Assembly (NCBI GenBank): GCA_009840385.1
Contig: VXNX01000013.1
Coordinates: 634,222-698,221 of the forward strand
Reading direction: 5' to 3'
DNA: 64,000 bases
Source of the DNA: Candidatus Dadabacteria bacterium
Lineage (GTDB): Bacteria; Desulfobacterota_D; UBA1144; Nemesobacterales; Nemesobacteraceae
Part shown: one piece after another, positions 1 to 64,000 of the stretch
Layout of the letters: each line of letters begins with the position of its first letter
Position numbering within the stretch: the first letter of the stretch is position 1
Made by a program: the position numbers and the translations under genes
Notes under the pieces: generated by a model
The model's input: the letters and a program-made list of their open reading frames with translations, nothing else
Databases searched by the model: none
Told to the model about the DNA's origin: nothing

Positions 1-583
1 GAAGTTCAAACACGTAGTCGGAGAAGCTCACTTCGGGGTGCTCGACCCAAATTCTCTCAAACACCCCCGAGGCCGCGTGAAACAGCCCCTGTCTTTCCTT
101 TATTTCGCCCAGGTTTTTAAGATGGACGGCTTTTTTCCACCTGCTGTCCGTTTTTCGGGCGAGCTGGGAGTATATTTTCTCCGCCTCCGCGTGGCGATCG
201 CTTTCAAGGTGGATTTTGGCGAGCTGCTCGTGCGCGTCATGGCCGACCGCCGAATTCGGGTGATGTTTCAGGATTTTAAGGAAAAGCGCTTCCGCTTTTT
301 CTTTCTGCCCGAGGCCGAGCGCCGCCTCCGCCTCGTAATAGAGCAGGTAATCCTCCATGAAGATGAGCTTGTCCCTTATCTCGGCCAGGATCCCGCGCAC
401 CTCCGCGTGCTGATCGTTTCGGGCGTGGCAGTGAAGCTTGAGAAACCGCGCCTCGAGGGTTTGCTCGGCGGAGAGCAGGGCTTTTTTGCAGTCGGCGTTG
501 CTGGCGCGCGCCGCATCCGCGGAGACGGCGACAAGAAGGAAAACAAAAAGAAAAACCCGCAGCGCGGTCTTTTTCGGCCCCAT
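1..583 (-). CDS. Secreted TPR-repeat protein, partial (possible soluble lytic transglycosylase N-terminus)
   Basis: The gene runs off the left edge, so 194 N-terminal residues are visible. They begin with a signal peptide (MGPKKTALRVF, hydrophobic core, cleavage near ADAARA), followed by helical repeats of TPR type with alternating small and aromatic residues from about residue 60 onward. The start ATG overlaps the stop of the upstream permease gene by one base (TAATG), so the two are translationally coupled. The helical repeat pattern after a signal peptide resembles the superhelical N-terminal part of Slt-type murein transglycosylases. The catalytic domain would lie outside the window, so that identity is inference. 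An alternative is a generic periplasmic TPR protein. Confidence 0.6.
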   Translation of the reverse strand, partial: MGPKKTALRVFLFVFLLVAVSADAARASNADCKKALLSAEQTLEARFLKLHCHARNDQHAEVRGILAEIRDKLIFMEDYLLYYEAEAALGLGQKEKAEALFLKILKHHPNSAVGHDAHEQLAKIHLESDRHAEAEKIYSQLARKTDSRWKKAVHLKNLGEIKERQGLFHAASGVFERIWVEHPEVSFSDYVFEL

Positions 584-1392
584 TACCTTGAGTTCTCCGA
601 AGCGAGGAGGTCCCTTATGCCTTCTCCGAAAAGATTGAAAGAAAGCGCCGTTACGAAAATCGCGAGGCTTGGGAACACTATCAGGTGAGGAAATGTCCTT
701 ATCCCCTGCCATCCGGTGCTCGCAAGCGTTCCCCAGCTTGCCTCGGGAGGGGATATGCCGAGGCCTAGAAAGCTAAGCGTGGATTCCGTTAGGATGGCGT
801 AGGGAACCGAAAACGTGACGGTGACTATCAGGGGACTGAGCGTGTTGGGAAGAATGTGCCTTATCAGAATGGTCCGGGGGGGTGCCCCGAGCGCCCTTGC
901 CGACTCAACGTACTCAAACGACTTTATCTGCAAAACGCTTCCCCTAACTATCCTCGCGACCCTCATCCACGACATAACCCCCAGGGATATGACGATGCCC
1001 GTTACCCCGGTTCCGATAACCAGCGTCAGCAGGACGATCAGCAAAAGATCGGGAACGGCGTAGAACACGTCCACCGTGCGCATTATGAGTTCGTCGATTT
1101 TTCCCCCCGCGTATCCCGAGACCGCTCCGAGCACCGTTCCTATGACGAGGGCCATGGCCGCGGTTCCAACGGCGACTGCGATCGATATCCTCGAGCCGTG
1201 GATGACCCTGCTCAGCAGGTCGCGCCCCTCCTGGTCCGTTCCCATGAGGTGCACCGAGTCGGGAGCGCGAAGGGCGTTCGAGAAATTCGTCTGGTCGTAC
1301 TCGTAGGGGGAGAGAGCGGGCGCGAAAATAGCTACCAGAATTATGAGGAGTATTATCGTTCCCGTGATCGCTATCTGGGTTTTTACGTACAT
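583..1392 (-). CDS. ABC transporter permease, DppC/OppC family
   Basis: A 269-residue inner-membrane permease of a peptide or nickel type ABC importer. An N-terminal transmembrane helix is followed by the periplasmic segment typical of DppC (MGTDQEGRDLLSR near residue 50), then five further helices. The EAA cytoplasmic loop that docks the ATPase is visible as SARALGAPPRTILIRHILPN around residue 160. Length matches the family (about 270-300). It lies 21 bases after queF and overlaps the next gene by one base, so it is probably co-transcribed leftward. The partner permease, ATPases and binding protein are not in the window, so the substrate cannot be named. Confidence 0.93.
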   Translation of the reverse strand: MYVKTQIAITGTIILLIILVAIFAPALSPYEYDQTNFSNALRAPDSVHLMGTDQEGRDLLSRVIHGSRISIAVAVGTAAMALVIGTVLGAVSGYAGGKIDELIMRTVDVFYAVPDLLLIVLLTLVIGTGVTGIVISLGVMSWMRVARIVRGSVLQIKSFEYVESARALGAPPRTILIRHILPNTLSPLIVTVTFSVPYAILTESTLSFLGLGISPPEASWGTLASTGWQGIRTFPHLIVFPSLAIFVTALSFNLFGEGIRDLLASENSR

Positions 1393-1413
1393 GCTGCCTG
1401 GGACCCCGGAAGT

Positions 1414-1773
1414 TCAGGTGTCCTTTCTGTGTGTGGCCCGGACGACCGTCTTTATTCCGCCGCGGACATTGAAGTCGCCCGTGACCTCGACCGACCTGGG
1501 ATCGCACACGGAAACAAAGTCATTTAGAATCCTGTTTGTCACGTGCTCGTGGAACTCGCCCGTGTTTCTGTAGGAGAACATGTAAAGCTTAAGGGACTTC
1601 AGCTCCACGCAGAGACGGTCGGGGACGTATTTTATGGTGATGGTCGCAAAGTCCGGCTGCCCCGTTTTCGGGCAAACGCAGGTGAACTCGGGACAGGATA
1701 TCTCGATTTCGTAATCCCTCTCCGGGTTTTTGTTCTCGAAAGTCTCGAGGATTTCCGGGTTCGGTTCGTCCAT
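1414..1773 (-). CDS. queF: NADPH-dependent 7-cyano-7-deazaguanine reductase QueF (short type I form)
   Basis: Reduces preQ0 to preQ1 in queuosine synthesis. The core motif CPKTGQPDF is present with the nucleophilic Cys34 and acid Asp41, followed by the substrate and cofactor segments [18 protein letters not shown] and GDFNVRGG. From ATG 1773 the protein is 119 residues, like the short Campylobacter-type QueF. A longer reading from TTG 1917 (167 residues) adds 48 residues without family similarity. It would place the start 5 bases from the 5' end of the divergent tRNA-Gln, leaving little room for a promoter, so I prefer 1773, although no strong Shine-Dalgarno precedes it. First gene of a leftward unit with the ABC permease. 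Confidence 0.9.
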
Positions 1774-1922
1774 GGGGCAAAAACGCCGCGCGGCCTTCGC
1801 GCACGCCACCTCCGTCTCCGCATAATTTATCAGATGTAAGTCGGTAATCAACCCCGGGGGCGGGAGTTTTCCCCGGTTTGACACCTCGGGGTTTAGAGTA
1901 AATAATCTTTTCTCCAATGCTC

Positions 1923-1996
1923 TGGGGCATCGTATAACGGCAGTACAGCGGACTCTGGATCCGCTAGTCTAGGTTCGAATCCTAGTGCCCCAGCCA
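1923..1996 (+). tRNA. tRNA-Gln (anticodon CTG)
   Basis: A full cloverleaf can be drawn. The acceptor arms TGGGGCA and TGCCCCA pair, the discriminator is G, and CCA is genome-encoded at 1994-1996. The D arm is GTA/TAC. The anticodon stem GCGGA/TCCGC has the loop CTCTGGA, which puts CTG at 1955-1957. The T arm CTAGG/CCTAG has the loop TTCGAAT. It is read rightward and ends 88 bases before the mobile-mystery-type regulator gene. Confidence 0.97.
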
Positions 1997-2084
1997 ACTG
2001 TTTTTGATGATTTCCCCCTATCAAGCTTTACTTACAGCTTTTGTTCTGTTATTATTTTCTTGTTTACAGAATATAGGCTGTGAT

Positions 2085-2534
2085 ATGACCGATAAATTCA
2101 AGTATATCCAATTACGGACACTGGATGATCACCTCTCCAGAGTAAATGTTTGCGACCGTCCCTCTAGCGGTTGGATTCGTGCTGTCCGCACCTCGCTTGG
2201 CATGAGTGTCCGCCAGATGGCGGAACGTATGGGCATCGCGCAGCAGTCCGCCGCTCGTCTGGAAAAAAACGAGGCGGACGATGCCATTAAGTTAAAATCA
2301 CTCCGCAGAGCTGCCGAGGCACTAGGTTGCAGGCTCGTTTATGCTCTTGTTCCCAATGAAGGCAGCTTGGGGGGTATCGTACACAAGCAGGCGCTTAAAA
2401 AGGCCAGAGATATTGTCGCTCCTGTGGACCACAGCATGATGCTGGAAGGGCAGAATGTGGGCGATAGGCAGGAGAAAATCCTGCAGATTGCCGATGAACT
2501 GGCGCGGAATCCGGGCCCCAGGCTTTGGGATTAA
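2085..2534 (+). CDS. XRE-type HTH regulator, 'mobile mystery protein A' family
   Basis: A 149-residue cytoplasmic DNA-binding protein. The helix-turn-helix spans about residues 32-85 (GWIRAVRTSLGMSVRQMAERMG, then QQSAARLEK), followed by LKSLRRAAEALGCRLVYALVP. That C-terminal signature belongs to the 'mobile mystery protein A' family, usually found immediately before mobile mystery protein B, a Fic-domain protein, as a toxin-antitoxin-like pair. The Fic partner is absent here: a nitrilase on the opposite strand follows 34 bases after the stop. I chose ATG 2085 because the upstream extension to 2004 is a hydrophobic stretch that does not match the family. It sits just past tRNA-Gln, a common insertion target. 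DNA-binding function is secure; the orphan's role is unknown. Confidence 0.85.
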   Translation: MTDKFKYIQLRTLDDHLSRVNVCDRPSSGWIRAVRTSLGMSVRQMAERMGIAQQSAARLEKNEADDAIKLKSLRRAAEALGCRLVYALVPNEGSLGGIVHKQALKKARDIVAPVDHSMMLEGQNVGDRQEKILQIADELARNPGPRLWD

Positions 2535-2568
2535 ATGGCCAGCGGATAAAATATTGTCCCAGGCGAAG

Positions 2569-3474
2569 TCACTCCATTATCTCAAACCGGAATATGTCCG
2601 GCCTTGAGAAGTGCCCCACGGAGTCTATGACGGTCTTGGCCCTTATTATCTGGTCAAGCTCGATTTCGGCGTAGAGAATCTCCTCCTTTCCGTACACGGG
2701 ACCGGCTATGTACTGTCCCCTCGGGTTTATTATGCCGCTTCCCCCGGGGTAATCCCAGATCGTATGCTCTTTGAGGGGAAAGGAGTCGGGGATCATGTCC
2801 TCTTCAATGAAGCCCGCTGAGATTATGACGAACACCTGCCCCTCAAACGCGTACTGGCGGCTCGCGAAATCCATCGTGTCCTTAACGAACGAGTGTCCTC
2901 CCCAGAGCCCCACGTGCACCTGCTCTCCCTTGGTGAACATCGCATACTTCTCAAGGGTCATGTGATGCTCGTAGCAGAAAAGCCCCCCTATTTTTCCGAC
3001 TTCGGTGTCAAATACTCTCACGTCCTCGGCGGTTCCGTTGGCCCAGACGCATTTTTCGCTGTCAATCGACATGAGCTTTCTGTGCCTTCCGAGAAGGGAG
3101 CCGTCCTTGCCGAAGTAAAGTATGGTGTTGTAGAGGGTTCCCCCCTCCTTTTCGTTAACCCCTATTACGACGCACATCTTGGCCTTTCTTGCGGCATCGC
3201 CGATTCTTTTCGTATCTTCCCCCGGAACCTCGACCGAGTTTCTGTGAAGCTCGACGTGGGCGTCCATGGTGAGCTTTTTCTCGGCGCCGAACCCGAGATC
3301 CTTGGGCCAGTAGGGATAGGTGGGTATGAAAGCCTCGGGGAAAACCACCAGTTCCGCCCCGTTTCCCGCGGCCTCCTTTATTAGCCTGAGGACTTTATTG
3401 ACCGTGCCCTTTTTGTCGAGAAAAACGGGAGCGGCCTGCACCGCGGCCGCCGTAAAGGATTTTCCGTTGCTCAT
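2569..3474 (-). CDS. Carbon-nitrogen hydrolase, nitrilase / cyanide hydratase family
   Basis: A 301-residue cytosolic hydrolase with the complete nitrilase triad: Glu47 in FPEAFIP, Lys133 in GRHRKL and Cys167 in GGLFCYEHHM. The Glu-Lys-Cys spacing and the FPEAFIPTYPYW segment fit branch-1 (true nitrilase) enzymes, which turn nitriles into carboxylic acids and ammonia. The substrate cannot be read from sequence. On its strand a perfect TATAAT box lies at 3483-3488, only 8 bases before the ATG, with no Shine-Dalgarno, suggesting a leaderless or nearly leaderless message. It is divergent from the SDR gene at 3541. A second, longer nitrilase is at 58296-59417. Confidence 0.93.
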   Translation of the reverse strand: MSNGKSFTAAAVQAAPVFLDKKGTVNKVLRLIKEAAGNGAELVVFPEAFIPTYPYWPKDLGFGAEKKLTMDAHVELHRNSVEVPGEDTKRIGDAARKAKMCVVIGVNEKEGGTLYNTILYFGKDGSLLGRHRKLMSIDSEKCVWANGTAEDVRVFDTEVGKIGGLFCYEHHMTLEKYAMFTKGEQVHVGLWGGHSFVKDTMDFASRQYAFEGQVFVIISAGFIEEDMIPDSFPLKEHTIWDYPGGSGIINPRGQYIAGPVYGKEEILYAEIELDQIIRAKTVIDSVGHFSRPDIFRFEIME

Positions 3475-3482
3475 AATGAGTT

Positions 3483-3488
3483 ATTATA
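3483..3488 (-). promoter_or_regulatory. TATAAT -10 box immediately upstream of the nitrilase gene
   Basis: A perfect TATAAT on the minus strand, separated by 8 bases from the nitrilase ATG. Transcription starting about 7 bases downstream would begin at or next to the start codon. The -35 region at about 3506-3511 (CTGCTT) is weak. Confidence 0.55.
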
Positions 3489-3540
3489 TAATGAAAGTTA
3501 AAAAAAAGCAGGGTTTTAACCCGAAGCAAGGGGGATAAAA

Positions 3541-4305
3541 ATGGGAAGACTTACCGGAAAAACCGCGCTCATAACGGGCGGGGGAGAAGGAATAGGAAAA
3601 GCGACGGCGCTTCTGTTCTCAGAAGAGGGCGCCAACGTGGGCATAATGTCCAGAACGGCGGAGAGGCTGGATGAAGTGGTAGCCGAGAACCCGGGTCCCG
3701 GGGAGATAAGGGCATATCCGGGGGATGTTTCAAAGGAAGAAGACGTAAAGAGAGTGGTCGAGGCCTTCTACGAAGATTTCGGAAAGGTCGACATACTGTT
3801 TAACAACGCCGGAATTCTGGAGGGCGGCACGGTGGTAACTACCTCTAACGAGGTTTGGGACCGGACGATCGACATAAACGTGAAGGGGGTCTTTCTCGTA
3901 AGCAAGTATGTCGTTCCGCTGATGGCTGAGCACGGCGGGGGCTCAATAATCAACAATTCAAGCGTGCTCGGCATCGTGGGCATGGAGGGCTGCGTGGCGT
4001 ACAATGCCTCCAAGGGTGCCGTGAGGCAGATAACGAGGAGCATGGCCCTTGATCACGCAAAGGACAACATAAGGACAAACTCCGTCTGCCCCGGCTACAT
4101 AAAGACCAAGATGGACCCCGAGTTCATGGGGAACCCCCCGGACGCCGAGGAGCAGCTTGACGCGATAGCGGCCGACATGATTCCCCTTGTGAGAAGGGCC
4201 GAGGCCGAGGAGGTGGCCCACTCGGTGCTCTACCTGGCTTCTGACGAGGCGCGGTACGTAACGGGTTCCGATCTGGTGATAGACGGGGGCTGGACCACGC
4301 TTTAG
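3541..4305 (+). CDS. Short-chain dehydrogenase/reductase (SDR)
   Basis: A 254-residue classical SDR oxidoreductase. The Rossmann glycine motif TGGGEGIG is at residues 12-19, NNAG at 88-91, catalytic Ser at 140/141, and YNASK supplies Tyr154 and Lys158. The C-terminal VTGSDLVIDGGW closes the fold. It acts on an alcohol or ketone with NAD(P)H; Arg38 after the second strand is compatible with NADP use, but this is inference. The start has a GGGGG Shine-Dalgarno 6 bases upstream. It is divergent from the nitrilase and 61 bases ahead of a nitroreductase-family gene, likely one transcript with it. Confidence 0.93.
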   Translation: MGRLTGKTALITGGGEGIGKATALLFSEEGANVGIMSRTAERLDEVVAENPGPGEIRAYPGDVSKEEDVKRVVEAFYEDFGKVDILFNNAGILEGGTVVTTSNEVWDRTIDINVKGVFLVSKYVVPLMAEHGGGSIINNSSVLGIVGMEGCVAYNASKGAVRQITRSMALDHAKDNIRTNSVCPGYIKTKMDPEFMGNPPDAEEQLDAIAADMIPLVRRAEAEEVAHSVLYLASDEARYVTGSDLVIDGGWTTL

Positions 4306-4366
4306 GCGCGGTCCTGCCGGCAGAAAAACTTGAGAAAACAAGCTAGAGATAGAGGAGGAATTTCAC

Positions 4367-5248
4367 ATGGAAGTTTTTGAAGCAATGGGCACGAGGAGAA
4401 GCTTTCGGTTCTACAAGCCCTGGAAAGAGGTCGAGGACTGGAAAATACAGAAGATGCTCCAGGCGGCGCGGTACTGCTCCTGCCAGGGCAACTGCAACTC
4501 GACCGAGGCGATAGTTATAGACAAGAGGACCTATCCCCCGGAGAAATTCGAGAAGATAGTGGAGTGCGGATCCGCGTTTAACGAGATTCATTTGCGCCAG
4601 GCCCCGATTATCGTGGCGTGGCTCATAAACCTGGACGCCTGGTACAAGGAGCTCATACAGACCTTCCAGGTGCTGTTTCCCGCAAGGGCCATAACCGCGG
4701 CTCACGGCTGGACCTACAAGATACTGACCGAGAGCACCTATCCGAGGCTTATGAGTTTTCCAAAGGACAGGGCGGAGGATCTCCTGAGGGTCGAGGCGGG
4801 CCAGGCGATAGCAAACGCCATGCTCGCGGCCACCGACATGGGCCTTGGGTGCTGCCTTATCGCCACGGGAAGAAAGCCGGCCGAGTTCCCGAAAGTTCTC
4901 GGGACTCCCGAGAATATAGTTCCGATCTGGCTCATGACGGTGGGATACGCGGCCGAGGACCCCGGGCAGAGGCCGAGAAAGAGGTTCGACAGGCTTTATC
5001 ACTCAAATGAGTACGGAACTCCGCTTGCCGAGGATCAGAGCGTGCGCAAGGAGCTTGAGAAGGAGAAACTGATACAGCCCATGGATCCGCTTCCTGGAAG
5101 GGAGGAGGAGTTGAGGCACATATGCAGGATGTTCGGTTTCACAGAAGACATGTGCGACATGCCGAAGGAGAGGGTTCTCGAGATGTACGAGGAGGACTCT
5201 CCCTATTACGGAGAGCTTCCCCCTGGCCTTGAAGAAAGGGGAGTCTGA
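4367..5248 (+). CDS. Nitroreductase-family flavoprotein
   Basis: A 293-residue FMN-dependent oxidoreductase-like protein. The N-terminal MGTRRSFRFYKP is the flavin-phosphate-binding RRS motif of the family. AGQAIANAMLAATDMGLGCCLIATG at about residues 144-168 is the characteristic second helix and isoalloxazine-contacting segment. The C-terminal 70 residues (after YGTPLAEDQ) are rich in charged residues and longer than in typical 200-residue nitroreductases. Two cysteine-containing stretches (CSCQGNC near residue 42, and ICRMFGFTEDMCDM) are unusual. The start is supported by a GAGGAGG Shine-Dalgarno. It follows the SDR gene by 61 bases. Substrate unknown. Confidence 0.88.
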   Translation: MEVFEAMGTRRSFRFYKPWKEVEDWKIQKMLQAARYCSCQGNCNSTEAIVIDKRTYPPEKFEKIVECGSAFNEIHLRQAPIIVAWLINLDAWYKELIQTFQVLFPARAITAAHGWTYKILTESTYPRLMSFPKDRAEDLLRVEAGQAIANAMLAATDMGLGCCLIATGRKPAEFPKVLGTPENIVPIWLMTVGYAAEDPGQRPRKRFDRLYHSNEYGTPLAEDQSVRKELEKEKLIQPMDPLPGREEELRHICRMFGFTEDMCDMPKERVLEMYEEDSPYYGELPPGLEERGV

Positions 5249-5328
5249 AAAAACGTATATATAATAAGGAAAAGGGGCGCGGCCGTCTGTGGGATGTCTC
5301 CGCGGAAGCCGCACCTTTTTTCCCGGCC

Positions 5329-5706
5329 CTACTTCTTATACTCGCACTTGCAGAGATTCTGCCTTATGTATGCCACCACGTTTTCTATGTCTTCGGGACT
5401 CACCACCCCGCCCCAGGGAGGCATGGCCGGGGACTTGCCTACAGCCATCCCGCCGTTTGTTATCACGTTAACCAGATACTCGTCCGTGTAGGTTTCAAGC
5501 AGCGTCGCGCTCGAGAGGTCTCTCGGTTTGGGATCAAGCGCCGCCGCGCCGACTCCGTCGCCGAGCCCCGTGGGGCCGTGGCAGAGAGCGCAGTAGGTGT
5601 CGTAGACTTCCTGACCTTTCGCGCTGTCAGCCGCTTGTGAGGGCCCTGCAGCGAGAAAAAGCGCGCACGAAAAAACAAGGGTTGCCAGTAGAATTCCGTT
5701 TTTCAT
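5329..5706 (-). CDS. Periplasmic monohaem cytochrome c (class I)
   Basis: A 125-residue protein with a signal peptide ending near SQA|AD. The haem attachment motif CALCH covers Cys39, Cys42 and His43, and a likely axial Met95 lies in PAMPPWGG. The C-terminal helix is PEDIENVVAYIRQNL. This is the small electron-carrier architecture that shuttles electrons in the periplasm. Two extra cysteines at the extreme C-terminus (CKC) have no obvious haem role. The 5' untranslated region contains a perfect hairpin (5741-5758). The gene is divergent from the Rdx gene and convergent with the nitroreductase gene. Confidence 0.93.
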   Translation of the reverse strand: MKNGILLATLVFSCALFLAAGPSQAADSAKGQEVYDTYCALCHGPTGLGDGVGAAALDPKPRDLSSATLLETYTDEYLVNVITNGGMAVGKSPAMPPWGGVVSPEDIENVVAYIRQNLCKCEYKK

Positions 5707-5740
5707 TTTCTTTGGTCTCTCTCCGGGAAAAAGTCTGATT

Positions 5741-5758
5741 CGGGGAAAAGCTTCCCCG
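5741..5758 (-). other. Perfect hairpin in the cytochrome c leader
   Basis: CGGGGAA and TTCCCCG flank a four-base AAGC loop: a 7-bp perfect stem, 35 bases upstream of the cytochrome c start. It is not followed by a T-run on the minus strand, so it is not a terminator. Possibly an mRNA-stabilising or regulatory hairpin. Confidence 0.35.
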
Positions 5759-5762
5759 GCCT

Positions 5763-5791
5763 TTGAATATATCCTCTTTGCCTTTTATAAT
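5763..5791 (+). promoter_or_regulatory. Sigma-70-type promoter for the Rdx gene
   Basis: TTGAAT at 5763-5768 and a perfect TATAAT at 5786-5791 are separated by 17 bases. The predicted start of transcription is at about 5797-5799, which coincides with an in-frame GTG at 5798. Confidence 0.65.
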
Positions 5792-5845
5792 CAAACTGTG
5801 GAGGCGGCTTTGCGTGAGCGCCTCGGGACAGGAGATAAAGGCGAA

Positions 5846-6112
5846 ATGGTGGAGATAAAGTACTGCGTGCGCTGCGGCTGGCTTCCGCGTTCCGCGTGGA
5901 TGGCGCAGGAGCTTCTGGGCACCTTCGGGGAAGCCCTGGGAGGGGTGTCGCTCGTTCCCTCAAGCGGCGGGATCTTCGAGGTGCGCGCGGGCGGGGAGCT
6001 TGTGTGGTCGCGAAAGGAGACGGGAAGATTCCCGGAGATAAAGGAGCTTAAGCGCGCGGTGCGCGACGCGGTGTGTCCCGGCATGGACTTGGGGCACACG
6101 GATTCGGTCTGA
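5846..6112 (+). CDS. Rdx family protein (SelW/SelT-like thioredoxin fold)
   Basis: An 88-residue small redox-like protein. The N-terminal strand VEIKYCVRCGWLPRSAWMAQELL carries the CxxC motif (Cys8 and Cys11) where animal SelW has CxxU, then the conserved GIFEV and LVWSRKE...GRFPEIKELK segments. The family is thought to be thiol-redox active; the partner is unknown. The ATG at 5846 follows an AAAGG Shine-Dalgarno and matches the usual start. A GTG at 5798, at the predicted transcription start, would add 16 residues and cannot be excluded. It is followed by leuA after about 95 bases. Confidence 0.85.
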   Translation: MVEIKYCVRCGWLPRSAWMAQELLGTFGEALGGVSLVPSSGGIFEVRAGGELVWSRKETGRFPEIKELKRAVRDAVCPGMDLGHTDSV

Positions 6113-6208
6113 GGACCGGGCTCGCGCCCCGCGAAATTGTTTTTGACAAGAGCGTGCGGCGCGTGTAAATACCTGCCTTTACGGCTAGAGCAGAGAGAAG
6201 GTTTGGGA

Positions 6209-7759
6209 ATGTCAAACAACAACTACATACATATATTCGACACCACGCTTCGCGACGGGGAGCAGGCCCCGGGCTGCAGCATGACCTCAGGGGAGAAACT
6301 GCGGGTCGCATATCAGCTCGAGCGCCTGGGCGTCGACATAATAGAGGCGGGGTTTCCCATATCCTCTGAAGAGGACTTCCAGTCAGTCAAGAAAATAGCG
6401 CAGAGGATAAAGGGCTGCCAGATAGCCGGGCTCTGCAGGGCCAACCTGAAGGACATAGACCGCGGCTGGGAAGCCGTGCAGCATTCAGAGAGCCCGAGGA
6501 TACACACCTTCATCGCCACATCCGAAATACATCTTAAGTACAAATTGAGAAAAACGAGGGATCAGGTCCTTGAGATGATAAGCGGTGCCGTAAAGCACGC
6601 GCGAAACTACACGGACAACGTCGAGTTCTCCTGCGAGGACGCGACGCGCACCGATATCGACTATCTCTGCACCGCGGTCGACGTCGCCGTCCGCTCGGGA
6701 GCCACGACGATTAACATTCCCGACACGGTCGGGTACACGATCCCCGAGGAGTTCGCTTACATAATCCACACGCTCGTTAAAAACGTCCCGAACCTCGACG
6801 ACGTGATCCTCAGCGTCCACTGCCACAACGACCTCGGACTCGCCGTCGCGAATTCCCACGCGGCCATAAGCGAGGGGGCAAGGCAGGTGGAATGCACGAT
6901 TAACGGCCTCGGTGAGAGGGCCGGCAACGCATCGCTTGAGGAAATAGTGATGGGCCTGAGCGTAAGAAGCGACAAGAAACCCTACACTTTCGGGATAAAC
7001 ACCACGCAGATATATCCCACCAGCAGACTCGTTTCCCAGGTTACCGGGGTCAACGTTCAGCCCAACAAGGCGATTGTGGGAGCGAACGCGTTTGCCCACG
7101 AGGCGGGAATTCACCAGGACGGGGTGCTTAAGGAGAGCATAACCTACGAGATAATGACCCCGCAGGAGGTAGGGATTCCCTCTAACCAGATAGTGCTCGG
7201 CAAGCACTCGGGACGCCACGCGTTTCGGGATCGCCTCGAGGAGTACGGCTACGTTTTGGAGCAGGAAGCCTTTGAGAACGCGTTTACGAAGTTCAAGGCC
7301 CTTGCCGACAAGAAGAAATACGTTTTCGACGAGGACATAGAGGCCCTTATAAACCAGGAGTTCCTGCGATCCTCTGATTATTACGAGTTCACGGCCGCGA
7401 GCTACTCGGGCGGAACGGACACGTCGCCCGAGGCGAGCGTCACGATCATGGCGGGCGGGGAGGAGATCTCGGTTTCCGAGACGGGCTCGGGGCCCGTCGA
7501 CGCTATTTTCAAGGCGGTTAAGAAGGCGACGGGGCTTGACCCGAGGCTTGAGAGTTTTTCGGTTTCCTCGATAACCGGCGGAACCGACGCGCAGGGAGAG
7601 GTCACGGTCAGGATATGGGATGAGGGAGTGATATCCCAGGGGCAGGGGGTCGATACGGATATTTCAGTTGCGAGCGCGAAGGCTTTTGTTAGCGCGCTTA
7701 ACAGGCTTCGCTGGAGAAAGGAGCATCCGCGCAGGGGCTCCGAGCTTAAGGGAATTTAA
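6209..7759 (+). CDS. leuA: 2-isopropylmalate synthase
   Basis: First committed enzyme of leucine synthesis: acetyl-CoA plus 2-oxoisovalerate gives 2-isopropylmalate. This 516-residue form has the TIM-barrel motif [13 protein letters not shown] at the start, the metal-binding [13 protein letters not shown], and the GNASLEE region. GLGERAGNA and HEAGIHQDG follow, then a C-terminal leucine-binding regulatory domain (about residues 390-500). Length fits bacterial LeuA of type 1. ATG 6209 is preceded by AGAGAAGG; the upstream in-frame ATG at 6137 would add 24 residues lacking family similarity. No other leu genes are nearby. Confidence 0.97.
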
Positions 7760-8211
7760 CGTGGTTCTGACCGTTCGGTTTTCCGGGGAACGGCTGACCG
7801 GATGTTCCTGAAATGCGGCTTGCGGACCGAAGTTCCGGTTCGGCTTTTGGGATGTGCTGGGGCGGGGGCAAAACGGAGGTACGGCGGCACTTGATTTGCC
7901 GGTGAATATCGGTTTTTATTGAATTAAGTTGAATTTCGATTTTATTAGTGTTATTGTTTGAGTTAGACGGAAGGTAGCTTGAAGTGAAAGAAATCAAGAA
8001 TGGATTCAAGAAAGCGGTGGGTCTGGGATTCTTTATCTCTAAAAACCGCTTGACATTCTGTCCGGTGTCAGAGTAAGATAATGATTGAAAAAAAGCGGGC
8101 GGTTGTATCGGTTTGCGTTCAACAAACCATTGTTTAGAGGCTGATGCCTCTTCTCGGTATTGTCGCCTTAGAATTATGGAAACAAAATTATTTTCAAGGA
8201 GGAGGTTTTAA
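7760..8211. other. Intergenic region with RTX-gene promoter and structured leader
   Basis: I see no credible gene in these 452 bases. The first 280 bases are AT-rich and lack clear signals. The right third holds the promoter at 8050-8079 and a leader of about 125 bases with two small hairpins: GGTTTG/CAAACC at 8110-8128, and AGAGGC/GCCTCT at 8136-8151. The leader ends in a strong AAGGAGGAGG Shine-Dalgarno. Confidence 0.6.
8050..8079 (+). promoter_or_regulatory. Promoter of the RTX lipoprotein gene
   Basis: A perfect TTGACA at 8050-8055 and TAAGAT at 8074-8079 are separated by 18 bases. Predicted transcription start is near 8086, about 125 bases before the ATG. Confidence 0.6.
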
Positions 8212-9792
8212 ATGAGGTTATTTAACTTCTTTGCAATAATGTTCTTGCTGGTGGGGGCGTTGGCTTTTTCCGCCTGCACGGGCACGGACACGGAAACCGT
8301 AACCGAAACCGTAACGGAAACCACAACGGAAACCGTAACGGAAACTGAGTACGTGTGCGCTGACGGAACTACAGCGGCAAGCGCCGACATGTGCCCGGAT
8401 CCGGAACCTGTTTATGACGAGATAGGGCCGGGTCATGAGGTAGGAAAAATGAACTGCTATGAGGATGGTGATCGCGACGGCATGATAGCCGGTACCGACA
8501 TGGGCGATTGTATCCATGGCGAGGAGGGCAACGACTCCATTAAGGGCATGGGTGGTAACGACGTTCTTGACGGCGGTCCTGGAAACGACACGCTCTACGG
8601 GGGGCCCGGCAATGATGACCTTATCGGCGGCAGCGGCGACAACACGCTCTACGGGGGTGAAGGCGCCGACATTGCGGTCTACAAGGATGCTATGAGAGTA
8701 GTGGCCAACCTGGGCAACAATACAGCTAGGATTCGACACGCCGATCCTGAAATGGTGGACGAGCTCGTAGAGACGGGAGATAGCGGAATAGGTACAGATA
8801 CCTTGATGGAAATCGAGAACGTCAAGGGCTCTCTCCTAGGAGCAGACATACTAACCGGCGATGACGGTCCGAACGTGCTTAAAGGTCTTGACCAGGCCGA
8901 CACGCTTAACGGTGGAGACGGTGACGACATGATTCTTCCCAACCGTCCTGTGGATATGGATTCTAACGGTATGGCTATAGCAAACGTGGCCAGCGGCACC
9001 GAACCAGAAATTGACGGCGTTGATGTGGTCGACGGGGGAGAGGGGAGCGACACCATAAACTACGAGGGTGAAAGCGGATCGCTGGTCGTTGCCCTTGGCA
9101 CTGTTGTTGCAGCGGTGCCAGACGATCCTGCCACGACGGATACCAACGAAGCGGTCATTGCTCACGTGGCGGCCACGGTTGGTGCCGTTACCGACATGGT
9201 CGTGGTTGTGAATCGAGGCACGGAAGATGAGCCGAAACTAGAGAGCACCATTGAGAACGTTATGGGAGGCTTCGGTGGCGACACGCTTACTGGTGACGCT
9301 CGGAGCAACACGCTTACAGGCGGAGCCGGTGTCGACACGCTTAACGGAGAAGCAGCCCCCGACGGCGCGGACACGATGGGCGCTGACGACACGCTTAACG
9401 GCGGTCCCGGTGGTGACACGCTTAACGGCGGTCCCGGTGGTGACACGCTTAACGGCGGCGCGGACGACGACACGCTTAACGGCAATGCAGGCGATGATAC
9501 GCTTGACGGCGGAGGCGGTGACGACACGCTTGCAGGCGGCGACGGCGATGACGTATATATTATCACCAAAGGCGATGCCGGTGATACGATCAGCGCGTTT
9601 GTGGCTGGCGACATGATACATCTGAAGGGCTTCACGTCCGCCGATAGGACTGAGAACAACCTAAATATGACAGCAGCAGGCGTGCTTCAGCATGTGGACA
9701 AAGATGACTCAACTGATACTACTGATCTTGTCACCCTTAGTGCCGGTGGGGGTCTTGTCCGGCTGACCCAGGACGTACGGTACGTGGACTGA
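8212..9792 (+). CDS. RTX-type calcium-binding repeat protein with lipoprotein-like signal peptide
   Basis: A 526-residue surface or secreted protein. The N-terminus (MRLFNFFAIMFLLVGALAFSAC) reads as a lipoprotein signal with Cys22 as acceptor. A Thr-Glu-Val rich low-complexity linker (residues about 24-46) follows. Glycine-Asp nonapeptide repeats of hemolysin/RTX type (GGxGxDxLx) occur in two blocks, about residues 108-155 and 355-450, with degenerate copies between. Such repeats form calcium-binding parallel beta-rolls. RTX proteins normally leave by type I secretion without a cleaved signal, so the lipid anchor is atypical. It has its own promoter and terminator. Biological role unknown. 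Confidence 0.88.
   Translation: MRLFNFFAIMFLLVGALAFSACTGTDTETVTETVTETTTETVTETEYVCADGTTAASADMCPDPEPVYDEIGPGHEVGKMNCYEDGDRDGMIAGTDMGDCIHGEEGNDSIKGMGGNDVLDGGPGNDTLYGGPGNDDLIGGSGDNTLYGGEGADIAVYKDAMRVVANLGNNTARIRHADPEMVDELVETGDSGIGTDTLMEIENVKGSLLGADILTGDDGPNVLKGLDQADTLNGGDGDDMILPNRPVDMDSNGMAIANVASGTEPEIDGVDVVDGGEGSDTINYEGESGSLVVALGTVVAAVPDDPATTDTNEAVIAHVAATVGAVTDMVVVVNRGTEDEPKLESTIENVMGGFGGDTLTGDARSNTLTGGAGVDTLNGEAAPDGADTMGADDTLNGGPGGDTLNGGPGGDTLNGGADDDTLNGNAGDDTLDGGGGDDTLAGGDGDDVYIITKGDAGDTISAFVAGDMIHLKGFTSADRTENNLNMTAAGVLQHVDKDDSTDTTDLVTLSAGGGLVRLTQDVRYVD
9405..9565 (+). repeat. In-phase tandem repeats encoding the RTX beta-roll
   Basis: The segment GACACGCTTAACGGCGG recurs at 27-base intervals. 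Two adjacent 27-base units around 9405-9460 are identical, and later copies diverge. This is the coding DNA of the nonapeptide repeats, not an intergenic array. The identity of neighbouring copies indicates recent duplication or slippage. Confidence 0.8.
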
Positions 9793-9819
9793 GGCAACGG
9801 AGCTAAACTTGTTTGTTTT

Positions 9820-9861
9820 AAGCGCGGTTTCCGGTAATCCCGGTTGCCGCGCTTTTTTTTT
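9820..9861 (+). terminator. Rho-independent terminator of the RTX gene
   Basis: AAGCGCGG and CCGCGCTT form an 8-bp GC-rich stem with a loop of about 19 bases, followed by nine T residues. It lies 28 bases after the RTX stop codon. Confidence 0.9.
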
Positions 9862-9949
9862 ATGGGGCCGGTTTGCTAGCGCTTCGTGTCAGGTGAGTTC
9901 CCGCTCTCGTTTGCAAATGGCCCGCCCCCTTTTTAATCTCCTCCTGTTG

Positions 9950-10560
9950 TTATGAGAGGGTCGGTGCCGGTTTTCCGCAAGTCCCGGCTGAAGATGTCCC
10001 GACATGCCGACCCTTCCATTGAATCAGCTCTTTGTACTTGAGTCTTTTCCCGTTCACTGCCTCGATAACGGCATCTATCTGCTCGATAGTCACAAGCGGG
10101 CGGATGTTGCGTCTTCCCGCATGCTCATCTGTGTGGCGTTGAAGGTGCTGCTTGCTCATCTTGCGATAAACTCCAGCGTGCCCTCTTTTGAGCATGAACC
10201 AAAAAGGCTCTATGCCTTGCCTGTGAGCTTGTCCTTCTTTTATGGATTCTCCGGCTGAGTGGCTTACCGCCTCGTGCCTGTAGCTCTTCTTCGCGAGCCA
10301 TTTGTACCCGCAGTTCTGACCCGTGTAAACTGCGGTGCCTTCGGGTACGGTTTCTTGCATCATGCTCTGAAGCGTGATACTTGAAACGGGTTCGGCAATC
10401 TTCGCCTTAACCTTCTTGCCTGCTCTTTCCTTAATTGCCACGACAGGGATCTTGTCCTGCGCTCCGGCTCCTGACACGCGAGGCTTCTTTTAAGTGTGCG
10501 TGTTGTGGTATTTCCCCCTGACGCAGGTTTTATCCATCTCTACATCTACCGCGTGTCACC
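9950..10560 (-). pseudogene. IS1595-family transposase remnant
   Basis: A leftward reading frame shows the C-terminal two thirds of an ISXO2/IS1595-like DDE transposase. VDVEMDKTCVRGKY matches the first-Asp segment, then KIPVVAIKERAGKKVKAKI, a degraded second-Asp region, HSAGESIKEGQAHRQGIEPFWFMLKRG with the final catalytic Glu, and HLQRHTDEHAGRRN. A TAA stop at 10490-10492 interrupts the frame, and the zinc-ribbon and HTH N-terminus is missing, so the gene is dead. The longest open part is GTG 10477 to 9950 (175 codons). No clear terminal inverted repeats were found. It separates the RTX gene from mutS. Confidence 0.82.
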
Positions 10561-10747
10561 GTGACGATGTCGTGCGGATGAGGACGATGGACGTATTGGC
10601 TGGCGGTATTTGAAATAAACTTTTATAATAAGCCCTCCCCCCACGCGTGTTCTTAAACTGTATCGATCTTCAAAAGCTTTGGACAATGGTGTCGCCTCGC
10701 ACCGTTGTGCCCCCTTTTGCCGTTTCTGCCGCCCCGTTAAAATTCTG

Positions 10748-10753
10748 TATAAT
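10748..10753 (+). promoter_or_regulatory. TATAAT -10 box at the mutS start
   Basis: A perfect TATAAT ends 9 bases before the mutS ATG, with no ribosome-binding site between. TTCTGC at 10724-10729 is a weak -35 candidate with 18-base spacing. Predicted transcription start is within 3 bases of the ATG. Confidence 0.55.
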
Positions 10754-10762
10754 AGTACTCCC

Positions 10763-13375
10763 ATGAGTTCGCAGACTCCCCTTATGAACCAGTACCTCCG
10801 CGTAAAAAGGGAATGCCCGGACGCGATACTTCTTTTCAGGCTCGGGGATTTCTACGAGATGTTCTACGATGACGCGAAAACCGCGTCGGAAATACTCGGC
10901 ATAGCCCTCACCTCGAGGGACCGCTCAAAGAAAAACCCCGTGCCGCTTTGCGGCGTTCCCTTCCACAGCGCCGAACCCCACATATCTAAGCTTCTCGCAA
11001 GCGGAAAGAAGGTGGCGGTCTGCGAGCAGATAGGGGATCCGAAGCAGGCAAAGGGAATCGTTGAGAGAAAGGTAGTGAGGGTTCTCACTCCCGGGGTGGT
11101 CCTAGATTCAGAGAACCTCGAAGGAAAAAGCAACAATTTTCTCGCGTGCGTCGCGGAGGAAGAGGACGGCTTCGGGCTTTCTTTCTCCGACATCTCGACC
11201 GGGGAGTTTCGCGCCTCCTTTTTTCACTCGCGGGAAGACCTTCTCTCAGAGCTTGTGCACATCGATCCTAAGGAAATCCTCGTTCCGGATCAAGACACCG
11301 ATTCTCCTTGGCTTAAATCCCTGCTAGGCTCAACCCCCTGCGCTCTTGTGACCAAGGTCGATTCCTGGAAGTGGGAGGTTGGGAGATGCGCGGAGATCCT
11401 GCGGGACGGCTTCTCCGTGCTTACCTTGGAGGCCACGGAGATCGAGAAAAGACCGGGATGTGTTGTGGCCTGCGGGGTGCTTTTCGATTACCTGCGGGAA
11501 ACGCAGAGGGACTTCCTGCCGCGGATAGAGTTCCCGAGGTACTACGATACCGTCGACTACATGAAAATAGACGAGTGGACCGCGAGGAACCTCGAGCTCA
11601 GAAGCTCTGCCGACGGGTCCGTGAAACACTCGCTGCTCGGCGTAATGGACGAGACCCGCTCTCCAATGGGCGCGAGGCTCCTTCGCCGCTTTATGAGCTA
11701 TCCTCTGCTCGATGTCGAGGAGATAAAGAAAAGACAGGAGGCCGCGGCCGAGCTGCTTGAGAACCTCTCCGCGAGGGAAGACCTGGCGGAGGCGCTTCGC
11801 CATATCGGGGATCTTGAGAGGCTCATTCACAGGATCGAAACCCCGTCCGCGAGGCCCAGGGACCTTGCCTCGCTTCGGGATTCCTCGTTTTACATAGAGA
11901 AGCTTCGCGACGCCATGTGGGATCTTAGCTCGGAGGCCCTTGCGTCACTTCGAGAGAGGATGGATGATTTCCGGGATCTTCGGGATTATCTCGAGGGAGC
12001 GCTTGTGGAGGCCCCGCCCGTTTTCGCGCGGGAGGGAGGGATAATAAGGGAAGGGTTTTCCCCCGAGCTTGACCGCCTCCGCAAGATCCAGAGCGACGGG
12101 CGCAGGTGGATATCCGAGCTTGAGGGGCGGGAGAGGGAGCGGACCGGGATAACCAACCTAAAGATCGGCTACAACAGGGTGTTCGGCTACTACATAGAAG
12201 TTACCAACTCAAAGCTCTCGCTCGTTCCCGAGGACTACTCGAGAAGACAAACTCTTGCGGGAAGCGAGCGCTTCATTTCCCCCGAGCTGAAGGAGTACGA
12301 AGAGCAGATACTGACGGCAGCGGAGCGCATAGCCGAGCTTGAGACCTCTCTTTTCGAGCGGGTGCGCGTGCGTGCGGCCGCCGAGGCGAAGCGGATAAAG
12401 GCCACGGCGGCAGTGGCAGCCGAGACAGACGTTTTTTGCTCCATGGGAGAGATAGCCTCGCGCTACGGCTACTGCCGCCCGGAATTTGTCTCTAATCCCA
12501 CAGTCGAACTCCGCGACTCCCGCCACCCCGTGGTAGAGAGGATAAGCCTTGAGAAGGGATTCGTTCCGAACGACGTCACGCTTGATTCTGAAGCTGACCG
12601 CTTCATGATAATCACGGGGCCCAACATGTCGGGCAAGTCGACCCTCATAAGGCAGGTGGCCCTCATATCTCTCATGGCCCAGATGGGAAGCTTCGTTCCG
12701 GCGCGCGCGGCGCGCCTCGGGGTGGTCGACCGGATATTCTCAAGAGTCGGGGCGTCGGACAATCTCACGGCGGGGCGGTCAACATTCATGGTTGAGATGG
12801 TCGAGACGGCGCACATCCTGCAGAACGCCACCCCGAGGAGCCTCGTCATACTGGATGAGATCGGGCGGGGCACCAGCACCTTTGACGGGATGAGCATAGC
12901 GTGGGCGGTTTCCGAGTATCTGTATGACTTGGGGCCCCTCACCCTTTTCGCCACACACTACCACGAGCTCTCAAACCTCGTGGACGTAAAGCCCGGGATC
13001 ACGAACTCCAACGTGTCGGTAAAGGAGGAGGGGGGAGAGATACTGTTTCTCCGCAAGCTTCTCCCGGGAGCCACGAGCCACAGCTACGGCATACAGGTGG
13101 CCCGTCTTGCCGGTGTCCCTCCGAAGGTTCTTGCCTCGGCCAGGAAGGTCCTTTTTTCCCTCGAGAAGCTGAAGGCCTCTTTGTCCCAGTCGATGCTCGG
13201 CGGACAGCTTCTTCTTTTCGACGAGGAAGCGGACAGGGAATCGGAAGCCGCCTATCGCAAGGAAGAGCTTTTGGCTGAGGATCTTGCGACGCTTGATCCC
13301 ATGAATATGACCCCTATGGAGGCGTTGGAAAAACTCGTGGAACTCTCCGAGAAGGCCAAACAGAGCCGCTCCTAG
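10763..13375 (+). CDS. mutS: DNA mismatch repair protein MutS
   Basis: An 870-residue mismatch-recognition ATPase. The N-terminal domain has the mismatch-wedge motif GDFYEMF near residue 30. Connector, lever and clamp domains follow (GYNRVFGYYIEVT near residue 470). The C-terminal ATPase has Walker A GPNMSGKST at about 618-626, Walker B LVILDEIGRGTSTFDG, and the HYHEL region. A C-terminal tail shows the LLLFDE pattern for clamp/MutL contacts. Length fits bacterial MutS. I chose ATG 10763 because MSSQTPLMNQYLRVK aligns with the family; the upstream TTG at 10679 adds 28 unrelated residues and would precede the -10 box. No mutL nearby. Confidence 0.98.
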   Translation: MSSQTPLMNQYLRVKRECPDAILLFRLGDFYEMFYDDAKTASEILGIALTSRDRSKKNPVPLCGVPFHSAEPHISKLLASGKKVAVCEQIGDPKQAKGIVERKVVRVLTPGVVLDSENLEGKSNNFLACVAEEEDGFGLSFSDISTGEFRASFFHSREDLLSELVHIDPKEILVPDQDTDSPWLKSLLGSTPCALVTKVDSWKWEVGRCAEILRDGFSVLTLEATEIEKRPGCVVACGVLFDYLRETQRDFLPRIEFPRYYDTVDYMKIDEWTARNLELRSSADGSVKHSLLGVMDETRSPMGARLLRRFMSYPLLDVEEIKKRQEAAAELLENLSAREDLAEALRHIGDLERLIHRIETPSARPRDLASLRDSSFYIEKLRDAMWDLSSEALASLRERMDDFRDLRDYLEGALVEAPPVFAREGGIIREGFSPELDRLRKIQSDGRRWISELEGRERERTGITNLKIGYNRVFGYYIEVTNSKLSLVPEDYSRRQTLAGSERFISPELKEYEEQILTAAERIAELETSLFERVRVRAAAEAKRIKATAAVAAETDVFCSMGEIASRYGYCRPEFVSNPTVELRDSRHPVVERISLEKGFVPNDVTLDSEADRFMIITGPNMSGKSTLIRQVALISLMAQMGSFVPARAARLGVVDRIFSRVGASDNLTAGRSTFMVEMVETAHILQNATPRSLVILDEIGRGTSTFDGMSIAWAVSEYLYDLGPLTLFATHYHELSNLVDVKPGITNSNVSVKEEGGEILFLRKLLPGATSHSYGIQVARLAGVPPKVLASARKVLFSLEKLKASLSQSMLGGQLLLFDEEADRESEAAYRKEELLAEDLATLDPMNMTPMEALEKLVELSEKAKQSRS

Positions 13376-13409
13376 CCCCGGGGGATGCCCTCTTTTTTCC
13401 CTCCATCCC

Positions 13410-13437
13410 TTGACACTCGCAAAAACGTGCTTACTTT
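13410..13437 (+). promoter_or_regulatory. groESL promoter
   Basis: A perfect TTGACA at 13410-13415 and a -10-like TACTTT at 13432-13437 (16-base spacer). The overlapping TTTATA at 13435-13440 is an alternative. The CIRCE operator begins 4 bases downstream, over the transcription start. Confidence 0.65.
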
Positions 13438-13441
13438 ATAG

Positions 13442-13468
13442 TTGGCACTTGGCAGGCAGGAGTGCCAG
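13442..13468 (+). promoter_or_regulatory. CIRCE operator (HrcA-binding site)
   Basis: TTGGCACTT and GAGTGCCAG flank exactly nine bases (13451-13459). This matches the CIRCE consensus TTAGCACTC-N9-GAGTGCTAA, with the A-to-G and T-to-C changes in mirrored positions so that the inverted repeat is kept. Its place at the groESL transcription start indicates HrcA repression released by heat or unfolded protein. hrcA is not in the window. Confidence 0.85.
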
Positions 13469-13503
13469 ACAAGCTTTAAAAAGTTAAAAAGGAGGTATTT
13501 GAG

Positions 13504-15449
<1,946 letters not shown>

Positions 15450-15480
15450 GAGCCTCCCGGCACTGGGGAAAACAAACCGA

Positions 15481-15521
15481 AGCGGGCACGGCGCTCTGGC
15501 GCCCTGCCCGCTTTTTTTTTG
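15481..15521 (+). terminator. Rho-independent terminator of groESL
   Basis: AGCGGGCA (15481-15488) pairs with TGCCCGCT (15505-15512), with an inner GGCGC/GCGCC helix, followed by a run of T residues. It lies 31 bases after the groEL stop. Confidence 0.92.
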
Positions 15522-15548
15522 CCGTTTTGAATTTTTTTTAATTTTCCC

Positions 15549-15576
15549 TTGACAGTTTAAGTAAATTACTTATATT
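15549..15576 (+). promoter_or_regulatory. Strong promoter of the small-RNA candidate
   Basis: A perfect TTGACA (15549-15554), a 16-base spacer and TATATT (15571-15576), with an AT-rich stretch immediately upstream. It stands after the groEL terminator and before a second terminator, and no sizeable gene lies between. Confidence 0.7.
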
Positions 15577-15582
15577 TTATAG

Positions 15583-15671
15583 TGTTGATTAGAAACAATG
15601 ATCAATACTCATCCTTCATCCTCCTTTTTGTAATAGAGAGCGTCTCGGCCCCCCTGAGGCGCTCTTTTTTT
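15583..15671 (+). ncRNA. Candidate small regulatory RNA (about 89 nt)
   Basis: Inferred transcript from the strong promoter at 15549-15576 to the intrinsic terminator at 15637-15671. The 5' half is A/U-rich. The middle is CU-rich, with CATCCTTCATCCTCC followed by five T residues. The T-run after the final hairpin would be the Hfq-like 3' tail. The segment 15620-15629 is the exact 10-base complement of the groES ribosome-binding region at 13486-13495, and such an anti-Shine-Dalgarno stretch could pair with other strong sites. An 11-codon ORF (ATG 15598, stop 15631) without a clear ribosome site is the alternative reading as a leader peptide. It does not match SRP RNA, 6S RNA or tmRNA as I know them. 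Confidence 0.5.
15637..15671 (+). terminator. Rho-independent terminator after the small-RNA candidate
   Basis: AGAGCGTCTC (15637-15646) pairs with GAGGCGCTCT (15656-15665) apart from one T-G wobble. The loop is 9 bases, and seven T residues follow. Confidence 0.88.
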
Positions 15672-15697
15672 GTCTAATCGAAAAGGTGGTGTATATT
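15670..15697 (+). promoter_or_regulatory. Promoter of the SCO1/PCuAC pair
   Basis: TTGTCT at 15670-15675 and TATATT at 15692-15697 with a 16-base spacer. It begins at the end of the preceding terminator and leaves a leader of about 28 bases before the SCO1 gene. Confidence 0.5.
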
Positions 15698-15731
15698 TTC
15701 TGCCCAGACGCGTTTTCGGGAGTCTATTGAA

Positions 15732-16322
15732 ATGAAACGATACTACCTGCCCTTGGCTGCCCTGGTTCTGATCGCCCTTGTGTGGTTTGCGGTCCTGGGG
15801 TTTCTTCGCACGGACAAGACAAAGTTCTACGGGGACGAGTACCGCCGCCCCGCCTTTGATTTTTCGCTCACCGACCAGCGGAACCAGAAATTCATTCTCT
15901 CTGAGCACGCGGACAAGGTCATACTGCTTAACTTCGGCTTCACCAACTGCCCCGACGTGTGCCCCACGACTCTCGGGATACTGGGCGAGGTGCTTGATAT
16001 CGTGGGAGACGATAGGGCGATGGCGCTTTTCGTAACCGTCGACCCCGAGCGCGACACCGCCGAGCGCCTCGGCGCCTACATACCGTTTTTCCACGACCGC
16101 ATAGTGGGGCTTACGGGTTCCGAGGAGAAAATAAAACAGGTAAACGACGCCTGCGGGACCTTTTATTCAAAGGAGCAGGAGATCTCGGAAGAGGATTACA
16201 TGGTGGTTCACTCTCCCGCCGTTTACCTGATAGGCCCGGGCGGTGCGATGTTGCTGCGCTACCCCAAGGAAAAGCTTCTTCCGGAGAAAATGGCCGATGA
16301 CGTAAAACGCCTTCTCCTTTAA
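15732..16322 (+). CDS. SCO1/SenC family copper-binding thioredoxin-like protein
   Basis: A 196-residue membrane-anchored periplasmic protein that helps load copper into the CuA site of cytochrome c oxidase. One N-terminal transmembrane helix (about residues 5-25) precedes a thioredoxin fold. The metal-binding motif is CPDVCP, with Cys75 and Cys79, and the distal ligand is the His of VVHSPAVYLI (about residue 160). VTVDPERDT is the typical SCO strand. It is followed after 12 bases by a PCuAC chaperone gene, a common pairing for copper delivery. No cytochrome oxidase subunits are in the window. Confidence 0.95.
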   Translation: MKRYYLPLAALVLIALVWFAVLGFLRTDKTKFYGDEYRRPAFDFSLTDQRNQKFILSEHADKVILLNFGFTNCPDVCPTTLGILGEVLDIVGDDRAMALFVTVDPERDTAERLGAYIPFFHDRIVGLTGSEEKIKQVNDACGTFYSKEQEISEEDYMVVHSPAVYLIGPGGAMLLRYPKEKLLPEKMADDVKRLLL

Positions 16323-16334
16323 TGGACCGAACCC

Positions 16335-16781
16335 ATGAGAAAACGCCTTCTTTTCCTTCTTCTTTTCCTTCTTCCGGCTCCCTTGGCGCACGGCGAAGGA
16401 ATATCGGTAACGGATCCGTGGGTAAGGCAAAACCCGCCGGGCACTTCCGTGACCGCGGCCTACATGGTTATCGAGAATCCCGGTGCGGATGACGAGCTGC
16501 TCGGGATTCGCTGCGCCTGCGCCCGCGAGGCCTCGATTCACGTTATCGAGATGAAGAAGGGTTCAGATTCCATGGTGATGCGGGAGGTCCCGTCGATAGC
16601 TATTCCCTCGGGCGCTTCGCTCGCCCTTTCCCCGGGAGGCACCCACGTGATGCTGATGGGACTCTCGGGCGATATGGATAAAAGCGTGGTTTTGGAGCTG
16701 GAATTCCGCTCGGGCGCGCGGATATCGGTTACCGCGCCCGTTCTCTCCCCCAAGGCCGCGCAGAAGCACAGCCACCACTAG
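16335..16781 (+). CDS. PCu(A)C-type periplasmic copper chaperone
   Basis: A 148-residue exported protein with signal peptide to about AHG|EG. The family's Met/His copper ligands are visible in REASIHVIEMKKGSDSMVMREV (His and Met pairs, about residues 63-84) and in GGTHVMLMGL (His and Met near 105). A His-rich tail ends KHSHH. The protein presents Cu(I) to SCO or directly to oxidase CuA. It lies 12 bases after the SCO1 gene and is likely in one transcript with it. CxC near residue 57 is an extra, non-canonical feature. Confidence 0.92.
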   Translation: MRKRLLFLLLFLLPAPLAHGEGISVTDPWVRQNPPGTSVTAAYMVIENPGADDELLGIRCACAREASIHVIEMKKGSDSMVMREVPSIAIPSGASLALSPGGTHVMLMGLSGDMDKSVVLELEFRSGARISVTAPVLSPKAAQKHSHH

Positions 16782-16784
16782 GGC

Positions 16785-17195
16785 TTACTGCTTGGAGTAG
16801 GAGACGGTCAGCACCTGGTCGTCCGAGCCCGTCTGCTGCGCGGGGCCTTTCATTTCGCACTTGGCCCTCATGACGCCCCCCGCCTCGGTTATCAGGGTTT
16901 CGATCAGTATTTCTCCGGTTATCCTGCCGGTGCTTTTGATCTCAAGCGACCCGGCGTCTATCTTTCCGTTCACTTCCCCGAATATGATGACCCCTCCGGC
17001 GTTTATGTCCCCGGTGACCGAGCCGTTCGGACCAACCACGAACGTGTGGTCCGCCTTCACGTTCCCCTTGAGAGTCCCCTCGACTTTCATCGACCCCTCG
17101 CACGAAATGTTCCCCTCGAACACCGCGCCCTTGCCGAGAATCGTTTCAACCGTCTCCGGGTTCTTTTTGCCGTTTTTCTGTTTCTTGCCGTACAT
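16785..17195 (-). CDS. Bactofilin (polymer-forming cytoskeletal protein)
   Basis: A 136-residue protein with the bactofilin beta-helix: repeated short glycine and valine strands from about residue 20 to 110 (FEGNISCEGSMKVEGTLKG, FVVGPNGSVTGDINAGG, ITGEILIETLITEAGG). The termini are basic and unstructured. Bactofilins polymerise without nucleotide at the inner membrane and often position M23 peptidases that set cell shape. An M23 gene lies directly upstream (12 bases), so a bactofilin/peptidase morphology module is likely, as in Helicobacter CcmA with Csd1. Convergent with the PCuAC gene, leaving only 3 bases. Confidence 0.95.
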   Translation of the reverse strand: MYGKKQKNGKKNPETVETILGKGAVFEGNISCEGSMKVEGTLKGNVKADHTFVVGPNGSVTGDINAGGVIIFGEVNGKIDAGSLEIKSTGRITGEILIETLITEAGGVMRAKCEMKGPAQQTGSDDQVLTVSYSKQ

Positions 17196-17207
17196 GTCGT
17201 TTCCCCC

Positions 17208-18050
17208 CTATCTTATGTATTTTTTGGGGTTTAATCTCATTCCGTGCCTTATTATCTCGTAGTGAAGATGCGGCCCGCTTGAGCGTCCGGTCGACCCGAT
17301 CTCCCCTATCTTCTCCCCCGCGACGACCTTCTGGCCCTTTTTTACCTCTATCTTCGAGAGGTGCGCGTAGAGAGTCTTGTAGCCTTTTTTATGCTTGATG
17401 ACTACATACTTGCCGTAGCCCTTGACCCGTTTCGCCTTGTCGACCACGCCGTCTGCCGTGGCGACTACCTCGGTCCCCGTTTTCCCCCTGAAGTCGATTC
17501 CGCCGTGAAACTCCCTCGCACCGGAGAAAGGAGATTTCCTGTAGCCGTATCCCGAGGAGATGCTCCCCGAGACGGGTTTTCCGAATGGAAGGACCGCCAG
17601 GGAGTCGGCGATGCGGTCTATGTCCTTTTCCACCGCGTCAAAGTAGTCATGGCCTATGTCGTCCACCCTGAACCCGCGCCCGCCTATGGCCGGAGTCCGC
17701 CTCTGCTTCTTGGTCGAGAGCTTCTTCTCCATGGAGGCAAGCTTTTTCTCAAGCCTTAAAACTCTTTTTATGAACTTGTCCTCAAGCCGCTTGTCTACGA
17801 TTATGTCCTGCGACATGTTCGCGACGGCGTCGAGCAGCTCGTTTATCTCCGCTTCCTTCTGCGCCCGTATATCTTCTGCTTCCCCGTAGAGACTGTATGA
17901 GAAGAAAAAGGATAAAAACGCGCCCGCAAGGAAAGTTCCAAGCACTCCAAGCGCCATGTGAAACCGCGCCCTGCTGATACCCCAGGAGCGGGTCCAGCCG
18001 AACTTGTTGCAGGATACGGTAAGCGACAGTCCGTCGTTTCTTTTCTCCAC
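17208..18050 (-). CDS. Membrane-anchored M23 family metallopeptidase
   Basis: A 280-residue peptidoglycan hydrolase. It has a short cytoplasmic N-terminus, one transmembrane helix (FHMALGVLGTFLAGAFLSFF) and a coiled-coil (about residues 60-110). The C-terminal LytM domain carries zinc ligands in FHGGIDFRG and GPHLHYEI, plus the usual YGKYVVIKHKKGYKTLYAHL strand. It cleaves peptide crosslinks in the wall from the periplasmic side. GTG 18050 is chosen because a GAGG-type site lies just upstream and a TTGACA promoter at 18132 fits it. The open frame extends to 18224, but that part crosses the promoter and terminator. It precedes bactofilin by 12 bases. Confidence 0.9.
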   Translation of the reverse strand: MEKRNDGLSLTVSCNKFGWTRSWGISRARFHMALGVLGTFLAGAFLSFFFSYSLYGEAEDIRAQKEAEINELLDAVANMSQDIIVDKRLEDKFIKRVLRLEKKLASMEKKLSTKKQRRTPAIGGRGFRVDDIGHDYFDAVEKDIDRIADSLAVLPFGKPVSGSISSGYGYRKSPFSGAREFHGGIDFRGKTGTEVVATADGVVDKAKRVKGYGKYVVIKHKKGYKTLYAHLSKIEVKKGQKVVAGEKIGEIGSTGRSSGPHLHYEIIRHGMRLNPKKYIR

Positions 18051-18109
18051 CCTTAACCTCGCTGCCGCCCGGGAGGCGGCACGTAAATCATGATACGAAT
18101 CTCCCGTTA

Positions 18110-18137
18110 AGGATAATCTATAAAAGCCCCTTGTCAA
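18110..18137 (-). promoter_or_regulatory. Promoter of the M23-bactofilin operon
   Basis: On the minus strand TTGACA (18132-18137), a 16-base spacer and TATCCT (18110-18115). It abuts the T-run of the preceding terminator. Confidence 0.6.
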
Positions 18138-18173
18138 AAAGCCCCAGGCCGCCGCGGCGCCCTGCCGTGGGGC
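18136..18173 (-). terminator. Terminator of the VKOR gene
   Basis: Read leftward, GCCCC (18173-18169) and GGGGC (18145-18141) close a GC-rich helix with internal CCGCGG pairing, followed by five T residues. It lies 13 bases past the VKOR stop. Confidence 0.65.
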
Positions 18174-18186
18174 CGGAGAGTCCCCG

Positions 18187-19017
18187 CTAGTCCGAGTAGC
18201 CGGAGATGCGCCCCAGCTGCTCAAGCGTCCTCACTCCCTCGTAGAACTCTCCCCCGATTTCCCAGGTGGGATAGCTCTTTATGTTCTTGGCCGCGCAGAG
18301 CGCGGGGTCGGGGTCGGGACCTCTTCGACTGCACTCAACGTAGGTTATGTAGCCGAACGCCCCTCCGAAAAGCTGCTTCTGCCTCTCGCAGTGAGAGCAT
18401 TTGTAGGAGCCGTACATGGTGGCTCCCCGCTCGGAGAGGTATTTCGCGAGGCTCGCCTGGTAAAAGGTGGCGCTTGAGGGCGATGAGGCCTCTTCTGGCG
18501 CCGGAGAGTGAACGGAGTAGGAAATGGCGAACACAAGGACGATCACCGCCCCCGCCCCGCCAAGCGACACGAGAGCACGCCCGGTCGTCCCCTCCCTCCG
18601 GGATGCCGCGAGCAAAAACACCGCCGCCGCCACTGCTGCAGACACAACGCACCAGGAGCAGATCGCGTCTATTATAAAAAGCTCGAGGTAGGTTAGGTAG
18701 GCGGAAAAACCGACCGCCGCGGCCGAGAGCCAGAAAACAAGGCTCCACTTGGTCCTCCGCCCGAGCGGCAGGAGCACGGCGCCGGCCATGGTGGCGTATC
18801 CCAGCACTCCCAGAAGCGAAACCGGGATGCCGCCGATGCTCGAGTAGCGGCTCTCCCTCACCACGTCACAGCCATGCCCCGTGAGGCAGAGCTCGGCTCC
18901 CCCGAGCACAAAGTCCGCCACGAGCAGATACACGGAGACCGCCGTTCCCAGCACGCAGAGGGCAAACGCCGCAAGCCCCGTCCCCTCGCCCAGAAAGCTG
19001 TTTTTCCATTTGGCCAT
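18187..19017 (-). CDS. VKOR-thioredoxin fusion (disulfide-bond generation)
   Basis: A 276-residue membrane enzyme. Residues 1-145 form the VKOR four-helix core, with loop cysteines in CLTGHGCDVV and the active CxxC (CSWC, about residue 120). After a linker helix, the C-terminal thioredoxin-like domain has CSHC (about residue 210) and the cis-Pro segment SYPTWEIGGEFYEG. Bacterial VKOR reoxidises DsbA-like partners with quinone, and the fused domain is the partner. ATG 19017 is used; a GTG at 19029 lies 10 bases after a TATAAT box and could be the start instead. CCGCGG inverted repeats at 19054-19075 overlap the -35 area. Own terminator downstream. Confidence 0.93.
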   Translation of the reverse strand: MAKWKNSFLGEGTGLAAFALCVLGTAVSVYLLVADFVLGGAELCLTGHGCDVVRESRYSSIGGIPVSLLGVLGYATMAGAVLLPLGRRTKWSLVFWLSAAAVGFSAYLTYLELFIIDAICSWCVVSAAVAAAVFLLAASRREGTTGRALVSLGGAGAVIVLVFAISYSVHSPAPEEASSPSSATFYQASLAKYLSERGATMYGSYKCSHCERQKQLFGGAFGYITYVECSRRGPDPDPALCAAKNIKSYPTWEIGGEFYEGVRTLEQLGRISGYSD

Positions 19018-19192
19018 GGCTGAAACCACCCGTGGGGATATTATACAGCCTATCCGCGGGGTTTAGAAACCGCGGCGGCACAGAAGTTTAAGGACGCGTT
19101 AACGGTTTTTTAAGAGGTGATTAAAAAACGCAAAACCTTCGATTTTCCCCTTGTTTTTTCCGCTCCCTGCGGTTTAATAGGTCTTAGGGAAG

Positions 19193-19819
19193 ATGATTAA
19201 CAACGACAACGTAGCTCACAAGGTCACATTTCCCCGTCCGGCGGAAGGCGGCAGGGCGGCGGCGACGGCGAACCTCGTCTCGACGGTGTTCTCTCCCGCG
19301 CTCGTGGTCTTCTACGCCGTCCTTCTCTGCTCCTACTCGATCGAGCACTCCTCGAAGTTTCTCTGGGCCTCCTTTTTCGTGCTGCTTTTCGTGCTCGCCC
19401 CCACGGCCTACATTTTCTATCTCATGGGCCAGGGCAAGGTGACGGATTTTCACATAAGCGTCAGGGAGGAGCGGATAAGGCCGCTGAGCGTCATCTTCAT
19501 CTACTCGGTCTTTCTGCTTATGTTTTACAGTTTCGTCGGCGGACCCGCCGCGCTCGTGACGCTCGGCTATTCGTGCCTGGCGCTGACGGGCCTCTGGATA
19601 CTGGTATCGTTTTACTGGAAGATAAGCGGCCACTGCGCCGCCATGGGCGCTTTGGGGGCTATGGTGTTCGCCCACCCGCACGAGAGCCTGATTTTCGTTC
19701 TTCCGCCCCTGGCCCTGCTGGTTATGTGGTCGAGAGTGAGGCTCGGGTGCCACAGCCTAGCCCAGACTGTCGCGGGACTGGCCATGGGCACAGCGGTTTT
19801 CTGGTTTTTCCTTTCCTGA
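19193..19819 (+). CDS. PAP2-like membrane protein, catalytic motif degenerate
   Basis: A 208-residue integral membrane protein with about six helices. It keeps remnants of the type-2 phosphatidic acid phosphatase signature: REERIRP (motif 1, KxxxxxxRP-like, with V/T changes), SGHCAAMGALG (motif 2, intact SGH), and SRVRLGCHSLAQ (motif 3, SRxxxxxHxxxQ, with Gln in place of the catalytic Asp). Normal enzymes dephosphorylate lipid phosphates such as undecaprenyl diphosphate at the periplasmic face. The altered third motif makes activity uncertain. An AGGGAAG site precedes the ATG. It is convergent with the glycosyltransferase gene downstream. Confidence 0.75.
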   Translation: MINNDNVAHKVTFPRPAEGGRAAATANLVSTVFSPALVVFYAVLLCSYSIEHSSKFLWASFFVLLFVLAPTAYIFYLMGQGKVTDFHISVREERIRPLSVIFIYSVFLLMFYSFVGGPAALVTLGYSCLALTGLWILVSFYWKISGHCAAMGALGAMVFAHPHESLIFVLPPLALLVMWSRVRLGCHSLAQTVAGLAMGTAVFWFFLS

Positions 19820-19843
19820 TTCCCGGGGTCGGGCGGTCCTTGT

Positions 19844-20917
19844 TCAGATAAAAAGGTCCATGAGCCCCTTTTTCTCCGCGTCCTCTATGGGGGAACCGCT
19901 TGGGTGGCGGAACTCCTCCTCGCCTCCGTAACGCTCGGCCAGGGCCAGTATGGTTTCGGATATGTCGGGAACGACGTCCCGGTAGGGCTCGGACTTTGCC
20001 CGGGGAAGCCTGACCCACTTCTCGAGGGTCCCGTCGAATTCTTCGTCCACCCTGTGGAGCACCTCGAATCCCATCTGATCAAGCGCCACGGCGTTGCATT
20101 CCTGCTCGTACTGCCCCTTCATCGGCACCGCCAGCAGCTTCTTCCCGAGGAAAAGGGCCTCAGACGGCGTCTCGAACCCCGCGTTTGTGAGTATGCCCTC
20201 GCAGCCGGTGAAACTCTCTATGAACCTCTCGTAGCTCACCGGGTACACGGCGACGTTGCCCTCCGTGTAGGGCTCTCCCTTGTAGTGCTTCGAGAAAAGC
20301 TCCCAGGGCACGTCGATTTTGCTCAGGTGCCTGATCAGGGTGCGCTCGTCAAAACTCGGGAGGTAAACCGTGTAGTGGCCGTTTTGGCGGACGTCGAAGC
20401 GGCGGAGCTCCCCTCTTATTATGGGAGTCTTTATGAAATTGTCGTATTCGCGGAAGTGGAGCCCCAGCGGTATGCACACCGGGGCGTACCACTTTATTAT
20501 GAACTCCATCACCTTGTTCGGCTTCTCGGGCCTCGGGGTCTTAGGGGAGACGAACGAGGTCTGGTGGGAGAGCGAAACGCAGGGGCGTTTCTTAAGGCGG
20601 CACGCCCACGAGGATATGGGCTCGAAGTCGCTTACCACCATGTCGTAATCCGCGACGGGGAGGTCGTTGACGTCCCCTAGCAGCTTGTCGAAGCGGGCCT
20701 TCTTTATCGAGGCGTAGTAGTCGATCCCGCCGTTTTTCCCGAAAACGAACCCGAGCCCCCGCAGGTTGTACTTGACCTCGAAGCCGAGATCTATCTCGTG
20801 CTGGCGCTCGCTTACCATTATGTCGACCTCGACCGACTTTCTGAGCTCGGCTATCACGTCTCTTGAGCGGCTTATGTGACCGTTTCCGGTTCCCTGTATG
20901 GCGTAGAGTATCTTCAT
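19844..20917 (-). CDS. UDP-GlcNAc:undecaprenyl-type (MJ1255-like) glycosyltransferase family protein
   Basis: A 357-residue GT-B fold protein. It starts MKILYAIQGTGNGHISRSRDVIAEL, with the N-terminal glycine-rich loop of MurG-like and MJ1255-like enzymes. The C-terminal nucleotide-sugar segment is CEGILTNAGFETPSEALFLGKKLLAVP (about residues 250-276). The family transfers a sugar from a nucleotide donor, but acceptor and product are not determined from sequence. ATG 20917 was chosen since the longer frame to 21070 has no family similarity. AAAAGAGC precedes the start. No partner genes for a known polysaccharide are adjacent. Confidence 0.82.
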   Translation of the reverse strand: MKILYAIQGTGNGHISRSRDVIAELRKSVEVDIMVSERQHEIDLGFEVKYNLRGLGFVFGKNGGIDYYASIKKARFDKLLGDVNDLPVADYDMVVSDFEPISSWACRLKKRPCVSLSHQTSFVSPKTPRPEKPNKVMEFIIKWYAPVCIPLGLHFREYDNFIKTPIIRGELRRFDVRQNGHYTVYLPSFDERTLIRHLSKIDVPWELFSKHYKGEPYTEGNVAVYPVSYERFIESFTGCEGILTNAGFETPSEALFLGKKLLAVPMKGQYEQECNAVALDQMGFEVLHRVDEEFDGTLEKWVRLPRAKSEPYRDVVPDISETILALAERYGGEEEFRHPSGSPIEDAEKKGLMDLFI

Positions 20918-20978
20918 CTGCTCTTTTCCCGCGCGAAAATATATTGTAATCCCTTTTGCGCGCGTTGTTAAACGGAAC

Positions 20979-21000
20979 CCGCGGATACAGTTATCCGCGG
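20979..21000. repeat. Perfect 9-bp inverted repeat upstream of the glycosyltransferase
   Basis: CCGCGGATA and TATCCGCGG around a CAGT loop, 62 bases upstream of the leftward ATG. No T-run follows on either strand. It may be an operator or an mRNA 5' hairpin. Confidence 0.45.
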
Positions 21001-21141
21001 CATTGTCAAAGCGGGGTAAACGTCCCGTTAAGGGGTGGTTAAAGGCTCGTTCCGGGCGCTTTGGGGCCACTTGCCCATTCGCCGGGGTTTGGTTAACCTA
21101 AATGCTCCGTCAAGGCGCATCCGTCATCGGGAGGACTTCAT

Positions 21142-22308
21142 ATGGAAATCAAATGGGCGAAGAGAATCGAGGAGCTTCCTCCGTACCTTTTCGCGGAGAT
21201 CGACAGGAAAAAGGACGAGCTCGTCCAGAAGGGGGTCGACGTGATCGACCTGGGGGTGGGCGATCCGGACATACCGACGCCCGATCACATAATCGAGTCG
21301 CTTCGCGAGGCCGCGGGGAATCCCGAGCACCACCGTTACCCCTCCTACGTGGGGATGCTGTCTTTTCGGGAGGCGGCGGCCGACTGGTATGCGGAGCGCT
21401 TCGGGGTGACCCTCGATCCCGCAAAAGAAGTAGTGACGCTGATAGGCTCGAAGGAAGGGATAGCCCATGCGCCCCTCGCGTTCGTTGACCCGGGGGACGT
21501 GGCGCTCGTGCCGGACCCGGGATACCCGGTGTACCCGGTTTCGACCACGTTTGCGGGAGGAGTTCCCTATCCCATGCCGCTTCTCAAGGAAAACGGCTTT
21601 TTCCCTGACCTCGACGCCATTCCCTCCGCGGTGGCGGAGAAAGCGGTCATGATGTTTCTTAACTATCCCAACAACCCGACCACGGTTCTCGCAAACGAGG
21701 GATTTTTCAAAGAGGTGGTCGATTTCGCGCGGGAAAACAGCATACTGGTGTGTCACGACGCGGCCTACACCGAGATAGCGTTTTACGGCCAGAATCCCAT
21801 CAGCTTCCTTGAGATACCGGGGGCGATGGATGTCGGAATCGAGTTCCACTCGCTGTCGAAGACCTTCAGCATGACCGGGTGGCGCCTAGCGTTCGCCGCG
21901 GGCAACGAGAAGGCCATAGCGGGCCTGGGGAAGATAAAGACGAACATAGACTCGGGGGCTTTCCAGGCGGTCCAGGAGGCGGGCATAACGGCTCTTCAGA
22001 ACAGCTCCTTGGGGCTTGAGGAAAGAAAGGAGGTCTACAGGGAGCGCCTTGAGATATTCTGCCGGGGGCTTGAGGAGGCGGGCATAGAGTACACCCGGCC
22101 CGAGGCCACCTTCTACGTGTGGTTCGAGGTTCCCGAGGGGATAAGCTCTTCGGAGTTCTGCGCGAGGATGCTTTCTGAGGCGGGAGTGGTGGTCACTCCC
22201 GGAAACGGGTTCGGGGACTGCGGGGAGGGCTACGCCAGGGTTTCCGTCACGTTCGATACCGAGAGGATAAGGCAGGCGGCCGAGAGGATAGCCAGTTTCA
22301 GGCCGTAG
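21142..22308 (+). CDS. dapL: LL-diaminopimelate aminotransferase-like class I/II aminotransferase
   Basis: A 388-residue PLP enzyme. DLGVGDPDIPTPDHI near residue 36, IGSKEGIAH, NYPNNPT, and the PLP lysine Lys240 in SLSKTFSMTGWR are all present. The sequence agrees with the DapL2 type that makes LL-diaminopimelate directly from tetrahydrodipicolinate in lysine and peptidoglycan synthesis. Related aminotransferases (alanine or aspartate type) are the alternative, since specificity cannot be read with certainty. GGGAGGA precedes the start. A glycosyltransferase gene follows after 42 bases. Confidence 0.85.
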   Translation: MEIKWAKRIEELPPYLFAEIDRKKDELVQKGVDVIDLGVGDPDIPTPDHIIESLREAAGNPEHHRYPSYVGMLSFREAAADWYAERFGVTLDPAKEVVTLIGSKEGIAHAPLAFVDPGDVALVPDPGYPVYPVSTTFAGGVPYPMPLLKENGFFPDLDAIPSAVAEKAVMMFLNYPNNPTTVLANEGFFKEVVDFARENSILVCHDAAYTEIAFYGQNPISFLEIPGAMDVGIEFHSLSKTFSMTGWRLAFAAGNEKAIAGLGKIKTNIDSGAFQAVQEAGITALQNSSLGLEERKEVYRERLEIFCRGLEEAGIEYTRPEATFYVWFEVPEGISSSEFCARMLSEAGVVVTPGNGFGDCGEGYARVSVTFDTERIRQAAERIASFRP

Positions 22309-22350
22309 GCGCTCGGGGCCCTAGCCACAGCGAAAAAGAGGTTTACCATA

Positions 22351-23811
22351 GTGTTTGATTTTCTTAAGTACTTTTGCACCCTGCTTTACATTATTTCTTC
22401 CGTTTTTCTCTGCGTATTCGGTCTTCACCGCTACTACCTGGTGCATCTTTACTCGAGGGCCAAGGCGCGCCGGGGAGAAGCCCCGGGGGGCGGGGGTCCG
22501 CTTCCGCGCGTCACGGTGCAGCTGCCCGTCTATAACGAGATGTACGTAACCGAGAGGCTTATGCGGGCGGTCTGCGGCATCGACTACCCGAGAGAGCTTC
22601 TCGAAGTGCAGGTCCTTGACGACTCAACCGACGACACAAGCCGCATAGCCGCGGGCTGCGCGGAGGAGCTTCGGGCCGCGGGGTTTGACATAAAGCATAT
22701 CCGAAGGGGATCCCGGGAAGGGTACAAGGCCGGGGCGCTTGCAGCGGGCTGCGCCGAGGCAAGCGGGGAGCTTTTGGCGGTTTTCGACGCGGATTTCGTT
22801 CCCCCGAGGGATTTTCTCAGAAAAACCGTGCCATGCTTTGAGGATCCGGAGGTCGGGATAGTGCAGACGAGATGGGGGCATCTGAACCGCGACTACTCCC
22901 TTCTCACAAAGGCCCAGTCCGTGCTTCTTGACGGCCATTTCGTAATCGAGCAGGCGGCGCGCCACGGAAACGGCCTTTTTCTTAACTTTAACGGCACTGC
23001 CGGCGTGATCCGCAAGAAATGCATAGAGCTCTCCGGCGGGTGGCAGCACGACACCCTCACCGAGGATCTTGACCTGAGCTACAGGGCGCAAATAAATGGG
23101 TGGCGTGCGGTCTACCTGCCCGACGTGGTGTCTGACGCCGAACTTCCCGTTGACATGAACGCCTTTAAAATACAGCAGCACAGGTGGGTTAAGGGAGGAA
23201 TCCAGACTGCCCTCAAGCTTCTGCCCACGGTACTCGGCGCCCCCGGGATTCCGTTTAAGGTAAAGGCCGAGAGCGTATTCCATCTTCTCGGCAACTTCAG
23301 CTACCTTTTCCTGCTCGCCACGATAATCCTCATAATACCCATGAACTTCCTCTGGGAGCGCATCTGGCTTAACGACCTTTTCATCGCGAGCGTCACAGGG
23401 GTGGCGGTCGGCACTTTCGCCATAATAAGGTTCTACATACTTGCCGTGGGGGAGGCCCACGGTTCCCGGGCTCGGGGATTTTACAAGTACATACCCGTTG
23501 CGCTAAGCGTTGGGGCGGGCATCGCCGTTAACAACGCCAAGGCCGTTTTGGAAGCGGTTGCGGGCAGGACGTCGGGCTTTGCGAGGACGCCCAAGTACGC
23601 CGTCGTCAGCAGGAAGGACGGGTGGAGAACCTCGGCGTATGTTTCCTCAAAAGGGGTTACGACTTTTTTCGAGGTCGTTCTCTCGCTTTTCTTCACGGTT
23701 CAGGTGGCCTACGTCCTGTACATGGGATTTTTCATCTGGATTCCCTTTTTACTGCTCATGCAGTTCGGTTTCACCTATACAGCTTTTCTCTCCATATATC
23801 ACAGTTCGTGA
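22351..23811 (+). CDS. Membrane glycosyltransferase family 2 (cellulose synthase/ceramide glucosyltransferase-like)
   Basis: A 486-residue processive-type glycosyltransferase. An N-terminal helix (about 5-25) is followed by the GT-A domain: nucleotide-binding VTVQLPVYNE, DDSTDDT, and the DAD motif in VFDADFVPP. TEDLDLSYR carries the catalytic Asp and QQHRWVKG is the QxxRW motif. Four or so C-terminal transmembrane helices follow. Such proteins make beta-linked glycans or glycolipids at the membrane. GTG 22351 is the only plausible start. It follows dapL and probably shares its transcript. No accessory subunits such as BcsB are near. Confidence 0.92.
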   Translation: MFDFLKYFCTLLYIISSVFLCVFGLHRYYLVHLYSRAKARRGEAPGGGGPLPRVTVQLPVYNEMYVTERLMRAVCGIDYPRELLEVQVLDDSTDDTSRIAAGCAEELRAAGFDIKHIRRGSREGYKAGALAAGCAEASGELLAVFDADFVPPRDFLRKTVPCFEDPEVGIVQTRWGHLNRDYSLLTKAQSVLLDGHFVIEQAARHGNGLFLNFNGTAGVIRKKCIELSGGWQHDTLTEDLDLSYRAQINGWRAVYLPDVVSDAELPVDMNAFKIQQHRWVKGGIQTALKLLPTVLGAPGIPFKVKAESVFHLLGNFSYLFLLATIILIIPMNFLWERIWLNDLFIASVTGVAVGTFAIIRFYILAVGEAHGSRARGFYKYIPVALSVGAGIAVNNAKAVLEAVAGRTSGFARTPKYAVVSRKDGWRTSAYVSSKGVTTFFEVVLSLFFTVQVAYVLYMGFFIWIPFLLLMQFGFTYTAFLSIYHSS

Positions 23812-24159
23812 ATCAGGCACTCACCCGGATTGTTCGGATCCTCCTGGCTCGAAAAAATCACGAGTTTCGCGCCTATTCTGATCGAACTCAAGTTAGCCAA
23901 CGTGCTCTCGAGGAGAAGTAGCGTATTCGAAAGCTTTTGTTCTTACTTCCTCGAGAATTTCTGCGTCGTTCCCACTCGGAGAGATCAGATCTTTTTCGGC
24001 CTGGGTAAGATCGGTTCCGTCCTTGAATCCCTCTCCCGTGTCGTCATCGTATATTTCTTCGACCGTGACCGCGATGCAAGGGGGGAGCGGGGCCATGACG
24101 ACTAGCAGAAGAAAAAGTGCCCCGGGGAGAAGCTTTTTCACCACACTTAGTGATTGCAT
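23799..24159 (-). pseudogene. Frameshifted and truncated secreted protein (PA-domain family remnant)
   Basis: From ATG 24159 the frame gives a signal peptide and then VEEIYDDDTGEGFKDGTDLT...VRTKAFEYAT, stopping at 23893 (88 residues). A one-base frame change near 23935 restores a coherent continuation (LLLESTLANLSSIRIGAKLVIF) that ends at 23799. The opening resembles the N-terminus of secreted proteobacterial proteins reading 'DDGTGEGFNDPT...LGEQRLNAF' that later carry a protease-associated domain. Only the first 120 or so residues remain, running into the 3' end of the convergent glycosyltransferase. The start overlaps the upstream gene by 13 bases. The family assignment is from memory of the pattern. 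Confidence 0.6.
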
Positions 24160-24566
24160 CTGATATGGGCCTTCCCCTTCTCGTCGAACCATGCCTTGGT
24201 TTCAACCATCTCGGATTCGGGAACATCGACCACTATGACGTAGTCTCCGTTTCCAAGATCGATCTGCCTGCCTTGGAATACCGTCTGGGTATTCTCAGGT
24301 TCGGGGGTGTTGGAGGAGGAGCGCGGAATCGCCTCGGCTTCGTCGTTTTCGAGGCCGAGAGCATGCCATCTCTCATGGGTCAGGATTTCTCCCGTGTCCG
24401 GGTGTATGAAGGCTTTTGATTTGGCGCTGGGTGCGTCGGCAGGTCGCGAAACCGCCGCTTTTTGCCTTGAACGCTCTCCAAGAACTTCAGAAGTCTGGCT
24501 GTCGGCAAAAGACCCTGTCGGCCAAACGCAGATCAAAAGCGCGGTGATGAGCAGAAGTGCTTTCAT
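24147..24566 (-). CDS. Small exported protein of unknown function (KAF-DP-TGE motif)
   Basis: A 139-residue protein with a clear signal peptide (MKALLLITALLICVW, cleavage near SFA|DS). A variable Ser/Ala/Pro segment precedes the motif KAFIHPDTGEIL (about residues 51-62). The C-terminal half, IDLGNGDYVIVVDVPESE, ends with a Cys near the end. Similar short secreted proteins with a 'AFIDPxTGEL' motif occur in many proteobacteria, often just before the kind of exported protein whose remnant follows here. TATAAT at 24577-24582 lies 10 bases before the ATG. No enzymatic function is recognisable. Confidence 0.6.
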   Translation of the reverse strand: MKALLLITALLICVWPTGSFADSQTSEVLGERSRQKAAVSRPADAPSAKSKAFIHPDTGEILTHERWHALGLENDEAEAIPRSSSNTPEPENTQTVFQGRQIDLGNGDYVIVVDVPESEMVETKAWFDEKGKAHIRCNH

Positions 24567-24677
24567 ATCAATGACAATTATAAGCGGATTTCGCTTCGAA
24601 GCGCAACCGGATTGAGTGCTAGGGGACCGTTGCAAGCCGGATTCGGTACGCTCCGCTCGCCTTGTTAAAAAGGTCAT

Positions 24678-25319
24678 CTATTCCGAAGTAAAGGACGTTT
24701 GACGCCTCGTCCTGTTTTCCTTTATCCTCCTGAACGTGAACACGGGCCGCTCGCCTATGGACCTCGATATGAGCATTAGGCTCTGCACCACGACAAGCGT
24801 TACCTCGTAGGCTATGTTGAAGTAGGACTCTTCCCGCACCCGCACTCCGGAGACGACGTGGTTAACTATCTCCTCCGGCATGAAGTAGTGAGATAATGGG
24901 TCTATTTTCACTGAGTAGCGGGGAAAAACGGGAGAGAAGAAAAGAAGGTCATCCTCTCTTCCCGTTTCCCTGGCCACAGTCACTATGTTTGAGAAAATGG
25001 CGTTATCCCCCTTGGGATCTATCCAGAGGATGCTACGCCCGGCTCTTATGTCGTGCTCTATCATGGTTTCTGCGAGGCGGGTCTTTCCGCTTCGCGTGGC
25101 GCCCATGGTGAATATGTGCCCCTCCCTGTCCGCATCGGGAACTGTTATGGGAGCAGATCTTGCCTCGGGATCGCGGTCAAGTGCTGCGCCTTCGCCTATA
25201 GCGGTTCCCGCAGGCGGGGCCGGTTCCCTAAGTTTCTTTGTGCCGAGAGAGATCAAGAGATTTTTCTCCTGGGTTTTTTCTTGATTTTCTTCATCGCTGC
25301 CCTTTTGTTTTTTGTCCAT
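24678..25319 (-). CDS. Truncated conjugative coupling protein (TraD/TraG-type ATPase), probable pseudogene
   Basis: Only the N-terminal 213 residues of a type IV coupling ATPase remain. Walker A GATRSGKT is at 73-80, followed by ILWIDPKGD at 97-105 and the coupling-protein pattern KIDPLSHYFMPEEI. Family members are usually 500-700 residues; here the frame ends at 24678 with a run of basic residues. In another frame (to a stop at 24619) the segment SNVLYFGIDDLFNKASG resembles a later part of such proteins, suggesting frameshift and truncation. No relaxase, integrase or mating-pair genes are nearby. Likely the relic of an integrated conjugative element. Confidence 0.65.
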   Translation of the reverse strand: MDKKQKGSDEENQEKTQEKNLLISLGTKKLREPAPPAGTAIGEGAALDRDPEARSAPITVPDADREGHIFTMGATRSGKTRLAETMIEHDIRAGRSILWIDPKGDNAIFSNIVTVARETGREDDLLFFSPVFPRYSVKIDPLSHYFMPEEIVNHVVSGVRVREESYFNIAYEVTLVVVQSLMLISRSIGERPVFTFRRIKENRTRRQTSFTSE

Positions 25320-25360
25320 TTTTCGACATTTGAAATACAATGTATTACAATTAGGAGCAA

Positions 25361-25813
25361 ATGTCCATATCTTTTTTTGAAAACTTTTCCGGGACGGCGG
25401 ATCCGCGGGAGCCTAGGGACGGAAAAACCGTCGGTTTTCCTCGCTTTACATATATGAGGAACAAAACTGTGAGCGGTGGACGCGGAGGATTCGTTCCCAT
25501 ATCGTCCTCTCCGCATGCGTCTCCCAGAAACATGATAGACGCGATATCGGAGATACAGCAGTACCATATATATAGAGCGCACGGGATTCTTGTATTTTTT
25601 GTGTTTAACCTGCTCGTGTTTCTGTTGAGTCCGAAAAACGTTTTTTATCTCACAGAAGCAGTCGGGAGTTTTATCGGGGACTCGGCTTCGCTTTATTGGG
25701 GAATAATGGAGATGAAGGAGCCTTTGCGCAAAAGCGCCGCTACGCAGCTTGTCCTCTCGCCCGCGCTCAGCCTGATTCCGTTTGTCACGCTTCGGCTTTT
25801 CGGGCGGGGGTGA
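25361..25813 (+). CDS. Hypothetical small membrane protein
   Basis: A 150-residue protein I do not recognise. The first 70 residues are polar, with basic and Pro/Gly-rich stretches. Two hydrophobic segments follow (about 74-90, GILVFFVFNLLVFLLS, and 126-145), compatible with a two-helix inner-membrane protein. The start has a well-placed AGGAG five bases before the ATG, and a TACAAT hexamer ends 9 bases before it. It is divergent from the truncated coupling gene by 41 bases and may belong to the same decayed island. It could be a chance frame. Confidence 0.4.
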   Translation: MSISFFENFSGTADPREPRDGKTVGFPRFTYMRNKTVSGGRGGFVPISSSPHASPRNMIDAISEIQQYHIYRAHGILVFFVFNLLVFLLSPKNVFYLTEAVGSFIGDSASLYWGIMEMKEPLRKSAATQLVLSPALSLIPFVTLRLFGRG

Positions 25814-26175
25814 TGCTCAGATTGGTTTCTGGCGGGGATTCGCACGGATTGCATACCAGATAGTCCAATACGGGTGTTTTCGCCCCGGTTTCTGTCCTTG
25901 CCAAAGACAGCCCTATGATGCTTCAAAAGCTCCCTGTGGTTGTTGATTCTTGGTTTTCCCAGTCAAAAAACTCCTTGACATAATTGCCATTGTGCTTTAT
26001 TGTTAAGGACGTATTAAGGAAGTGGAAGGTTTTCCGTTAAGGAAAAAAACGCTTGAATTAGGCTTGCTTTTATAGTAAGCTTGTAAAGAAATTGGTCATG
26101 TTCTGTGTCCATTTTAGGGGGATCAGTAATGATCGTTTACTTTGGAAATATAAATTTTACAGGAGGTAAGGAGAG
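25814..26175. other. Intergenic region with porin promoter and leader
   Basis: Apart from regulatory signals I see no gene in the left 160 bases. A TTGACA at 25975-25980 with TATTGT at 25998-26003 (17-base spacer) is the likely porin promoter. It gives a leader of about 165 bases that contains a short ORF (26129-26179) and a strong AGGAGGTAAGGAG ribosome site. Confidence 0.5.
25975..26003 (+). promoter_or_regulatory. Probable porin promoter
   Basis: A perfect TTGACA (25975-25980), a 17-base spacer and TATTGT (25998-26003). A second TATAGT at about 26071 could give a shorter transcript. Confidence 0.45.
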
Positions 26176-26179
26176 ATGA
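26129..26179 (+). CDS. Candidate 16-codon leader peptide coupled to the porin gene
   Basis: ATG at 26129 opens a 16-residue frame (MIVYFGNINFTGGKER) with a TAGGGGG ribosome-binding site 8 bases upstream. Its TGA overlaps the porin ATG as ATGA (26176-26179), and its last codons contain the porin ribosome site. The layout allows translational coupling or regulation by a leader peptide. It could still be chance, because such short frames are frequent. Confidence 0.3.
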   Translation: MIVYFGNINFTGGKER

Positions 26180-27732
26180 TTCAAGCCAGATGGCTTATTA
26201 TATTTTTCGCCGTTCTCGGTATGTCGATTCCGTCATTCGCCATAGACTGGTCGCTTGGCGGATTTCCGAGTTACCTGAGAACGAGGGCTCGTGTCATTGA
26301 TAATGCCGTTGCCGGTGGTGATGGCATGATTAGTGTTGTTGATACGACGCTCAGGCTCACTCCGCAGTTGGGCTTAAGCGATGCAGTCACCGTGAGAGCT
26401 CAGGTTGATGTTGCTAGCAACATGATATGGGGTGGGCAGACTGCCCACTTTTTCGGTGGCACCATTTATGAGGATGACAGTGTGGTGCTTTCCGATCTCA
26501 GACCAAGCGACCGTTTCAACGGTGCGATTCTGACAGGCAATAAGGCGGTAGACGATGATTACGGGTTTTTCACCGTACGCATGCTTCACGCCGACATAGT
26601 TCTTCCGAACAACCTTGGTTTTGTAAGGATAGGACGCCAGCCCTTTGACTGGGGTCTCGGCATCCTTGCAAACGGCGGACACGATCCGCATTCGGATCTT
26701 GGTTTCGTGGTTGACAGGGCTCTTTGGTTAAAGTCCTTCCCGGCCGGAGCTGGAACCTTCACCTTGGTTCTCGTATCTGACGTGTTCAGCAACGGTAGTT
26801 CGTTGTTTGCCGGAGAAAACGGTGTAGGTTACGACATACTTGCCGCGGCGGGTATCTATAACCAGCAGATGGGAGACGTTAACGTGACTGTTGGGGCATA
26901 CGGATTCCCCTACTTGCATCAGAACGACGTATTCAACGATGCGGGTTTCGGCTACGATTTTGATGTTGACCGTACTTCCCTATACTCCGGTCTTCTCGTT
27001 CTTAAGGCCGCTAGCTGGAGCCTCACCTACGAAGTCCAGATGTTCGGAGGGGGAGAAATAACCAATCCTGCGTTAGGTCCTCTTCCCGCTGGAGAATTTG
27101 AATTTGACTACGCTTTTGACATGGCTGGCCGCTTAGAGGTTTATCCTTCGATGATGGCTCAGGTAAGCACGGTAGGTGTTGAAGCTGGTTGGGCTCAGGG
27201 TGACGATGGTTCTACTCCTTTGACGATTGAGGGGAACGCTCTTCCTTTCAGCCCGGCTTATAACGTTGACAACCTCCTCTTCAAGCACGTCATTCCGACT
27301 ATATATCAGATAGAGGGAAGCGTTATAAACGCTATTTACGTCAGGGCATACGCAAATATGCAGCTTGCTGACAATATAGGGTTTACTCCTCAGGTTCTGT
27401 TTGCCTGGAATGATGAGACGAATGCAGTTTCGGCCTTTGACTCGAATTATCCTGGTATTGCGGATTTCGGTGGTGGTGCAGGTAATCGGGGTATTTCTAG
27501 CACTGAAGTTGAAAAATATCTCGCTACCGAGATCGAGGGGACGCTTACTTGGACGCTTCATCCGGGTGTAAACCTTGACTTCATCGGAAGCTTGGTGCTT
27601 GCCGGCGACGGTCTTACAGACCTTATGGAGTCTCATGCAGCTGCTAATGAAGTGACTGATGCCGATGTTGAGGATACGATCTGGGGATTCCAGACAAGGT
27701 TGATGGTTTACATCGATCAGTTCGCGAAATAA
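26176..27732 (+). CDS. Outer-membrane porin-like beta-barrel protein
   Basis: A 518-residue exported protein. The signal peptide ends at SFA|ID. The mature chain consists of alternating hydrophobic/polar strands, many ending in aromatic residues (for example LGFVRIGRQPFDWGLGI and TSLYSGLLVLKAASWSLTYEVQMFGGG), and terminates in an aromatic-rich barrel strand near LMVYIDQFAK. No specific porin family is recognisable to me; the RIGRQPFDWG stretch resembles alginate-export or sugar-type porins. It has a strong ribosome site, its own promoter and its own terminator, implying abundant expression. The base composition is noticeably less GC-rich than its neighbours, including T-ending codons, as often seen in highly expressed surface genes. 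Confidence 0.82.
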   Translation: MIQARWLIIFFAVLGMSIPSFAIDWSLGGFPSYLRTRARVIDNAVAGGDGMISVVDTTLRLTPQLGLSDAVTVRAQVDVASNMIWGGQTAHFFGGTIYEDDSVVLSDLRPSDRFNGAILTGNKAVDDDYGFFTVRMLHADIVLPNNLGFVRIGRQPFDWGLGILANGGHDPHSDLGFVVDRALWLKSFPAGAGTFTLVLVSDVFSNGSSLFAGENGVGYDILAAAGIYNQQMGDVNVTVGAYGFPYLHQNDVFNDAGFGYDFDVDRTSLYSGLLVLKAASWSLTYEVQMFGGGEITNPALGPLPAGEFEFDYAFDMAGRLEVYPSMMAQVSTVGVEAGWAQGDDGSTPLTIEGNALPFSPAYNVDNLLFKHVIPTIYQIEGSVINAIYVRAYANMQLADNIGFTPQVLFAWNDETNAVSAFDSNYPGIADFGGGAGNRGISSTEVEKYLATEIEGTLTWTLHPGVNLDFIGSLVLAGDGLTDLMESHAAANEVTDADVEDTIWGFQTRLMVYIDQFAK

Positions 27733-27764
27733 AAACAAAATCAAAGCTCACAAAGCTTGAATGA

Positions 27765-27800
27765 AGCGGGCTTCCTAACAAAGGTCGCCCGCTTTTTTTT
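27765..27800 (+). terminator. Rho-independent terminator of the porin gene
   Basis: AGCGGGC (27765-27771) pairs with GCCCGCT (27787-27793), followed by eight T residues. It lies 32 bases past the stop. Confidence 0.9.
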
Positions 27801-27957
27801 GCCCTTTTGAAACCGGGAGGAATTTTCTCTTGGCCCCAAATTAGTCTTTTTCCGGTTTTTTCAGTAAATTCTTAGCGCAGATTCGGGGAGGATGACGAAG
27901 AATCCGGACCTATGCATAGAGCACAAGGGTTCGGTTTCAGGTAACAGAGCTATCTCG

Positions 27958-29520
27958 ATGTCGAAACGCTTAAAGATATTTCTGGTTTTTGCCGCGTGCT
28001 TTCTTTTCGCCACAGGTGGGGTTTCAGCCCTTACGCTCACGCAGGCAAAGATAATGGCCCTTGAGAAAAACCACGACATAAGGGTCTGGATGCTCGGCGT
28101 CGACGCCGCCCGCGGGGAGCACAAGAGCAGGAAGGGCGCATACGATCCCGAGATAAGCTTTATGGCCTCGTACGCTGATACCAAGATTCCCACCTCGAGT
28201 TCTCTCATAGAGGACGGAATAATAAATGCCGAAGTTTTCTCTTTTGGAAGCGAACTCTCGGGCAGGCTTCCCACCGGGACCTTCTATAAGCTCTACGACC
28301 TCGAGGTGTCGAGAACCGAGACCGATTCCCCGATTGAAAGCCTTAGCCCGTCATGGGCTGCGAGCCTCGGTTTCAGCGTGGGGCAGGAGCTTCTCCGCGG
28401 CTTCGATATTGCTTCTGACAGGGTATCGGTTGTGCTCTCGAGAAAAGACAAGAACATATCCGTGTACGAGTTCGAGCGCGTGGTGGCAAAGACGCTTTTT
28501 GATCTTGAGAAAAGCTACTGGGGAGTAGTGGCCGCCGCCCGCGACCGCGACCTTGAGAAAAAAGCCTATGATTTGGCACTTGATCTTGAGAGGAGAACCG
28601 GAATACAGGTGGAGGTCGGGGTTCTGCCGAGAGTGACCCTTACACAGGCGCGCTCTGAGAGCGCCGCTAGGAAGGTGAGGATGATAAACGCGGAGAACGC
28701 CTACGAGGCCTCTATGGACGCGCTTAAGAACCTGCTTGTCATCCCCTTGGAGGAGAGCGTCGAACTGCTTGAGATAACCGATTCCATGCCGACTGCGTAT
28801 GACCCGGTGTCAGAGCTTGAGGCGGTGCTTCAGGCCTTTGAGAAACGTCCCGAGATGCGCCGGGCAGAGCAGGAGATGGAAAAGGCCCAGGCGCTTAAGA
28901 CCTTTTACTCCCGCCAGAGGCTTCCCCGTCTCACGGTCGAGGGCCGTCTCGAGTATCTGGGTCTCGGAGGCTCCGAGAACCCCGACAGGATAATTTTCGG
29001 GGGGCTTGCCGACGTGTCCCCGCGCTTTGCCGATTCCTCGCACGCCTATGACAGCATCGTCGACCGTGATTTTCCGAGCTGGAGCGTCACGGGGAAGCTC
29101 AGCTTTCCCGTTTTTGGGAGAAAGGCCGGGGGAGACTACGCAAAGGCCCGTGCCGACTATGACCGAAGCGTTATAAGCTACCAGAAGCAGAAAGATGCTG
29201 TGCGCCTTGACGTGAGAAACGCCATAAGGGAGATTGCAAGCAGCCGGAAAAAAATGGAGGCCGCCCTGCTTTCGACCAACTTGGCCAAAGAGGTTCTGGG
29301 AAACGAGGAGGAAAAGTTCAAGGCGGGACTTTCCACAACGAGGGAGATACTCGAGGCGCAGAGGGACCTCATAAGCGCAGAGGCCAACTACATAAGCGCC
29401 TTCGCAAGCTACCGGATCGCCTTGGCCGACCTTGAACGCGCAAGGGGGACGATGATTGAAAGCAATTCCTTTCTCATAGAGAACCACTCGGACATCGCGC
29501 CTTATCTTGAAGTTAACTGA
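27958..29520 (+). CDS. TolC-family outer-membrane efflux protein
   Basis: A 520-residue outer-membrane channel of the TolC/OEP type. The signal peptide MSKRLKIFLVFAACFLF ends near VSA|LT. Two OEP repeats follow, with LTLTQAKIMALEKNHDI and later long amphipathic coiled-coil helices (VRMINAENAYEASMDALKNLL; AKEVLGNEEEKFKAGLSTTREILEAQRDLISAEANY). TolC proteins connect inner-membrane pumps to the outside. ATG 27958 begins exactly at the signal peptide. An earlier in-frame ATG (27892) would add 22 residues and has GGGGAGG too close to it. No pump genes are adjacent. Confidence 0.9.
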   Translation: MSKRLKIFLVFAACFLFATGGVSALTLTQAKIMALEKNHDIRVWMLGVDAARGEHKSRKGAYDPEISFMASYADTKIPTSSSLIEDGIINAEVFSFGSELSGRLPTGTFYKLYDLEVSRTETDSPIESLSPSWAASLGFSVGQELLRGFDIASDRVSVVLSRKDKNISVYEFERVVAKTLFDLEKSYWGVVAAARDRDLEKKAYDLALDLERRTGIQVEVGVLPRVTLTQARSESAARKVRMINAENAYEASMDALKNLLVIPLEESVELLEITDSMPTAYDPVSELEAVLQAFEKRPEMRRAEQEMEKAQALKTFYSRQRLPRLTVEGRLEYLGLGGSENPDRIIFGGLADVSPRFADSSHAYDSIVDRDFPSWSVTGKLSFPVFGRKAGGDYAKARADYDRSVISYQKQKDAVRLDVRNAIREIASSRKKMEAALLSTNLAKEVLGNEEEKFKAGLSTTREILEAQRDLISAEANYISAFASYRIALADLERARGTMIESNSFLIENHSDIAPYLEVN

Positions 29521-29567
29521 TTTTCCGGAGGCCTATTGCAAGATCTTTTTAGCTGGCGGCCAGCACA

Positions 29568-31133
29568 TCAGTGCTTGAAGTGCCTTTTCCCGGTGAGGAC
29601 CATCGCCATCGAGTGTTCGTCCGCGGCAGCTATAACCTCTTTGTCCCTTATCGATCCCCCGGGCTGCGCTATTGCGGTTATTCCCACACGCGCCGCTTCG
29701 TCAACACCATCTCTGAAAGGAAAAAATGCGTCGGAAGCTAATACCGAGCCGTCGGTCGGCGTACGGGCTTTCATCCCCGCGATCCTGACGGAATCAACCC
29801 TGCTCATCTGGCCCGCTCCTATGCCCACCGTCCTGCGATCCCTCGCGTACACAATAGCGTTTGACTTGGTGTGCCGACAGACCTTCCAGGCAAACCGGAG
29901 GTCGGCCATCTCCTCCTCGGTGGGTTTTCTTTTGGTCGGGATCTTTATGTCTGAGAAATCATCCCCCCAGTCCCTGTCGCTTTGCTGTATAAGCGCCCCG
30001 CCCGTCACTTTCTTTATGTCCCAGCTCCCCGCCCCGCCGATCCCCATACCGCCTGTGAGAAGCACTCGCAGGTTCTTCCTGGCCGAAAGCAGCATAAGGG
30101 CTTTTTCCGAGAAACCGGGCGCTATAATGACTTCCGCGAACATGCTGGCTACCTCTTCTGCCGCCGTCTCGTCAACCTCCCTGTTGAAGGCTATTATCCC
30201 GCCGAAAGCGCTTTCCGGATCACACTCCCTCGCCCTTGAGAAAGCCTCCGCGGGAGTAGCCCCAAGCGCCGCCCCGCAGGGGTTGTTATGCTTTACTATC
30301 ACGCAGGCGGTGTCCGAAAACTCTCTCACCAGCTCGAAGGCCGAGTCGGTGTCGTATATGTTGTTAAGTGAAAGCTCTTTTCCCTGAAGCTGTCTTGCGT
30401 TTGCGACGCAGCAAGCGTCGCCGATTCCGCTCTCTGTGTAGAAGGCTCCACGCTGATGGGGGTTTTCCCCGTAGCGAAGGTCGAACTTCTTTTCAAGGTA
30501 GAGAGTGTAAGTCCCGGGAAGGGTGTTTCTCGCGCCACCGGGCTCCACAGACGAGAGGTAGTTCGATATAGCCGCGTCGTATCTTGAGACATAGGAGAAA
30601 GCCTTAGCCGAGAGGCGGAAATTGGTCTCGGGAGAGATTGTGCCCTTGTTTTTCCGAAGCTCACGGAGCACCGTCCCGTAGTCGGCCGGATCCGTGAGCA
30701 CAGTCACCGACGCGTGGTTTTTCGCGGCGGCTCGAAGCATTGCGGGCCCCCCTATATCTATGTTCTCCATAGCTTCAGAAAACGAGGTTCCCTCTTTTGC
30801 CGCAACTTCCTCAAACGGGTAGAAGTTCACCACCAGCATGTCTATGGGCTCGATGGAATTCTCGGCCATCTCCTCTGAGTGGCGCTCATCGTCCCTTATC
30901 CCCAGAAGCCCTCCGTGTATTTTCGGGTGAAGGGTCTTTACCCTTCCTCCGAGGATTTCCGGAAAGCCGGTGTAATCGGAAATCTCAGTCACCTTCGCTC
31001 CGCCGTCGCGAAGCCTCTTGGCGGTGCCGCCCGTTGAGAGTATCTCCACTCCCAGTTCCCCAAGACCCTTTGCGAGCTTGGTTACTCCCTTTTTATCATA
31101 AACGCTTATTACCGCTTTTTTTATCGTTGTCAT
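29568..31133 (-). CDS. purH: Bifunctional AICAR transformylase / IMP cyclohydrolase
   Basis: A 521-residue enzyme for the last two steps of IMP synthesis. The N-terminal IMP cyclohydrolase domain (about 1-195) has VYDKKGVTKLAKGLGELGVEILSTGGTAK and GGRVKTLHPKIHGGLL. The C-terminal transformylase shows LRYGENPHQRGAFY, the VKHNNPCGAALG region with the catalytic Lys-His pair, AFGGIIAFNREVD and SDAFFPFRDGVDEAA. Length and architecture match bacterial PurH. It is monocistronic, with a leader of about 60 bases, and convergent with the TolC gene. Confidence 0.98.
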   Translation of the reverse strand: MTTIKKAVISVYDKKGVTKLAKGLGELGVEILSTGGTAKRLRDGGAKVTEISDYTGFPEILGGRVKTLHPKIHGGLLGIRDDERHSEEMAENSIEPIDMLVVNFYPFEEVAAKEGTSFSEAMENIDIGGPAMLRAAAKNHASVTVLTDPADYGTVLRELRKNKGTISPETNFRLSAKAFSYVSRYDAAISNYLSSVEPGGARNTLPGTYTLYLEKKFDLRYGENPHQRGAFYTESGIGDACCVANARQLQGKELSLNNIYDTDSAFELVREFSDTACVIVKHNNPCGAALGATPAEAFSRARECDPESAFGGIIAFNREVDETAAEEVASMFAEVIIAPGFSEKALMLLSARKNLRVLLTGGMGIGGAGSWDIKKVTGGALIQQSDRDWGDDFSDIKIPTKRKPTEEEMADLRFAWKVCRHTKSNAIVYARDRRTVGIGAGQMSRVDSVRIAGMKARTPTDGSVLASDAFFPFRDGVDEAARVGITAIAQPGGSIRDKEVIAAADEHSMAMVLTGKRHFKH

Positions 31134-31293
31134 GAATGAAAGCGCCTTTTGGAGATCGGGTCGTGCCTAGGGCGGAATCAGAGTACTAAAGCTATCACAG
31201 CCGCCCGCATTTTCAATTCTCCGCTTACAAACAATCAGGTTTTTCGGTACAATATCAAAGATAAAGCACGGCACTCGTGCCGGAGAAGCGCAG

Positions 31294-32079
31294 ATGAAAA
31301 AAGAAAGGTCAGCTCAGCTCAAGGTAGGGATTTTCGTTCTGGTGTCGATCGCTATTTTCGTTTACGGAGTTTTCACGATAAGCGGCCAGGAGGAACTCTT
31401 TGAGAAGGAGTACACGGTAAAGACCTACTTTGACAACACGGCCGGGCTCCTCGAGGGTGCCTACGTGCGCCTCTCGGGCGTCGGGGTCGGGTCGGTTTCC
31501 TCAATCAGCTTCTCCGACGATTCCTCCCTGGGGAAGGTTCAGGTGGTGATGGAGATCAACAAGCGGGCGCTTGCCAGGGTCTCAGTGGACTCTCACGCCA
31601 CGATCAAGACTGAAGGGCTTTTGGGGGCGAAATTCGTCGAGATCGTTCCCGGCCAAGGGGAGAGCATAGGAAAGGCGCGCGACGGGATCGTGATCAGGGG
31701 CTACACATCGCCCGAGATGCAGGAGATAATAAGCCAGTCAGAGGAGTTCGTCACGAACCTCACGTCCATCTCCAGGAACCTGGACAAGATGGTGTCGGCA
31801 TTTGCGGAACAAACCACCCCTGAACAGGAGGGCTTTCTGCACACTCTCATCTACGACGAGGAGTTCGCAGCGGACATGCGGAGCTTCTCCTCCAACTTGG
31901 CCGAGGTTTCCCGGATGATCAGGGAAGGGGAGGGTTCCATTGGAGCGCTCGTAGTCGATCCGTCGGTTCACGACGCGCTTAAAGGAGTGCTCGGGGAGGC
32001 GGAGAGAAACAGGTTCATCCGCTCCGCCGTGAGATATATGATAGAAGAAAAGGAGAAAAAGGCGTCAGAGGAGCATTAG
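31294..32079 (+). CDS. MCE/MlaD family lipid-binding protein
   Basis: A 261-residue membrane-anchored periplasmic protein. The N-terminal helix (about 10-28) is followed by the MCE domain (about 38-118): YTVKTYFDNTAGLLEGAYVRLSGVGVGSV, TIKTEGLLGAKFVEIVPG. The C-terminal half is helical. MCE proteins form hexamers that carry phospholipids between membranes. Here no ABC ATPase or permease (MlaEF) is adjacent, so its partners must be elsewhere. GGAGAAG precedes the ATG. The chain is longer than E. coli MlaD (183 residues) in the helical tail. Confidence 0.9.
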   Translation: MKKERSAQLKVGIFVLVSIAIFVYGVFTISGQEELFEKEYTVKTYFDNTAGLLEGAYVRLSGVGVGSVSSISFSDDSSLGKVQVVMEINKRALARVSVDSHATIKTEGLLGAKFVEIVPGQGESIGKARDGIVIRGYTSPEMQEIISQSEEFVTNLTSISRNLDKMVSAFAEQTTPEQEGFLHTLIYDEEFAADMRSFSSNLAEVSRMIREGEGSIGALVVDPSVHDALKGVLGEAERNRFIRSAVRYMIEEKEKKASEEH

Positions 32080-32154
32080 AACTTTCGTGGGGAGTGGTTT
32101 CCGCTTTCTGGTGGCGCCTGAAGATTAAGACACAGTTTCAAGGAGGTAATAGAG

Positions 32155-32934
32155 ATGTCAGCGAGAAGATTTATGGTTTTTTTAATTGCTCTTGTTTTCT
32201 GCGCTGTTCCGCTCACGGCGACGCATGCGGATCAGTGCTCGACCAAGGCGGCGAGCAGCTCCACTTCGCTTCCGGGCCCCCAGCTCGTGACGGGCGCGTG
32301 GATGTTCATAGCGGCCTACAAGGCCGACCCGGAGGTTTTGAAATCGATGCTTCCGGCGGGCCTAAAGCCGCATCCCAACAATCACATAGTCATCAACATG
32401 TATACGGTTCCCGACAAGAACCAGACCTCGGGATTCGGGGCGTACACGCTCACCTATCTTACGGTGGAGGTTGACGGAAACGACTCGTACGTTATGGATT
32501 CGGACATAACCTACCCCGGTAGGTATTTCGTCCAGTACTACAACAGCTCCCCCAGGATGAGGGAGTTCACGAAGGCAGTCGGCATTCCCGCCCAGGAGGG
32601 AATGACCACCACCGTGGTAAAGGATGGAGTGCTTACGACAAGGCTTGAAGTTGACGGCAAGACGATGATTGAGGCCACGGCCGAGGTCGGAAGCGAACTC
32701 GGAGGCTTCGGCGGAGGGCACCTTAACTACTTCGGCTATCTGAAGGAGAAGGGGAAGGTGGTCAAGTACCCGATTCCGTGGAATGGGGGAACGGTGTCCA
32801 TGGCTAACCCGAAAATAAAGTTCAAGGCTCCAAAGGGCCATACGCTTAGCAAGCTGAAGCCGCTTGGGGATCCCACCTGGGCCATCTGGACCAAGGGAAG
32901 CTTCGTCTATCCCCAGTTCCAGATAATGAACTGA
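32155..32934 (+). CDS. Exported acetoacetate decarboxylase-like protein, catalytic lysine not seen
   Basis: A 259-residue protein with a signal peptide (to about THA|DQ) before an acetoacetate decarboxylase (ADC)-type domain. YKADPEVLKSMLPAGLKPHP, GAYTLTYLTVEV and DITYPGRYFVQYYNSSPRMREFTKAVGIP are the hallmark segments. The canonical ADC GFPKK loop that contains the Schiff-base lysine reads GIPAQ (143-147), so the classical decarboxylase chemistry is unlikely. Export of an ADC-fold protein is unusual. CAAGGAGGTAA precedes the ATG. Followed by a strong terminator. Function unknown, possibly a binding protein or lyase-like relative. Confidence 0.75.
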   Translation: MSARRFMVFLIALVFCAVPLTATHADQCSTKAASSSTSLPGPQLVTGAWMFIAAYKADPEVLKSMLPAGLKPHPNNHIVINMYTVPDKNQTSGFGAYTLTYLTVEVDGNDSYVMDSDITYPGRYFVQYYNSSPRMREFTKAVGIPAQEGMTTTVVKDGVLTTRLEVDGKTMIEATAEVGSELGGFGGGHLNYFGYLKEKGKVVKYPIPWNGGTVSMANPKIKFKAPKGHTLSKLKPLGDPTWAIWTKGSFVYPQFQIMN

Positions 32935-32958
32935 ACGTATAAATAAATGTAGTTCTCA

Positions 32959-33007
32959 GGGGTTGCGCTCCGAAGCCTCCCGCTTCGGGGGGCACCCCTT
33001 TTTTTCT
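32959..33007 (+). terminator. Rho-independent terminator after the ADC-like gene
   Basis: GGGGT...GCACCCC closes an outer helix and CCGAAGC/GCTTCGG forms an inner one, followed by seven T residues. Its position between the ADC stop and 33017 argues against a start of the next gene upstream of 33017. Confidence 0.8.
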
Positions 33008-33016
33008 GAAGCCGAC

Positions 33017-33631
33017 ATGACCAGATCGGATTACCCCGTCTTATTCGTAATAAGCGAGATAAGCGCGTTTTTCGTACTGCTTCTTTTCTTCACGCTCCGC
33101 GCGGAGATGCCCGGCGTGCACTCCACGCTTGTCGGGGTGCAGTGGGGGCTTTTCATCCTGAGTCCCGTGATCCACTTTCTTTTTCTCCGGTTTTTCTCCC
33201 AGTGGTCCTCGCTTGTCCAGTTCGCGAAGTTCTGCATGATAAGCTTTTCGAACCTAGTGATCGACTTTGGGATACTCAACCTGCTCATTTATTATTCCGG
33301 GGTGGCCGAGGGGGTTTTGTACTCGGTTTTCAAGGCGGTTTCCTTTATCCTGGCGAACGTTAACGGGTATGCGTGGAACAAGTTCTGGACGTTTCAAAGC
33401 AACGGAGCCGAGGGGTGGATGAACCAGCTCGTAAGATTCTTCGTAGTAGTGGGCGTGGGGCTTGTGATAAACGTTGCGGTCGCCACGTACGTGGTCACCG
33501 AGTTCGGAGGTTCGGGGGGGTCCATCTCCTCCACCGTCTGGGCGAACATAGGAGCCGCAGTGTCTCTCCTGATAACGCTTTTCTGGAACTTTTTCGGCCT
33601 TAAGTATCTGGTTTTCGAGAAAAAGTCTTGA
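33017..33631 (+). CDS. GtrA-like polytopic membrane protein
   Basis: A 204-residue integral membrane protein. Residues about 70-200 form the GtrA domain with four helices: VQFAKFCMISFSNLVIDFGILNLLI, FKAVSFILANVNGYAWNKFWTF, VRFFVVVGVGLVINVAVATYVV and a C-terminal helix with FWNFFGLKYLVF. Two additional N-terminal helices (about 5-65) are not part of the usual 120-residue domain. GtrA proteins are linked to polyprenyl-phosphate-sugar movement in surface glycan synthesis. ATG 33017 is used, because the longer frame would start within the upstream terminator. Confidence 0.85.
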   Translation: MTRSDYPVLFVISEISAFFVLLLFFTLRAEMPGVHSTLVGVQWGLFILSPVIHFLFLRFFSQWSSLVQFAKFCMISFSNLVIDFGILNLLIYYSGVAEGVLYSVFKAVSFILANVNGYAWNKFWTFQSNGAEGWMNQLVRFFVVVGVGLVINVAVATYVVTEFGGSGGSISSTVWANIGAAVSLLITLFWNFFGLKYLVFEKKS

Positions 33632-33677
33632 ACGACCGGTTCGGAGCACTGCTTACACACGGCTTGGGGAAAGTGAG

Positions 33678-33751
33678 AGCGGGCGACGGGATTCGAACCC
33701 GCGACCCTTGGCTTGGGAAGCCAATGCTCTGGCCAGCTGAGCTACACCCGC
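33678..33751 (-). tRNA. tRNA-Gly (anticodon CCC)
   Basis: On the minus strand the cloverleaf reads acceptor GCGGGTG/CGCCCGC, D arm GCTC/GAGC, anticodon stem TTGGC/GCCAA with loop TTCCCAA (anticodon CCC), and T arm CGGG TTCGAAT CCCG. The discriminator is T, normal for tRNA-Gly. CCA is not encoded. It decodes GGG. Confidence 0.97.
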
Positions 33752-33843
33752 AATACCCAGAGGACTCTATACGGATATTGTCTACAAATCAAACCTGCCG
33801 CTGCGGACAGTTGCCCGGATAACCGCGGCGGGTTTCAGATATA

Positions 33844-34776
33844 ATGTTGTCTGTGAAGAAGACTCGCCGTACAGCCCATTTGCTTACAGAAAAGGTAAAC
33901 CCGAGAACGATCAATATTGATGAACTTTCGTGCTCAGAAATTATCGATCTTATAAGCGGGGAAGATCGGGAGGCGTTTGAGGCTGTCTCAAGGGAGAGGG
34001 ATGCCGTTTCCCGGGCGGCGGAAATGGTTTTCCGTTCGCTTGAGAGCGGCGGCAGGGTTTTTCTCGTCGGGGCGGGAACGAGCGGACGGCTCGGGGTTAT
34101 GGAAGCCGCTGAATGTCCTCCGACTTTCGGGACGGACCCCCAGACAGTGCAGGCGGTTATGGCGGGAGGACGCGACGCGGTGTGGGAATCGGTTGAAGGC
34201 GCTGAGGATTCCCCTACGGCTTCTGTGAAAGCCCTTCGCGGCAAAAAGCTCTCCGGCGACGACGTGGTCCTTGGAATCGCGGCCAGTTCCGGGACGCCGT
34301 TTGTGGTATCTGCCCTGGAATACGCCCGGGCGGTCGGTTGTGCCACCGTCCTTATATGCTGCAGCGAGCCCGAGGATGTCTCCGCCGACTTGGTCATTCC
34401 TCTTCTTGTCGGTCCGGAAGTGATAGTGGGTTCGACGAGACTTAAGGCCGCGACCGCGACCAAGATGGTCCTTAACATGATTACGACGGCCGCAATGGTG
34501 CTTCTCGGGAAAACTTACGGAAACCTGATGGTGGATCTTAAGCCGGCATCCTCGAAACTTATTGACAGGGCAGGGAGAATCATAATGGACATATGCGGCG
34601 TGGGGGAAGAAGAAGCCGCTTCGCTTTTCCGGGAAGCTGGAGGGAACCTCAAGGTTGCAGTGGTAATGAAACTCGGGGATCTCTCTCGCGAAGAGTCGGT
34701 AAAGCTGCTGAAAGAAAACGGTGGATTGCTGAAAAAGACCCTTGCGAACGTATCCGGCGGCACGGAAAGTCCTTAA
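33844..34776 (+). CDS. murQ: N-acetylmuramic acid 6-phosphate etherase
   Basis: A 310-residue cytosolic lyase that cleaves MurNAc-6-phosphate to GlcNAc-6-phosphate and lactate in peptidoglycan recycling. LTEKVNPRTINIDEL is the family N-terminus. The SIS domain carries VFLVGAGTSGRLGVMEAAECPPTFG (about 72-96, sugar-phosphate site), then IAASSGTPFVVSALEYA and VGSTRLKAATATKMVLNMI. The ATG at 33844 overlaps a TATAAT box (33840-33845). If that box is functional, GTG 33853 (7 bases later) would be the leaderless start. First gene of a murQ-anmK-nagZ-symporter operon. Confidence 0.96.
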   Translation: MLSVKKTRRTAHLLTEKVNPRTINIDELSCSEIIDLISGEDREAFEAVSRERDAVSRAAEMVFRSLESGGRVFLVGAGTSGRLGVMEAAECPPTFGTDPQTVQAVMAGGRDAVWESVEGAEDSPTASVKALRGKKLSGDDVVLGIAASSGTPFVVSALEYARAVGCATVLICCSEPEDVSADLVIPLLVGPEVIVGSTRLKAATATKMVLNMITTAAMVLLGKTYGNLMVDLKPASSKLIDRAGRIIMDICGVGEEEAASLFREAGGNLKVAVVMKLGDLSREESVKLLKENGGLLKKTLANVSGGTESP

Positions 34777-34831
34777 TTGTTCCCGGCCGCCTGTCTGCTA
34801 AATCCCCTTTTCATCAGGTAGCTTTTTCCGT

Positions 34832-36013
34832 GTGAACTGGCTTCATCCGATAATTTCGAAAAAGGAAAAACTCATCATCGGTCTCATTTCCGGGACTTCA
34901 ATGGACGGCATTGACGCGGCGCTGGTAAGAATTCGCGGCTCGGGGGAGGATACCGAAGTGCGGATCGAGGACTTTATCTGTAGGGAATACTCGGATGCTG
35001 CCAGAAAGTTTCTTCTCTCGATCGGTTCCTTAAACGCCGGTTCGGTCTCCGACCTGAATTTCCTCCTCGGCCAGGAGTTTGCCGCCGCAGTGTCTGATCT
35101 TCTCCGCAAAGCCTCCCTGAAAACGACCGATGTGGATCTTGTGGGCACCCACGGTCAGACGGTTTTTCACAACCCGCCCTCTCTCGGGGGAGTTGTTTCC
35201 TCGACCTTCCAGCTCGGCGAAGCCGATGTTATCTGCGAGGAAACGGGAATCACCACTGTGGGAGATTTCAGGACGAGGGACGTGGCGGCTGGTGGAGAAG
35301 GTGCTCCCCTTATGCCCTACGTGGACTACCTGCTGTTCTCTAGGACCGGGAAAAACATAATCGCCCAGAACATAGGGGGCATTTCCAACTGCACTCTGGT
35401 TACGGGAAAACCCGGGGAACTCCTGGCGTTCGATACGGGCCCCGGCAATTCCCTGATTGATTCGGTGGCGCGGCTTGCCTCGGGAGGGGAGAAAAATTTT
35501 GACGAGGACGGAGCGATGGCGAAGAGGGGTTCGGTCAGGGAGGATCTTCTTCGCAGTCTTATGAAAAACCCTTACTTCGACATAGAACCCCCTAAATCGA
35601 CCGGCAGGGAGCTTTTCGGGGAAGAGATGGTCGCGAGGCTTTTCTCGCTTACGGAAAAAAAGAACATCTCCCTGCCTGATCTTCTGCTCACGCTTGTCGA
35701 ATTTACCGTCTGCTCCATAGTTTCCGCCTATGAAAGATTCGTCTACCCGCGCGCGGACGTGGAGGAAGTCGTGCTGAGCGGAGGAGGGGCCTACAATCCG
35801 GTGATGGTCTCAAGGCTTTGTGAAAAGCTCGCCCCGACGAAGCTCTGCCTCTCGGATGAGTACGGCATTCCCCCGGATGCCAAGGAAGCCGTGGGATTCG
35901 CGGTACTCGCAAATGAAACCGTGTGCGCAAACCGGGCGAACGTGCCAGAAGTCACGGGAGCCCGAGAGACTACGGTTCTCGGGAAAATCTCAATCGGGAA
36001 GAATGTATTGTAA
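34832..36013 (+). CDS. anmK: Anhydro-N-acetylmuramic acid kinase
   Basis: A 393-residue kinase that hydrolyses the 1,6-anhydro bond and phosphorylates anhydroMurNAc to MurNAc-6-phosphate, the MurQ substrate. The N-terminal phosphate-binding motif LIIGLISGTSMDGIDAALV is at about residues 11-29. VGTHGQTVFHNPP, VGDFRTRDVAAGGEGAPL, AFDTGPGNSLID and VVLSGGGAYNP complete the ASKHA-type fold. The start is GTG at 34832, 55 bases after murQ. The stop is directly followed by the nagZ ATG (2 bases). Operon context agrees with recycling of cell-wall sugars. Confidence 0.97.
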   Translation: MNWLHPIISKKEKLIIGLISGTSMDGIDAALVRIRGSGEDTEVRIEDFICREYSDAARKFLLSIGSLNAGSVSDLNFLLGQEFAAAVSDLLRKASLKTTDVDLVGTHGQTVFHNPPSLGGVVSSTFQLGEADVICEETGITTVGDFRTRDVAAGGEGAPLMPYVDYLLFSRTGKNIIAQNIGGISNCTLVTGKPGELLAFDTGPGNSLIDSVARLASGGEKNFDEDGAMAKRGSVREDLLRSLMKNPYFDIEPPKSTGRELFGEEMVARLFSLTEKKNISLPDLLLTLVEFTVCSIVSAYERFVYPRADVEEVVLSGGGAYNPVMVSRLCEKLAPTKLCLSDEYGIPPDAKEAVGFAVLANETVCANRANVPEVTGARETTVLGKISIGKNVL

Positions 36014-36015
36014 AA

Positions 36016-37533
36016 ATGTATGAAAATCCAGCCGTGTTTTCATCAGAAGATCTCCCGCCGCCCCGTCTGGCGGCGCAGTTCCTAATGCCGAGGATCGATT
36101 TTTCAGATTCCGGCTCCGTCAGGCGTGCGGAGCGCCTCGTGCGGGATTTCTGCGTCTGCGGTTTCATAGTATTCAACGGGGACGTCGAGCAGGTAAGGGA
36201 GACCACCAGGAAACTTGCGTCCTTGTCCGAACTTCCGCTTCTTTTCGGCTGCGATGTTGAAAGGGGCCTCGGTCAGCGGGTCTCGGGAGCGACCCTTTTC
36301 CCCTTTGCTATGGCCCAGGGGGCGATAGATGACGAGGAGGTTTTAAGACGCCAGGCCGTTATAACCGCCCAGGAGATGAAGTACTGCGGGCTTAATTTGG
36401 CCTTCGCCCCGGTTCTTGACGTAAATACCGAACCGCAAAACCCGATAATAAACGTAAGAGCATTCTCTGATGACCCTGCGGTCGTTTCAAAACTGGGAAG
36501 TGCCTTTGCGGAAACCCTGCAGAAAGAAGGGGTGCTTGCCTGCGCGAAACATTTTCCCGGTCACGGCGCAACTCTCGAGGATTCCCACGCGCGCCTCCCA
36601 AGCGTCAAGAGACCCCTCGAGCGACTTATGGAAACTGATCTTGCTCCTTTTAGAGAAGCGATCGCGGAAAGGCTTCATTCCGTGATGCCGGCGCATGTCC
36701 GTTTTCCGGCCCTTGACCCGCTCGGGCTCCCTGCCACGCTCTCCGAACCGATTCTGTGCGGCCTTCTGCGGGAAAAATTCGGATTCAACGGCCTGATCGT
36801 CTCGGATTCCTTCAGGATGGATGCCTTGGGTGGAGAAGAGCGAGAGGAGGAAAATATACTCGCAGCGCTTGGAAGCGGGGTGGATATAGTCCTCGATCCC
36901 AGAGATCCAGAAGGGTTTCTCGAGAGGCGCGCGGAGGATAGCTTTTTCCGGGATCCGGCGCGCGGGGAATCTCTTAGCAGGATATTCTACGTGAAAAGGC
37001 TTTTCGCCACGGGCATGGAGAAAGCGCCTTCGCCCGATTTTGAGAAAAACGCAGAAGACGCAAGGGAAATCTCCCGCTGCTCTGCCTGCGTTCTGAGAGG
37101 AGGAGTTCTTTCCGGCGGGGAGGTCTCGGTTTTCCACTTCGGCACGGATGAGACAGAGGAGCTTCTGGGCGGGCTTCGCGAAGGGTTCTCCGGGGGAGGA
37201 GTAAGGATAGAGAAGCTTTCCTGCTGGCCCGAGACTCCGCAGTTGCATGGAGATTCTTCGCTTGTGTGCGTTTTGTCGGTCGCGCCCGCGGGCTGGACTG
37301 AGAACTGCGTTATTCCCCCGGAGATAATCGATTGCGTAAACAGTTTCTGTTCTTTTTCGGGCGAGAAGATTCTGCTTACCTTCGGGTCTCCTTATCCCGC
37401 GGCCGAGTTTACCTTTTTCGATACCGTTATCTCGCTTTTCGACTCCTCGCGCGCGGCGGGCCGGGCGGCCGCGGAGGTTCTCACGGGAGATAGGTTTTCC
37501 ACGGCAGGGCTTCCGGTGAAAATAACGCTATGA
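36016..37533 (+). CDS. nagZ: Beta-N-acetylhexosaminidase, glycoside hydrolase family 3 (NagZ-like)
   Basis: A 505-residue GH3 enzyme that removes GlcNAc from GlcNAc-anhydroMurNAc, feeding AnmK. The NagZ loop CAKHFPGHGATLEDSHARLP carries the catalytic His/Asp dyad (about residue 180), and the nucleophile Asp is in LIVSDSFRMDAL (about 270). E. coli NagZ is 341 residues; here a C-terminal alpha/beta domain of about 150 residues follows, as in Gram-positive two-domain homologues. No signal peptide, so it acts in the cytosol. ATG 36016 sits 2 bases after the anmK stop, and its stop overlaps the symporter start (ATGA). Confidence 0.95.
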   Translation: MYENPAVFSSEDLPPPRLAAQFLMPRIDFSDSGSVRRAERLVRDFCVCGFIVFNGDVEQVRETTRKLASLSELPLLFGCDVERGLGQRVSGATLFPFAMAQGAIDDEEVLRRQAVITAQEMKYCGLNLAFAPVLDVNTEPQNPIINVRAFSDDPAVVSKLGSAFAETLQKEGVLACAKHFPGHGATLEDSHARLPSVKRPLERLMETDLAPFREAIAERLHSVMPAHVRFPALDPLGLPATLSEPILCGLLREKFGFNGLIVSDSFRMDALGGEEREEENILAALGSGVDIVLDPRDPEGFLERRAEDSFFRDPARGESLSRIFYVKRLFATGMEKAPSPDFEKNAEDAREISRCSACVLRGGVLSGGEVSVFHFGTDETEELLGGLREGFSGGGVRIEKLSCWPETPQLHGDSSLVCVLSVAPAGWTENCVIPPEIIDCVNSFCSFSGEKILLTFGSPYPAAEFTFFDTVISLFDSSRAAGRAAAEVLTGDRFSTAGLPVKITL

Positions 37534-39272
37534 AACTCTATGCAATAGACTGGGCGCTCGTGGGCATCTATCTGGTTTTTTCCTTGGGGGTCGGCTTTTA
37601 TTTTTCAAGGAGAGCGTCCGGAAGTCTTTCGGACTATTTCGTCTCGGGACGCGGGCTTCCCTGGTGGCTTCTCGGAACCTCGATGGTCGCCACCACTTTT
37701 GCCGCCGACACCCCCCTTGCCATAACGGGGTGGATAAGAACCGAGGGGATATGGAAGAACTGGTTCTGGTGGAACTACATCTTCAGCCACGCGCTTGTGA
37801 TAGTGGTTTTCTCAAGGCTCTGGAGAAGGGCGGAGGTGATAACCGACAACGAGCTCATAGAGCTTCGCTACGGGGGCCGCCCCGCGGCGTTTCTCCGCGG
37901 CTTCAAGGCGTTTTATTTTTCGACGATTTTCAATTTCATAGTCATGGGCTGGGTGATTACCGCGATGACCAAGGTATTTGAGGTATTTTTCGGAGTCGGC
38001 CAGATATATGCCGTTTCGCTGTGCGTTGGAATCGTGCTTGTCTACACGGTTTTCTCCGGGCTCTGGGGGGTGGTGATAACGGATTTGGTGCAGTACGCAA
38101 TAGCGCTCGGCGCCACGGTCATACTCGCCGTCGTGGTCATAAATTCTGACGCGGTCGGAGGCTACAACCAGTTCGTAAGCAAAATAGCGGAACTTCCCCC
38201 CGAGCAGGTCTCTATGTTCATCACGCAACCCACGGGCGGCGAAGATTTTTTCTCTTCCGATTTTTTCACCTTCCTCATTTTCATGACCGTCGTCTGGTGG
38301 TCTTCCCATAACGCCGACGGGGGAGGCTATTTTATACAGCGGCTCTGTTCGGCGAAAAACGAGAGGCATGCCTTGGCGGGCACCGCGTGGTTCGCGCTTA
38401 ACCATTACGTGCTTCGCCTCTGGCCGTGGGTCCTTGTCGCCTTGGCGTCGGTCGTAATCTTTCCCGAAGCGGCTGGGGTGGCGGGCGGAGACGATGAATC
38501 TATGTACCTGGTTATGATAAGGGATTTTCTCCCGCCGGGTCTTCGAGGTCTTCTGCTGGTTTCTTTTCTCGCGGCGTTTATGTCCACGGTCTCTACGCAT
38601 CTTAACTGGGGCGCCTCGTATCTTGTGAATGATCTTTACAGGAGGTTCATGCGGCCAAGCGCCCCGCAGCGCCATTACGTGCGGGTCTCGAGGATAGCGA
38701 CCGTGGCGCTTGCCGTGATCGCGGGCGTGGTGGCGCTTCAGATAAAGAACATAGGGGATGCTTGGATATTTCTCTGGGCGATGAGTTCGGGTATTGGCCT
38801 TGTGCTGATACTCAGGTGGTTCTGGTGGAGGATAAACGCCTGGAGCGAGATAGTGGCGCTTGCCTCATCGCTTGCGACCATACTGGTTCTGATTCTCTAC
38901 ACCGAGGCGAAGGGAATTCCGCTTGAGCTTCGCCACCAGATACTCGTTGTTCCAGTCTCGATAACCTGCTGGGTTGTGGCCACTTTCGCCACCGCTCCCG
39001 AGCCGTGGGAGAAACTCTCGGCATTCTACTCGAGGGTAAGGCCTCCGGGTTTCTGGTCGCCTGTCCGTAAGAGGGCGGGGGTTGAGCGGGAGCGGGGAGC
39101 CTTTTCCTCGGTTCTTCTTAACTGGTCGCTTGTCGTGTCTTTCCTGCTCTGTTTAATGATAGGGGCGGGAAAGCTCGTCTTGGGAGACGGCAGAAGCGCT
39201 CTCTGGCTTCTTTCTGCCTCGGCGATTGCGTTCGCCTTCATCCTGCATCGTCGCGGCAGTTTTTTCCGCTAG
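37530..39272 (+). CDS. Sodium:solute symporter (SSS family), likely sugar importer
   Basis: A 580-residue inner-membrane transporter with about 13 helices. The family hallmarks are SDYFVSGRGLPWWLLGTSMVATTFAADTPLAI near the N-terminus (Na-binding region) and the central VSFLAAFMSTVSTHLNWGASYLVNDLYRRF. The ATG overlaps the nagZ stop by four bases, giving tight translational coupling with murQ-anmK-nagZ. I therefore infer uptake of anhydromuropeptide-derived sugars such as GlcNAc-anhydroMurNAc or MurNAc. The substrate is not directly visible. It would replace AmpG or a PTS in this pathway. Confidence 0.93.
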   Translation: MKLYAIDWALVGIYLVFSLGVGFYFSRRASGSLSDYFVSGRGLPWWLLGTSMVATTFAADTPLAITGWIRTEGIWKNWFWWNYIFSHALVIVVFSRLWRRAEVITDNELIELRYGGRPAAFLRGFKAFYFSTIFNFIVMGWVITAMTKVFEVFFGVGQIYAVSLCVGIVLVYTVFSGLWGVVITDLVQYAIALGATVILAVVVINSDAVGGYNQFVSKIAELPPEQVSMFITQPTGGEDFFSSDFFTFLIFMTVVWWSSHNADGGGYFIQRLCSAKNERHALAGTAWFALNHYVLRLWPWVLVALASVVIFPEAAGVAGGDDESMYLVMIRDFLPPGLRGLLLVSFLAAFMSTVSTHLNWGASYLVNDLYRRFMRPSAPQRHYVRVSRIATVALAVIAGVVALQIKNIGDAWIFLWAMSSGIGLVLILRWFWWRINAWSEIVALASSLATILVLILYTEAKGIPLELRHQILVVPVSITCWVVATFATAPEPWEKLSAFYSRVRPPGFWSPVRKRAGVERERGAFSSVLLNWSLVVSFLLCLMIGAGKLVLGDGRSALWLLSASAIAFAFILHRRGSFFR

Positions 39273-39306
39273 CGGTTTCAGTATTTTTCTTTTCTGTGGT
39301 ATATAG

Positions 39307-39924
39307 ATGGTTGCTATGGCGATTAACGTGAAAGTGCTCAAGCGGCCGCGGCTTTCCTTCTGGGAAAAACTCTACATTCCCCAGGTGCTGAGGGGTCTTA
39401 TGATCACCATAAGGCATATTACGCATTTTCAGCCTATAACAGTGAAATACCCCGAAGAGGTAAAAGCCCTTCCCGAGAATTACAGAGGACTTCACGTGAT
39501 GCCTGCCGATGACGAAGGGGAGATAAGGTGCGTCGCGTGCAAGCTCTGCGAGATTGCCTGTCCCACCCAGGCTATTTCCATAGTTTCCGAACCCGCCGAC
39601 GATTACGGCATCGAAAGAAGGCCCAAGGTTTACAACATAGATTTCATGCGCTGCGTTTTCTGCGGCTTCTGCGTTGAGGCCTGCCCGTGCGACGCGCTTC
39701 GGATGGGGATGAAGTACGAACTTGCCTCCTACAACCGCGCGGGACTCGTTCACACAAAAGAGGTCTTCTTCGACCCAAACGTGAAAAGCGACGCCCCCAG
39801 GGACAACGCGAATTTTCTTTACAAGATGCAAAAGGGAGAGATACTCGATTCCCCTGAAGAAATTTCAAGAATAACGGGGATGGACGGCACCTACTCCAAA
39901 AAGGCCGACCCGCATTCTTCTTAG
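39307..39924 (+). CDS. nuoI: NADH-quinone oxidoreductase subunit I (NuoI-like ferredoxin)
   Basis: A 205-residue protein with two 4Fe-4S motifs: Cys75, 78, 81, 85 (CVACKLCEIACP) and Cys116, 119, 122, 126 (CVFCGFCVEACP). The N-terminal amphipathic segment (VLRGLMITIRHITHFQPITVKYPEE) is typical of NuoI, which carries clusters N6a and N6b near the quinone arm of complex I. No other nuo genes flank it, which is unusual. The symporter gene ends 34 bases upstream. An in-frame ATG at 39316 is also possible, with TATAGA 8 bases before it. Confidence 0.93.
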   Translation: MVAMAINVKVLKRPRLSFWEKLYIPQVLRGLMITIRHITHFQPITVKYPEEVKALPENYRGLHVMPADDEGEIRCVACKLCEIACPTQAISIVSEPADDYGIERRPKVYNIDFMRCVFCGFCVEACPCDALRMGMKYELASYNRAGLVHTKEVFFDPNVKSDAPRDNANFLYKMQKGEILDSPEEISRITGMDGTYSKKADPHSS

Positions 39925-40201
39925 GACTAACCGTTCGTATAGTCCTGAAATCACTTTATAAATTCCTTGACATAACTCAAAATCCCCTGTTAAATATAAA
40001 CCGTGGATTTAGTGCTTGTAACCACACTCACAACTATGGGTTGTGTAGAAACAGGCGATTCAGCGGGAGTTTCGCCTTACTTAACAGATTAAATCGAAAG
40101 GATTTTTAGTCTCGGGAGCGTGCACATACGCACTCCCAAGACCTGAGAAAAAGAGAAGTCGGGTTGTTTTTTCCTGATTTCTTCACGCAAGACCGGCCGA
40201 G
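39925..40201. other. Intergenic region: promoter and structured leader of the SRCR autotransporter gene
   Basis: A perfect TTGACA (39967-39972) with TTAAAT (39990-39995, 17-base spacer) predicts a start near 40002 and a leader of about 200 bases. The leader holds two hairpins: CACAAC/GTTGTG near 40029-40047, and a larger bulged one near 40115-40139 (GGGA-GTGC/GCAC-TCCC). No gene is visible. Confidence 0.5.
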
Positions 40202-43200
40202 ATGGTGGAACATAAACGGCTTGTCTGTCGGGCAGAGCGCCAGCGGGAATCCCTCTCGTCCTTGCATCGCAATGAGAGAGCGGCTGAGCCAATCCCGAAA
40301 CGGGCGAGTTTCCAGATCAAGGTTCTTGGAACCTTATTTTTCCTCTTCTGTCTGAGGGGACTGCGTGCTGTATGTCCCTTATCCCTTTTCACCGTCAGGA
40401 AAAGAGTAACCCTGAGAAGCGGGGTCTGTCTCCTGCTGTTTGTGTACATGCTGTCGATGTTTTTCTCCGTAGCCGCGCATGCCCAAACTCTTGGATTCGC
40501 CACAGATAGCTATAAGGTGACGGATACCACGGAGAAAATTATCCGGGGAAGGCTTGAATACAGTAATGGTCAAGGAGTATGCGACGATTACTTCACGGAT
40601 GAAGACGCAATGGTTGCGTGCGCGGAGTTGGGGCATATACGTAGTGAGGGGAGAGCGCTGACAAGATTGCGTAGCGCTGGCAATGACGACTTCCGGTTGG
40701 ATGACTTGTTGTGTGACGGCAGTGAAGCAAGTCTTGGTGATTGTAGTAGAAGCGATGATGGAAATCCCGGTGACCACAATTGCCGGGACACCGAGCATAC
40801 GGGTGTTGTCTGTCATACAGAAGTCGTCAAACCAAAAGCACCGGAGCTAAGTGCGGCCCCCGACCCGGAAGATGAAGACACGGCAATACTGTCCTGGACT
40901 GCTCCAAGGATCGAATTCACGGGCCACGGCATTAATTACATAGAATCCATAGTTGACAGATATCAACTCCAGATATCGGAGGATGGCAATACGGGCTGGA
41001 CGGATGTTTCCACCGGTATTAGATCCACAAGAAGAGAGTTTCTTCATAGAGGTCTTTCCTCCGGAACGTGGTATTACAGGATCAGGGCTGTCAACACCGC
41101 GGGTAACGGCCCGTATTCGAACGTGGCCGAAGTTACTCTTGGAGGGAATGGGAGCCCCGTATTTTCCGAAGGAACTTCTGCCACCCGTTCTGTAGCGGAA
41201 AACACCGTGGCGGGAGAAAACATCGGTGGTCCGGTCGAGGCTGCGGGTTCAGAAAGCTACTTGCTTGGCGGCACGGATGCGAACTCGTTCGATATTGATG
41301 GAACTACCGGGCAGCTGAAGACAAAGGCGGCGCTTGACTATGAGGACAAGAATTCTTATTCAGTTACGGTTACCGCCCAGCATAACGGGAGTGCGACCTC
41401 AATAGATGTGGCAATTTCGGTTACCAACGTGGATGAACCGGGAGTGGTAATTTTTTCTTATCCGTCACCGTTTCAGGTGAATGAGATCGTGACTGCGACT
41501 TTGAGCGATCCTGACGGTTCCGCTTCAGGCGTCACGTGGGAGTGGGAGAGGTCATTGAGCCAGAACAGCGGTTGGACTTCAATCACCGAGACCACGGACG
41601 CGAGCCACGATCTGGTTGTAGCCGACGAAGACCATTATCTGAGAGCAACGGCGACCTATACGGACGCTGTTTTTGGTTCCGGCAAGACTGCGCGGGCGAT
41701 CTCCAACAAGGTGCCGAATCTTAACTGGCCGCCCATGTTTGATGAAAGTGATCCCGCCACGCGTTCCGTTGCTGAGAATACCACCGCCGGAGAAAACATC
41801 GGTGCCCGAGTTACGGCTATGGATCCGGAAAGCGACACGCTTATCTATTCGCTCGGAGGTACGGACGCGAATTCATTTGATATTGACAGTTCGACAGGGC
41901 AGATAAAAACCAAGAATCCGCTTGATTTCGAGACCAAAAACTCTTACTCGGTTACTGTCATTGCCAGGGACCGGCCCGTGGGCGCCGCAGACCTCCAGAG
42001 TGATACGATCACAGTGACCATCGGCGTAACCGACGAAGAGGAGGAAGGGACAATAACCCTCTCTTCTGTGCAGCCGCAGGTAGACGCGCTGTTGACTGCG
42101 GCTTTAAGAGACCCGGACGGTGACGTATTGGCCGTCACGTGGACTTGGGAGAAATCAACAAGCCGGAATAATGGCTGGACTGTCATAAGCGGTGCCACGG
42201 GATCAGGCTACACGCCTGTTGACGACGACGTGGATAATTACCTGCGTGTGAAGGCAGACTATACGGACCGGCGCGGTTCCGGGAAAATGGCGCACGTAAT
42301 TTCCGACCTTGTGGTGCGTGTCGAGCCGCCGTCAAACAACGCGCCTACGTTCTCCGCTCCCACGGCCACGCGTTCCGTTCCTGAGAACACCCCGCCCGGA
42401 AGGAACGTCGGCGCGCCGGTAACCGCGATGGATCAGGATAACGATCCGCTTACCTATTCGCTTGGAGGTGCTGACGCAGCTTCGTTTGCCCTGGCCGATC
42501 CAACTTCAGGACAGATAAAAACCAAGGCACCTCTTGACTACGAGACCAAGAGATCTTACTCGGTCGAGATTACTGTGAATGACCCTTCCCTGGAGAGCGC
42601 TACCATCGCGGTAACCATCAACGTGACCAATGTGACCGAATCGCCTTCAAGCACGAAAACGCCTGACCCCGGGGTAACGCCGAACACACCGAACACACCG
42701 AACAAGCCGAACAAGCCAAACACACCGAAAGCGACGGTTCCAAGCGCTCCCGGAAATCTCATGGCGGCTGGGGGCGACGGAGAGGTGACGCTTAGCTGGA
42801 GGACCCCGAATGACGGCGGAAGCGTCATCAAGTACTACGAATACATGATTGATGACATCCAGTGGATCTCGACCAAAAGAAAATCCACTACCCACACCAT
42901 AACCGGGCTTATCAACGGTGAGACCTATAAATTCAAGGTGCGTGCGGTGAACAGCATCGGTCCCGGCCCTGAGTCTAGGCCGGTAAGAGCCACGCCTGCC
43001 ACCGCGCCTGGCGCCCCGCAGAATCTGACGGCGGTTCCGGGCGATGAGCGCGTGACGCTCATGTGGGAGCGACCCGTAGATAACGGCGGTCTTCCGATCA
43101 CCAGTTACGAGTACAGCCAGAAGGAAGAGGGTGGCTCGTTTGGCAACTGGATATCCATAGATAACAGCGGTCCCATGGAGACAAATGAAACCAGCTACGT

Positions 43201-44866
43201 GGTCACGGGTCTTAAAAACGGCACTGTCTACTCCTTCAGGGTGCGCGCGGTGAACGTAGTAGGTCCGGGAGATGCTTCAGCCGAGGCCACGGCCGAGACG
43301 AGCGCTTCTGCCTTTCGGCGGCTAAGACGTGTCAGCATCAGTATTCTTCCCGAGTTCGGGAGGACTATGACGAGGAATTCGCTTGATGCGCTTACGTGGC
43401 GTCTTGACAGCGTGCTTTCGGGGTCTTTTGAGCGCACAGGGATGTTCAGGCTCATGGATCAGCGCGCGGGGCTCCACGATGTCATTGGAATTGATATGTG
43501 GGATGATCCGGAACTGTTGGAAGAGCTCAGCCTCGAGGAACTGCTCTACGGGTCTTCATTCATAATCAAGGCCGGAGGGATGCCTAGGAAACCGAAGCAA
43601 TATCCAAAAGAACGGCCCAAAGAAGCTCCCGGAAAGCATACTCGGGAACATTCAAAAGAATTACCGAAAGAATTACGGAGGGAATATCCCGGGGATGAAA
43701 ATATGTGGATTGAAGAGGATGGGAAACCGGAGCTCATAGAGAGGCAGGGGGATATAGCGTTCTGGGGCAAGGCGGACTACAGTGCCCTTTCGGTCGGGAG
43801 AAGCGGCGAAAGTCTGAACTGGGACGGTAGCGTAGCAAGCGGCTATCTCGGGGTCGACAGGCGGTTAACCGAGAGCGTGCTGATGGGACTTTCCGTCGCT
43901 TTGACGAAGGGAGATTTCGATTACACGGACTCCACCCCGGGAGAGGGAGGAAGTGGAGATTACTATGTAAGGATGCTTAGCGTGGCTCCGTACGTTGCGT
44001 GGCTTATATCCGAAGACGCTTACCTCTGGGGTGCGATTGGCTACGGTCGCGGGGAAATAGAGATAGACGACGAAGAAGTTCAGAGCGTCGCTTCAAGCGA
44101 CCTCAGCTACAAGTCGGCGGCCGCGGGAGGAAGCGGCAGGGTGTTTGACGTGGGAGACACCACCTTCTCGCTTAAGGGCGAAGCGTTTAAGGTATGGATG
44201 GATGTTGAGGGCGACGACTACCTGATCGATGACTCCTCCGTGGGAGTACACCAGCTGCGGTTGAGCATGGAGGGAAGCTATGAGTACAGGTTTGCGTCCG
44301 GAACTTGGCTCAATCCCCTTGTGGAAGTTGCGCTTCGCCATGACGGGGGAGACGGAGAGACGGGCACCGGGGTTGAAATCGGAGGCGGGTTCCTTTTCGA
44401 GGATCCGAATATGGGCCTGAGTATTTCCGGAAGGGGGCGCTGGCTGGCGACCCACAGCTCAGATAAGTTCAGCCAGTGGGGCGTGGGGGGAGCGATAATC
44501 CTTGATACGGGAGCGGACAAGCGGGGAGCGCTGTTCAGCGTGGCTCCGGGGTGGGGAGAGACTTCAAGCGGGATTGAGAATCTCTGGGAGCGCGGAGTTA
44601 AAGGACTCTCGTCAGAAGACGGCAGGAACAGCGATATGCACCTTGACGCGGAGTTCGGATACGGACTCTCGGCTCTCGGCGGAGACGGGCTCCTTACTCC
44701 TTACAGCGGCCTCAGGGTTAGAGGAGACGGGTGGCGACAGTACCGCCTCGGCAGTCGTCTGGACCTCGGGCATTCTGCAAGCCTGAGCCTTGAAACCGAG
44801 CGCAGGCAGAGCGACGCGAAGAAACCCGAGCACGGAGTCATGCTGAGAGGAAAGCTTAATTTCTGA
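40202..44866 (+). CDS. Giant predicted autotransporter adhesin with SRCR, FN3 and cadherin-like domains
   Basis: A 1554-residue surface protein. A long N-terminal extension ends in a signal peptide (about residues 70-94, AHA|QT). An SRCR domain (about 112-205) has six cysteines at 127, 140, 171, 181, 194 and 204. FN3 follows (211-315). Three cadherin-like repeats (about 318-412, 512-612, 714-812; motif ATRSVxENTxxGxNxG) alternate with two W-x-W Ig-like modules. A Pro/Asn linker (826-843), two more FN3 modules (846-1033), a charged linker and a C-terminal barrel (about 1185-1554) with final Phe complete it. The barrel fits type V export of the passenger. SRCR domains are best known in animals. 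ATG 40202 is the first possible start and could be too early. Ligand unknown. Confidence 0.88.
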   Translation: MVEHKRLVCRAERQRESLSSLHRNERAAEPIPKRASFQIKVLGTLFFLFCLRGLRAVCPLSLFTVRKRVTLRSGVCLLLFVYMLSMFFSVAAHAQTLGFATDSYKVTDTTEKIIRGRLEYSNGQGVCDDYFTDEDAMVACAELGHIRSEGRALTRLRSAGNDDFRLDDLLCDGSEASLGDCSRSDDGNPGDHNCRDTEHTGVVCHTEVVKPKAPELSAAPDPEDEDTAILSWTAPRIEFTGHGINYIESIVDRYQLQISEDGNTGWTDVSTGIRSTRREFLHRGLSSGTWYYRIRAVNTAGNGPYSNVAEVTLGGNGSPVFSEGTSATRSVAENTVAGENIGGPVEAAGSESYLLGGTDANSFDIDGTTGQLKTKAALDYEDKNSYSVTVTAQHNGSATSIDVAISVTNVDEPGVVIFSYPSPFQVNEIVTATLSDPDGSASGVTWEWERSLSQNSGWTSITETTDASHDLVVADEDHYLRATATYTDAVFGSGKTARAISNKVPNLNWPPMFDESDPATRSVAENTTAGENIGARVTAMDPESDTLIYSLGGTDANSFDIDSSTGQIKTKNPLDFETKNSYSVTVIARDRPVGAADLQSDTITVTIGVTDEEEEGTITLSSVQPQVDALLTAALRDPDGDVLAVTWTWEKSTSRNNGWTVISGATGSGYTPVDDDVDNYLRVKADYTDRRGSGKMAHVISDLVVRVEPPSNNAPTFSAPTATRSVPENTPPGRNVGAPVTAMDQDNDPLTYSLGGADAASFALADPTSGQIKTKAPLDYETKRSYSVEITVNDPSLESATIAVTINVTNVTESPSSTKTPDPGVTPNTPNTPNKPNKPNTPKATVPSAPGNLMAAGGDGEVTLSWRTPNDGGSVIKYYEYMIDDIQWISTKRKSTTHTITGLINGETYKFKVRAVNSIGPGPESRPVRATPATAPGAPQNLTAVPGDERVTLMWERPVDNGGLPITSYEYSQKEEGGSFGNWISIDNSGPMETNETSYVVTGLKNGTVYSFRVRAVNVVGPGDASAEATAETSASAFRRLRRVSISILPEFGRTMTRNSLDALTWRLDSVLSGSFERTGMFRLMDQRAGLHDVIGIDMWDDPELLEELSLEELLYGSSFIIKAGGMPRKPKQYPKERPKEAPGKHTREHSKELPKELRREYPGDENMWIEEDGKPELIERQGDIAFWGKADYSALSVGRSGESLNWDGSVASGYLGVDRRLTESVLMGLSVALTKGDFDYTDSTPGEGGSGDYYVRMLSVAPYVAWLISEDAYLWGAIGYGRGEIEIDDEEVQSVASSDLSYKSAAAGGSGRVFDVGDTTFSLKGEAFKVWMDVEGDDYLIDDSSVGVHQLRLSMEGSYEYRFASGTWLNPLVEVALRHDGGDGETGTGVEIGGGFLFEDPNMGLSISGRGRWLATHSSDKFSQWGVGGAIILDTGADKRGALFSVAPGWGETSSGIENLWERGVKGLSSEDGRNSDMHLDAEFGYGLSALGGDGLLTPYSGLRVRGDGWRQYRLGSRLDLGHSASLSLETERRQSDAKKPEHGVMLRGKLNF

Positions 44867-44951
44867 TCGGTTCCAAAGGCGGCGTCCGGACTGCTGACTG
44901 CTCCCTTTATCGCAAGAAGAGTCCTCAGGTAAGAATCGGCTTTTTAGACAA

Positions 44952-46799
44952 CTACAGCCAGTCGTCTTCAAACGTATCGGCCGGGCGCTGGTGGAAAGCT
45001 CCCGTGTCCAGACTGTTTTTAAAACCCCGGAACTTAAGCAGTCCCGAGATCGCGGGTTTTATCTGGCTTCTTTCGACCACCAGGTGAACCCCTCCGTGTT
45101 CTTCGTAGAATTCAGAGGACATTATTTTCGGGTCGACCCCGCGGCCGCCGCTTGTGAGCTTCACAACGCGGTCCCCGGCAAAAGCTATGGTCGCTTTCTT
45201 CTCCGATATCAGGAAGTCTCCCTGCACAGCGTAGCTCGCAAGCGCTCCTCCCGTTGTCGGGTGGCCGAGTATGGAGATGTTCGGAAGCCCGTGCTCCTTG
45301 AGCCTCATTATCGCGGATATGGTCTTCGCCATCTGGTAGAGCGCCACGGTCCCTTCCTGCATCCGGGCGCCTCCGCTTACTGTTATCGTTACCAGGGGGA
45401 GCTTGTGTTCTATGGCGTAGCTCACCACTATGTTCATCTTCTCACCGAAAACGGAGCTCATTGACCCGCCCATGAACCTGAAATCGCAGACCGCCACCGC
45501 GACGGGTATGCCGAACATGGTCCCGTAGCCCGTTACCAGGGAATCTTTCGAGTCGGTCTTTCCGGCGAGCTTCTGTCTCGAGGACGAATAGTTAAAGAAC
45601 TTGTAGACGGAATCCACGTCTTCAAGAGAGAGGCCGGGTTCTATTTCGTGAAAAGACGCCTCGTCGAGGAGAAAGTCAAGGTAGTCGTCCGAGCTCAGCG
45701 CTTCAGGGCGGTTGCAGTAAGGACACGAGGAATTGTTCGCATGAAGCTCTTTTTTCGTGAGCTGCTTTTTGCAACCGGGGCGTATGATTTTTCCCTGCCC
45801 GTCCTTTTCGTCGTTGCAGAAATGGGGTTCCGATCCGTAGATGGCTATCTGCATCTCTTCGATGTCGGGATTTTCCTTTCTTCCGCTGAAATAGTTGGGA
45901 AGCCAGGCCTTTATTTTCTTTGAGATTCCTTCGTAGATTCTTTGCTGTTTTTTCACGCGCCCGCAGCGCTCGATTTTCCTTCGAAGCTCCTCGCGCAGGT
46001 GCCTTACGTCGTAGCGGTCAAGCTCCTTTGAAGCGGCTGAGAGAGACGCCTGCAGGTTTTTCAGGGTCGCGGGGATGTAATTGCTTTTTCCAAGAGGGGC
46101 CTCTTTCACCACTTCGTCTATTATTCCGTATTTCTTCATGTGAGTCGCGGTGGGCTGAAGCACCTCGAGGGCTTCTGCGACCTTGTCCGCGCTTCTGAAG
46201 AGAATGGCGGAGCAGCCCTCGGCGGTTATCACGGAGTATTCGGCTCGCGAGAGCATAAGTCTTTTGTGTCCGAGCTGTATGGCGATTGCGCCCCCGCTTC
46301 CCCCGAGTCCGAGCACGGTGGTTATCGTTTTCGTTCTTATGGAGATCATTTTCGACTGGCAGTAGGAAATCAGCCAGGACTGAAGTTTTTCGGCCGAGTA
46401 CTCGTAGGGATCTCCTCCTATGGTATCAATGAACGTGAAGAGCTTGAGGCGGTTCTGTTCCGCATACTCCATCATGCATAAAGACAGTCCGTAACCGTCT
46501 GCCTTTACCATTCCGAAGTTAAGTGTTGTTCTTTCCTTTTCGCTGGAAGGGGTCTGCTGGGCTATTACGGCCACTTCCTCTCCCGTGCCCTTGAACACTG
46601 CGGTGCCTACTATGACGGCGGGATCGTTAACGAATTCGATCTTCTTGCCCGAGGGGGCGTGGATGAAGTTTCTGAACCCGTGGAGCTTGTTCCAGGGAGT
46701 AAAGTCGGTGAAGAGAGTTCCGATCAGGTGCTTTGACTTGATCCTGTCGTAGCTCTTTGCCTCCTCGTGGGCCCGAAGTATTTTTGCCGTTGATGCCAT
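44952..46799 (-). CDS. Fused acetyl-CoA carboxylase carboxyltransferase (AccA-AccD single chain)
   Basis: A 615-residue protein joining both carboxyltransferase subunits that make malonyl-CoA from carboxybiotin and acetyl-CoA. Residues 1 to about 265 are AccA-like (LGLGGSGGAIAIQLG, SVITAEGCSAIL). A helical linker leads to an AccD-like half with zinc ligands Cys328, 343, 359 and 362, and VCDFRFMGGSMSSVFGEK, SGGARMQEG and DPTTGG-like HPTTGGALASYAVQGD. In most bacteria accA and accD are separate genes. The zinc ribbon spacing (15, 16, 3) is longer than usual. It stands alone, with no accB/accC near. Confidence 0.9.
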   Translation of the reverse strand: MASTAKILRAHEEAKSYDRIKSKHLIGTLFTDFTPWNKLHGFRNFIHAPSGKKIEFVNDPAVIVGTAVFKGTGEEVAVIAQQTPSSEKERTTLNFGMVKADGYGLSLCMMEYAEQNRLKLFTFIDTIGGDPYEYSAEKLQSWLISYCQSKMISIRTKTITTVLGLGGSGGAIAIQLGHKRLMLSRAEYSVITAEGCSAILFRSADKVAEALEVLQPTATHMKKYGIIDEVVKEAPLGKSNYIPATLKNLQASLSAASKELDRYDVRHLREELRRKIERCGRVKKQQRIYEGISKKIKAWLPNYFSGRKENPDIEEMQIAIYGSEPHFCNDEKDGQGKIIRPGCKKQLTKKELHANNSSCPYCNRPEALSSDDYLDFLLDEASFHEIEPGLSLEDVDSVYKFFNYSSSRQKLAGKTDSKDSLVTGYGTMFGIPVAVAVCDFRFMGGSMSSVFGEKMNIVVSYAIEHKLPLVTITVSGGARMQEGTVALYQMAKTISAIMRLKEHGLPNISILGHPTTGGALASYAVQGDFLISEKKATIAFAGDRVVKLTSGGRGVDPKIMSSEFYEEHGGVHLVVERSQIKPAISGLLKFRGFKNSLDTGAFHQRPADTFEDDWL

Positions 46800-47016
46800 G
46801 GTGTATTTTGCGGCGACCGCTCCACGGACCCGCCATATATAAGTATATAATTAAATCTGTTTGTGGGAAAAGGAATCTGTTCTCCAGAAAACCGCGAACT
46901 GCCTCCCACTATACCAACCCGCCTGTGCCCAACGAATCCTCCGCGCGAAGAATCGTCGCAAGATTCGTCCAGGGTTTTGTTATGGGGAAAATCTAGATAT
47001 ACGGGTTTCTGCTTTT

Positions 47017-47340
47017 TTATGCGTTGAAAGACTGTCCGCAGCCGCAGGAACCGGTCGCGTTCGGATTTTCGATCGCAAAGCCCTTTCCCTCAAGACCGTC
47101 CTTGAAATCAAGGACTGCCCCGTCAAGATAGGTATAGCTGAGCTCGTCGATGGCGACCTTTATGCCGTCGGATTCAATCAAGTTATCTCCTTCTTCGGTC
47201 TCGTCGTCAAATCCCATCTCGTAGGAGAATCCGGAACAGCCGCCGGGTACTATCCTCACCCGGAGAAACGCTTCCTCGATATCATCTTCGGCAAGCAGCC
47301 TTTTTATTTCATCTACGGCTTTGGGAGTTACGGAAAACAT
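47017..47340 (-). CDS. HesB/IscA-type iron-sulfur carrier (ErpA-like)
   Basis: A 107-residue A-type carrier that hands Fe-S clusters to apoproteins. The conserved cysteines are all present: VRIVPGGCSGFSYEMGF (first Cys, about residue 35) and GSCGCGQSF (C-terminal pair, about residues 100 and 102). DFKDGLEGKGFAIENPNA is the family signature. ATG 47340 has an AGGAGGCAGAGG site; the longer frame to 47448 adds 36 unrelated residues. It is divergent from the M24 peptidase gene. Confidence 0.94.
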   Translation of the reverse strand: MFSVTPKAVDEIKRLLAEDDIEEAFLRVRIVPGGCSGFSYEMGFDDETEEGDNLIESDGIKVAIDELSYTYLDGAVLDFKDGLEGKGFAIENPNATGSCGCGQSFNA

Positions 47341-47482
47341 ATTTCCTCTGCCTCCTCGCAGTGTGAATTCTTTTACCACTCCGTCTAACAAAATACATCT
47401 GCCGGGCGCGGTTGTCAAAGCGAAGCCAGCAACGAACCGTTCGGGCATCCCCCGCGGTTTGCCCGTACGCCCTGGTTTGCTG

Positions 47483-47488
47483 TATAGT
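47483..47488 (+). promoter_or_regulatory. -10 box (TATAGT) at the M24 peptidase start
   Basis: TATAGT with TTGCCC at 47459-47464 (18-base spacer). It ends 7 bases before the GTG start 47496, placing transcription at the start codon. Confidence 0.5.
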
Positions 47489-47495
47489 TTTCGGC

Positions 47496-48626
47496 GTGAG
47501 CAGAACCGCCTACCTTATAATCGATTCAAGCGAGCGCAATTCCGACCTTTACCACAGAACCGGTTTTTTCGTTCCGGATCCCGTTATTTTTTTCGAGCAC
47601 GACGGCGAAGGAACACTGGTTCTCAGCGATCTTGAGCTTGAGCGGGGAAGAAGAGAGGCTAGGGTAGAACGGGTCGTCTCGCTCGGGGAGTGGGTTGCCG
47701 CAGTTCGCGGAAGGAGGAGGAAAAGGCCCGGCATTGCCGAGGTGGCTGCGGCAATCCTAAGGCAGAGAGGAATAAGGAGCCTGATTGTCCAGAGATACTT
47801 TCCGGTTTCCTATGCCGACGCGCTTCGGGAGGCCGGTTTTTTCGTCAAGATTGCAAAGACAGATTTTCTTTTCCCCGAGCGTCTCAGGAAATCCCCGGCG
47901 GAAGTCTCACTCATAAAGAAGGCCCTTTCCGCTACGGCATGGGCCATGAGGATTGCTATTTCAATTATATCGGACTCAGTGGTGAAGGGCTCCGTGCTTT
48001 ACCGTGACGGCAAGCCCCTTACCTCGGAGATAGTGCGCTCCGCCGTAAGTTCCTATCTTGCCGCACATGGGTATGTGGCTTCGAACACTATAGTGGCCGG
48101 AGGGGTCCAGGGCTCCATGCCCCATGAGAAGGGTTCGGGTCCTCTTAAGGCTGGATGGCCGGTGGTGATCGACATTTTCCCGAGATCTCAGGAGAACGCC
48201 TACTTCGGCGACATGACGAGGACAGTTGTTAAGGGCGAGCCTTCGGCGGAACTTTCAAGGATGTACAATACCGTTTTGCGCGGCCAGAAAATCGCGTTTT
48301 CCATGATAAAAGACGGCGTGAGATCAAAGGACGTGCACGGCGCGGTAATGGATTTTTTCACGGAACGGGGGTTTCCGACCACGGCTTCGGGTTCCGCAAG
48401 CCCCCAGGGCTTCATACATTCCACGGGGCACGGTCTGGGGCTTGACATCCACGAGCCGCCGAGAATCGGTCCCGGCAACGAGATTCTGAGGGAGGGAAAC
48501 GTCGTTACTGTAGAGCCCGGTCTTTACTACGAGCGTCTCGGGGGAGTCAGGATAGAGGACGTGGTTGTGGTGACGCGGGATGGAAACGAGAATCTGACCC
48601 GGTGTTCGAAGAGGTTTCGGGTCTAA
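47496..48626 (+). CDS. M24 family metallopeptidase (Xaa-Pro aminopeptidase type)
   Basis: A 376-residue peptidase. The N-terminal third is a creatinase-like domain; the C-terminal two thirds form the pita-bread fold. Metal ligands are seen in VVIDIFPRSQENAYFGDMTRT (two Asp), STGHGLGLDIHEPP (His), VTVEPGLYYE (Glu) and GVRIEDVVVV (Glu). It removes N-terminal residues before proline, or a related reaction. I use GTG 47496: it begins the conserved domain and follows the -10 box, whereas the frame to ATG 47412 overlaps the promoter of the divergent ErpA-like gene. MazG follows after 16 bases. Confidence 0.9.
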   Translation: MSRTAYLIIDSSERNSDLYHRTGFFVPDPVIFFEHDGEGTLVLSDLELERGRREARVERVVSLGEWVAAVRGRRRKRPGIAEVAAAILRQRGIRSLIVQRYFPVSYADALREAGFFVKIAKTDFLFPERLRKSPAEVSLIKKALSATAWAMRIAISIISDSVVKGSVLYRDGKPLTSEIVRSAVSSYLAAHGYVASNTIVAGGVQGSMPHEKGSGPLKAGWPVVIDIFPRSQENAYFGDMTRTVVKGEPSAELSRMYNTVLRGQKIAFSMIKDGVRSKDVHGAVMDFFTERGFPTTASGSASPQGFIHSTGHGLGLDIHEPPRIGPGNEILREGNVVTVEPGLYYERLGGVRIEDVVVVTRDGNENLTRCSKRFRV

Positions 48627-48642
48627 GGTTGCCCTAGGAGCC

Positions 48643-49413
48643 ATGGAAGAGAAAAAGACTTTTGAGGATATAGTTTCGCTTGCGAGGCGTCTTCGCGCTC
48701 CGGGAGGCTGTCCGTGGGACAGGGAGCAGACCCTCGAGTCCCTTCGTGCTTATGTTCTCGAAGAGGCCTACGAAGTGATACAGGCAATAGAGCTTGAGGA
48801 CACGGACGGACTCGTAGAGGAGCTTGGAGATTTCCTTTTCCAGGCCGTCTTCATCTCCCAGATAGCGAGCGAAGAGGGGAAGTTCGACATAGGCGACGTC
48901 ACGCAGAGACTCCACGACAAGCTCATAAGAAGGCACCCTCATGTGTTCGGGGAAAAAAAGGCCAAGGATGCGGCCGACGCATTGAGGACTTGGAATGCCG
49001 AGAAGCTCAAGGAGAAGAAAGGGAAGCCCGATCTGGAGGAAATACCCAGAGCCATGCCCTCTTTGATGAGGGCGCAGAGGGTTGGCGAGAAAGCGGCCCG
49101 CTCCGGGTTTGACTGGAGGGATACTTCTTCAGTTCTTGCTAAGGTAAAGGAGGAACTGCTTGAGCTTGAGCGGGAAATGGAGGCCGGAGAGGGAAACAGA
49201 TCCCGGGAGGAATGGGGAGATTTAATCTTTTCCGTCGTGAATCTGGCAAGACATCTAGACATCGACGCCGAGACTGCGTCTCATGGGGCCATCGAGAAGT
49301 TCATAAAGAGATTCTCCCGGTTCGAGGAGAAAGCGCGGACCAGTGAAAAAGAGATAACCGCTCTTTCCATGGAGCAGATGGACGAGATCTGGGAAGAGGT
49401 AAAAAAGACGTAG
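48643..49413 (+). CDS. mazG: Nucleoside triphosphate pyrophosphohydrolase MazG
   Basis: A 256-residue house-cleaning enzyme that hydrolyses (d)NTPs to monophosphate and pyrophosphate. It has two MazG repeats: LRAPGGCPWDREQTLESLRAYVLEEAYEVIQAIE with the EExxE metal motif and EELGDFLFQAVF, then a second repeat near residues 140-230 (GFDWRDTSSVLAKVKEELLELEREM; REEWGDLIFSVVNLARHL). Length matches the two-domain E. coli MazG (263). A TAGGAG site precedes the ATG. Likely co-transcribed with the M24 gene. Confidence 0.96.
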   Translation: MEEKKTFEDIVSLARRLRAPGGCPWDREQTLESLRAYVLEEAYEVIQAIELEDTDGLVEELGDFLFQAVFISQIASEEGKFDIGDVTQRLHDKLIRRHPHVFGEKKAKDAADALRTWNAEKLKEKKGKPDLEEIPRAMPSLMRAQRVGEKAARSGFDWRDTSSVLAKVKEELLELEREMEAGEGNRSREEWGDLIFSVVNLARHLDIDAETASHGAIEKFIKRFSRFEEKARTSEKEITALSMEQMDEIWEEVKKT

Positions 49414-49483
49414 CTTTTTCCGCTTCAGGGGTATTCTTTGGCCGTGAACGGTTCTTAAATTGAGAAATACAAGGAGAAAACAT

Positions 49484-50392
49484 ATGAGGCATTTTACGGG
49501 GAACGGGTGTTTTTGGCTTGTGGCGGTTCTTGTGGCGTCCGTCTTGTCGGTGACGGATTCCGCGGCGGAAGGTTTTTATGTAGGGCTTGAGGCAGGTTTT
49601 TCAAAGTCGGGAGACATGGACGTTTCCCAGTCCTTAATTGATCACCCGACCCAATGCGATTCGTTTCTTTACCCTTCCGGTGCGACTCCGCCGATGGACG
49701 CGGAGTGTACCACCGAAAAAATAACTACCATTGCAAACGTGTTTGCCCCCGGCGCTGGCTTCGCGGGAGGCGCGACCCTGGGTTATGCCTTCGGCAACGG
49801 GCTTCGTTTTGAGGCGGAGTATCTGAACCGCCGTCAGGGCTCGCAGAGAAGGCTCGCGCGCCTCGGTCCCGGCGGCGGCGAAACGCTTGAGCAAAAGGAG
49901 AGCGAATGGGACGAGAACGATCCTCCTTCAGAACGCGTGTACGACCTCAGCGCTCATCATTTCTTCCTGAACGCCTACTACGACCTGCGCAACGGCTCGC
50001 CTTTTACGCCCTATATCGGGGGCGGTATAGGTGTGGGTTCGACGGAGATGCGTTACTCGGCCAGATTTCTGCGCAGAAGCGATCTGGGTCCGGAACCGTG
50101 GCAGATGGCCGCGTCGGGAACGGTCAGCGACATAGACACGAAGCTGGGAAAAACCAGGTTCGGCTTTCAGGTTGTGGGCGGAGTCGACTATGCGCTTGGC
50201 GACGATCTTTCAGTCGGCGCCAAGGTCCGCTGGACGCGCCTCAGCGGTTTTGACCGAAACGACATGTCTTGGACGCGGGTCAGAGGCCACAAACCCATAC
50301 GCGCAGACGGCGTTACGCCGCTTACGACCGATTTCGAAGTGAGTGACGCAGACATCTGGACCTTCACGGTCGGGCTCAAGTATTATCTCTGA
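49484..50392 (+). CDS. Outer-membrane beta-barrel protein (Msp4/OmpA-barrel-like)
   Basis: A 302-residue outer-membrane protein with signal peptide to about SAA|EG. It starts FYVGLEAGFSKSGDMDVS, alternates beta strands with long polar loops (one with two cysteines, TQCDSF and AECTTEK), and ends in WTFTVGLKYYL, the aromatic C-terminal barrel signature. FTPYIGGGIGVG is the typical eighth-strand region of OMP_b-brl and surface-antigen-2 proteins. ATG 49484 is used because AAGGAGAAAAC lies just ahead of it; the in-frame TTG 49460 would include that site. Biological role unknown. Confidence 0.87.
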   Translation: MRHFTGNGCFWLVAVLVASVLSVTDSAAEGFYVGLEAGFSKSGDMDVSQSLIDHPTQCDSFLYPSGATPPMDAECTTEKITTIANVFAPGAGFAGGATLGYAFGNGLRFEAEYLNRRQGSQRRLARLGPGGGETLEQKESEWDENDPPSERVYDLSAHHFFLNAYYDLRNGSPFTPYIGGGIGVGSTEMRYSARFLRRSDLGPEPWQMAASGTVSDIDTKLGKTRFGFQVVGGVDYALGDDLSVGAKVRWTRLSGFDRNDMSWTRVRGHKPIRADGVTPLTTDFEVSDADIWTFTVGLKYYL

Positions 50393-50404
50393 GGTGCCTC
50401 GCGC

Positions 50405-51610
50405 CTATCTGGCGACGAGCGTTCCCATGAGCTTCCAGCCTTGCTCAACGAAGATTCCGCTTGAGGCGGCGCTGTCCTCGGTATAGACAAGCGAGCCGTT
50501 TTTTACCGAGCGGTTCCCGGAATCGAGTATGGCGAAGGGAACGGGTTCGTTTGTGTGGGTCCTGAGGTCTATGGGGGTGGGATGGTCCGAAAGTACAAGC
50601 ACCCTGTATTCGCCGAACTGCTCCATCCCGGCAAGCGCGGGCCCCACTACCTTCTGGTCGAAATCCTCGACCGCCCGTATCTTGAGGCGGGCGTCCCCCA
50701 CATGCCCCGTTTCGTCAGTCGCCTCTATGTGGATCATTGCGAGGTCCACGCGTCGCAGCGACTCAATAGCGCCGCTTACCTTTCCCGCGTAGTTGGTGTC
50801 AAGGTACCCGGTCGCTCCTGGAACCTCGATTACTTCCATCGAGGCGAAAATTCCTATTCCCTTTACGAGGTCGACCGCCGATACGACGGATCCGGTGATT
50901 CCGTAGAGTTCTTGAAGGGGCGGCATGTCGGGTCTTGTCCCTTCGCCCCAGAGCCATACGGAGTCGGCGGTGTTTTTGCCCTCAGCCCTTCTTTTTGCGT
51001 TCACGGGGTGATCTTTCAGTATCCTGCGGGATTTCTCCATCAGACTCAGAAGTTTTTCCGCTCCGTCTCCCGAAGGAAGCCAGGGAGCGATTTCTTTTCC
51101 CGAAATGTCGTGAGGCGGGGTTGTTCGGATACCGCTGTTTCCTCCGCGCCAGAGCAGAAGATGCCTGTAGCTTACCCCCTGGCTCAGGGAGAACTCTTCC
51201 CCGTCGAACTCTTTTTTTAGATCCTCGATTATCCCGGCTGCGTCATCATCCGTTATGTGCCCGGCGCTGTAGTCCTCCATGACCGTCCGGCCGTCTCTCT
51301 CCGCAAGGGTTACAAGGTTGCACCGGACTGCGACGTCCGTTTCCCCGAGCGAAATCCCTATGCTCGCGGCTTCGAGGGGGGATCTTCCCGTGTAGTATTT
51401 CGTGGGGTCGTAGCCCAGCACCGCGAGGTTTCCCACGTCGCTTCCCGGAGGAAGCGGGTCGGGAATGGTTTTCGCGATCCCGAAAATCTCTGCCCGCTTC
51501 GCGATCTCGTCAAGATTGGGAGTGTCGGCTGCTTCAAGCGGAGTCCTGCCGTCAAGCTCGGGGAGCTTGTGGTCGGGCATGCCGTCGCCTTGGAGGATAA
51601 GGTATTTCAC
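50405..51610 (-). CDS. apgM: Cofactor-independent phosphoglycerate mutase, archaeal type (ApgM)
   Basis: A 401-residue alkaline-phosphatase-superfamily enzyme that interconverts 3- and 2-phosphoglycerate. The N-terminal metal site YLILQGDGMPD, ELDGRTPLEAADTPNLDEIA, the Ser loop GSDVGNLAVLGYDP and the C-terminal HIEATDETGHVGD and VLSDHPTPI metal ligands are present. This form is common in archaea and scattered bacteria, unlike GpmA or GpmI. The start is GTG 51610 without a Shine-Dalgarno; a TATACC hexamer lies 11 bases upstream. Convergent with the outer-membrane protein gene. Confidence 0.95.
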   Translation of the reverse strand: MKYLILQGDGMPDHKLPELDGRTPLEAADTPNLDEIAKRAEIFGIAKTIPDPLPPGSDVGNLAVLGYDPTKYYTGRSPLEAASIGISLGETDVAVRCNLVTLAERDGRTVMEDYSAGHITDDDAAGIIEDLKKEFDGEEFSLSQGVSYRHLLLWRGGNSGIRTTPPHDISGKEIAPWLPSGDGAEKLLSLMEKSRRILKDHPVNAKRRAEGKNTADSVWLWGEGTRPDMPPLQELYGITGSVVSAVDLVKGIGIFASMEVIEVPGATGYLDTNYAGKVSGAIESLRRVDLAMIHIEATDETGHVGDARLKIRAVEDFDQKVVGPALAGMEQFGEYRVLVLSDHPTPIDLRTHTNEPVPFAILDSGNRSVKNGSLVYTEDSAASSGIFVEQGWKLMGTLVAR

Positions 51611-51650
51611 GGTGAGAAGAGGGTATATGTAAATTTGGGGGAATCAAGCT

Positions 51651-52025
51651 TCAGGACACGTCGACCGCGTGTTTTTTAAGATCGGAGAGATCGATGACCC
51701 TGAGCACCGATTCATGAGTCGACTGAAGAAATACCGGGGGAGCCACGCCGCCGTCAAGGGCCTCTTTCCACCGAAGCGCGCAAAGACACCACCTATCTCC
51801 GGGTTTTAGGCCCTCGAAACCGAACTCGGGGCGGGGGGTTGTAAGATCATTCCCCTTGGATTTTGAAAACGCGAGGAACTCCTCGGTCATCTCCGCGCAG
51901 ACCAGATGAAGCCCCACGTCCTCAACCGCCGCCCTGCAACAGCCGTCGCGGAAAAATCCGGTCATGGGATCCGTTCCGCACTCTTTTAGCTCTTCGCCGA
52001 ATATGTTTTTCTCTTCAGTTTTCAT
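51651..52025 (-). CDS. DUF2237 family protein
   Basis: A 124-residue protein with the family pattern: NIFGEELKECGTDPMTGFFRDGCC at the start, then GLHLVCAEMTEEFLAFSKSKGNDLTTPRPEFGFEGLKPGDRWCLCALRWKEA, and VFLQSTHESVL. Conserved Cys, Asp and Arg residues suggest an enzyme or ligand-binding fold, but no function is established that I know of. The start follows a hairpin/T-run element (52028-52051) after a TATAAT box near 52070, so expression may be attenuated. The gene is 40 bases upstream of the ApgM gene on the same strand. Confidence 0.88.
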   Translation of the reverse strand: MKTEEKNIFGEELKECGTDPMTGFFRDGCCRAAVEDVGLHLVCAEMTEEFLAFSKSKGNDLTTPRPEFGFEGLKPGDRWCLCALRWKEALDGGVAPPVFLQSTHESVLRVIDLSDLKKHAVDVS

Positions 52026-52027
52026 TG

Positions 52028-52051
52028 CGCGCGCCCGGCAAAAACACCCCG
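52028..52051 (-). promoter_or_regulatory. Terminator-like hairpin in the DUF2237 leader
   Basis: On the minus strand AACACCCC (52051-52044) pairs with GGGGTGTT (52040-52033) around a three-base loop, followed by TTT. It lies between a TATAAT box (about 52070) and the gene start (52025), where it could attenuate transcription. It also faces the divergent aroA promoter. Confidence 0.45.
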
Positions 52052-52101
52052 GCGGGGTGTTCCCGCCTGATTATTATATATTGTTTTGCCGAGTATAAGT
52101 A

Positions 52102-52107
52102 TATAAT
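52102..52107 (+). promoter_or_regulatory. -10 box of the aroA-cmk-rpsA cluster
   Basis: A perfect TATAAT ending 14 bases before the aroA ATG, which would leave a leader of only about 7 bases. The -35 hexamer is not clear. Confidence 0.45.
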
Positions 52108-52121
52108 TCTCAATCATAAAG

Positions 52122-53411
52122 ATGGCCGATTTCATACTGAAGGAAAAACCCCGCGCATTCAGCGGGGATATAGCACTTCCGGGAGACAAGTCCATTTCCC
52201 ACAGGGCGGTTATTCTGGGTTCTCTGGCGCATGGAAAAACCCGGGCGAAAGGGTTCCTCGCCTCCCGGGACACTCTCGCCACCGCGAACGCTTTCAGGAG
52301 CATGGGGGTCGAGGTGGCCGTGGGCGCGGGGGAAGTGGAGATCTCGGGAAAGGGACTTTTCGGCCTTGAGGCGCCCCGGGAAACCATAGACGCCGAGAAT
52401 TCGGGGACGACGGCCAGACTGCTCTCAGGAGTGCTAAGCGCCCAGAGCTTCCCCTCGACCATTACCGGGGATTCCTCGCTTCGCCGCCGTCCCATGTCGA
52501 GGGTGACCGTTCCCCTTCGCAGGATGGGGGCAAGGATTTCGGGAGAAGGGAAAACCCTTCCGCTTCGCATAACGGGCTCGGAACTTCGGGGAATAGACTA
52601 CGAATCTCCCGTGGCTAGCGCGCAGGTGAAGTCGGCGATTCTGCTCGCGGGACTCTACGCGGCGGGGCGGACCAGCGTTACGGAACCCGAGAGAACCCGG
52701 GACCATACCGAGAGAATGCTTCGCCATTTCGGGGTTCCCGTGGAGACGGAAGGAACCTGCGTTTCGGTAAGCCCTGGTGCGGAGTTCTCGGGAACCGAGA
52801 TTGAAATTCCCTCCGACATCTCCTCGGCGGCTTTTTTCATCGTCGCCGCGCTTATAAACCCGGGATCGGAAATCATGGTAAAAAACGTGGGCCTTAACCC
52901 CCTTAGAACGGGGGCGCTGGATATCCTGCGGGAGATGGGGGCCGACATTTCGGTTGAGAACCTCCGCGAGCGCTGCGGAGAGCCTGTGGGGGACATAATA
53001 GCCCGCCACTGCGCACTGAGCGGCGTGCGGATAGGGGGAGAGTCGGTGTCCCGGGCAATAGACGAGCTTCCGGTTGTTTCGGTAGCCGCGTGTTTTGCGG
53101 AGGGCGAAACGGTTATAAGCGATGCGGGGGAACTTCGGGTAAAGGAAACCGACAGGATAAGCGCCATGGCGGGGGAACTTTCGAAGCTGGGAGCTGACAT
53201 CAGGGAAACGCAGGATGGCATGGTTATAAACGGCGTGGAGGAGCTTTGCGGCGCCCGGTGCGGAAGCCGCGGCGACCACCGCGTGGCCATGTCTCTTTCC
53301 GTCGCGGCCACGCGGGCCCGGGGAGAGACGGTGATTGAAGACGCCGGGTGTGTTTCCATCTCGTTTCCCGAGTTTTTGTCGCTTTTCGAGGCGCTTGGAG
53401 ACCGGAAGTGA
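52122..53411 (+). CDS. aroA: 3-phosphoshikimate 1-carboxyvinyltransferase (EPSP synthase)
   Basis: A 429-residue shikimate-pathway enzyme joining shikimate-3-phosphate and PEP. Segments present are LPGDKSISHRAVILGSLA (phosphate and PEP binding, about 21-38), ENSGTTARLLSGVL, SLRRRPMSRVTVPL, SAQVKSAILLAG and LRVKETDRISAMAGEL. The segment GSRGDHRVAMSLSVAA also fits. Length and order match class II-like EPSP synthases. Its TGA overlaps the cmk GTG start. The aroA-cmk-rpsA order is a common conserved cluster. Confidence 0.97.
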   Translation: MADFILKEKPRAFSGDIALPGDKSISHRAVILGSLAHGKTRAKGFLASRDTLATANAFRSMGVEVAVGAGEVEISGKGLFGLEAPRETIDAENSGTTARLLSGVLSAQSFPSTITGDSSLRRRPMSRVTVPLRRMGARISGEGKTLPLRITGSELRGIDYESPVASAQVKSAILLAGLYAAGRTSVTEPERTRDHTERMLRHFGVPVETEGTCVSVSPGAEFSGTEIEIPSDISSAAFFIVAALINPGSEIMVKNVGLNPLRTGALDILREMGADISVENLRERCGEPVGDIIARHCALSGVRIGGESVSRAIDELPVVSVAACFAEGETVISDAGELRVKETDRISAMAGELSKLGADIRETQDGMVINGVEELCGARCGSRGDHRVAMSLSVAATRARGETVIEDAGCVSISFPEFLSLFEALGDRK

Positions 53412-54076
53412 AGCGAAGCGGCGACAATATAGTTACCATAGACGGACCCTCGGGAGTCGGGAAAAGCACGGTCGCAAGACGGGTCGCCGAGCAGCTGGGT
53501 TTTTCGTGCCTTGAGACAGGCGCCATGTACAGGGCCGTCGCGCTTAAAGTTAGCAAAGCGGGAGTGGACCTAAGCGACACAGTATCGCTTTCTGGGCTGC
53601 TTTCCGGGACAGCGGTGGGATTCTCCCCGGCGGGCGGCATTCTCCTTGACGGATGTGATGTCTCTGAGCTTATAAGGACGGAGGAGATATCTTCCCTTTC
53701 ATCCCGGCTCGCGGAACTCGGCGAAGTAAGGGAATTTCTGATCGGAATCCAGAGAGAAATCGGGGAGAGCGGGAACATAGTCGCCGAGGGAAGGGACATG
53801 GGAACGTATGTTTTCCCCCGGGCGAAGCACAAGTTCTATCTTGACGCCACCGTGGCCGAGAGGGCGAAAAGAAGGTTTCTTCAGGGGGAAAGCGGTTCCC
53901 TTCCGGATGTCGAAAGCGAGCTTCGCAGAAGGGACAGCCGCGACACGCAGCGCTCAGAAAATCCTCTTCATCCCGCCTCCGACGCCGTGATTATAGATAC
54001 GACCGACATGGAGGCCGAGCAGGTGGTTTCCGAGATAGTTCTTCGCGCGAAGGACATTTCCCTTCGGGACGGCTGA
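53408..54076 (+). CDS. cmk: Cytidylate kinase
   Basis: A 222-residue kinase phosphorylating CMP and dCMP. P-loop GPSGVGKST is at residues about 14-22, followed by LGFSCLETGAMYRAVALK, the CMP-binding insert, EGRDMGTYVFPRAKHKFYLDATVAERAKRR and LRRRDSRDTQRSENPLHPA. The GTG start at 53408 overlaps the aroA stop (GTGA), indicating translational coupling. The open frame reaches farther upstream into aroA, but those residues do not belong to the family. rpsA follows after 99 bases. Confidence 0.96.
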   Translation: MKRSGDNIVTIDGPSGVGKSTVARRVAEQLGFSCLETGAMYRAVALKVSKAGVDLSDTVSLSGLLSGTAVGFSPAGGILLDGCDVSELIRTEEISSLSSRLAELGEVREFLIGIQREIGESGNIVAEGRDMGTYVFPRAKHKFYLDATVAERAKRRFLQGESGSLPDVESELRRRDSRDTQRSENPLHPASDAVIIDTTDMEAEQVVSEIVLRAKDISLRDG

Positions 54077-54175
54077 AAATAATTTCCCTTCTCGAGTATC
54101 CTTTCCCTTTTAGGCAGTTTTCATGTAATCTTGGCATTATTATTAAAAGACTGACGGCAAAGGCGGCTAAACCAA

Positions 54176-55885
54176 ATGACCCAGGATAATGGTATTACGG
54201 ATTCGAACGAAAAAAGCTTTGAGGAGTTGCTTGATGAAAGCATGGAATCGCGCTTGAGCGAGCCCGAGAACGGGGAAATAGCGAAAGGAAGAGTCATAAG
54301 AGTTGACTCTGACGCTGTTTTCATAGACCTTGGGTTTAAGTTTGAGTGCATAGTTCCAATAAACCAGTTTTTAAACAAAGACGGCGAATATGAAGTCTCG
54401 GTGGGCTCGGAAATAGAGGTTTTGGTCGAAAGACCGAATCCCAACACCGTCAGGGCCTCGAAACAGAAGGCGGACCAGATCAGGGAAAGAAGGGCGATCG
54501 AGGAGAAGTTCAAAAACAAAGAACCGGTCGCGACGAGGATTCTAAACAGGGTTAAGGGCGGTTTTAACTGCGATATAGGGCAGAGCAGCCCCTTCAAGGT
54601 TTTTCTTCCAGGCTCCCAGGTCGCCCTGCGCCCGGTTGCGGATTTTGACGAGATGGTAGGCCAGACGATCGAAACCCGCATTATACAGAACAACGATAAC
54701 GGCATAGTAGTGTCGAGAAGGGCGATTCTCGAGGAGGAAAGGGAGGAAAAGAAAAAACAGACTCTCGCCACCATCTCCGAAGGCCAGATGATTTCGGGGA
54801 ACGTCGTGAAGATAATCGATGCGGGGGCGTTCGTAGACATAGGGGGTATAGAGGGCTTCGTTCCTATAGGGGAGATTTCCTGGGGCAGGGTGAGGCACCC
54901 GGGAGACGTTCTGAAAGAGGGTGTAGATACGCAGGTCAAGATTCTTAAGCTCGATATCGAAAACGGAAAAATAACCCTCGGGGTGAAGCAGACCACGGAA
55001 GACCCGTGGGAGACCATACAGGAAAGATACGAGGTCGGCGGCAGGGTGCAGGGGAAAGTGGTTTTCGCCGCGGAGTTCGGCGTGTTCGTCGAACTTGAGC
55101 CGGGAATAGAGGGACTCGTGCACGTAAGCGAACTCTCGTGGGTTAAGAATTTCCGCCACCCGAACGAAGTGGTCTCCGTCGGAAGCGAGATCGAGGTCGC
55201 GGTCCTCGGAGTAAAGCCCAAGGAAAGGAGAATTTCGCTCAGTCTCAAGCAGGTACAGGAAAACCCCTGGGATGAGTTCAAGAGGAACAACCCTCCGAAC
55301 ACCAGAGTGACGGGAACCATAAGAAACGTCACGGAACTCGGGGTCTTTGTAGAGGTTGCTCCTGACATGGTCGGTCTTGTGCGCCCTGAGAATCTGAGGT
55401 GGGAGGGGGAGGCGAGCCCCCTTGAGGTCTTCTCAAGCGAGGATGTCGGAAAGGAAATAGAGCTTGTGGTGCTTAATGTCATCCCGAGGCAGAGAAAGAT
55501 CGGGCTTGGAGTAAAGCAGCTTACCCCGGATCCGTGGAATAAGGTGCTTCGGGACTACAAGGTTAACGAGACGGTGGTCACTTCCAAGATAGAGGAAATT
55601 GATGATCATGGAGTTACCGTGGCGCTTGCGGACAACGTGAGGGGTTTTTACGCCATACGCGAATTCCAGGACGATGAGTTAAGCCGTGAATCAATCAAGG
55701 TCGGAGACGAAATAAGCGGTCTCGTCACGGGGTTTAACAAGCCAAAGCACCAGGTGAACCTAAGCCGAAGACGGCTTGAGAAAAAGCAGGAGAAGGACAC
55801 GATGAGAGACTTCGTGTCATCCCAGCAGGAAAGTTCCTCAAAACTCGGGGACATCCTCAATGAGAAACTCAAGGCCCTTGACTGA
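54176..55885 (+). CDS. rpsA: 30S ribosomal protein S1
   Basis: A 569-residue protein with six S1 RNA-binding modules. The first two (about 35-180) anchor to the ribosome; modules 3-6 bind mRNA. The strongest matches are ISGNVVKIIDAGAFVDIGGIEGFVPIGEISWGRVRHPG (module 3) and VQGKVVFAAEFGVFVELEPGIEGLVHVSELSW (module 4), and the repeated KxxxRxISLSLKQ type linkers. Length fits deltaproteobacterial-type S1. An AAAGGCGG site precedes the ATG and a TATTAT box lies about 35 bases upstream. A long antisense frame here is only a shadow. Confidence 0.97.
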   Translation: MTQDNGITDSNEKSFEELLDESMESRLSEPENGEIAKGRVIRVDSDAVFIDLGFKFECIVPINQFLNKDGEYEVSVGSEIEVLVERPNPNTVRASKQKADQIRERRAIEEKFKNKEPVATRILNRVKGGFNCDIGQSSPFKVFLPGSQVALRPVADFDEMVGQTIETRIIQNNDNGIVVSRRAILEEEREEKKKQTLATISEGQMISGNVVKIIDAGAFVDIGGIEGFVPIGEISWGRVRHPGDVLKEGVDTQVKILKLDIENGKITLGVKQTTEDPWETIQERYEVGGRVQGKVVFAAEFGVFVELEPGIEGLVHVSELSWVKNFRHPNEVVSVGSEIEVAVLGVKPKERRISLSLKQVQENPWDEFKRNNPPNTRVTGTIRNVTELGVFVEVAPDMVGLVRPENLRWEGEASPLEVFSSEDVGKEIELVVLNVIPRQRKIGLGVKQLTPDPWNKVLRDYKVNETVVTSKIEEIDDHGVTVALADNVRGFYAIREFQDDELSRESIKVGDEISGLVTGFNKPKHQVNLSRRRLEKKQEKDTMRDFVSSQQESSSKLGDILNEKLKALD

Positions 55886-55896
55886 CGAGCGGTGAA

Positions 55897-56796
55897 GTGA
55901 AAGTCCTCGATCTTAATTTCTTTCTTAAAACTTTTCTTTCCCTTCTGGTCATCTTCATTATCGGTTTCGCCGGAATCCTGATAGGAATGCTGATTTCGGG
56001 CGAGAGCCATCGTCCGGGCGGGGACGGCGTGGCGGTAATAAACGTCGACGGCATAATAATCGACTCCGACCCCTACATTAAGAGCATAAGGAAGATACGC
56101 GAGACCGGTTCCGTAAAGGCCGTTGTGGTGAGGATAAATTCCCCGGGAGGATCTGTTGCCACTTCCCAGGAAGTATACGAGGAACTGAAAAATCTCGGGA
56201 AAGAGATGCCGGTTGTAGCCAGCATGGGAACGGTCGCCGCTTCGGGTGGCTACTATATCGCCTGCGCGGCTTCAACGATTTACGCAAATCCCGGCACCGT
56301 AACGGGGAGCATAGGCGTGATAGCGCAGTTCGCTAGCTACGAGCAGCTGCTTGAGTGGGCGAAAGTTGAAGTAGAAGTGATAAAAAGCGGGGAATTCAAG
56401 GATCTCGGCTCACCGCTTAGAAAGATGCCCGAGGCTGAGAAAGCCTACCTGCAGACGCTGATAGACAGCGTTCACTCCCAGTTCAAAGACACGGTTTCCA
56501 AGAGAAGGAACCTGTCCCCCGAGGAAGTTGTTTCGCTTTCGGACGGAAAGATATTCACCGGGAGCCGCGCCAGGGAACTTGGCTTGATTGACCGCATCGG
56601 AACCCTTGAGGCGGCAATCGCAGAGGCAAGAAAACTGGGTGGCTTGGATGAGGATTCGTGGATCAGAGAATATCCCGTGAGGAAAAAGACATTGCTTGAT
56701 TTCGTCTTTCCTGAGACTCTGGCCGAGCGTGCGATTTTTGCCTCTCCAGTGAAAACCGGGTTTGGTCTCTACTACATAGCCGACGTGATTTACTAG
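55897..56796 (+). CDS. sppA: Signal peptide peptidase SppA
   Basis: A 299-residue membrane-bound serine protease that degrades cleaved signal peptides. One N-terminal transmembrane helix (about 7-30) precedes the ClpP-like crotonase fold. VVVRINSPGGSVATSQEVYEEL is followed by SMGTVAASGGYYIACAA with the nucleophile Ser, and IANPGTVTGSIGVI. The general-base Lys is expected in the EVIKSGEFKDLGSPLR segment. It is the short single-domain form rather than the 600-residue E. coli form. The start is GTG 55897, 11 bases after rpsA. Confidence 0.93.
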   Translation: MKVLDLNFFLKTFLSLLVIFIIGFAGILIGMLISGESHRPGGDGVAVINVDGIIIDSDPYIKSIRKIRETGSVKAVVVRINSPGGSVATSQEVYEELKNLGKEMPVVASMGTVAASGGYYIACAASTIYANPGTVTGSIGVIAQFASYEQLLEWAKVEVEVIKSGEFKDLGSPLRKMPEAEKAYLQTLIDSVHSQFKDTVSKRRNLSPEEVVSLSDGKIFTGSRARELGLIDRIGTLEAAIAEARKLGGLDEDSWIREYPVRKKTLLDFVFPETLAERAIFASPVKTGFGLYYIADVIY

Positions 56797-56895
56797 TACA
56801 GCGCAACTGGTATTTTCTCGAAAAACCGATATTCTAAGCATTGTTGTCGCTAGATGGGTTGCACTGGCGTAGCGAAACCGTTTTTCAAACAACCG

Positions 56896-57261
56896 ATGAA
56901 ACACGTAAAAAGATTTCTTTTCTTAGTCATATGCTGTTTCGTAGCCGTTTTCTTCATCCAGAACCTGGAAATAGCCACGCATGTATTCGGAATCGAGCTT
57001 GGTTTTTTCTCCTATAAATACACCTGGGCGGTTTACAACGCCGGGGTGCTGGGGGTTTCGTTTCTTCTGGGTGCGTTTGTCTTTTTCCTGCTGAGCTTTT
57101 CCAGAGGCCATTCCAGAAAATCTGAATTGAAACGGAGCAGGGAAACCGTAAAGAATCTAGAGGAAAAAGTCGGGAAGCTTGAGGTGGAGCTTCTCCAGAA
57201 CAAGTCTGCCGGTTACCAGCAGCAGGCTTCTTCCCATGAGATGTTCAGGCCGCCGAAATGA
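56896..57261 (+). CDS. LapA-domain membrane protein (DUF1049)
   Basis: A 121-residue inner-membrane protein. Two transmembrane helices (about 5-23 and 45-70) surround the LapA-type segment FFIQNLEIATHVFGIEL and VYNAGVLGVSFLLGAFVFF, followed by a coiled-coil of basic and acidic residues (RETVKNLEEKVGKLEVELL). LapA, with LapB, controls LPS assembly and LpxC stability in enterobacteria. The role here is inferred from the domain. ATG 56896 starts at the first helix. Its TGA overlaps the lipA ATG (ATGA). Confidence 0.8.
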   Translation: MKHVKRFLFLVICCFVAVFFIQNLEIATHVFGIELGFFSYKYTWAVYNAGVLGVSFLLGAFVFFLLSFSRGHSRKSELKRSRETVKNLEEKVGKLEVELLQNKSAGYQQQASSHEMFRPPK

Positions 57262-58232
57262 GATCTTCCATCACCGAAACCCAGATGCCTGGCCGGACGG
57301 GCATTCGCAAGAAACCCGAGTGGATAAAGGCAAAAATTCCCAGCGGTCCGAATTACACGAGGCTCAGGGGCCTTGTGCGCGAACTCGGTCTTCACACGGT
57401 GTGCGAGGAGGCGAAGTGTCCAAACATAGGGGAGTGCTGGGGAGCCGGAACGCTTACTTTCATGATTCTGGGGGACGTATGCACGAGAAGCTGTGGTTTC
57501 TGCCACGTCAAGACCGGAAAAGGCGGCGAGCTTGACTGGGAGGAGCCTGCCAGGGTGGCAAAGGCGGTTGAGGAACTTCAGAAAAACAATGCACAGGTGA
57601 CTCACGTAGTCATAACTTCTGTGAACAGGGATGACAGGAATTATGAAAGTGCATGTATATTCGCCCAGACTGTTAACGAAGTGAGAAACAAGGTTCCGGA
57701 CATAAAGATCGAGGTCCTTATCCCGGATTTTAAGGGGGAGACCGAGGCGATTGAAAAAGTGATAGAATCGTCTCCCGATGTTCTGAATCACAACATTGAA
57801 ACCGTCCCAAGACTTTACTCCCTGCCGCAGAAAACCCAGTCGGGAAGAACAAGATCCGTAAGGCCTCAGGCGGTTTACCGAAGGTCTCTCGAACTTCTTT
57901 CGATGTCCTCGAGCGGGGGAAATCCCGCAGTGCTTACCAAGTCGGGCATCATGGTCGGTCTTGGGGAGAGCTACGAGGAGATCGTCGAAACGCTCGCCGA
58001 CCTCAAGCGGGCGGGATGCGATATAGTCACCATAGGCCAGTATCTTCAGCCCACGGTTGACCATATACCCGTATCAAGGTTCTATCATCCTGTCGAGTTC
58101 GAGTCTCTTAAAAGCTACGGGGAAAAGATAGTCGGCATCCCGCATGTCGAAGCCGGACCCCTTGTGAGAAGTTCCTATCACGCGGAAAAGCAGGTTTTCG
58201 AACTTTCCCGCGACATTATGACTGGAACGTGA
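57258..58232 (+). CDS. lipA: Lipoyl synthase
   Basis: A 324-residue radical-SAM enzyme that inserts two sulfurs into octanoyl groups on lipoyl domains. Auxiliary-cluster cysteines are in VCEEAKCPNIGECW. The radical-SAM motif is CTRSCGFCHVK. The C-terminal segment with conserved Arg/Ser is GPLVRSSYHAEK. TFMILGDVCTR precedes the SAM cluster as usual. It overlaps the lapA stop by four bases, so translation is coupled. lipB is not in the window. Confidence 0.97.
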   Translation: MRSSITETQMPGRTGIRKKPEWIKAKIPSGPNYTRLRGLVRELGLHTVCEEAKCPNIGECWGAGTLTFMILGDVCTRSCGFCHVKTGKGGELDWEEPARVAKAVEELQKNNAQVTHVVITSVNRDDRNYESACIFAQTVNEVRNKVPDIKIEVLIPDFKGETEAIEKVIESSPDVLNHNIETVPRLYSLPQKTQSGRTRSVRPQAVYRRSLELLSMSSSGGNPAVLTKSGIMVGLGESYEEIVETLADLKRAGCDIVTIGQYLQPTVDHIPVSRFYHPVEFESLKSYGEKIVGIPHVEAGPLVRSSYHAEKQVFELSRDIMTGT

Positions 58233-58295
58233 AAATATATTTCCACTTCTTCTCGTAATGCCCGAGTTTGCGCTTTTTTCTTGAGAATTTGCCGT

Positions 58296-59417
58296 TTAGT
58301 CAACAAGCTTTCTGAGCTCTTCGGCGATCGCTTCCAGCTTTTCCTCGGAAACCCCGTAGTCCTCGGAAATTCTCTTTATTTCCTTGGAGGATATCTGCGG
58401 TTTTGTGGTTTTTTCCGTTACGGGTTCCTGTTTTTCCCTGTCAATGAGAAGCTTCGCGACGTCCCATCTTGAATAGTGGCCCAGAGAATCGAAAACCGCC
58501 TTTACCGCCTTTATCTGATTAGCGTAACAGTCGGCGTAGAGTATCGCGTCTTTTTCGAAATGGGGAGGGAACAGGTACCTGCCGGCAGGATTGACGATAG
58601 AACTCCCCCCTCGCGCCCAGTCGTAGTTCATGTGGTTCCCGTCCCGCACGTAGTGCCATCTTTCGGGAAAATCATCATCGTCAAGGTAACCGCAGGCACT
58701 GAGCACAAAGGCCCCCGATTCAAACGCGTGAACCCTTATAAGCGGCTGCACGGTGCATCCCGCTCCAGGGTCCTCAGTTTCGGCGGCTAGCAGTTTTTCG
58801 TCTCCCCTTCTCCAGTTCCCCGGCCACACTGCCACGTGGAAGTCCTGACCGCTGTGGACCATCGCGGCTCTCACGAGAATCATGTGGTTCTCCCAGCAGA
58901 CAAGTCCTCCTATCCTTCCTATGTCCGTATCATAGGTGGCTATGTCACTCCCGTCTCCCTGGCCCCAGTAGGTCCTCTCAGTGTAGGTGGGCATGAGTTT
59001 TCTGTGTTTGCCGAGCACATTACCTTCGCGGGATATGAAAAGAAGGGAATTGTAAACGGTGCGGCTTCCCTTGCGGTCGTCAAGCTCGTTGCAGCCTATT
59101 ACCACGTGGGTATCTGCCGCGCGTGCAGCTTCCGCGAGCATCTCGGTATCGTCTCCAGGAATAACGATGGAATTATCCTGAAGGGCGATCATGAAGTCAG
59201 TCCAGTCGTGTGGCGGGGTTTCATAACCGACTGTGTAGTAGGCTGGGTAGCCCGGTATGAAGGCCTCGGGAAAAGCGACCAGTTCCGCCCCGTTACCCCC
59301 CGCTTCCTTTATCACGCGGCAGGCCTTCTCAAGGGTACGCTCCTTGTCCATGAACACGGGAGCTGTCTGGGCAACCGCGACTTTTACTTTTTCCCTACCG
59401 CCTAGAACTTTTCTCAT
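58296..59417 (-). CDS. Nitrilase (aliphatic/aromatic nitrilase branch)
   Basis: A 373-residue hydrolase with the full triad: Glu51 in FPEAFIPGYPAY, Lys140 in GKHRKLMPTYTER and Cys174 in GGLVCWENHM. The CWENHM segment, the YWGQGDGSD loop and a C-terminal extension rich in Lys/Glu place it among true nitrilases (EC 3.5.5.1), which release ammonia from R-CN. It is longer than the nitrilase at 2569. The last 40 residues (SSKEIKRISEDYG...) form a charged helical tail not needed for catalysis. It follows the small hypothetical gene at 59440 by 22 bases on the same strand. Confidence 0.94.
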   Translation of the reverse strand: MRKVLGGREKVKVAVAQTAPVFMDKERTLEKACRVIKEAGGNGAELVAFPEAFIPGYPAYYTVGYETPPHDWTDFMIALQDNSIVIPGDDTEMLAEAARAADTHVVIGCNELDDRKGSRTVYNSLLFISREGNVLGKHRKLMPTYTERTYWGQGDGSDIATYDTDIGRIGGLVCWENHMILVRAAMVHSGQDFHVAVWPGNWRRGDEKLLAAETEDPGAGCTVQPLIRVHAFESGAFVLSACGYLDDDDFPERWHYVRDGNHMNYDWARGGSSIVNPAGRYLFPPHFEKDAILYADCYANQIKAVKAVFDSLGHYSRWDVAKLLIDREKQEPVTEKTTKPQISSKEIKRISEDYGVSEEKLEAIAEELRKLVD

Positions 59418-59439
59418 GAGCCTTGGGCCGCGAATGGGT

Positions 59440-59841
59440 TCAGGTTATTATCCTGCTTCCGCCCGGGGGCTCCCCTTCGGCTTGCTTTTGCTGGTTTTGC
59501 CTTGCCCTCGCGTAGACGAGGTCGAAAAGTCTCTGCTTAAAGTCATTGTCAAAAGCGCACACCCCGGGAATTATGTATCCCATAAGGGCTATCTGGAGAA
59601 AGTATTCGGTGTTTGCCTTGAGAAAGGACTCGTTTATCTCGCCGCCGTATGCCTGTGCGAAATTCTGGTATATCTGGTTTCCGAGCTCGGTCGCTATTTC
59701 TACGACGTTTTTTGACTGACCTGACGACTGATGGGCCGCTACTCCTAGGTTAAAAGCCATGTTTATGGAGTTCATGAACTGGTCCGCAACCATCTCTTCC
59801 GGGTTTGTTTCCTCTTCCGGCTTTGTATCTTCTTCTGACAT
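59440..59841 (-). CDS. Hypothetical acidic protein
   Basis: A 133-residue soluble protein I do not recognise with certainty. The first 20 residues are acidic and low-complexity (EEDTKPEEETNPEEM), then a helical core with conserved-looking MNSINMAFNLGVAAHQSSGQ and IALMGYIIPGVCAF. The C-terminus is basic/Gln-rich. No signal peptide; one weak hydrophobic stretch only. A GGGAGAG site precedes the ATG. It lies just upstream of the second nitrilase gene on the same strand and may share its transcript. Confidence 0.6.
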   Translation of the reverse strand: MSEEDTKPEEETNPEEMVADQFMNSINMAFNLGVAAHQSSGQSKNVVEIATELGNQIYQNFAQAYGGEINESFLKANTEYFLQIALMGYIIPGVCAFDNDFKQRLFDLVYARARQNQQKQAEGEPPGGSRIIT

Positions 59842-59934
59842 TTTATCTCTCCCGTTGTTTTATATGGTTAAATCATCCTGCGGTATTATACTATATTGCT
59901 GCTTTGATTTTAACAATTTTGCTGGAGGAAAATC

Positions 59935-60408
59935 ATGAAAGCTGATCACCTTATACAGAGACTCGGGCTGAAAAGGCTTCCGGGCGAGGGAGGATACTAC
60001 AAGGAGACTTACAGAAGCGACCAGACAGCAGGGAACGACCGCGATCTTTCAACCGCTATCTACTATCTTATAACCCCGGAGGCCAGTTCAAAGATGCACA
60101 GGGTGAGTTCGGACGAGATTTTTCATTTTTACTTCGGCGACCCGGTCCAGATGCTGCTTCTCTATCCTACGGGAGAGTCAAGGGTAGTGGTTCTGGGTGA
60201 TAATCTTCCTTCGGGGCAAAAACCCCAGCTTGTCGTTCCGAAGGGAACCTGGCAGGGCGCCATGGTTGTTGAGGGAGATTGCGGATACGCTTTTATGGGA
60301 ACTACAATGGCTCCAGGTTTCGAGCTTGACGACTTCGAGCTCGGCGCTCTGGAGAGTCTGCTGCTGCGATTTCCCCAGCATGAAATGCTGATACGGGAAC
60401 TTACGTAA
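59935..60408 (+). CDS. Cupin-family protein, DUF985
   Basis: A 157-residue single-domain cupin. The family start KADHLIQRLGLKRLPGEGGYYKETYRS is followed by STAIYYLITPEASSKMHRVSSDEIFHFYFGDPV and VPKGTWQGAMV, which match DUF985, also seen in eukaryotic homologues of unknown function. The SSDEIFHFYFG strand holds the expected metal or ligand positions. GGAGGAAAATC precedes the ATG. Divergent from the acidic hypothetical gene. Confidence 0.9.
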   Translation: MKADHLIQRLGLKRLPGEGGYYKETYRSDQTAGNDRDLSTAIYYLITPEASSKMHRVSSDEIFHFYFGDPVQMLLLYPTGESRVVVLGDNLPSGQKPQLVVPKGTWQGAMVVEGDCGYAFMGTTMAPGFELDDFELGALESLLLRFPQHEMLIRELT

Positions 60409-60442
60409 ACGGGGGAGAGAGATTCCAGGATCAGAAAAACCG

Positions 60443-60826
60443 GTGATTTTCTTTGACGGCGTGTGCGGATTCTGCAACAGGTTTGTCGATTTCGTAATGT
60501 GGGCGGATGTCCGCCGGGAAATACTCTTTTCCCCTGTGCAGGGAGAGACATCCGTTAAGTTTTCCCTATATCAAAACCAGCCGCCGCGCGAGTGGAAAAT
60601 TGCTTATGCTGACGAAAAGGGGGTTTACGAGGGAGCCGACGCCATTTTGCTGGTTCTGAGGAGGCTTGGAGGGCTGTGGATGCTTCCCGCGCTCCTCATA
60701 TATGTTCCCCGCCCGGTGAAGGATTATTTTTACGGGATGATATCAAGGAACCGCTATAGTATTTTCGGTAAAAGAGAAACCTGCCGCGTGCCGTCTCCTG
60801 AAGAAAGGGAAAGGTTTTTGCCCTAG
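60443..60826 (+). CDS. DCC-family thiol-disulfide oxidoreductase (DUF393)
   Basis: A 127-residue small protein with the signature FFDGVCGFCNRFVDF (DxxCxxC, Cys8 and Cys11) and the C-terminal family block NRYSIFGKRETCRVPSPEERERF. The DCC family is thought to have a thiol-redox activity. GTG 60443 lacks a ribosome site. An in-frame ATT at 60422, just 5 bases after GGGGGAG, would add seven residues (IPGSEKP), and 'EKPVIFFDG' is a common start in this family. A rare ATT start is therefore possible. 34 bases separate it from the cupin gene. Confidence 0.9.
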   Translation: MIFFDGVCGFCNRFVDFVMWADVRREILFSPVQGETSVKFSLYQNQPPREWKIAYADEKGVYEGADAILLVLRRLGGLWMLPALLIYVPRPVKDYFYGMISRNRYSIFGKRETCRVPSPEERERFLP

Positions 60827-60889
60827 TGTGCTTTTTTGATAAATTTGCCCGTATATGTATATTGAACCGGAGGAGAATTTTCATTTCAG

Positions 60890-61522
60890 ATGCCTTCACT
60901 TGAAGAGCTTGTTTCGGCCGACGAAATTGCGGATGAGATAGCCCGCGCAAGCGAGATAGCCCGGGAAGAGTGGGAGAAAATAAGGGTTTCCCTGGCTCTC
61001 TGTGGGGATATCGGGGAGTTTTGCGGGGATGATTTCATGCTGGGAACCATTTCGGGGGAAACCATAACGCGCGAGCCGCTTGGGAGCCCGACGAAATCCG
61101 TTTCGCTTTACTCTCCGACTTATTATCCGATGTATCTTCTGGAAAACCTGCGCGAGTTTCGGGAGAAGTTCCCGGAGAAAAACTACCGCACGACAGAGGC
61201 TCTCTATGTCTATGTTGAGCTGGTGAACGCCGCTGCGCTAAGGCTCGGACTCGAGGGGACGCTGGCGATGGGTTTTGCAAGCGGCTACGCGAACGTCAGA
61301 ACGGGGTGGATTGTGGAGAAGGGACTTGCGGAGGAGAGCGCCGTATTCTCCGAGATGTTTTTTTCTGACAGGCCGAAGAAATACGACTGGGATTTTCACT
61401 GGACCTCGGTAAGGCAAAGGTTCGGGGAAATCTACGAAAAATTCATCGCCTGGCAGCGCTCCCCAGCACTTTACCTCGAGGAGTCGAAATCCAGGGCGAC
61501 CGTAAAGCCCTTCATAGTCTAG
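60890..61522 (+). CDS. Hypothetical protein
   Basis: A 210-residue soluble protein I do not recognise. It is rich in Glu, with no signal or membrane segment. It contains LCGDIGEFCGDDFMLGTI (two Cys spaced eight apart), SLYSPTYYPMYLLENLREFREKF, and AALRLGLEGTLAMGFASGYANVRTGWI. The start follows CCGGAGGAGAATTTTCATTTCAG; the ATG is 14 bases from GGAGGAG. It overlaps the convergent dnaB stop by four bases. Real gene by codon pattern and ribosome site; function unknown. Confidence 0.75.
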   Translation: MPSLEELVSADEIADEIARASEIAREEWEKIRVSLALCGDIGEFCGDDFMLGTISGETITREPLGSPTKSVSLYSPTYYPMYLLENLREFREKFPEKNYRTTEALYVYVELVNAAALRLGLEGTLAMGFASGYANVRTGWIVEKGLAEESAVFSEMFFSDRPKKYDWDFHWTSVRQRFGEIYEKFIAWQRSPALYLEESKSRATVKPFIV

Positions 61523-62874
61523 ACGAACCCTTCCTCGAATTCGTCTGAAGGGTTCTCGAAACTCGGAACCCCGTTTTGCTCCAAGAACACGAGCTTCACC
61601 GTGCCCGTGGGTCCGTTTCTTTGTTTTCCGATTATAAGTTCCGCCATGCCATCTTTCTCCTCGGGGTTTTTCCTGTATATGTCCTGGCGGTGAATGAAAA
61701 GCACGACGTCGGCGTCCTGCTCTATGGCGCCGCTCTCTCTTAGGTCCGAGAGCTGGGGGCGGCGGTCGGTTCTGGTTTCGGTCTGGCGGCTAAGCTGCGA
61801 GATCCCTATTACAGGCACGTCGAGTTCCTTGGCGAGAGCCTTGAGTGCGCCCGAGATCTCGGCTATCTCCCTTTCCCTGGTTTCGTTTCTCGAACTGCCC
61901 CTCATGAGCTGCAGGTAGTCGACCACTATCAGGTCAAGCCGGTTGTCCTTTTTAAGTCGCCTTGCCTTGGCCCTTATCTCGAGAACCGTGAGAGCGGGGG
62001 TGTCGTCTATGAATATGTTCGCGTTTGCGTACCTCTCGGCGGAATCAAACAGTCTCTGGAGGTCGTCATCCCTTATGTACCCGCTTCTCATCGCCGAGAA
62101 GCTGACTTTCGAGCTTATGGAGAGAAGCCTCAGCATTAGCTGCTCCTTGGTCATCTCGAGGGAGAACATCGCGACCGAGAGATCCTCGTTCACCGCGGCG
62201 TTGCTTATTATGTTGAGAGAAAGCGATGTTTTCCCGGCACCCGGACGCGCGGCGATTATAACCAGATCGGATTTCTGAAGACCCGAGGTCAGGTGGTCAA
62301 GCCTCTCGAAGCCGGTTCTTAAGCCGGTTATAAGCTCCTTTTTCTCGTGGAGCCGCTCGATGTTCTCTATAGCCACCGGAGCAAGGTCTCTTGAGTGCCA
62401 GAAGCTTGGCTTTATCTTGTTCTGCGCGATATCGAGGATCGACTGCTCCGCCCTGTCGATGAACTCGTCGACGTCGATATCGGGTCCGTACCCCCGGTGC
62501 GCTATGTCGGTTGCGGTGAGCACCAGTTTTCTCAGGACGGACTTGTCTTTTACTATTCTTGCGTAATGGGCGACGTTTTCCGCCGTGGGAACGGTCGAGA
62601 CGAGATAGGTGAGGTAGGCGGCTCCCCCGATTTCCTCTATGATTCCCTTCGAGCTCATCCACTCGTACAGGGTGAGGACATCTATGGCCTGGCCTTCCTT
62701 GTCAAGATCTATCATGCAGCTCATTATCTTGGAGTGGCTCTCGCTGTAGAAATCTTCGGCTATCAGGATTTCAAGAACCTGGTTTATCGAGCTTTGTTCG
62801 ATGAGTATGGAACCCAGTACCGCGCGTTCCGCTTCCTCGTTGCTCGGAAGGGGGGCTTTCGTTAAATTTTCCAT
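61519..62874 (-). CDS. dnaB: Replicative DNA helicase DnaB
   Basis: A 451-residue hexameric helicase of the replication fork. The N-terminal domain (about 1-105) begins PLPSNEEAERAVLGSILIEQ. The RecA-like domain has Walker A RPGAGKTSL, AMFSLEMTKEQLMLRLLS, Walker B LDLIVVDYLQLM and DLRESGAIEQDADVVLFIHR. No intein is present. Start ATG 62874 with only AAGG-type ribosome site. Separated by 41 bases from the glycerate-kinase gene end on the same strand, so possibly co-transcribed. Confidence 0.98.
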   Translation of the reverse strand: MENLTKAPLPSNEEAERAVLGSILIEQSSINQVLEILIAEDFYSESHSKIMSCMIDLDKEGQAIDVLTLYEWMSSKGIIEEIGGAAYLTYLVSTVPTAENVAHYARIVKDKSVLRKLVLTATDIAHRGYGPDIDVDEFIDRAEQSILDIAQNKIKPSFWHSRDLAPVAIENIERLHEKKELITGLRTGFERLDHLTSGLQKSDLVIIAARPGAGKTSLSLNIISNAAVNEDLSVAMFSLEMTKEQLMLRLLSISSKVSFSAMRSGYIRDDDLQRLFDSAERYANANIFIDDTPALTVLEIRAKARRLKKDNRLDLIVVDYLQLMRGSSRNETREREIAEISGALKALAKELDVPVIGISQLSRQTETRTDRRPQLSDLRESGAIEQDADVVLFIHRQDIYRKNPEEKDGMAELIIGKQRNGPTGTVKLVFLEQNGVPSFENPSDEFEEGFV

Positions 62875-62915
62875 CGTTCGAGGTTACCTTCTTGTTCCGC
62901 CTTCACGATGGCTTC

Positions 62916-64000
62916 TCATTCCGCTATCAGAACCACTCCCACGTCCATGACGTTTGTTCCGGTGCTTCCGGTTTTTATAAGATCTCCCAGATTTTCAAAG
63001 AAAGAGTATGAGTCATTGTCGGCGAGATGGTCTCTCGCGCTTATGCCCATCGATCTTGCTATAAGGCGCGACTGCCCGTCGCATATGGCTCCGGCGGCGT
63101 CCGTGGGACCGTCTATTCCGTCGGTTCCGGCGAAAAGCCCCACGATTCCCTCGCTTCCTATTATCTCAAAGCAGAAAGAAAGCGCGGTCTCGGTGTTACG
63201 TCCGCCCCGCCCCCTTCCCATCACGTTCACTGTCGTCTCTCCCCCGAAAAGTATGCAGGCGGGTTTCTTCACGGGCCTTCCGAACCTCTTTATGTCAAAC
63301 GAAATTCCCGCGATCACCTTGGCCACTTCCCTTGCCTCTCCCGATATCTGGGAGGAGAGAAAAAGCGTGTTGTACCCCATCTCCTTCGCCTTCTTCTCCA
63401 TCGAGGCTATGGCCTTGTGATTGTTTCCGACAACGACCGTGGTGGCTCCGCTTCGTTCGTACTGTTCGTGGTCCATCGCGGGAGAAGCGTTCTTGTTTCT
63501 TCCCTTTTCAAGATGCACTACCACCCTCGGGGGAATCCTGTGCTCAAGCCCGAGCGCCTCTATGACGCGCCACGCGTCTTCATAGGTGGTGGTGTCGGGA
63601 ACCGTGGGCCCCGAGGCTATGAATTCGAGCTGGTCGCCCACGACGTCTGAGAGGATAAGCGTGATGACTTGGGAGGGAAGGGCCTTTTTAAGGAGCCCGC
63701 CTCCCTTTATCTGCGACATCTTTTTTCTCACCGTGTTAAGGCCGTAGGTGTCGACTCCGCTGAGCATCAGTCTCTGGGTTGCCGCTCTTTTATCTTCTAT
63801 GGTGAGACCTTCGCTCGGCATCGCGAGTATGGAACTTCCGCCTCCCGATATGAGGAAGATCACAAGATCCTTCTCTCCCGATCTTTCGAGAAGCGAGAGC
63901 ACTTTTTCCGCCGCCTCGACGCTTTTTTCATCCGGCACCGGGTGGGAGGACAGATGAAAGTCCATTTTCTCAAAAGCCCGCTTGGAGCGGACGTTCGATA
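62916..64000 (-). CDS. Glycerate 2-kinase / MOFRL-family protein, partial
   Basis: The 5' end lies beyond the right edge; 361 residues are visible. HLSSHPVPDEKSVEAAEKVL, VIFLISGGGSSILAMP, GLNTVRKKMSQIKGGGLL, LILSDVVGDQLEFIASGPTVPD and the C-terminal MOFRL block (LFGGETTVNVMGRGRGGRNTETALS; AGTDGIDGPTDAAGA) identify the GckA/TtuD class, which phosphorylates glycerate to 2-phosphoglycerate. The frame is open without a start through the window edge. Product 2-phosphoglycerate joins glycolysis next to the mutase found at 50405. Confidence 0.95.
   Translation of the reverse strand, partial: SNVRSKRAFEKMDFHLSSHPVPDEKSVEAAEKVLSLLERSGEKDLVIFLISGGGSSILAMPSEGLTIEDKRAATQRLMLSGVDTYGLNTVRKKMSQIKGGGLLKKALPSQVITLILSDVVGDQLEFIASGPTVPDTTTYEDAWRVIEALGLEHRIPPRVVVHLEKGRNKNASPAMDHEQYERSGATTVVVGNNHKAIASMEKKAKEMGYNTLFLSSQISGEAREVAKVIAGISFDIKRFGRPVKKPACILFGGETTVNVMGRGRGGRNTETALSFCFEIIGSEGIVGLFAGTDGIDGPTDAAGAICDGQSRLIARSMGISARDHLADNDSYSFFENLGDLIKTGSTGTNVMDVGVVLIAE

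Follow-up and report, generated by a model that had tools for sequence, protein, structure and literature searches.

Innate recognition in animals has SRCR domains among its hallmarks; Pfam matches to the family also exist outside animals. In sponges they occur next to FN3 and Ig-like modules, as in the Stylissa carteri repertoire (PMC4772301), and the same neighbours are described for the multiadhesive protein of Geodia cydonium in work cited in PMC4850255. The cation and ligand site of SALSA SRCR8 includes D1019, D1020, D1058, D1059, N1081 and E1086, and ligand binding was abolished in the mutants D1019A and D1020A (PMC7043408). Among bacterial surface proteins, the fibrillar adhesin-like proteins are defined by a layout of distal adhesive module, stalk and anchor (Monzon et al. 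2021, PMC8286594); the survey covers 27 adhesive Pfam families, and its main text makes no mention of SRCR. Sponge symbionts are enriched in genes with cadherin and FN3 modules, whose products have been proposed as attachment proteins (Robbins et al. 2021, PMC8163846). We found no paper on bacterial SRCR domains in sponge symbionts in the open-access literature.

Here we describe a gene of Candidatus Dadabacteria that joins an SRCR domain, which is otherwise characteristic of immune receptors in animals, to a predicted autotransporter barrel. The genome (G000) measures 1.66 Mb in 14 contigs, and the window, to which all positions refer unless a locus is named, is the whole stretch of 64,000 nucleotides that was analysed.

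Gene organization and module layout

Positions 40202-44866 (+) form one uninterrupted ORF of 1554 amino acids, in which a search against Pfam-A found three Cadherin (E=6.9e-35) and three fn3 (E=6.6e-31) matches besides the SRCR and barrel matches treated below. The features are:

39925..40201, +, leader, conserved among the three species that carry the gene here (found in G000, G014 and G004 only)
40202..44866, +, complete ORF of the SRCR-cadherin-FN3 autotransporter; orthologues in G014 (CATOTB), G004 (JAJEGO) and G011 (JAPOQQ); purifying selection
40202..40483, +, N-terminal 94 aa, a long extension followed by the signal peptide core at ~75-94 (...SVAAHA|QT, putative cleavage site), by sequence reading
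40535..40816, +, SRCR domain, residues 112-205, with six group A cysteines and cation-site residues D128, D129, D167, D168, N193 and E198 (Pfam, alignment, solved-chain and profile matches)
40829..41146, +, FN3 module 1, residues ~210-315 (Pfam; Foldseek FN3 matches)
41159..41431, +, cadherin module 1, residues ~320-410 (Pfam)
41432..41725, +, putative Ig-like module 1, residues ~411-508 (assigned by reading the sequence and by its place between cadherin modules; itself unmatched in Pfam)
41726..42034, +, cadherin module 2, residues ~509-611 (Pfam)
42035..42319, +, putative Ig-like module 2, residues ~612-706 (position and likeness to Ig-like module 1)
42323..42637, +, cadherin module 3, residues ~708-812 (Pfam; cadherin-23 and CELSR1 matches)
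42638..42739, +, Pro/Asn/Thr/Lys-rich linker, residues 813-846 (sequence reading)
42740..42994, +, FN3 module 2, residues ~847-931 (Pfam)
43004..43300, +, FN3 module 3, residues ~935-1033 (Pfam)
43319..43753, +, predicted helix ~1041-1073 and disordered K/P/E-rich linker ahead of the barrel (structure prediction)
43754..44863, +, predicted C-terminal outer-membrane barrel, residues ~1185-1554, last residue an aromatic F of beta-signal type (Pfam Autotransporter; AlphaFold model; Foldseek)

The initial annotation, made from the letters and their reading frames, had given this ORF with an SRCR domain at about residues 112-205, and these coordinates hold, the Pfam SRCR match above the cut-off covering residues 115-205. 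Its module list stands for the SRCR domain, the three cadherin modules, the Ig-like modules and the barrel, but not for the FN3 modules, of which it had counted one where we found three (the additional ones at ~847-931 and 935-1033). In G014, a Pfam SCAB-Ig match falls at a stretch comparable to Ig-like module 2.

The stretch ahead of the signal peptide core is unusually long, and residues 21 to 81 contain no ATG, GTG or TTG codon. The extension is common to three species, and its G000 and G014 versions are 81% identical (dN 0.105, dS 0.27). The leader region at 39980-40290, which is specific to this gene and occurs in one copy per genome, also has strongly conserved stretches, GGCGATTC...TTTCGCC and, around the start codon, GACCGGC..ATGGTGGAACATAA.CGGCTTGTC. 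These stretches may form hairpins; a comparison of the leader with Rfam gave no match.

The SRCR domain

When we ran the profile search that the initial annotation had proposed as a check, the Pfam SRCR match at residues 115-205 was significant (44.3 bits, E=2.3e-11, against a cut-off of 26.1 bits). The SRCR region alone matched solved animal SRCR chains, namely those of CD163 (5e-32, summed over domains), neurotrypsin (9e-14), MARCO (8e-12) and DMBT1 (5e-8), as well as PIT54, CD5L, CD6, M2BP, LOXL2 and SCARA5, while a profile built from 28 SRCR sequences of the genus reached 3.7e-27 with neurotrypsin and ~1e-21 with the DMBT1 SRCR domains.

The alignment of 33 domains (the query with 27 further SRCR domains from its genus, and five from CD163) places C127, C140, C171, C181, C194 and C204 in the group A columns, all of them invariant in 33/33 domains. 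Residues 112-205 thus carry the six cysteines C2, C3 and C5-C8, with neither C1 nor C4 and no further cysteine, and the earlier proposal of six group A cysteines agrees with the alignment, where every one of them falls in a cysteine column of CD163 and of the genus. Disulfides in the SRCR family join C2-C7, C3-C8 and C5-C6, and by homology the domain would form the same three pairs (C127-C194, C140-C204 and C171-C181). The structural model was weak (pLDDT ~78 for the SRCR region and 60 for the whole model), and the top Foldseek matches were of FN3 type only, with no SRCR structures among them, so that it is homology that supports the cysteine pattern.

The equivalents of the dual cation site of SALSA SRCR8 are D128, D129, D167, D168, N193 and E198, six of six identical, as placed by the CDD / LDD / N-C / C+4 E pattern and by aligning CD163 domain 2, whose residues at these six positions are identical too. 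All are kept in the G004 orthologue, and one D is replaced by N in G014. Two domains of a third SRCR protein type of the genus (described below) lack the site, indicating that its retention in the autotransporter SRCR is not automatic. Judged by profile and alignment, the domain on the barrel protein is a genuine SRCR domain of group A type.

The barrel and its secretion and folding partners

The Pfam Autotransporter beta-domain was matched at residues 1187-1389 with 35.6 bits (E=1.1e-8; cut-off 26 bits). When residues 1040-1554 were submitted to AlphaFold with nine barrels, the model had a mean pLDDT of 66, mostly 70-90 in the barrel part, and consisted of a helix at ~1041-1073, a disordered K/P/E-rich linker and then ~18 strand segments. 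The best Foldseek match of this moderate prediction was the BrkA autotransporter barrel of Bordetella (E=2.9e-8), with EstA, EspP and Hbp further down, interspersed with TonB receptors. The Pfam match and the BrkA-like predicted fold, moderate as the model is, favour the earlier assignment of residues 1185-1554 to a barrel. Classical autotransporter barrels have 12 strands, and with ~18 predicted strand segments the assignment to the classical class is only putative. The barrel also aligns with barrels that carry Calx-beta passengers elsewhere in the genus.

The Sec-type signal core was read from the sequence, and the C-terminal residue is aromatic. Genes for two Omp85 proteins, a pair of DsbA-family proteins and one VKOR protein are present in the genome, which makes both barrel insertion and disulfide formation plausible. 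The VKOR-family protein lies within the window at 18187-19029 (-) (VKOR at 18607-18969; Pfam E=4.5e-24) and is a likely partner for periplasmic disulfide formation.

SRCR proteins across the genus and beyond

SRCR domains were found in 13 of the 14 genomes of the genus, which are also the only 13 of the 387 genomes, and the only one of the 317 genera, with such domains in our sample; none occurred in the second genus of its family, in any of the other Dadabacteria relatives sampled or in a range of further bacteria. When we took another sample, of 385 genomes around a different centre and in part overlapping with the first, SRCR again turned up in the same genus only. The census of bacterial SRCR covers some hundreds of genomes.

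The SRCR proteins of the genus are of three types. Besides the autotransporter there is an SRCR-middle-SRCR protein of ~440 aa, nearly genus-wide, with a signal-like N-terminus and no barrel; its gene here is G000:C3:49207-50514 (L001:502-1809, 436 aa), and G003 and G011 each have two copies close together. The third type, of 346-370 aa, was seen in G009 and G010 (L102:8095-9204 (-) and L103:686-1723 (-)); it has a conserved terminal CG(E/Q)GGGFGE tail and a domain without the cation-site residues.

A maximum-likelihood tree groups the SRCRs of the three autotransporters in one clade (95/92) and sets all 28 domains from bacteria apart from the five of CD163 (100/99); its root is arbitrary, and its animal side consists of one vertebrate protein, CD163. 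The SRCR domains of the genus are deeply diverged from one another in this tree. Mis-binned animal DNA can be rejected for the autotransporter gene, given the lack of introns, the bacterial flanks in the same order in three genomes and the genus-wide paralogues. A phage or plasmid carrier is unsupported: we found no relatives of either SRCR protein in viral contigs, and none of the SRCR-middle-SRCR protein in phage and plasmid collections.

Gain, loss and mosaic evolution of the locus

Orthologues of the autotransporter occur in three other genomes of the genus, all Candidatus Dadabacteria MAGs (G014, G004 and G011), and the SRCR domain was seen in two of them (G014 and G004); the G011 orthologue adjoins rpsB, and its contig ends before the SRCR position. 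In G000, G014 and G004 the neighbours of the gene are a ferredoxin-type (nuoI-like) gene (39307-39924) on one side and accDA on the other. The latter is convergent (44952-46799 (-)), a single gene with ACCA and Carboxyl_trans domains, that is, fused acetyl-CoA carboxylase carboxyltransferase subunits. Further upstream, genes for a SIS-domain protein, AnmK, GH3 and a sodium:solute symporter stand in a row (33844-39272), which looks like a cluster for recycling of cell-wall sugar (anhydro-MurNAc).

In eight relatives from the genus, and in the sister genus as well, the autotransporter site is empty and the nuoI-like gene and accDA are adjacent. G007 has at the same intergenic site an unrelated gene of 600 aa (L086:10320-12119), with metallophosphatase/5'-nucleotidase-like motifs by reading only. 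When we inspected the empty sites of G003, G009 and G012 (L087, L088 and L089), we found a remnant of ~72 bases of the autotransporter 3' end, the last ~21 codons, which reads in frame ...AKPEHxVILRGEVNF* as compared with ...KKPEHGVMLRGKLNF* in the full gene here, and which aligns with the 3' end at a local score of 42 against a shuffle maximum of 14-16. These remnants indicate that the gene was at the site before the species split and was later deleted in some of them, and they led us to reject a simple recent insertion between nuoI and accDA. The G014 copy has one in-frame stop (L004:7551-7553), either a mutation or an assembly error, and the gene is missing from the locus in G013, which of the genomes compared is the one closest to G014 (accDA dS 0.14). 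Its absence or deletion in most of the genus, together with the stop in G014, indicates that the autotransporter is dispensable.

The gene is under purifying selection, dN/dS against G014 being <0.4 in the SRCR domain and in every other module and ~0.13 in the barrel. DNA identity with G014 is 86-89% over most of codons 1-420 (77-83% across the SRCR) and 58-85% afterwards; with G004, codons 61-360 are ~45-53% identical and those from 841 onwards 79-93%. The flanking genes have similar distances to both species (dS ~0.4-0.65). This mosaic of identities is consistent with species having exchanged passenger modules. GC3 is 0.48 in the SRCR and climbs to 0.67-0.69 in FN3 modules 2 and 3 and the barrel, the latter being like the neighbouring genes, a contrast that is suggestive only, as the SRCR has 94 codons.

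Lifestyle, function and alternative explanations

Dadabacteria are present in sponge MAG sets (PMC8163846), and one of the clades of the phylum includes sponge-derived genomes (PMC8115339). The source bacterium is likely a sponge symbiont, a reading that rests on its belonging to a phylum with sponge-associated members; to this extent the lineage is compatible with the host-associated life that the initial annotation had suggested. A search of this genome for ankyrin repeats, which would be an independent sign of host life, found none. G023, from another family of the same order, has 40 ankyrin-repeat matches and several related autotransporter barrels with other passengers.

We consider it probable, if by no means certain, that a host-associated, most likely sponge-associated, member of Candidatus Dadabacteria has here an autotransporter of the fibrillar adhesin-like class, tipped with an SRCR domain that acts with Ca2+. 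The order of distal adhesive-type module, middle stalk and C-terminal anchor is the layout of PMC8286594 and counts for this reading, as do the cysteine and cation-site residues, the Dsb, VKOR and Omp85 genes, the BrkA-like predicted fold, the purifying selection, the restriction of SRCR to this genus within the 387-genome sample and the cadherin and FN3 genes of sponge MAGs. Against it weigh the weak SRCR model, the dispensability of the gene and the strand count of the barrel. The Sec signal would direct export, the BAM machinery would insert the C-terminal barrel and the passenger would stay anchored at the surface, with the cadherin/Ig/FN3 stalk keeping the N-terminal SRCR far from the cell. 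The tip, with its three predicted disulfides made in the periplasm and its conserved cation site, would bind its ligand with Ca2+, probably a polyanionic or glycoprotein surface on the host matrix or on neighbouring microbes. Ca2+-dependent binding by an SRCR tip would be the most economical mechanism, with either host matrix or bacterial surfaces as possible ligands.

It is possible, though we think it somewhat unlikely, that the tip binds other bacteria or its own kind and serves aggregation or biofilm packing inside the host instead of attachment to the animal. Binding to bacterial surfaces is common among animal SRCR domains (PMC7043408), work cited in PMC8163846 reports a part of bacterial cadherin domains in cell-cell adhesion, and the genus has further SRCR proteins without a barrel; nothing specific speaks against such a role, and bacterial ligands cannot be told from host ones by the sequence. 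The initial annotation had suggested host mimicry or immune evasion. A protein that mimics or evades sponge SRCR receptors is an attractive idea, as the SRCR domains of sponges number from hundreds to thousands, in many cases joined to FN3 and Ig-like modules (PMC4772301, PMC10855680), and bacterial SRCR seems confined to one genus in our sample. That the domain poses as a host scavenger receptor, as decoy or mimic, and conceals the cell from sponge receptors that bear SRCR or competes for their ligands, is nonetheless highly doubtful: there is no sign of a recent transfer from a sponge, the deeply diverged SRCRs of the genus all lying on one side of a tree whose animal reference is vertebrate CD163 only. 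A further reading, and an unlikely one, is that SRCR was taken up from a sponge host early in the genus, came to occupy three sorts of secreted or surface protein, and is swapped between passengers to engage or evade host SRCR recognition.

The protein could also be unremarkable, if SRCR domains were widespread in bacteria and unlinked to animals, as the generally known matches outside animals would allow. We regard this as quite unlikely, since one genus accounts for all the SRCR domains in both samples, and the partner SRCR protein has no phage or plasmid relatives. Finally, the empty site in eight relatives with its 72-base remnant in three of them, the stop in G014 and the lack of the gene in the closely related G013 might be taken to mean that an ancestral adhesin is being lost and has little present function. 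This is very improbable for the gene described here, whose frame is open over 1554 codons, with dN well below dS against G014 in every module. If the fibrillar adhesin-like autotransporter that we favour is correct, a genus showing SRCR on outer-membrane fibre tips would be a testable candidate for recognition, in either direction, between an uncultured symbiont and its host; the SRCR domain, being small, lends itself to expression and assay in isolation.

Comparison with known systems

The sponge-symbiont proteins with cadherin and FN3 modules (PMC8163846) resemble the present one in modules proposed for attachment and in coming from MAGs that include Dadabacteria, but SRCR and autotransporters are absent from that account. 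SRCR-FN3-Ig surface proteins of sponges share the combination of SRCR with FN3 and Ig-like modules, as compared by description; they are animal proteins and lack a cadherin/Ig stalk with an outer-membrane barrel. The module order that the initial annotation had called animal-like is so only in part: SRCR stands beside FN3 and Ig-like modules as in sponges, whereas the alternating cadherin/Ig stalk and C-terminal barrel follow the layout of bacterial fibrillar adhesins. With the SRCR domains of group A (MARCO, SALSA/DMBT1, neurotrypsin and M2BP) the domain has in common the six cysteines, the CDD...LDD...HNC...E cation site and the Pfam SRCR match; it differs in being bacterial and barrel-anchored and in its loop lengths, and the SRCR of the G004 orthologue has insertions between the third, fourth and fifth cysteines.

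Type Va autotransporters such as BrkA, EspP, Hbp and EstA have in common with it a C-terminal Pfam Autotransporter barrel, BrkA-like in its predicted fold, the aromatic end and, as read from the sequence, a putative Sec-type signal. In contrast to them, the Dadabacteria passenger is a string of globular eukaryote-like modules with no beta-helix or enzyme, a linker of ~110 residues lies between helix and barrel, and the predicted strand count is not 12. The closest likeness in layout is to the fibrillar adhesin-like proteins, among them intimin-like and autotransporter-anchored members, which also carry a distal adhesive module, a repeated stalk and an outer-membrane anchor in one chain; the layout corresponds if the SRCR domain is, by analogy, taken as the adhesive module. 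The initial view that no named system covers the arrangement was too strong, since the layout is covered by this class (PMC8286594). What sets the Dadabacteria protein apart from it, and what is unusual in the arrangement, is the SRCR domain as tip.

Follow-up and report, generated by a model that had tools for sequence, protein, structure and literature searches.

Does this bacterium carry the two carboxyltransferase (CT) subunits of acetyl-CoA carboxylase, AccA and AccD, in one polypeptide chain, and what would such a chain do in the cell? The question is raised by a long reading frame in a stretch of 64,000 nucleotides from a Candidatus Dadabacteria genome (the window), which an earlier note had described as an AccA–AccD fusion. 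The fusion is a real, conserved and lineage-specific variant of a well-known enzyme.

One open frame encodes AccA and AccD

The gene is read on the minus strand as one open frame, from its start at 46799 to 44952; the plus strand contains stops in the same frame. The coordinates and the single chain of 615 residues given in the earlier note are borne out, and the strand, which that note did not state, is added here as minus.

44952..46799, minus strand: accAD fusion gene, predicted 615-aa single-chain acetyl-CoA carboxylase carboxyltransferase
45963..46760, minus strand: alpha (AccA) domain, residues 14-279 (PF03255, 6.1e-52)
45033..45779, minus strand: beta (AccD) domain, residues 341-589 (TIGR00515, 8.7e-67)

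Both the AccA core and the AccD core domains are present in the chain, and the Pfam and NCBIfam matches place AccA (14-279) ahead of AccD (341-589), in line with the alpha-then-beta order proposed before. The PF03255 (ACCA) match spans profile positions 60-309 of 310 with 177 bits against a cut-off of 23, and AccA_sub matches residues 13-277 at 2.3e-51, under its NCBIfam cut-off. In the beta half, TIGR00515 (accD) is matched over profile positions 30-277 of 285, and the Pfam profile PF01039 (Carboxyl_trans) at 5.2e-27, with its best stretch at 401-556. The NCBIfam equivalog cut-offs are reached by neither half (TIGR00513 accA, 141 versus 319; TIGR00515, 225 bits versus 317), and that of TIGR00515 is exceeded in 0/57 genomes of the class versus 6/14 controls. 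The alpha half also matches solved AccA chains and the beta half solved AccD chains (8uxz, 2f9y, 2f9i and 9m70), the first three of which we take, from their PDB codes, to be E. coli and S. aureus entries. Pfam finds no biotin carboxylase (BC) or biotinyl domain within the 615 residues. A biotin-independent malonate decarboxylase (MdcD/MdcE) was considered and rejected on NCBIfam scores: 58 bits for malonate_beta versus 225 for accD, and 20 for malonate_gamma versus 175 for the alpha profile.

Catalytic motifs, zinc ribbon, alpha loop and linker

Five elements of the chain were located:

46374..46427, minus strand: alpha-half loop, residues 125-142, DTIGGDPYEYSAEKLQSW
46287..46304, minus strand: alpha glycine motif GGSGGA, residues 166-171
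45852..45962, minus strand: inter-domain linker, residues 280-316
45714..45818, minus strand: extended zinc ribbon, residues 328-362, C-x14-C-x15-C-x2-C, beginning CNDEKD
45351..45377, minus strand: beta motif SGGARMQEG, residues 475-483

They were compared over 39 fusion frames, from 30 genome-search loci and 9 of 23 named loci; the two sets overlap and contain 32 distinct frames. The catalytic motifs are retained in all 39. GGSGGA, which is also invariant in 19 aligned sequences, GGARMQEG and HPTTGG are each kept in 39/39 frames.

The fusion has a four-cysteine zinc ribbon in which the first pair is spaced by 14 residues, not 2. Its cysteines, C328, C343, C359 and C362, are invariant in an alignment of the window's fusion protein (P0001) with 18 of the 23 named loci, so the extended ribbon claimed earlier can be placed exactly. 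The C-x14-C-x15-C-x2-C pattern is found in 39/39 frames and a C-x2-C first pair in 0/39; the inserted stretch starts with CNDEKD in every frame. All ten separate AccDs examined from other lineages have C-x2-C-x15-C-x2-C. The Pfam zinc ribbon PF17848 remains below threshold in the fusion (16.2 bits versus 24.5). In E. coli, the zinc-ribbon part has reportedly been proposed to bind mRNA; the changed ribbon of the fusion is a natural variant of this part.

The loop of the alpha half is changed as well. This loop lies close to biotin in the carboxyltransferase family. In the fusion it is unlike DTPGAYPGVGAEERGQ of the AccA chain of 8uxz: DT.GGDP is present in 39/39 frames and the usual DT.GAYPG in 0/39. 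At the same position 8uxz and 2f9y have DTPGAYPG, 2f9i has DTKGAYPG and 9m70_B has DTPAADPT; DTPGAYP is the E. coli form.

The linker falls within the least conserved internal stretch of the chain, residues 241-315, where mean identity to P0001 is 37.5% across 27 distant rows; in the same rows the cores reach 71.0% (residues 56-240) and 74.2% (421-590). An AlphaFold2 model built from P0001 and 18 relatives has a mean pLDDT of 50.3 and a pTM of 0.50. Helices are predicted at 241-259, where pLDDT lies in the 70s, at 262-278 and at 287-297, and pLDDT is under 50 over nearly all of 262-342. The model thus hints, weakly, that the linker may be helical, as the earlier note had it.

Occurrence of the fusion in the Dadabacteria class

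The host assembly has 1,655,437 bases in 14 contigs and is 97.75% complete. Searches of it with the fusion protein, PF03255 and TIGR00515 find no second accA or accD. The sole further match is an open frame of 522 aa of the propionyl-CoA-carboxylase (PCC) type. The earlier note had named separate accA and accD genes, together with lost catalytic residues in the fused chain, as contrary to its reading; neither was found: the host genome yielded no other accA or accD, and the catalytic motifs of the chain are kept.

A class search and a phylum search each covered 57 genomes from 22 genera, 43 of them in the order of the host. In 36/43 genomes of the order (36/57 of the class), belonging to 14 genera, the two halves share one uninterrupted frame with at least 60% identity, so the same fusion does recur in relatives, as had been suggested. 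One of these frames, that of G023, runs up to residue 605, where its contig stops. In addition, G015 has a contig-cut fusion (residues 1-393), and G038 only a 47-residue match at a contig edge (555-601, 45%, E 8.1e-8), possibly the last part of a fused chain. A second, partial copy of the C-terminal part of the fusion lies at a contig edge in G033 (C2:148083-149123, L080), 59-61% identical to P0001. Among the named loci, the 10 at 87-95% identity are all labelled Candidatus Dadabacteria. The 13 at 59-73% comprise 8 with a Dadabacteria label and 5 that bear the name Deltaproteobacteria or Thermodesulfobacteriota.

Five of the 43 genomes of the order give no match (G001, G002, G008, G013 and G032). 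Two of these may be gaps, since G013 is 74% complete and the congeners of G032 carry the fusion. It looks truly absent from G001 and G002 (one genus; 92% and 89% complete). Seen by group, genus g3 (2 genomes) and the single genomes of families f3 (88% complete) and f6 (74%) apparently lack the fusion. Moreover, it is found in 0/14 genomes of family f8 (G043-G056, about 0.8-1.1 Mb), which belongs to the same class; the kinship of f8, like the origin of both halves, is read from the kinship labels of the genome searches. One f8 genome, G043, has a separate accA (L075) with canonical DTIGAYPG and ERGQ, and an accD fragment at a contig edge (L076). The two pieces sit on short contigs of 5.8 and 6.9 kb, the other 13 f8 genomes have no such accA or accD matches, and the pieces are probably foreign. 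The fusion marks most of one order of Dadabacteria. As a lineage marker, which the earlier note thought it might be, it holds for 36 of the 43 genomes of that order, but it was not found in 5 others of the order or in any f8 genome.

Known carboxyltransferases and the origin of the fusion

Separate AccA and AccD (2f9y, 8uxz, 2f9i) share both domains and the glycine motifs with the fusion. They differ from it in being two chains, with DTPGAYPG or DTKGAYPG in the alpha loop and a C-x2-C ribbon, whereas the fusion is one chain with DT.GGDP and C-x14-C.

Single-chain carboxyltransferases are already known, in beta-alpha order and within AccADCB. Like the fusion, proteins annotated accD from Collinsella aerofaciens (574 aa) and Pseudonocardia alni (555 aa) hold both CT domains in a single chain; unlike it, they are in beta-alpha order, with a canonical ribbon and 29-38% identity per half. 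A search of a plasmid collection returned 409 records. Among the best 15, 14 cover at least 80% of the query, and of the four of these 15 that were examined, H8 and H11 are single-chain beta-alpha proteins; H9, whose one listed feature suggested a fusion, was rejected, its CDS being the beta gene alone; and H3 shows no listed CDS at the match.

AccADCB (9kkm, 1517 aa) resembles the fusion in that the alpha match (126-303) stands ahead of the beta match (738-835) in one chain. By name and length, however, AccADCB also includes BC and the biotin carrier BCCP, and its similarity to the fusion is weak (alpha half, E 4.8e-05). The fusion is not of this type, as it has 615 residues and BC and BCCP are separate genes. 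The PCC beta chain (3n6r and 1vrg; about 520 aa) is of the same superfamily and has a separate homologue in the host genome.

Parts of heteromeric acetyl-CoA carboxylase are described as fused in various combinations in the portions of PMC11077971 consulted, including the Chloroflexus aurantiacus enzyme, in which a single chain joins BC to BCCP but, unlike in the fusion, the CT consists of separate subunits. A multi-domain AccS is described in Shewanella in the consulted part of PMC11602165, with no equivalence to AccADCB of 9kkm implied. Among the titles listed from the literature searched, which took in few subscription journals, none is on a Dadabacteria AccA–AccD fusion. The parts seen of PMC8941161, the one paper found to mention both Dadabacteria and acetyl-CoA carboxylase, do not discuss it, and the words fatty acid, carboxylase, malonyl and propionyl do not occur in the main text of the Dadabacteria genome paper PMC8115339.

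To look beyond the class, 386 genomes, 329 of them outside it, were searched at E<=1e-60, a threshold chosen just past the best earlier single-half match (2.1e-57). An unbroken alpha-beta chain is present in 0/329 of these; at this threshold the search misses fusions far more distant than ordinary AccA and AccD, such as AccADCB, and does not register the beta-alpha order as one match. In the fusion, the two CT halves occur naturally in one chain, and hence at a ratio of 1:1, in an order unseen as an unbroken chain in those 329 genomes at this threshold. The effect on regulation that the earlier note suggested, through mRNA binding or the fixed stoichiometry, is hypothetical. Within these searches, the free-standing two-domain alpha-beta form with a rebuilt ribbon is confined to Dadabacteria and its class. 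An earlier search at E<=1e-15 over 242 genomes (185 outside the class) had given AccD-half matches only, among the outside matches listed, and a search of the 4 genomes of the phylum of G192 gave no match. Long accD frames in the outgroup (L087, L089, L090, L091 and L094) were not counted as alpha-beta fusions, because they matched the beta half of P0001 alone.

The sole outside match at E<=1e-60 (G335, C75:15800-18842, L101) has accA and accD adjacent and in frame, with three stops between them. It serves as a positive control, showing that the search picks up alpha and beta halves lying in one frame, and it plausibly represents a pre-fusion, ancestral-type state in another lineage. The fusion itself probably arose from adjacent accA and accD, in that order, through loss of the intervening stop codon, and once formed would have been retained in most of one Dadabacteria order.

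Biotin carboxylase, carrier and a second carboxyltransferase

The host genome (G000) contains one accC match at E<=1e-40, which lies in a cluster about 134 kb from the fusion:

Contig C13, 541.4-545.0 kb of G000 (L073:5440-9000), minus strand: PCC-type CT (520 aa), BC (498 aa) and BCCP (162 aa)

The BC of this cluster scores over the TIGR00514 cut-off. The PCC-type CT has PF01039 over its full length and is without a zinc-ribbon match. About 11 kb beyond the cluster, a pyruvate carboxylase subunit B/OadA-like protein carries its own biotin domain. Across the class, accC is found in 56/57 genomes and BCCP-like matches in 55/57; the TIGR00531 cut-off is passed by 0/57, versus 7/14 controls. fabD is present in 55/57 genomes, from which it follows that malonyl-CoA is needed, and methylmalonyl-CoA-mutase family proteins occur in 57/57.

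At C13:195686-203779 the host genome also has an open frame of 3485 aa that gives acyltransferase matches of the fabD kind; its product is likely to be a large synthase for polyketides or fatty acids. Similar frames of 3470-3516 aa are found in G016, G018, G021, G022 and G024.

We consider it very probable that the fusion is the one-chain carboxyltransferase of acetyl-CoA carboxylase. Each chain would fold into one AccA-like and one AccD-like domain. In a pair of such chains, every active site would form where an alpha domain meets a beta domain, which is also the arrangement of the enzyme with separate subunits. Carboxybiotin would be bound by the alpha half and acetyl-CoA by the beta half, and the malonyl-CoA formed would enter type II fatty acid synthesis. 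The only BC that the genome yielded would charge the biotin, and the BCCP of the neighbouring gene would carry it. As this BC adjoins the PCC-type CT, the two CTs probably share it, and most likely share one carrier too; judging from gene content, both CTs, and perhaps the OadA-like enzyme as well, would depend on this one BC. An extension of this scheme, which we offer tentatively and regard as doubtful, is that in most of the order the two CTs compete for one BC and one carrier, that the zinc knuckle and the alpha loop have been rebuilt to suit this shared, non-canonical carrier, and that in f8, with its small genomes, the PCC-type enzyme makes the malonyl-CoA.

In a different division of labour, the PCC-type CT would be the housekeeping acetyl-CoA carboxylase, perhaps with activity on propionyl-CoA as well as on acetyl-CoA, and the fused chain would be accessory. 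This reading gains from the fact that the only BC found and a dedicated BCCP share the cluster of the PCC-type CT. Moreover, the 19 genomes without a fusion match have the PCC-type CT in 19/19 and fabD in 18/19, and in 18/19 a single contig carries the matches to CT, BC and BCCP (in G013, those to CT and BC); this clustering, combined with fabD, supports a supply of malonyl-CoA by the PCC-type enzyme. One solved relative, 7w5u, is named acetyl-CoA carboxylase beta-chain (1.5e-185). The best solved relatives are, however, PCC beta chains (3n6r, 8.6e-209; 1vrg, 2.6e-207), the mutase family found throughout the class makes a propionyl-CoA role available, and the fused chain has kept strongly conserved cores (71.0% and 74.2% over 27 distant rows). 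We therefore think this division unlikely. The Asp of YGGAYDVM, which we take to be the PCC specificity residue (Asp422 of Streptomyces PccB), is identical in five Dadabacteria CTs from lineages with and without the fusion; it was discarded as a specificity indicator, as the solved PCC 3n6r carries Val there.

A fused chain with a changed substrate or biotin partner, and hence a carboxyltransferase of something other than acetyl-CoA carboxylase, would suit the DT.GGDP loop and the extended ribbon, both in 39/39 frames, and the sub-cut-off scores. That 0/57 genomes have a BCCP match over the TIGR00531 cut-off points the same way, though only 7/14 controls pass it. Against this, the beta core, which is where known carboxyltransferases hold the CoA substrate, gives a good alignment to AccD chains of known structure, and the solved alpha chain 9m70_B likewise has ADP for AYP in the loop, which makes such a change of role improbable. 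An assembly or reading artefact joining two genes, in favour of which nothing was found, is so improbable that it can be set aside, because the unbroken frame recurs in 36/57 genomes of the class (14 genera, including the one-contig assemblies G012 and G026) and in 23 named loci, some partial.

Some observations count against the favoured reading of the fusion as the CT of acetyl-CoA carboxylase: both halves score below the NCBIfam cut-offs, and the alpha loop is changed in 39/39 frames. The chain is also not indispensable class-wide for fatty acid synthesis: 14 f8 genomes and 5 of the same order have no fusion, and among these 18/19 have fabD and 19/19 the PCC-type CT. In f8, with fabD in 13/14 genomes and the fusion in 0/14, which enzyme supplies malonyl-CoA becomes a testable question. 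On the tentative extension above, f8 would have dispensed with AccA and AccD entirely, its type II fatty acid synthesis being fed by the PCC-type enzyme. The fusion per se is of modest interest; the changes in ribbon and loop, present in 39/39 frames, and the malonyl-CoA source of the fusion-lacking lineages weigh more.

Neighbourhood of the fusion gene

The gene upstream of the fusion points in the same direction:

47017..47448, minus strand: HesB/IscA-like iron-sulphur protein gene (PF01521, 4.1e-19)

A homologue of it is near the fusion in 21/23 named loci, several of which are contig-cut; beyond it, an M24 peptidase-like gene is found in 19/23 and MazG in 17/23. The 217-base gap between the two genes (46800-47016) contains a conserved AT-rich TATATA.TTAT stretch, possibly a promoter from its sequence, and is otherwise weakly conserved among nine aligned sequences. 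No Rfam family reaches its gathering score in the window besides two tRNAs, and we propose no RNA regulator here. On the other side of the fusion, a plus-strand gene (40202-44866) encodes a surface protein of 1554 aa. It combines an autotransporter beta-domain with an SRCR domain and with repeats of the cadherin and fibronectin III types, a domain mix that is animal-like.
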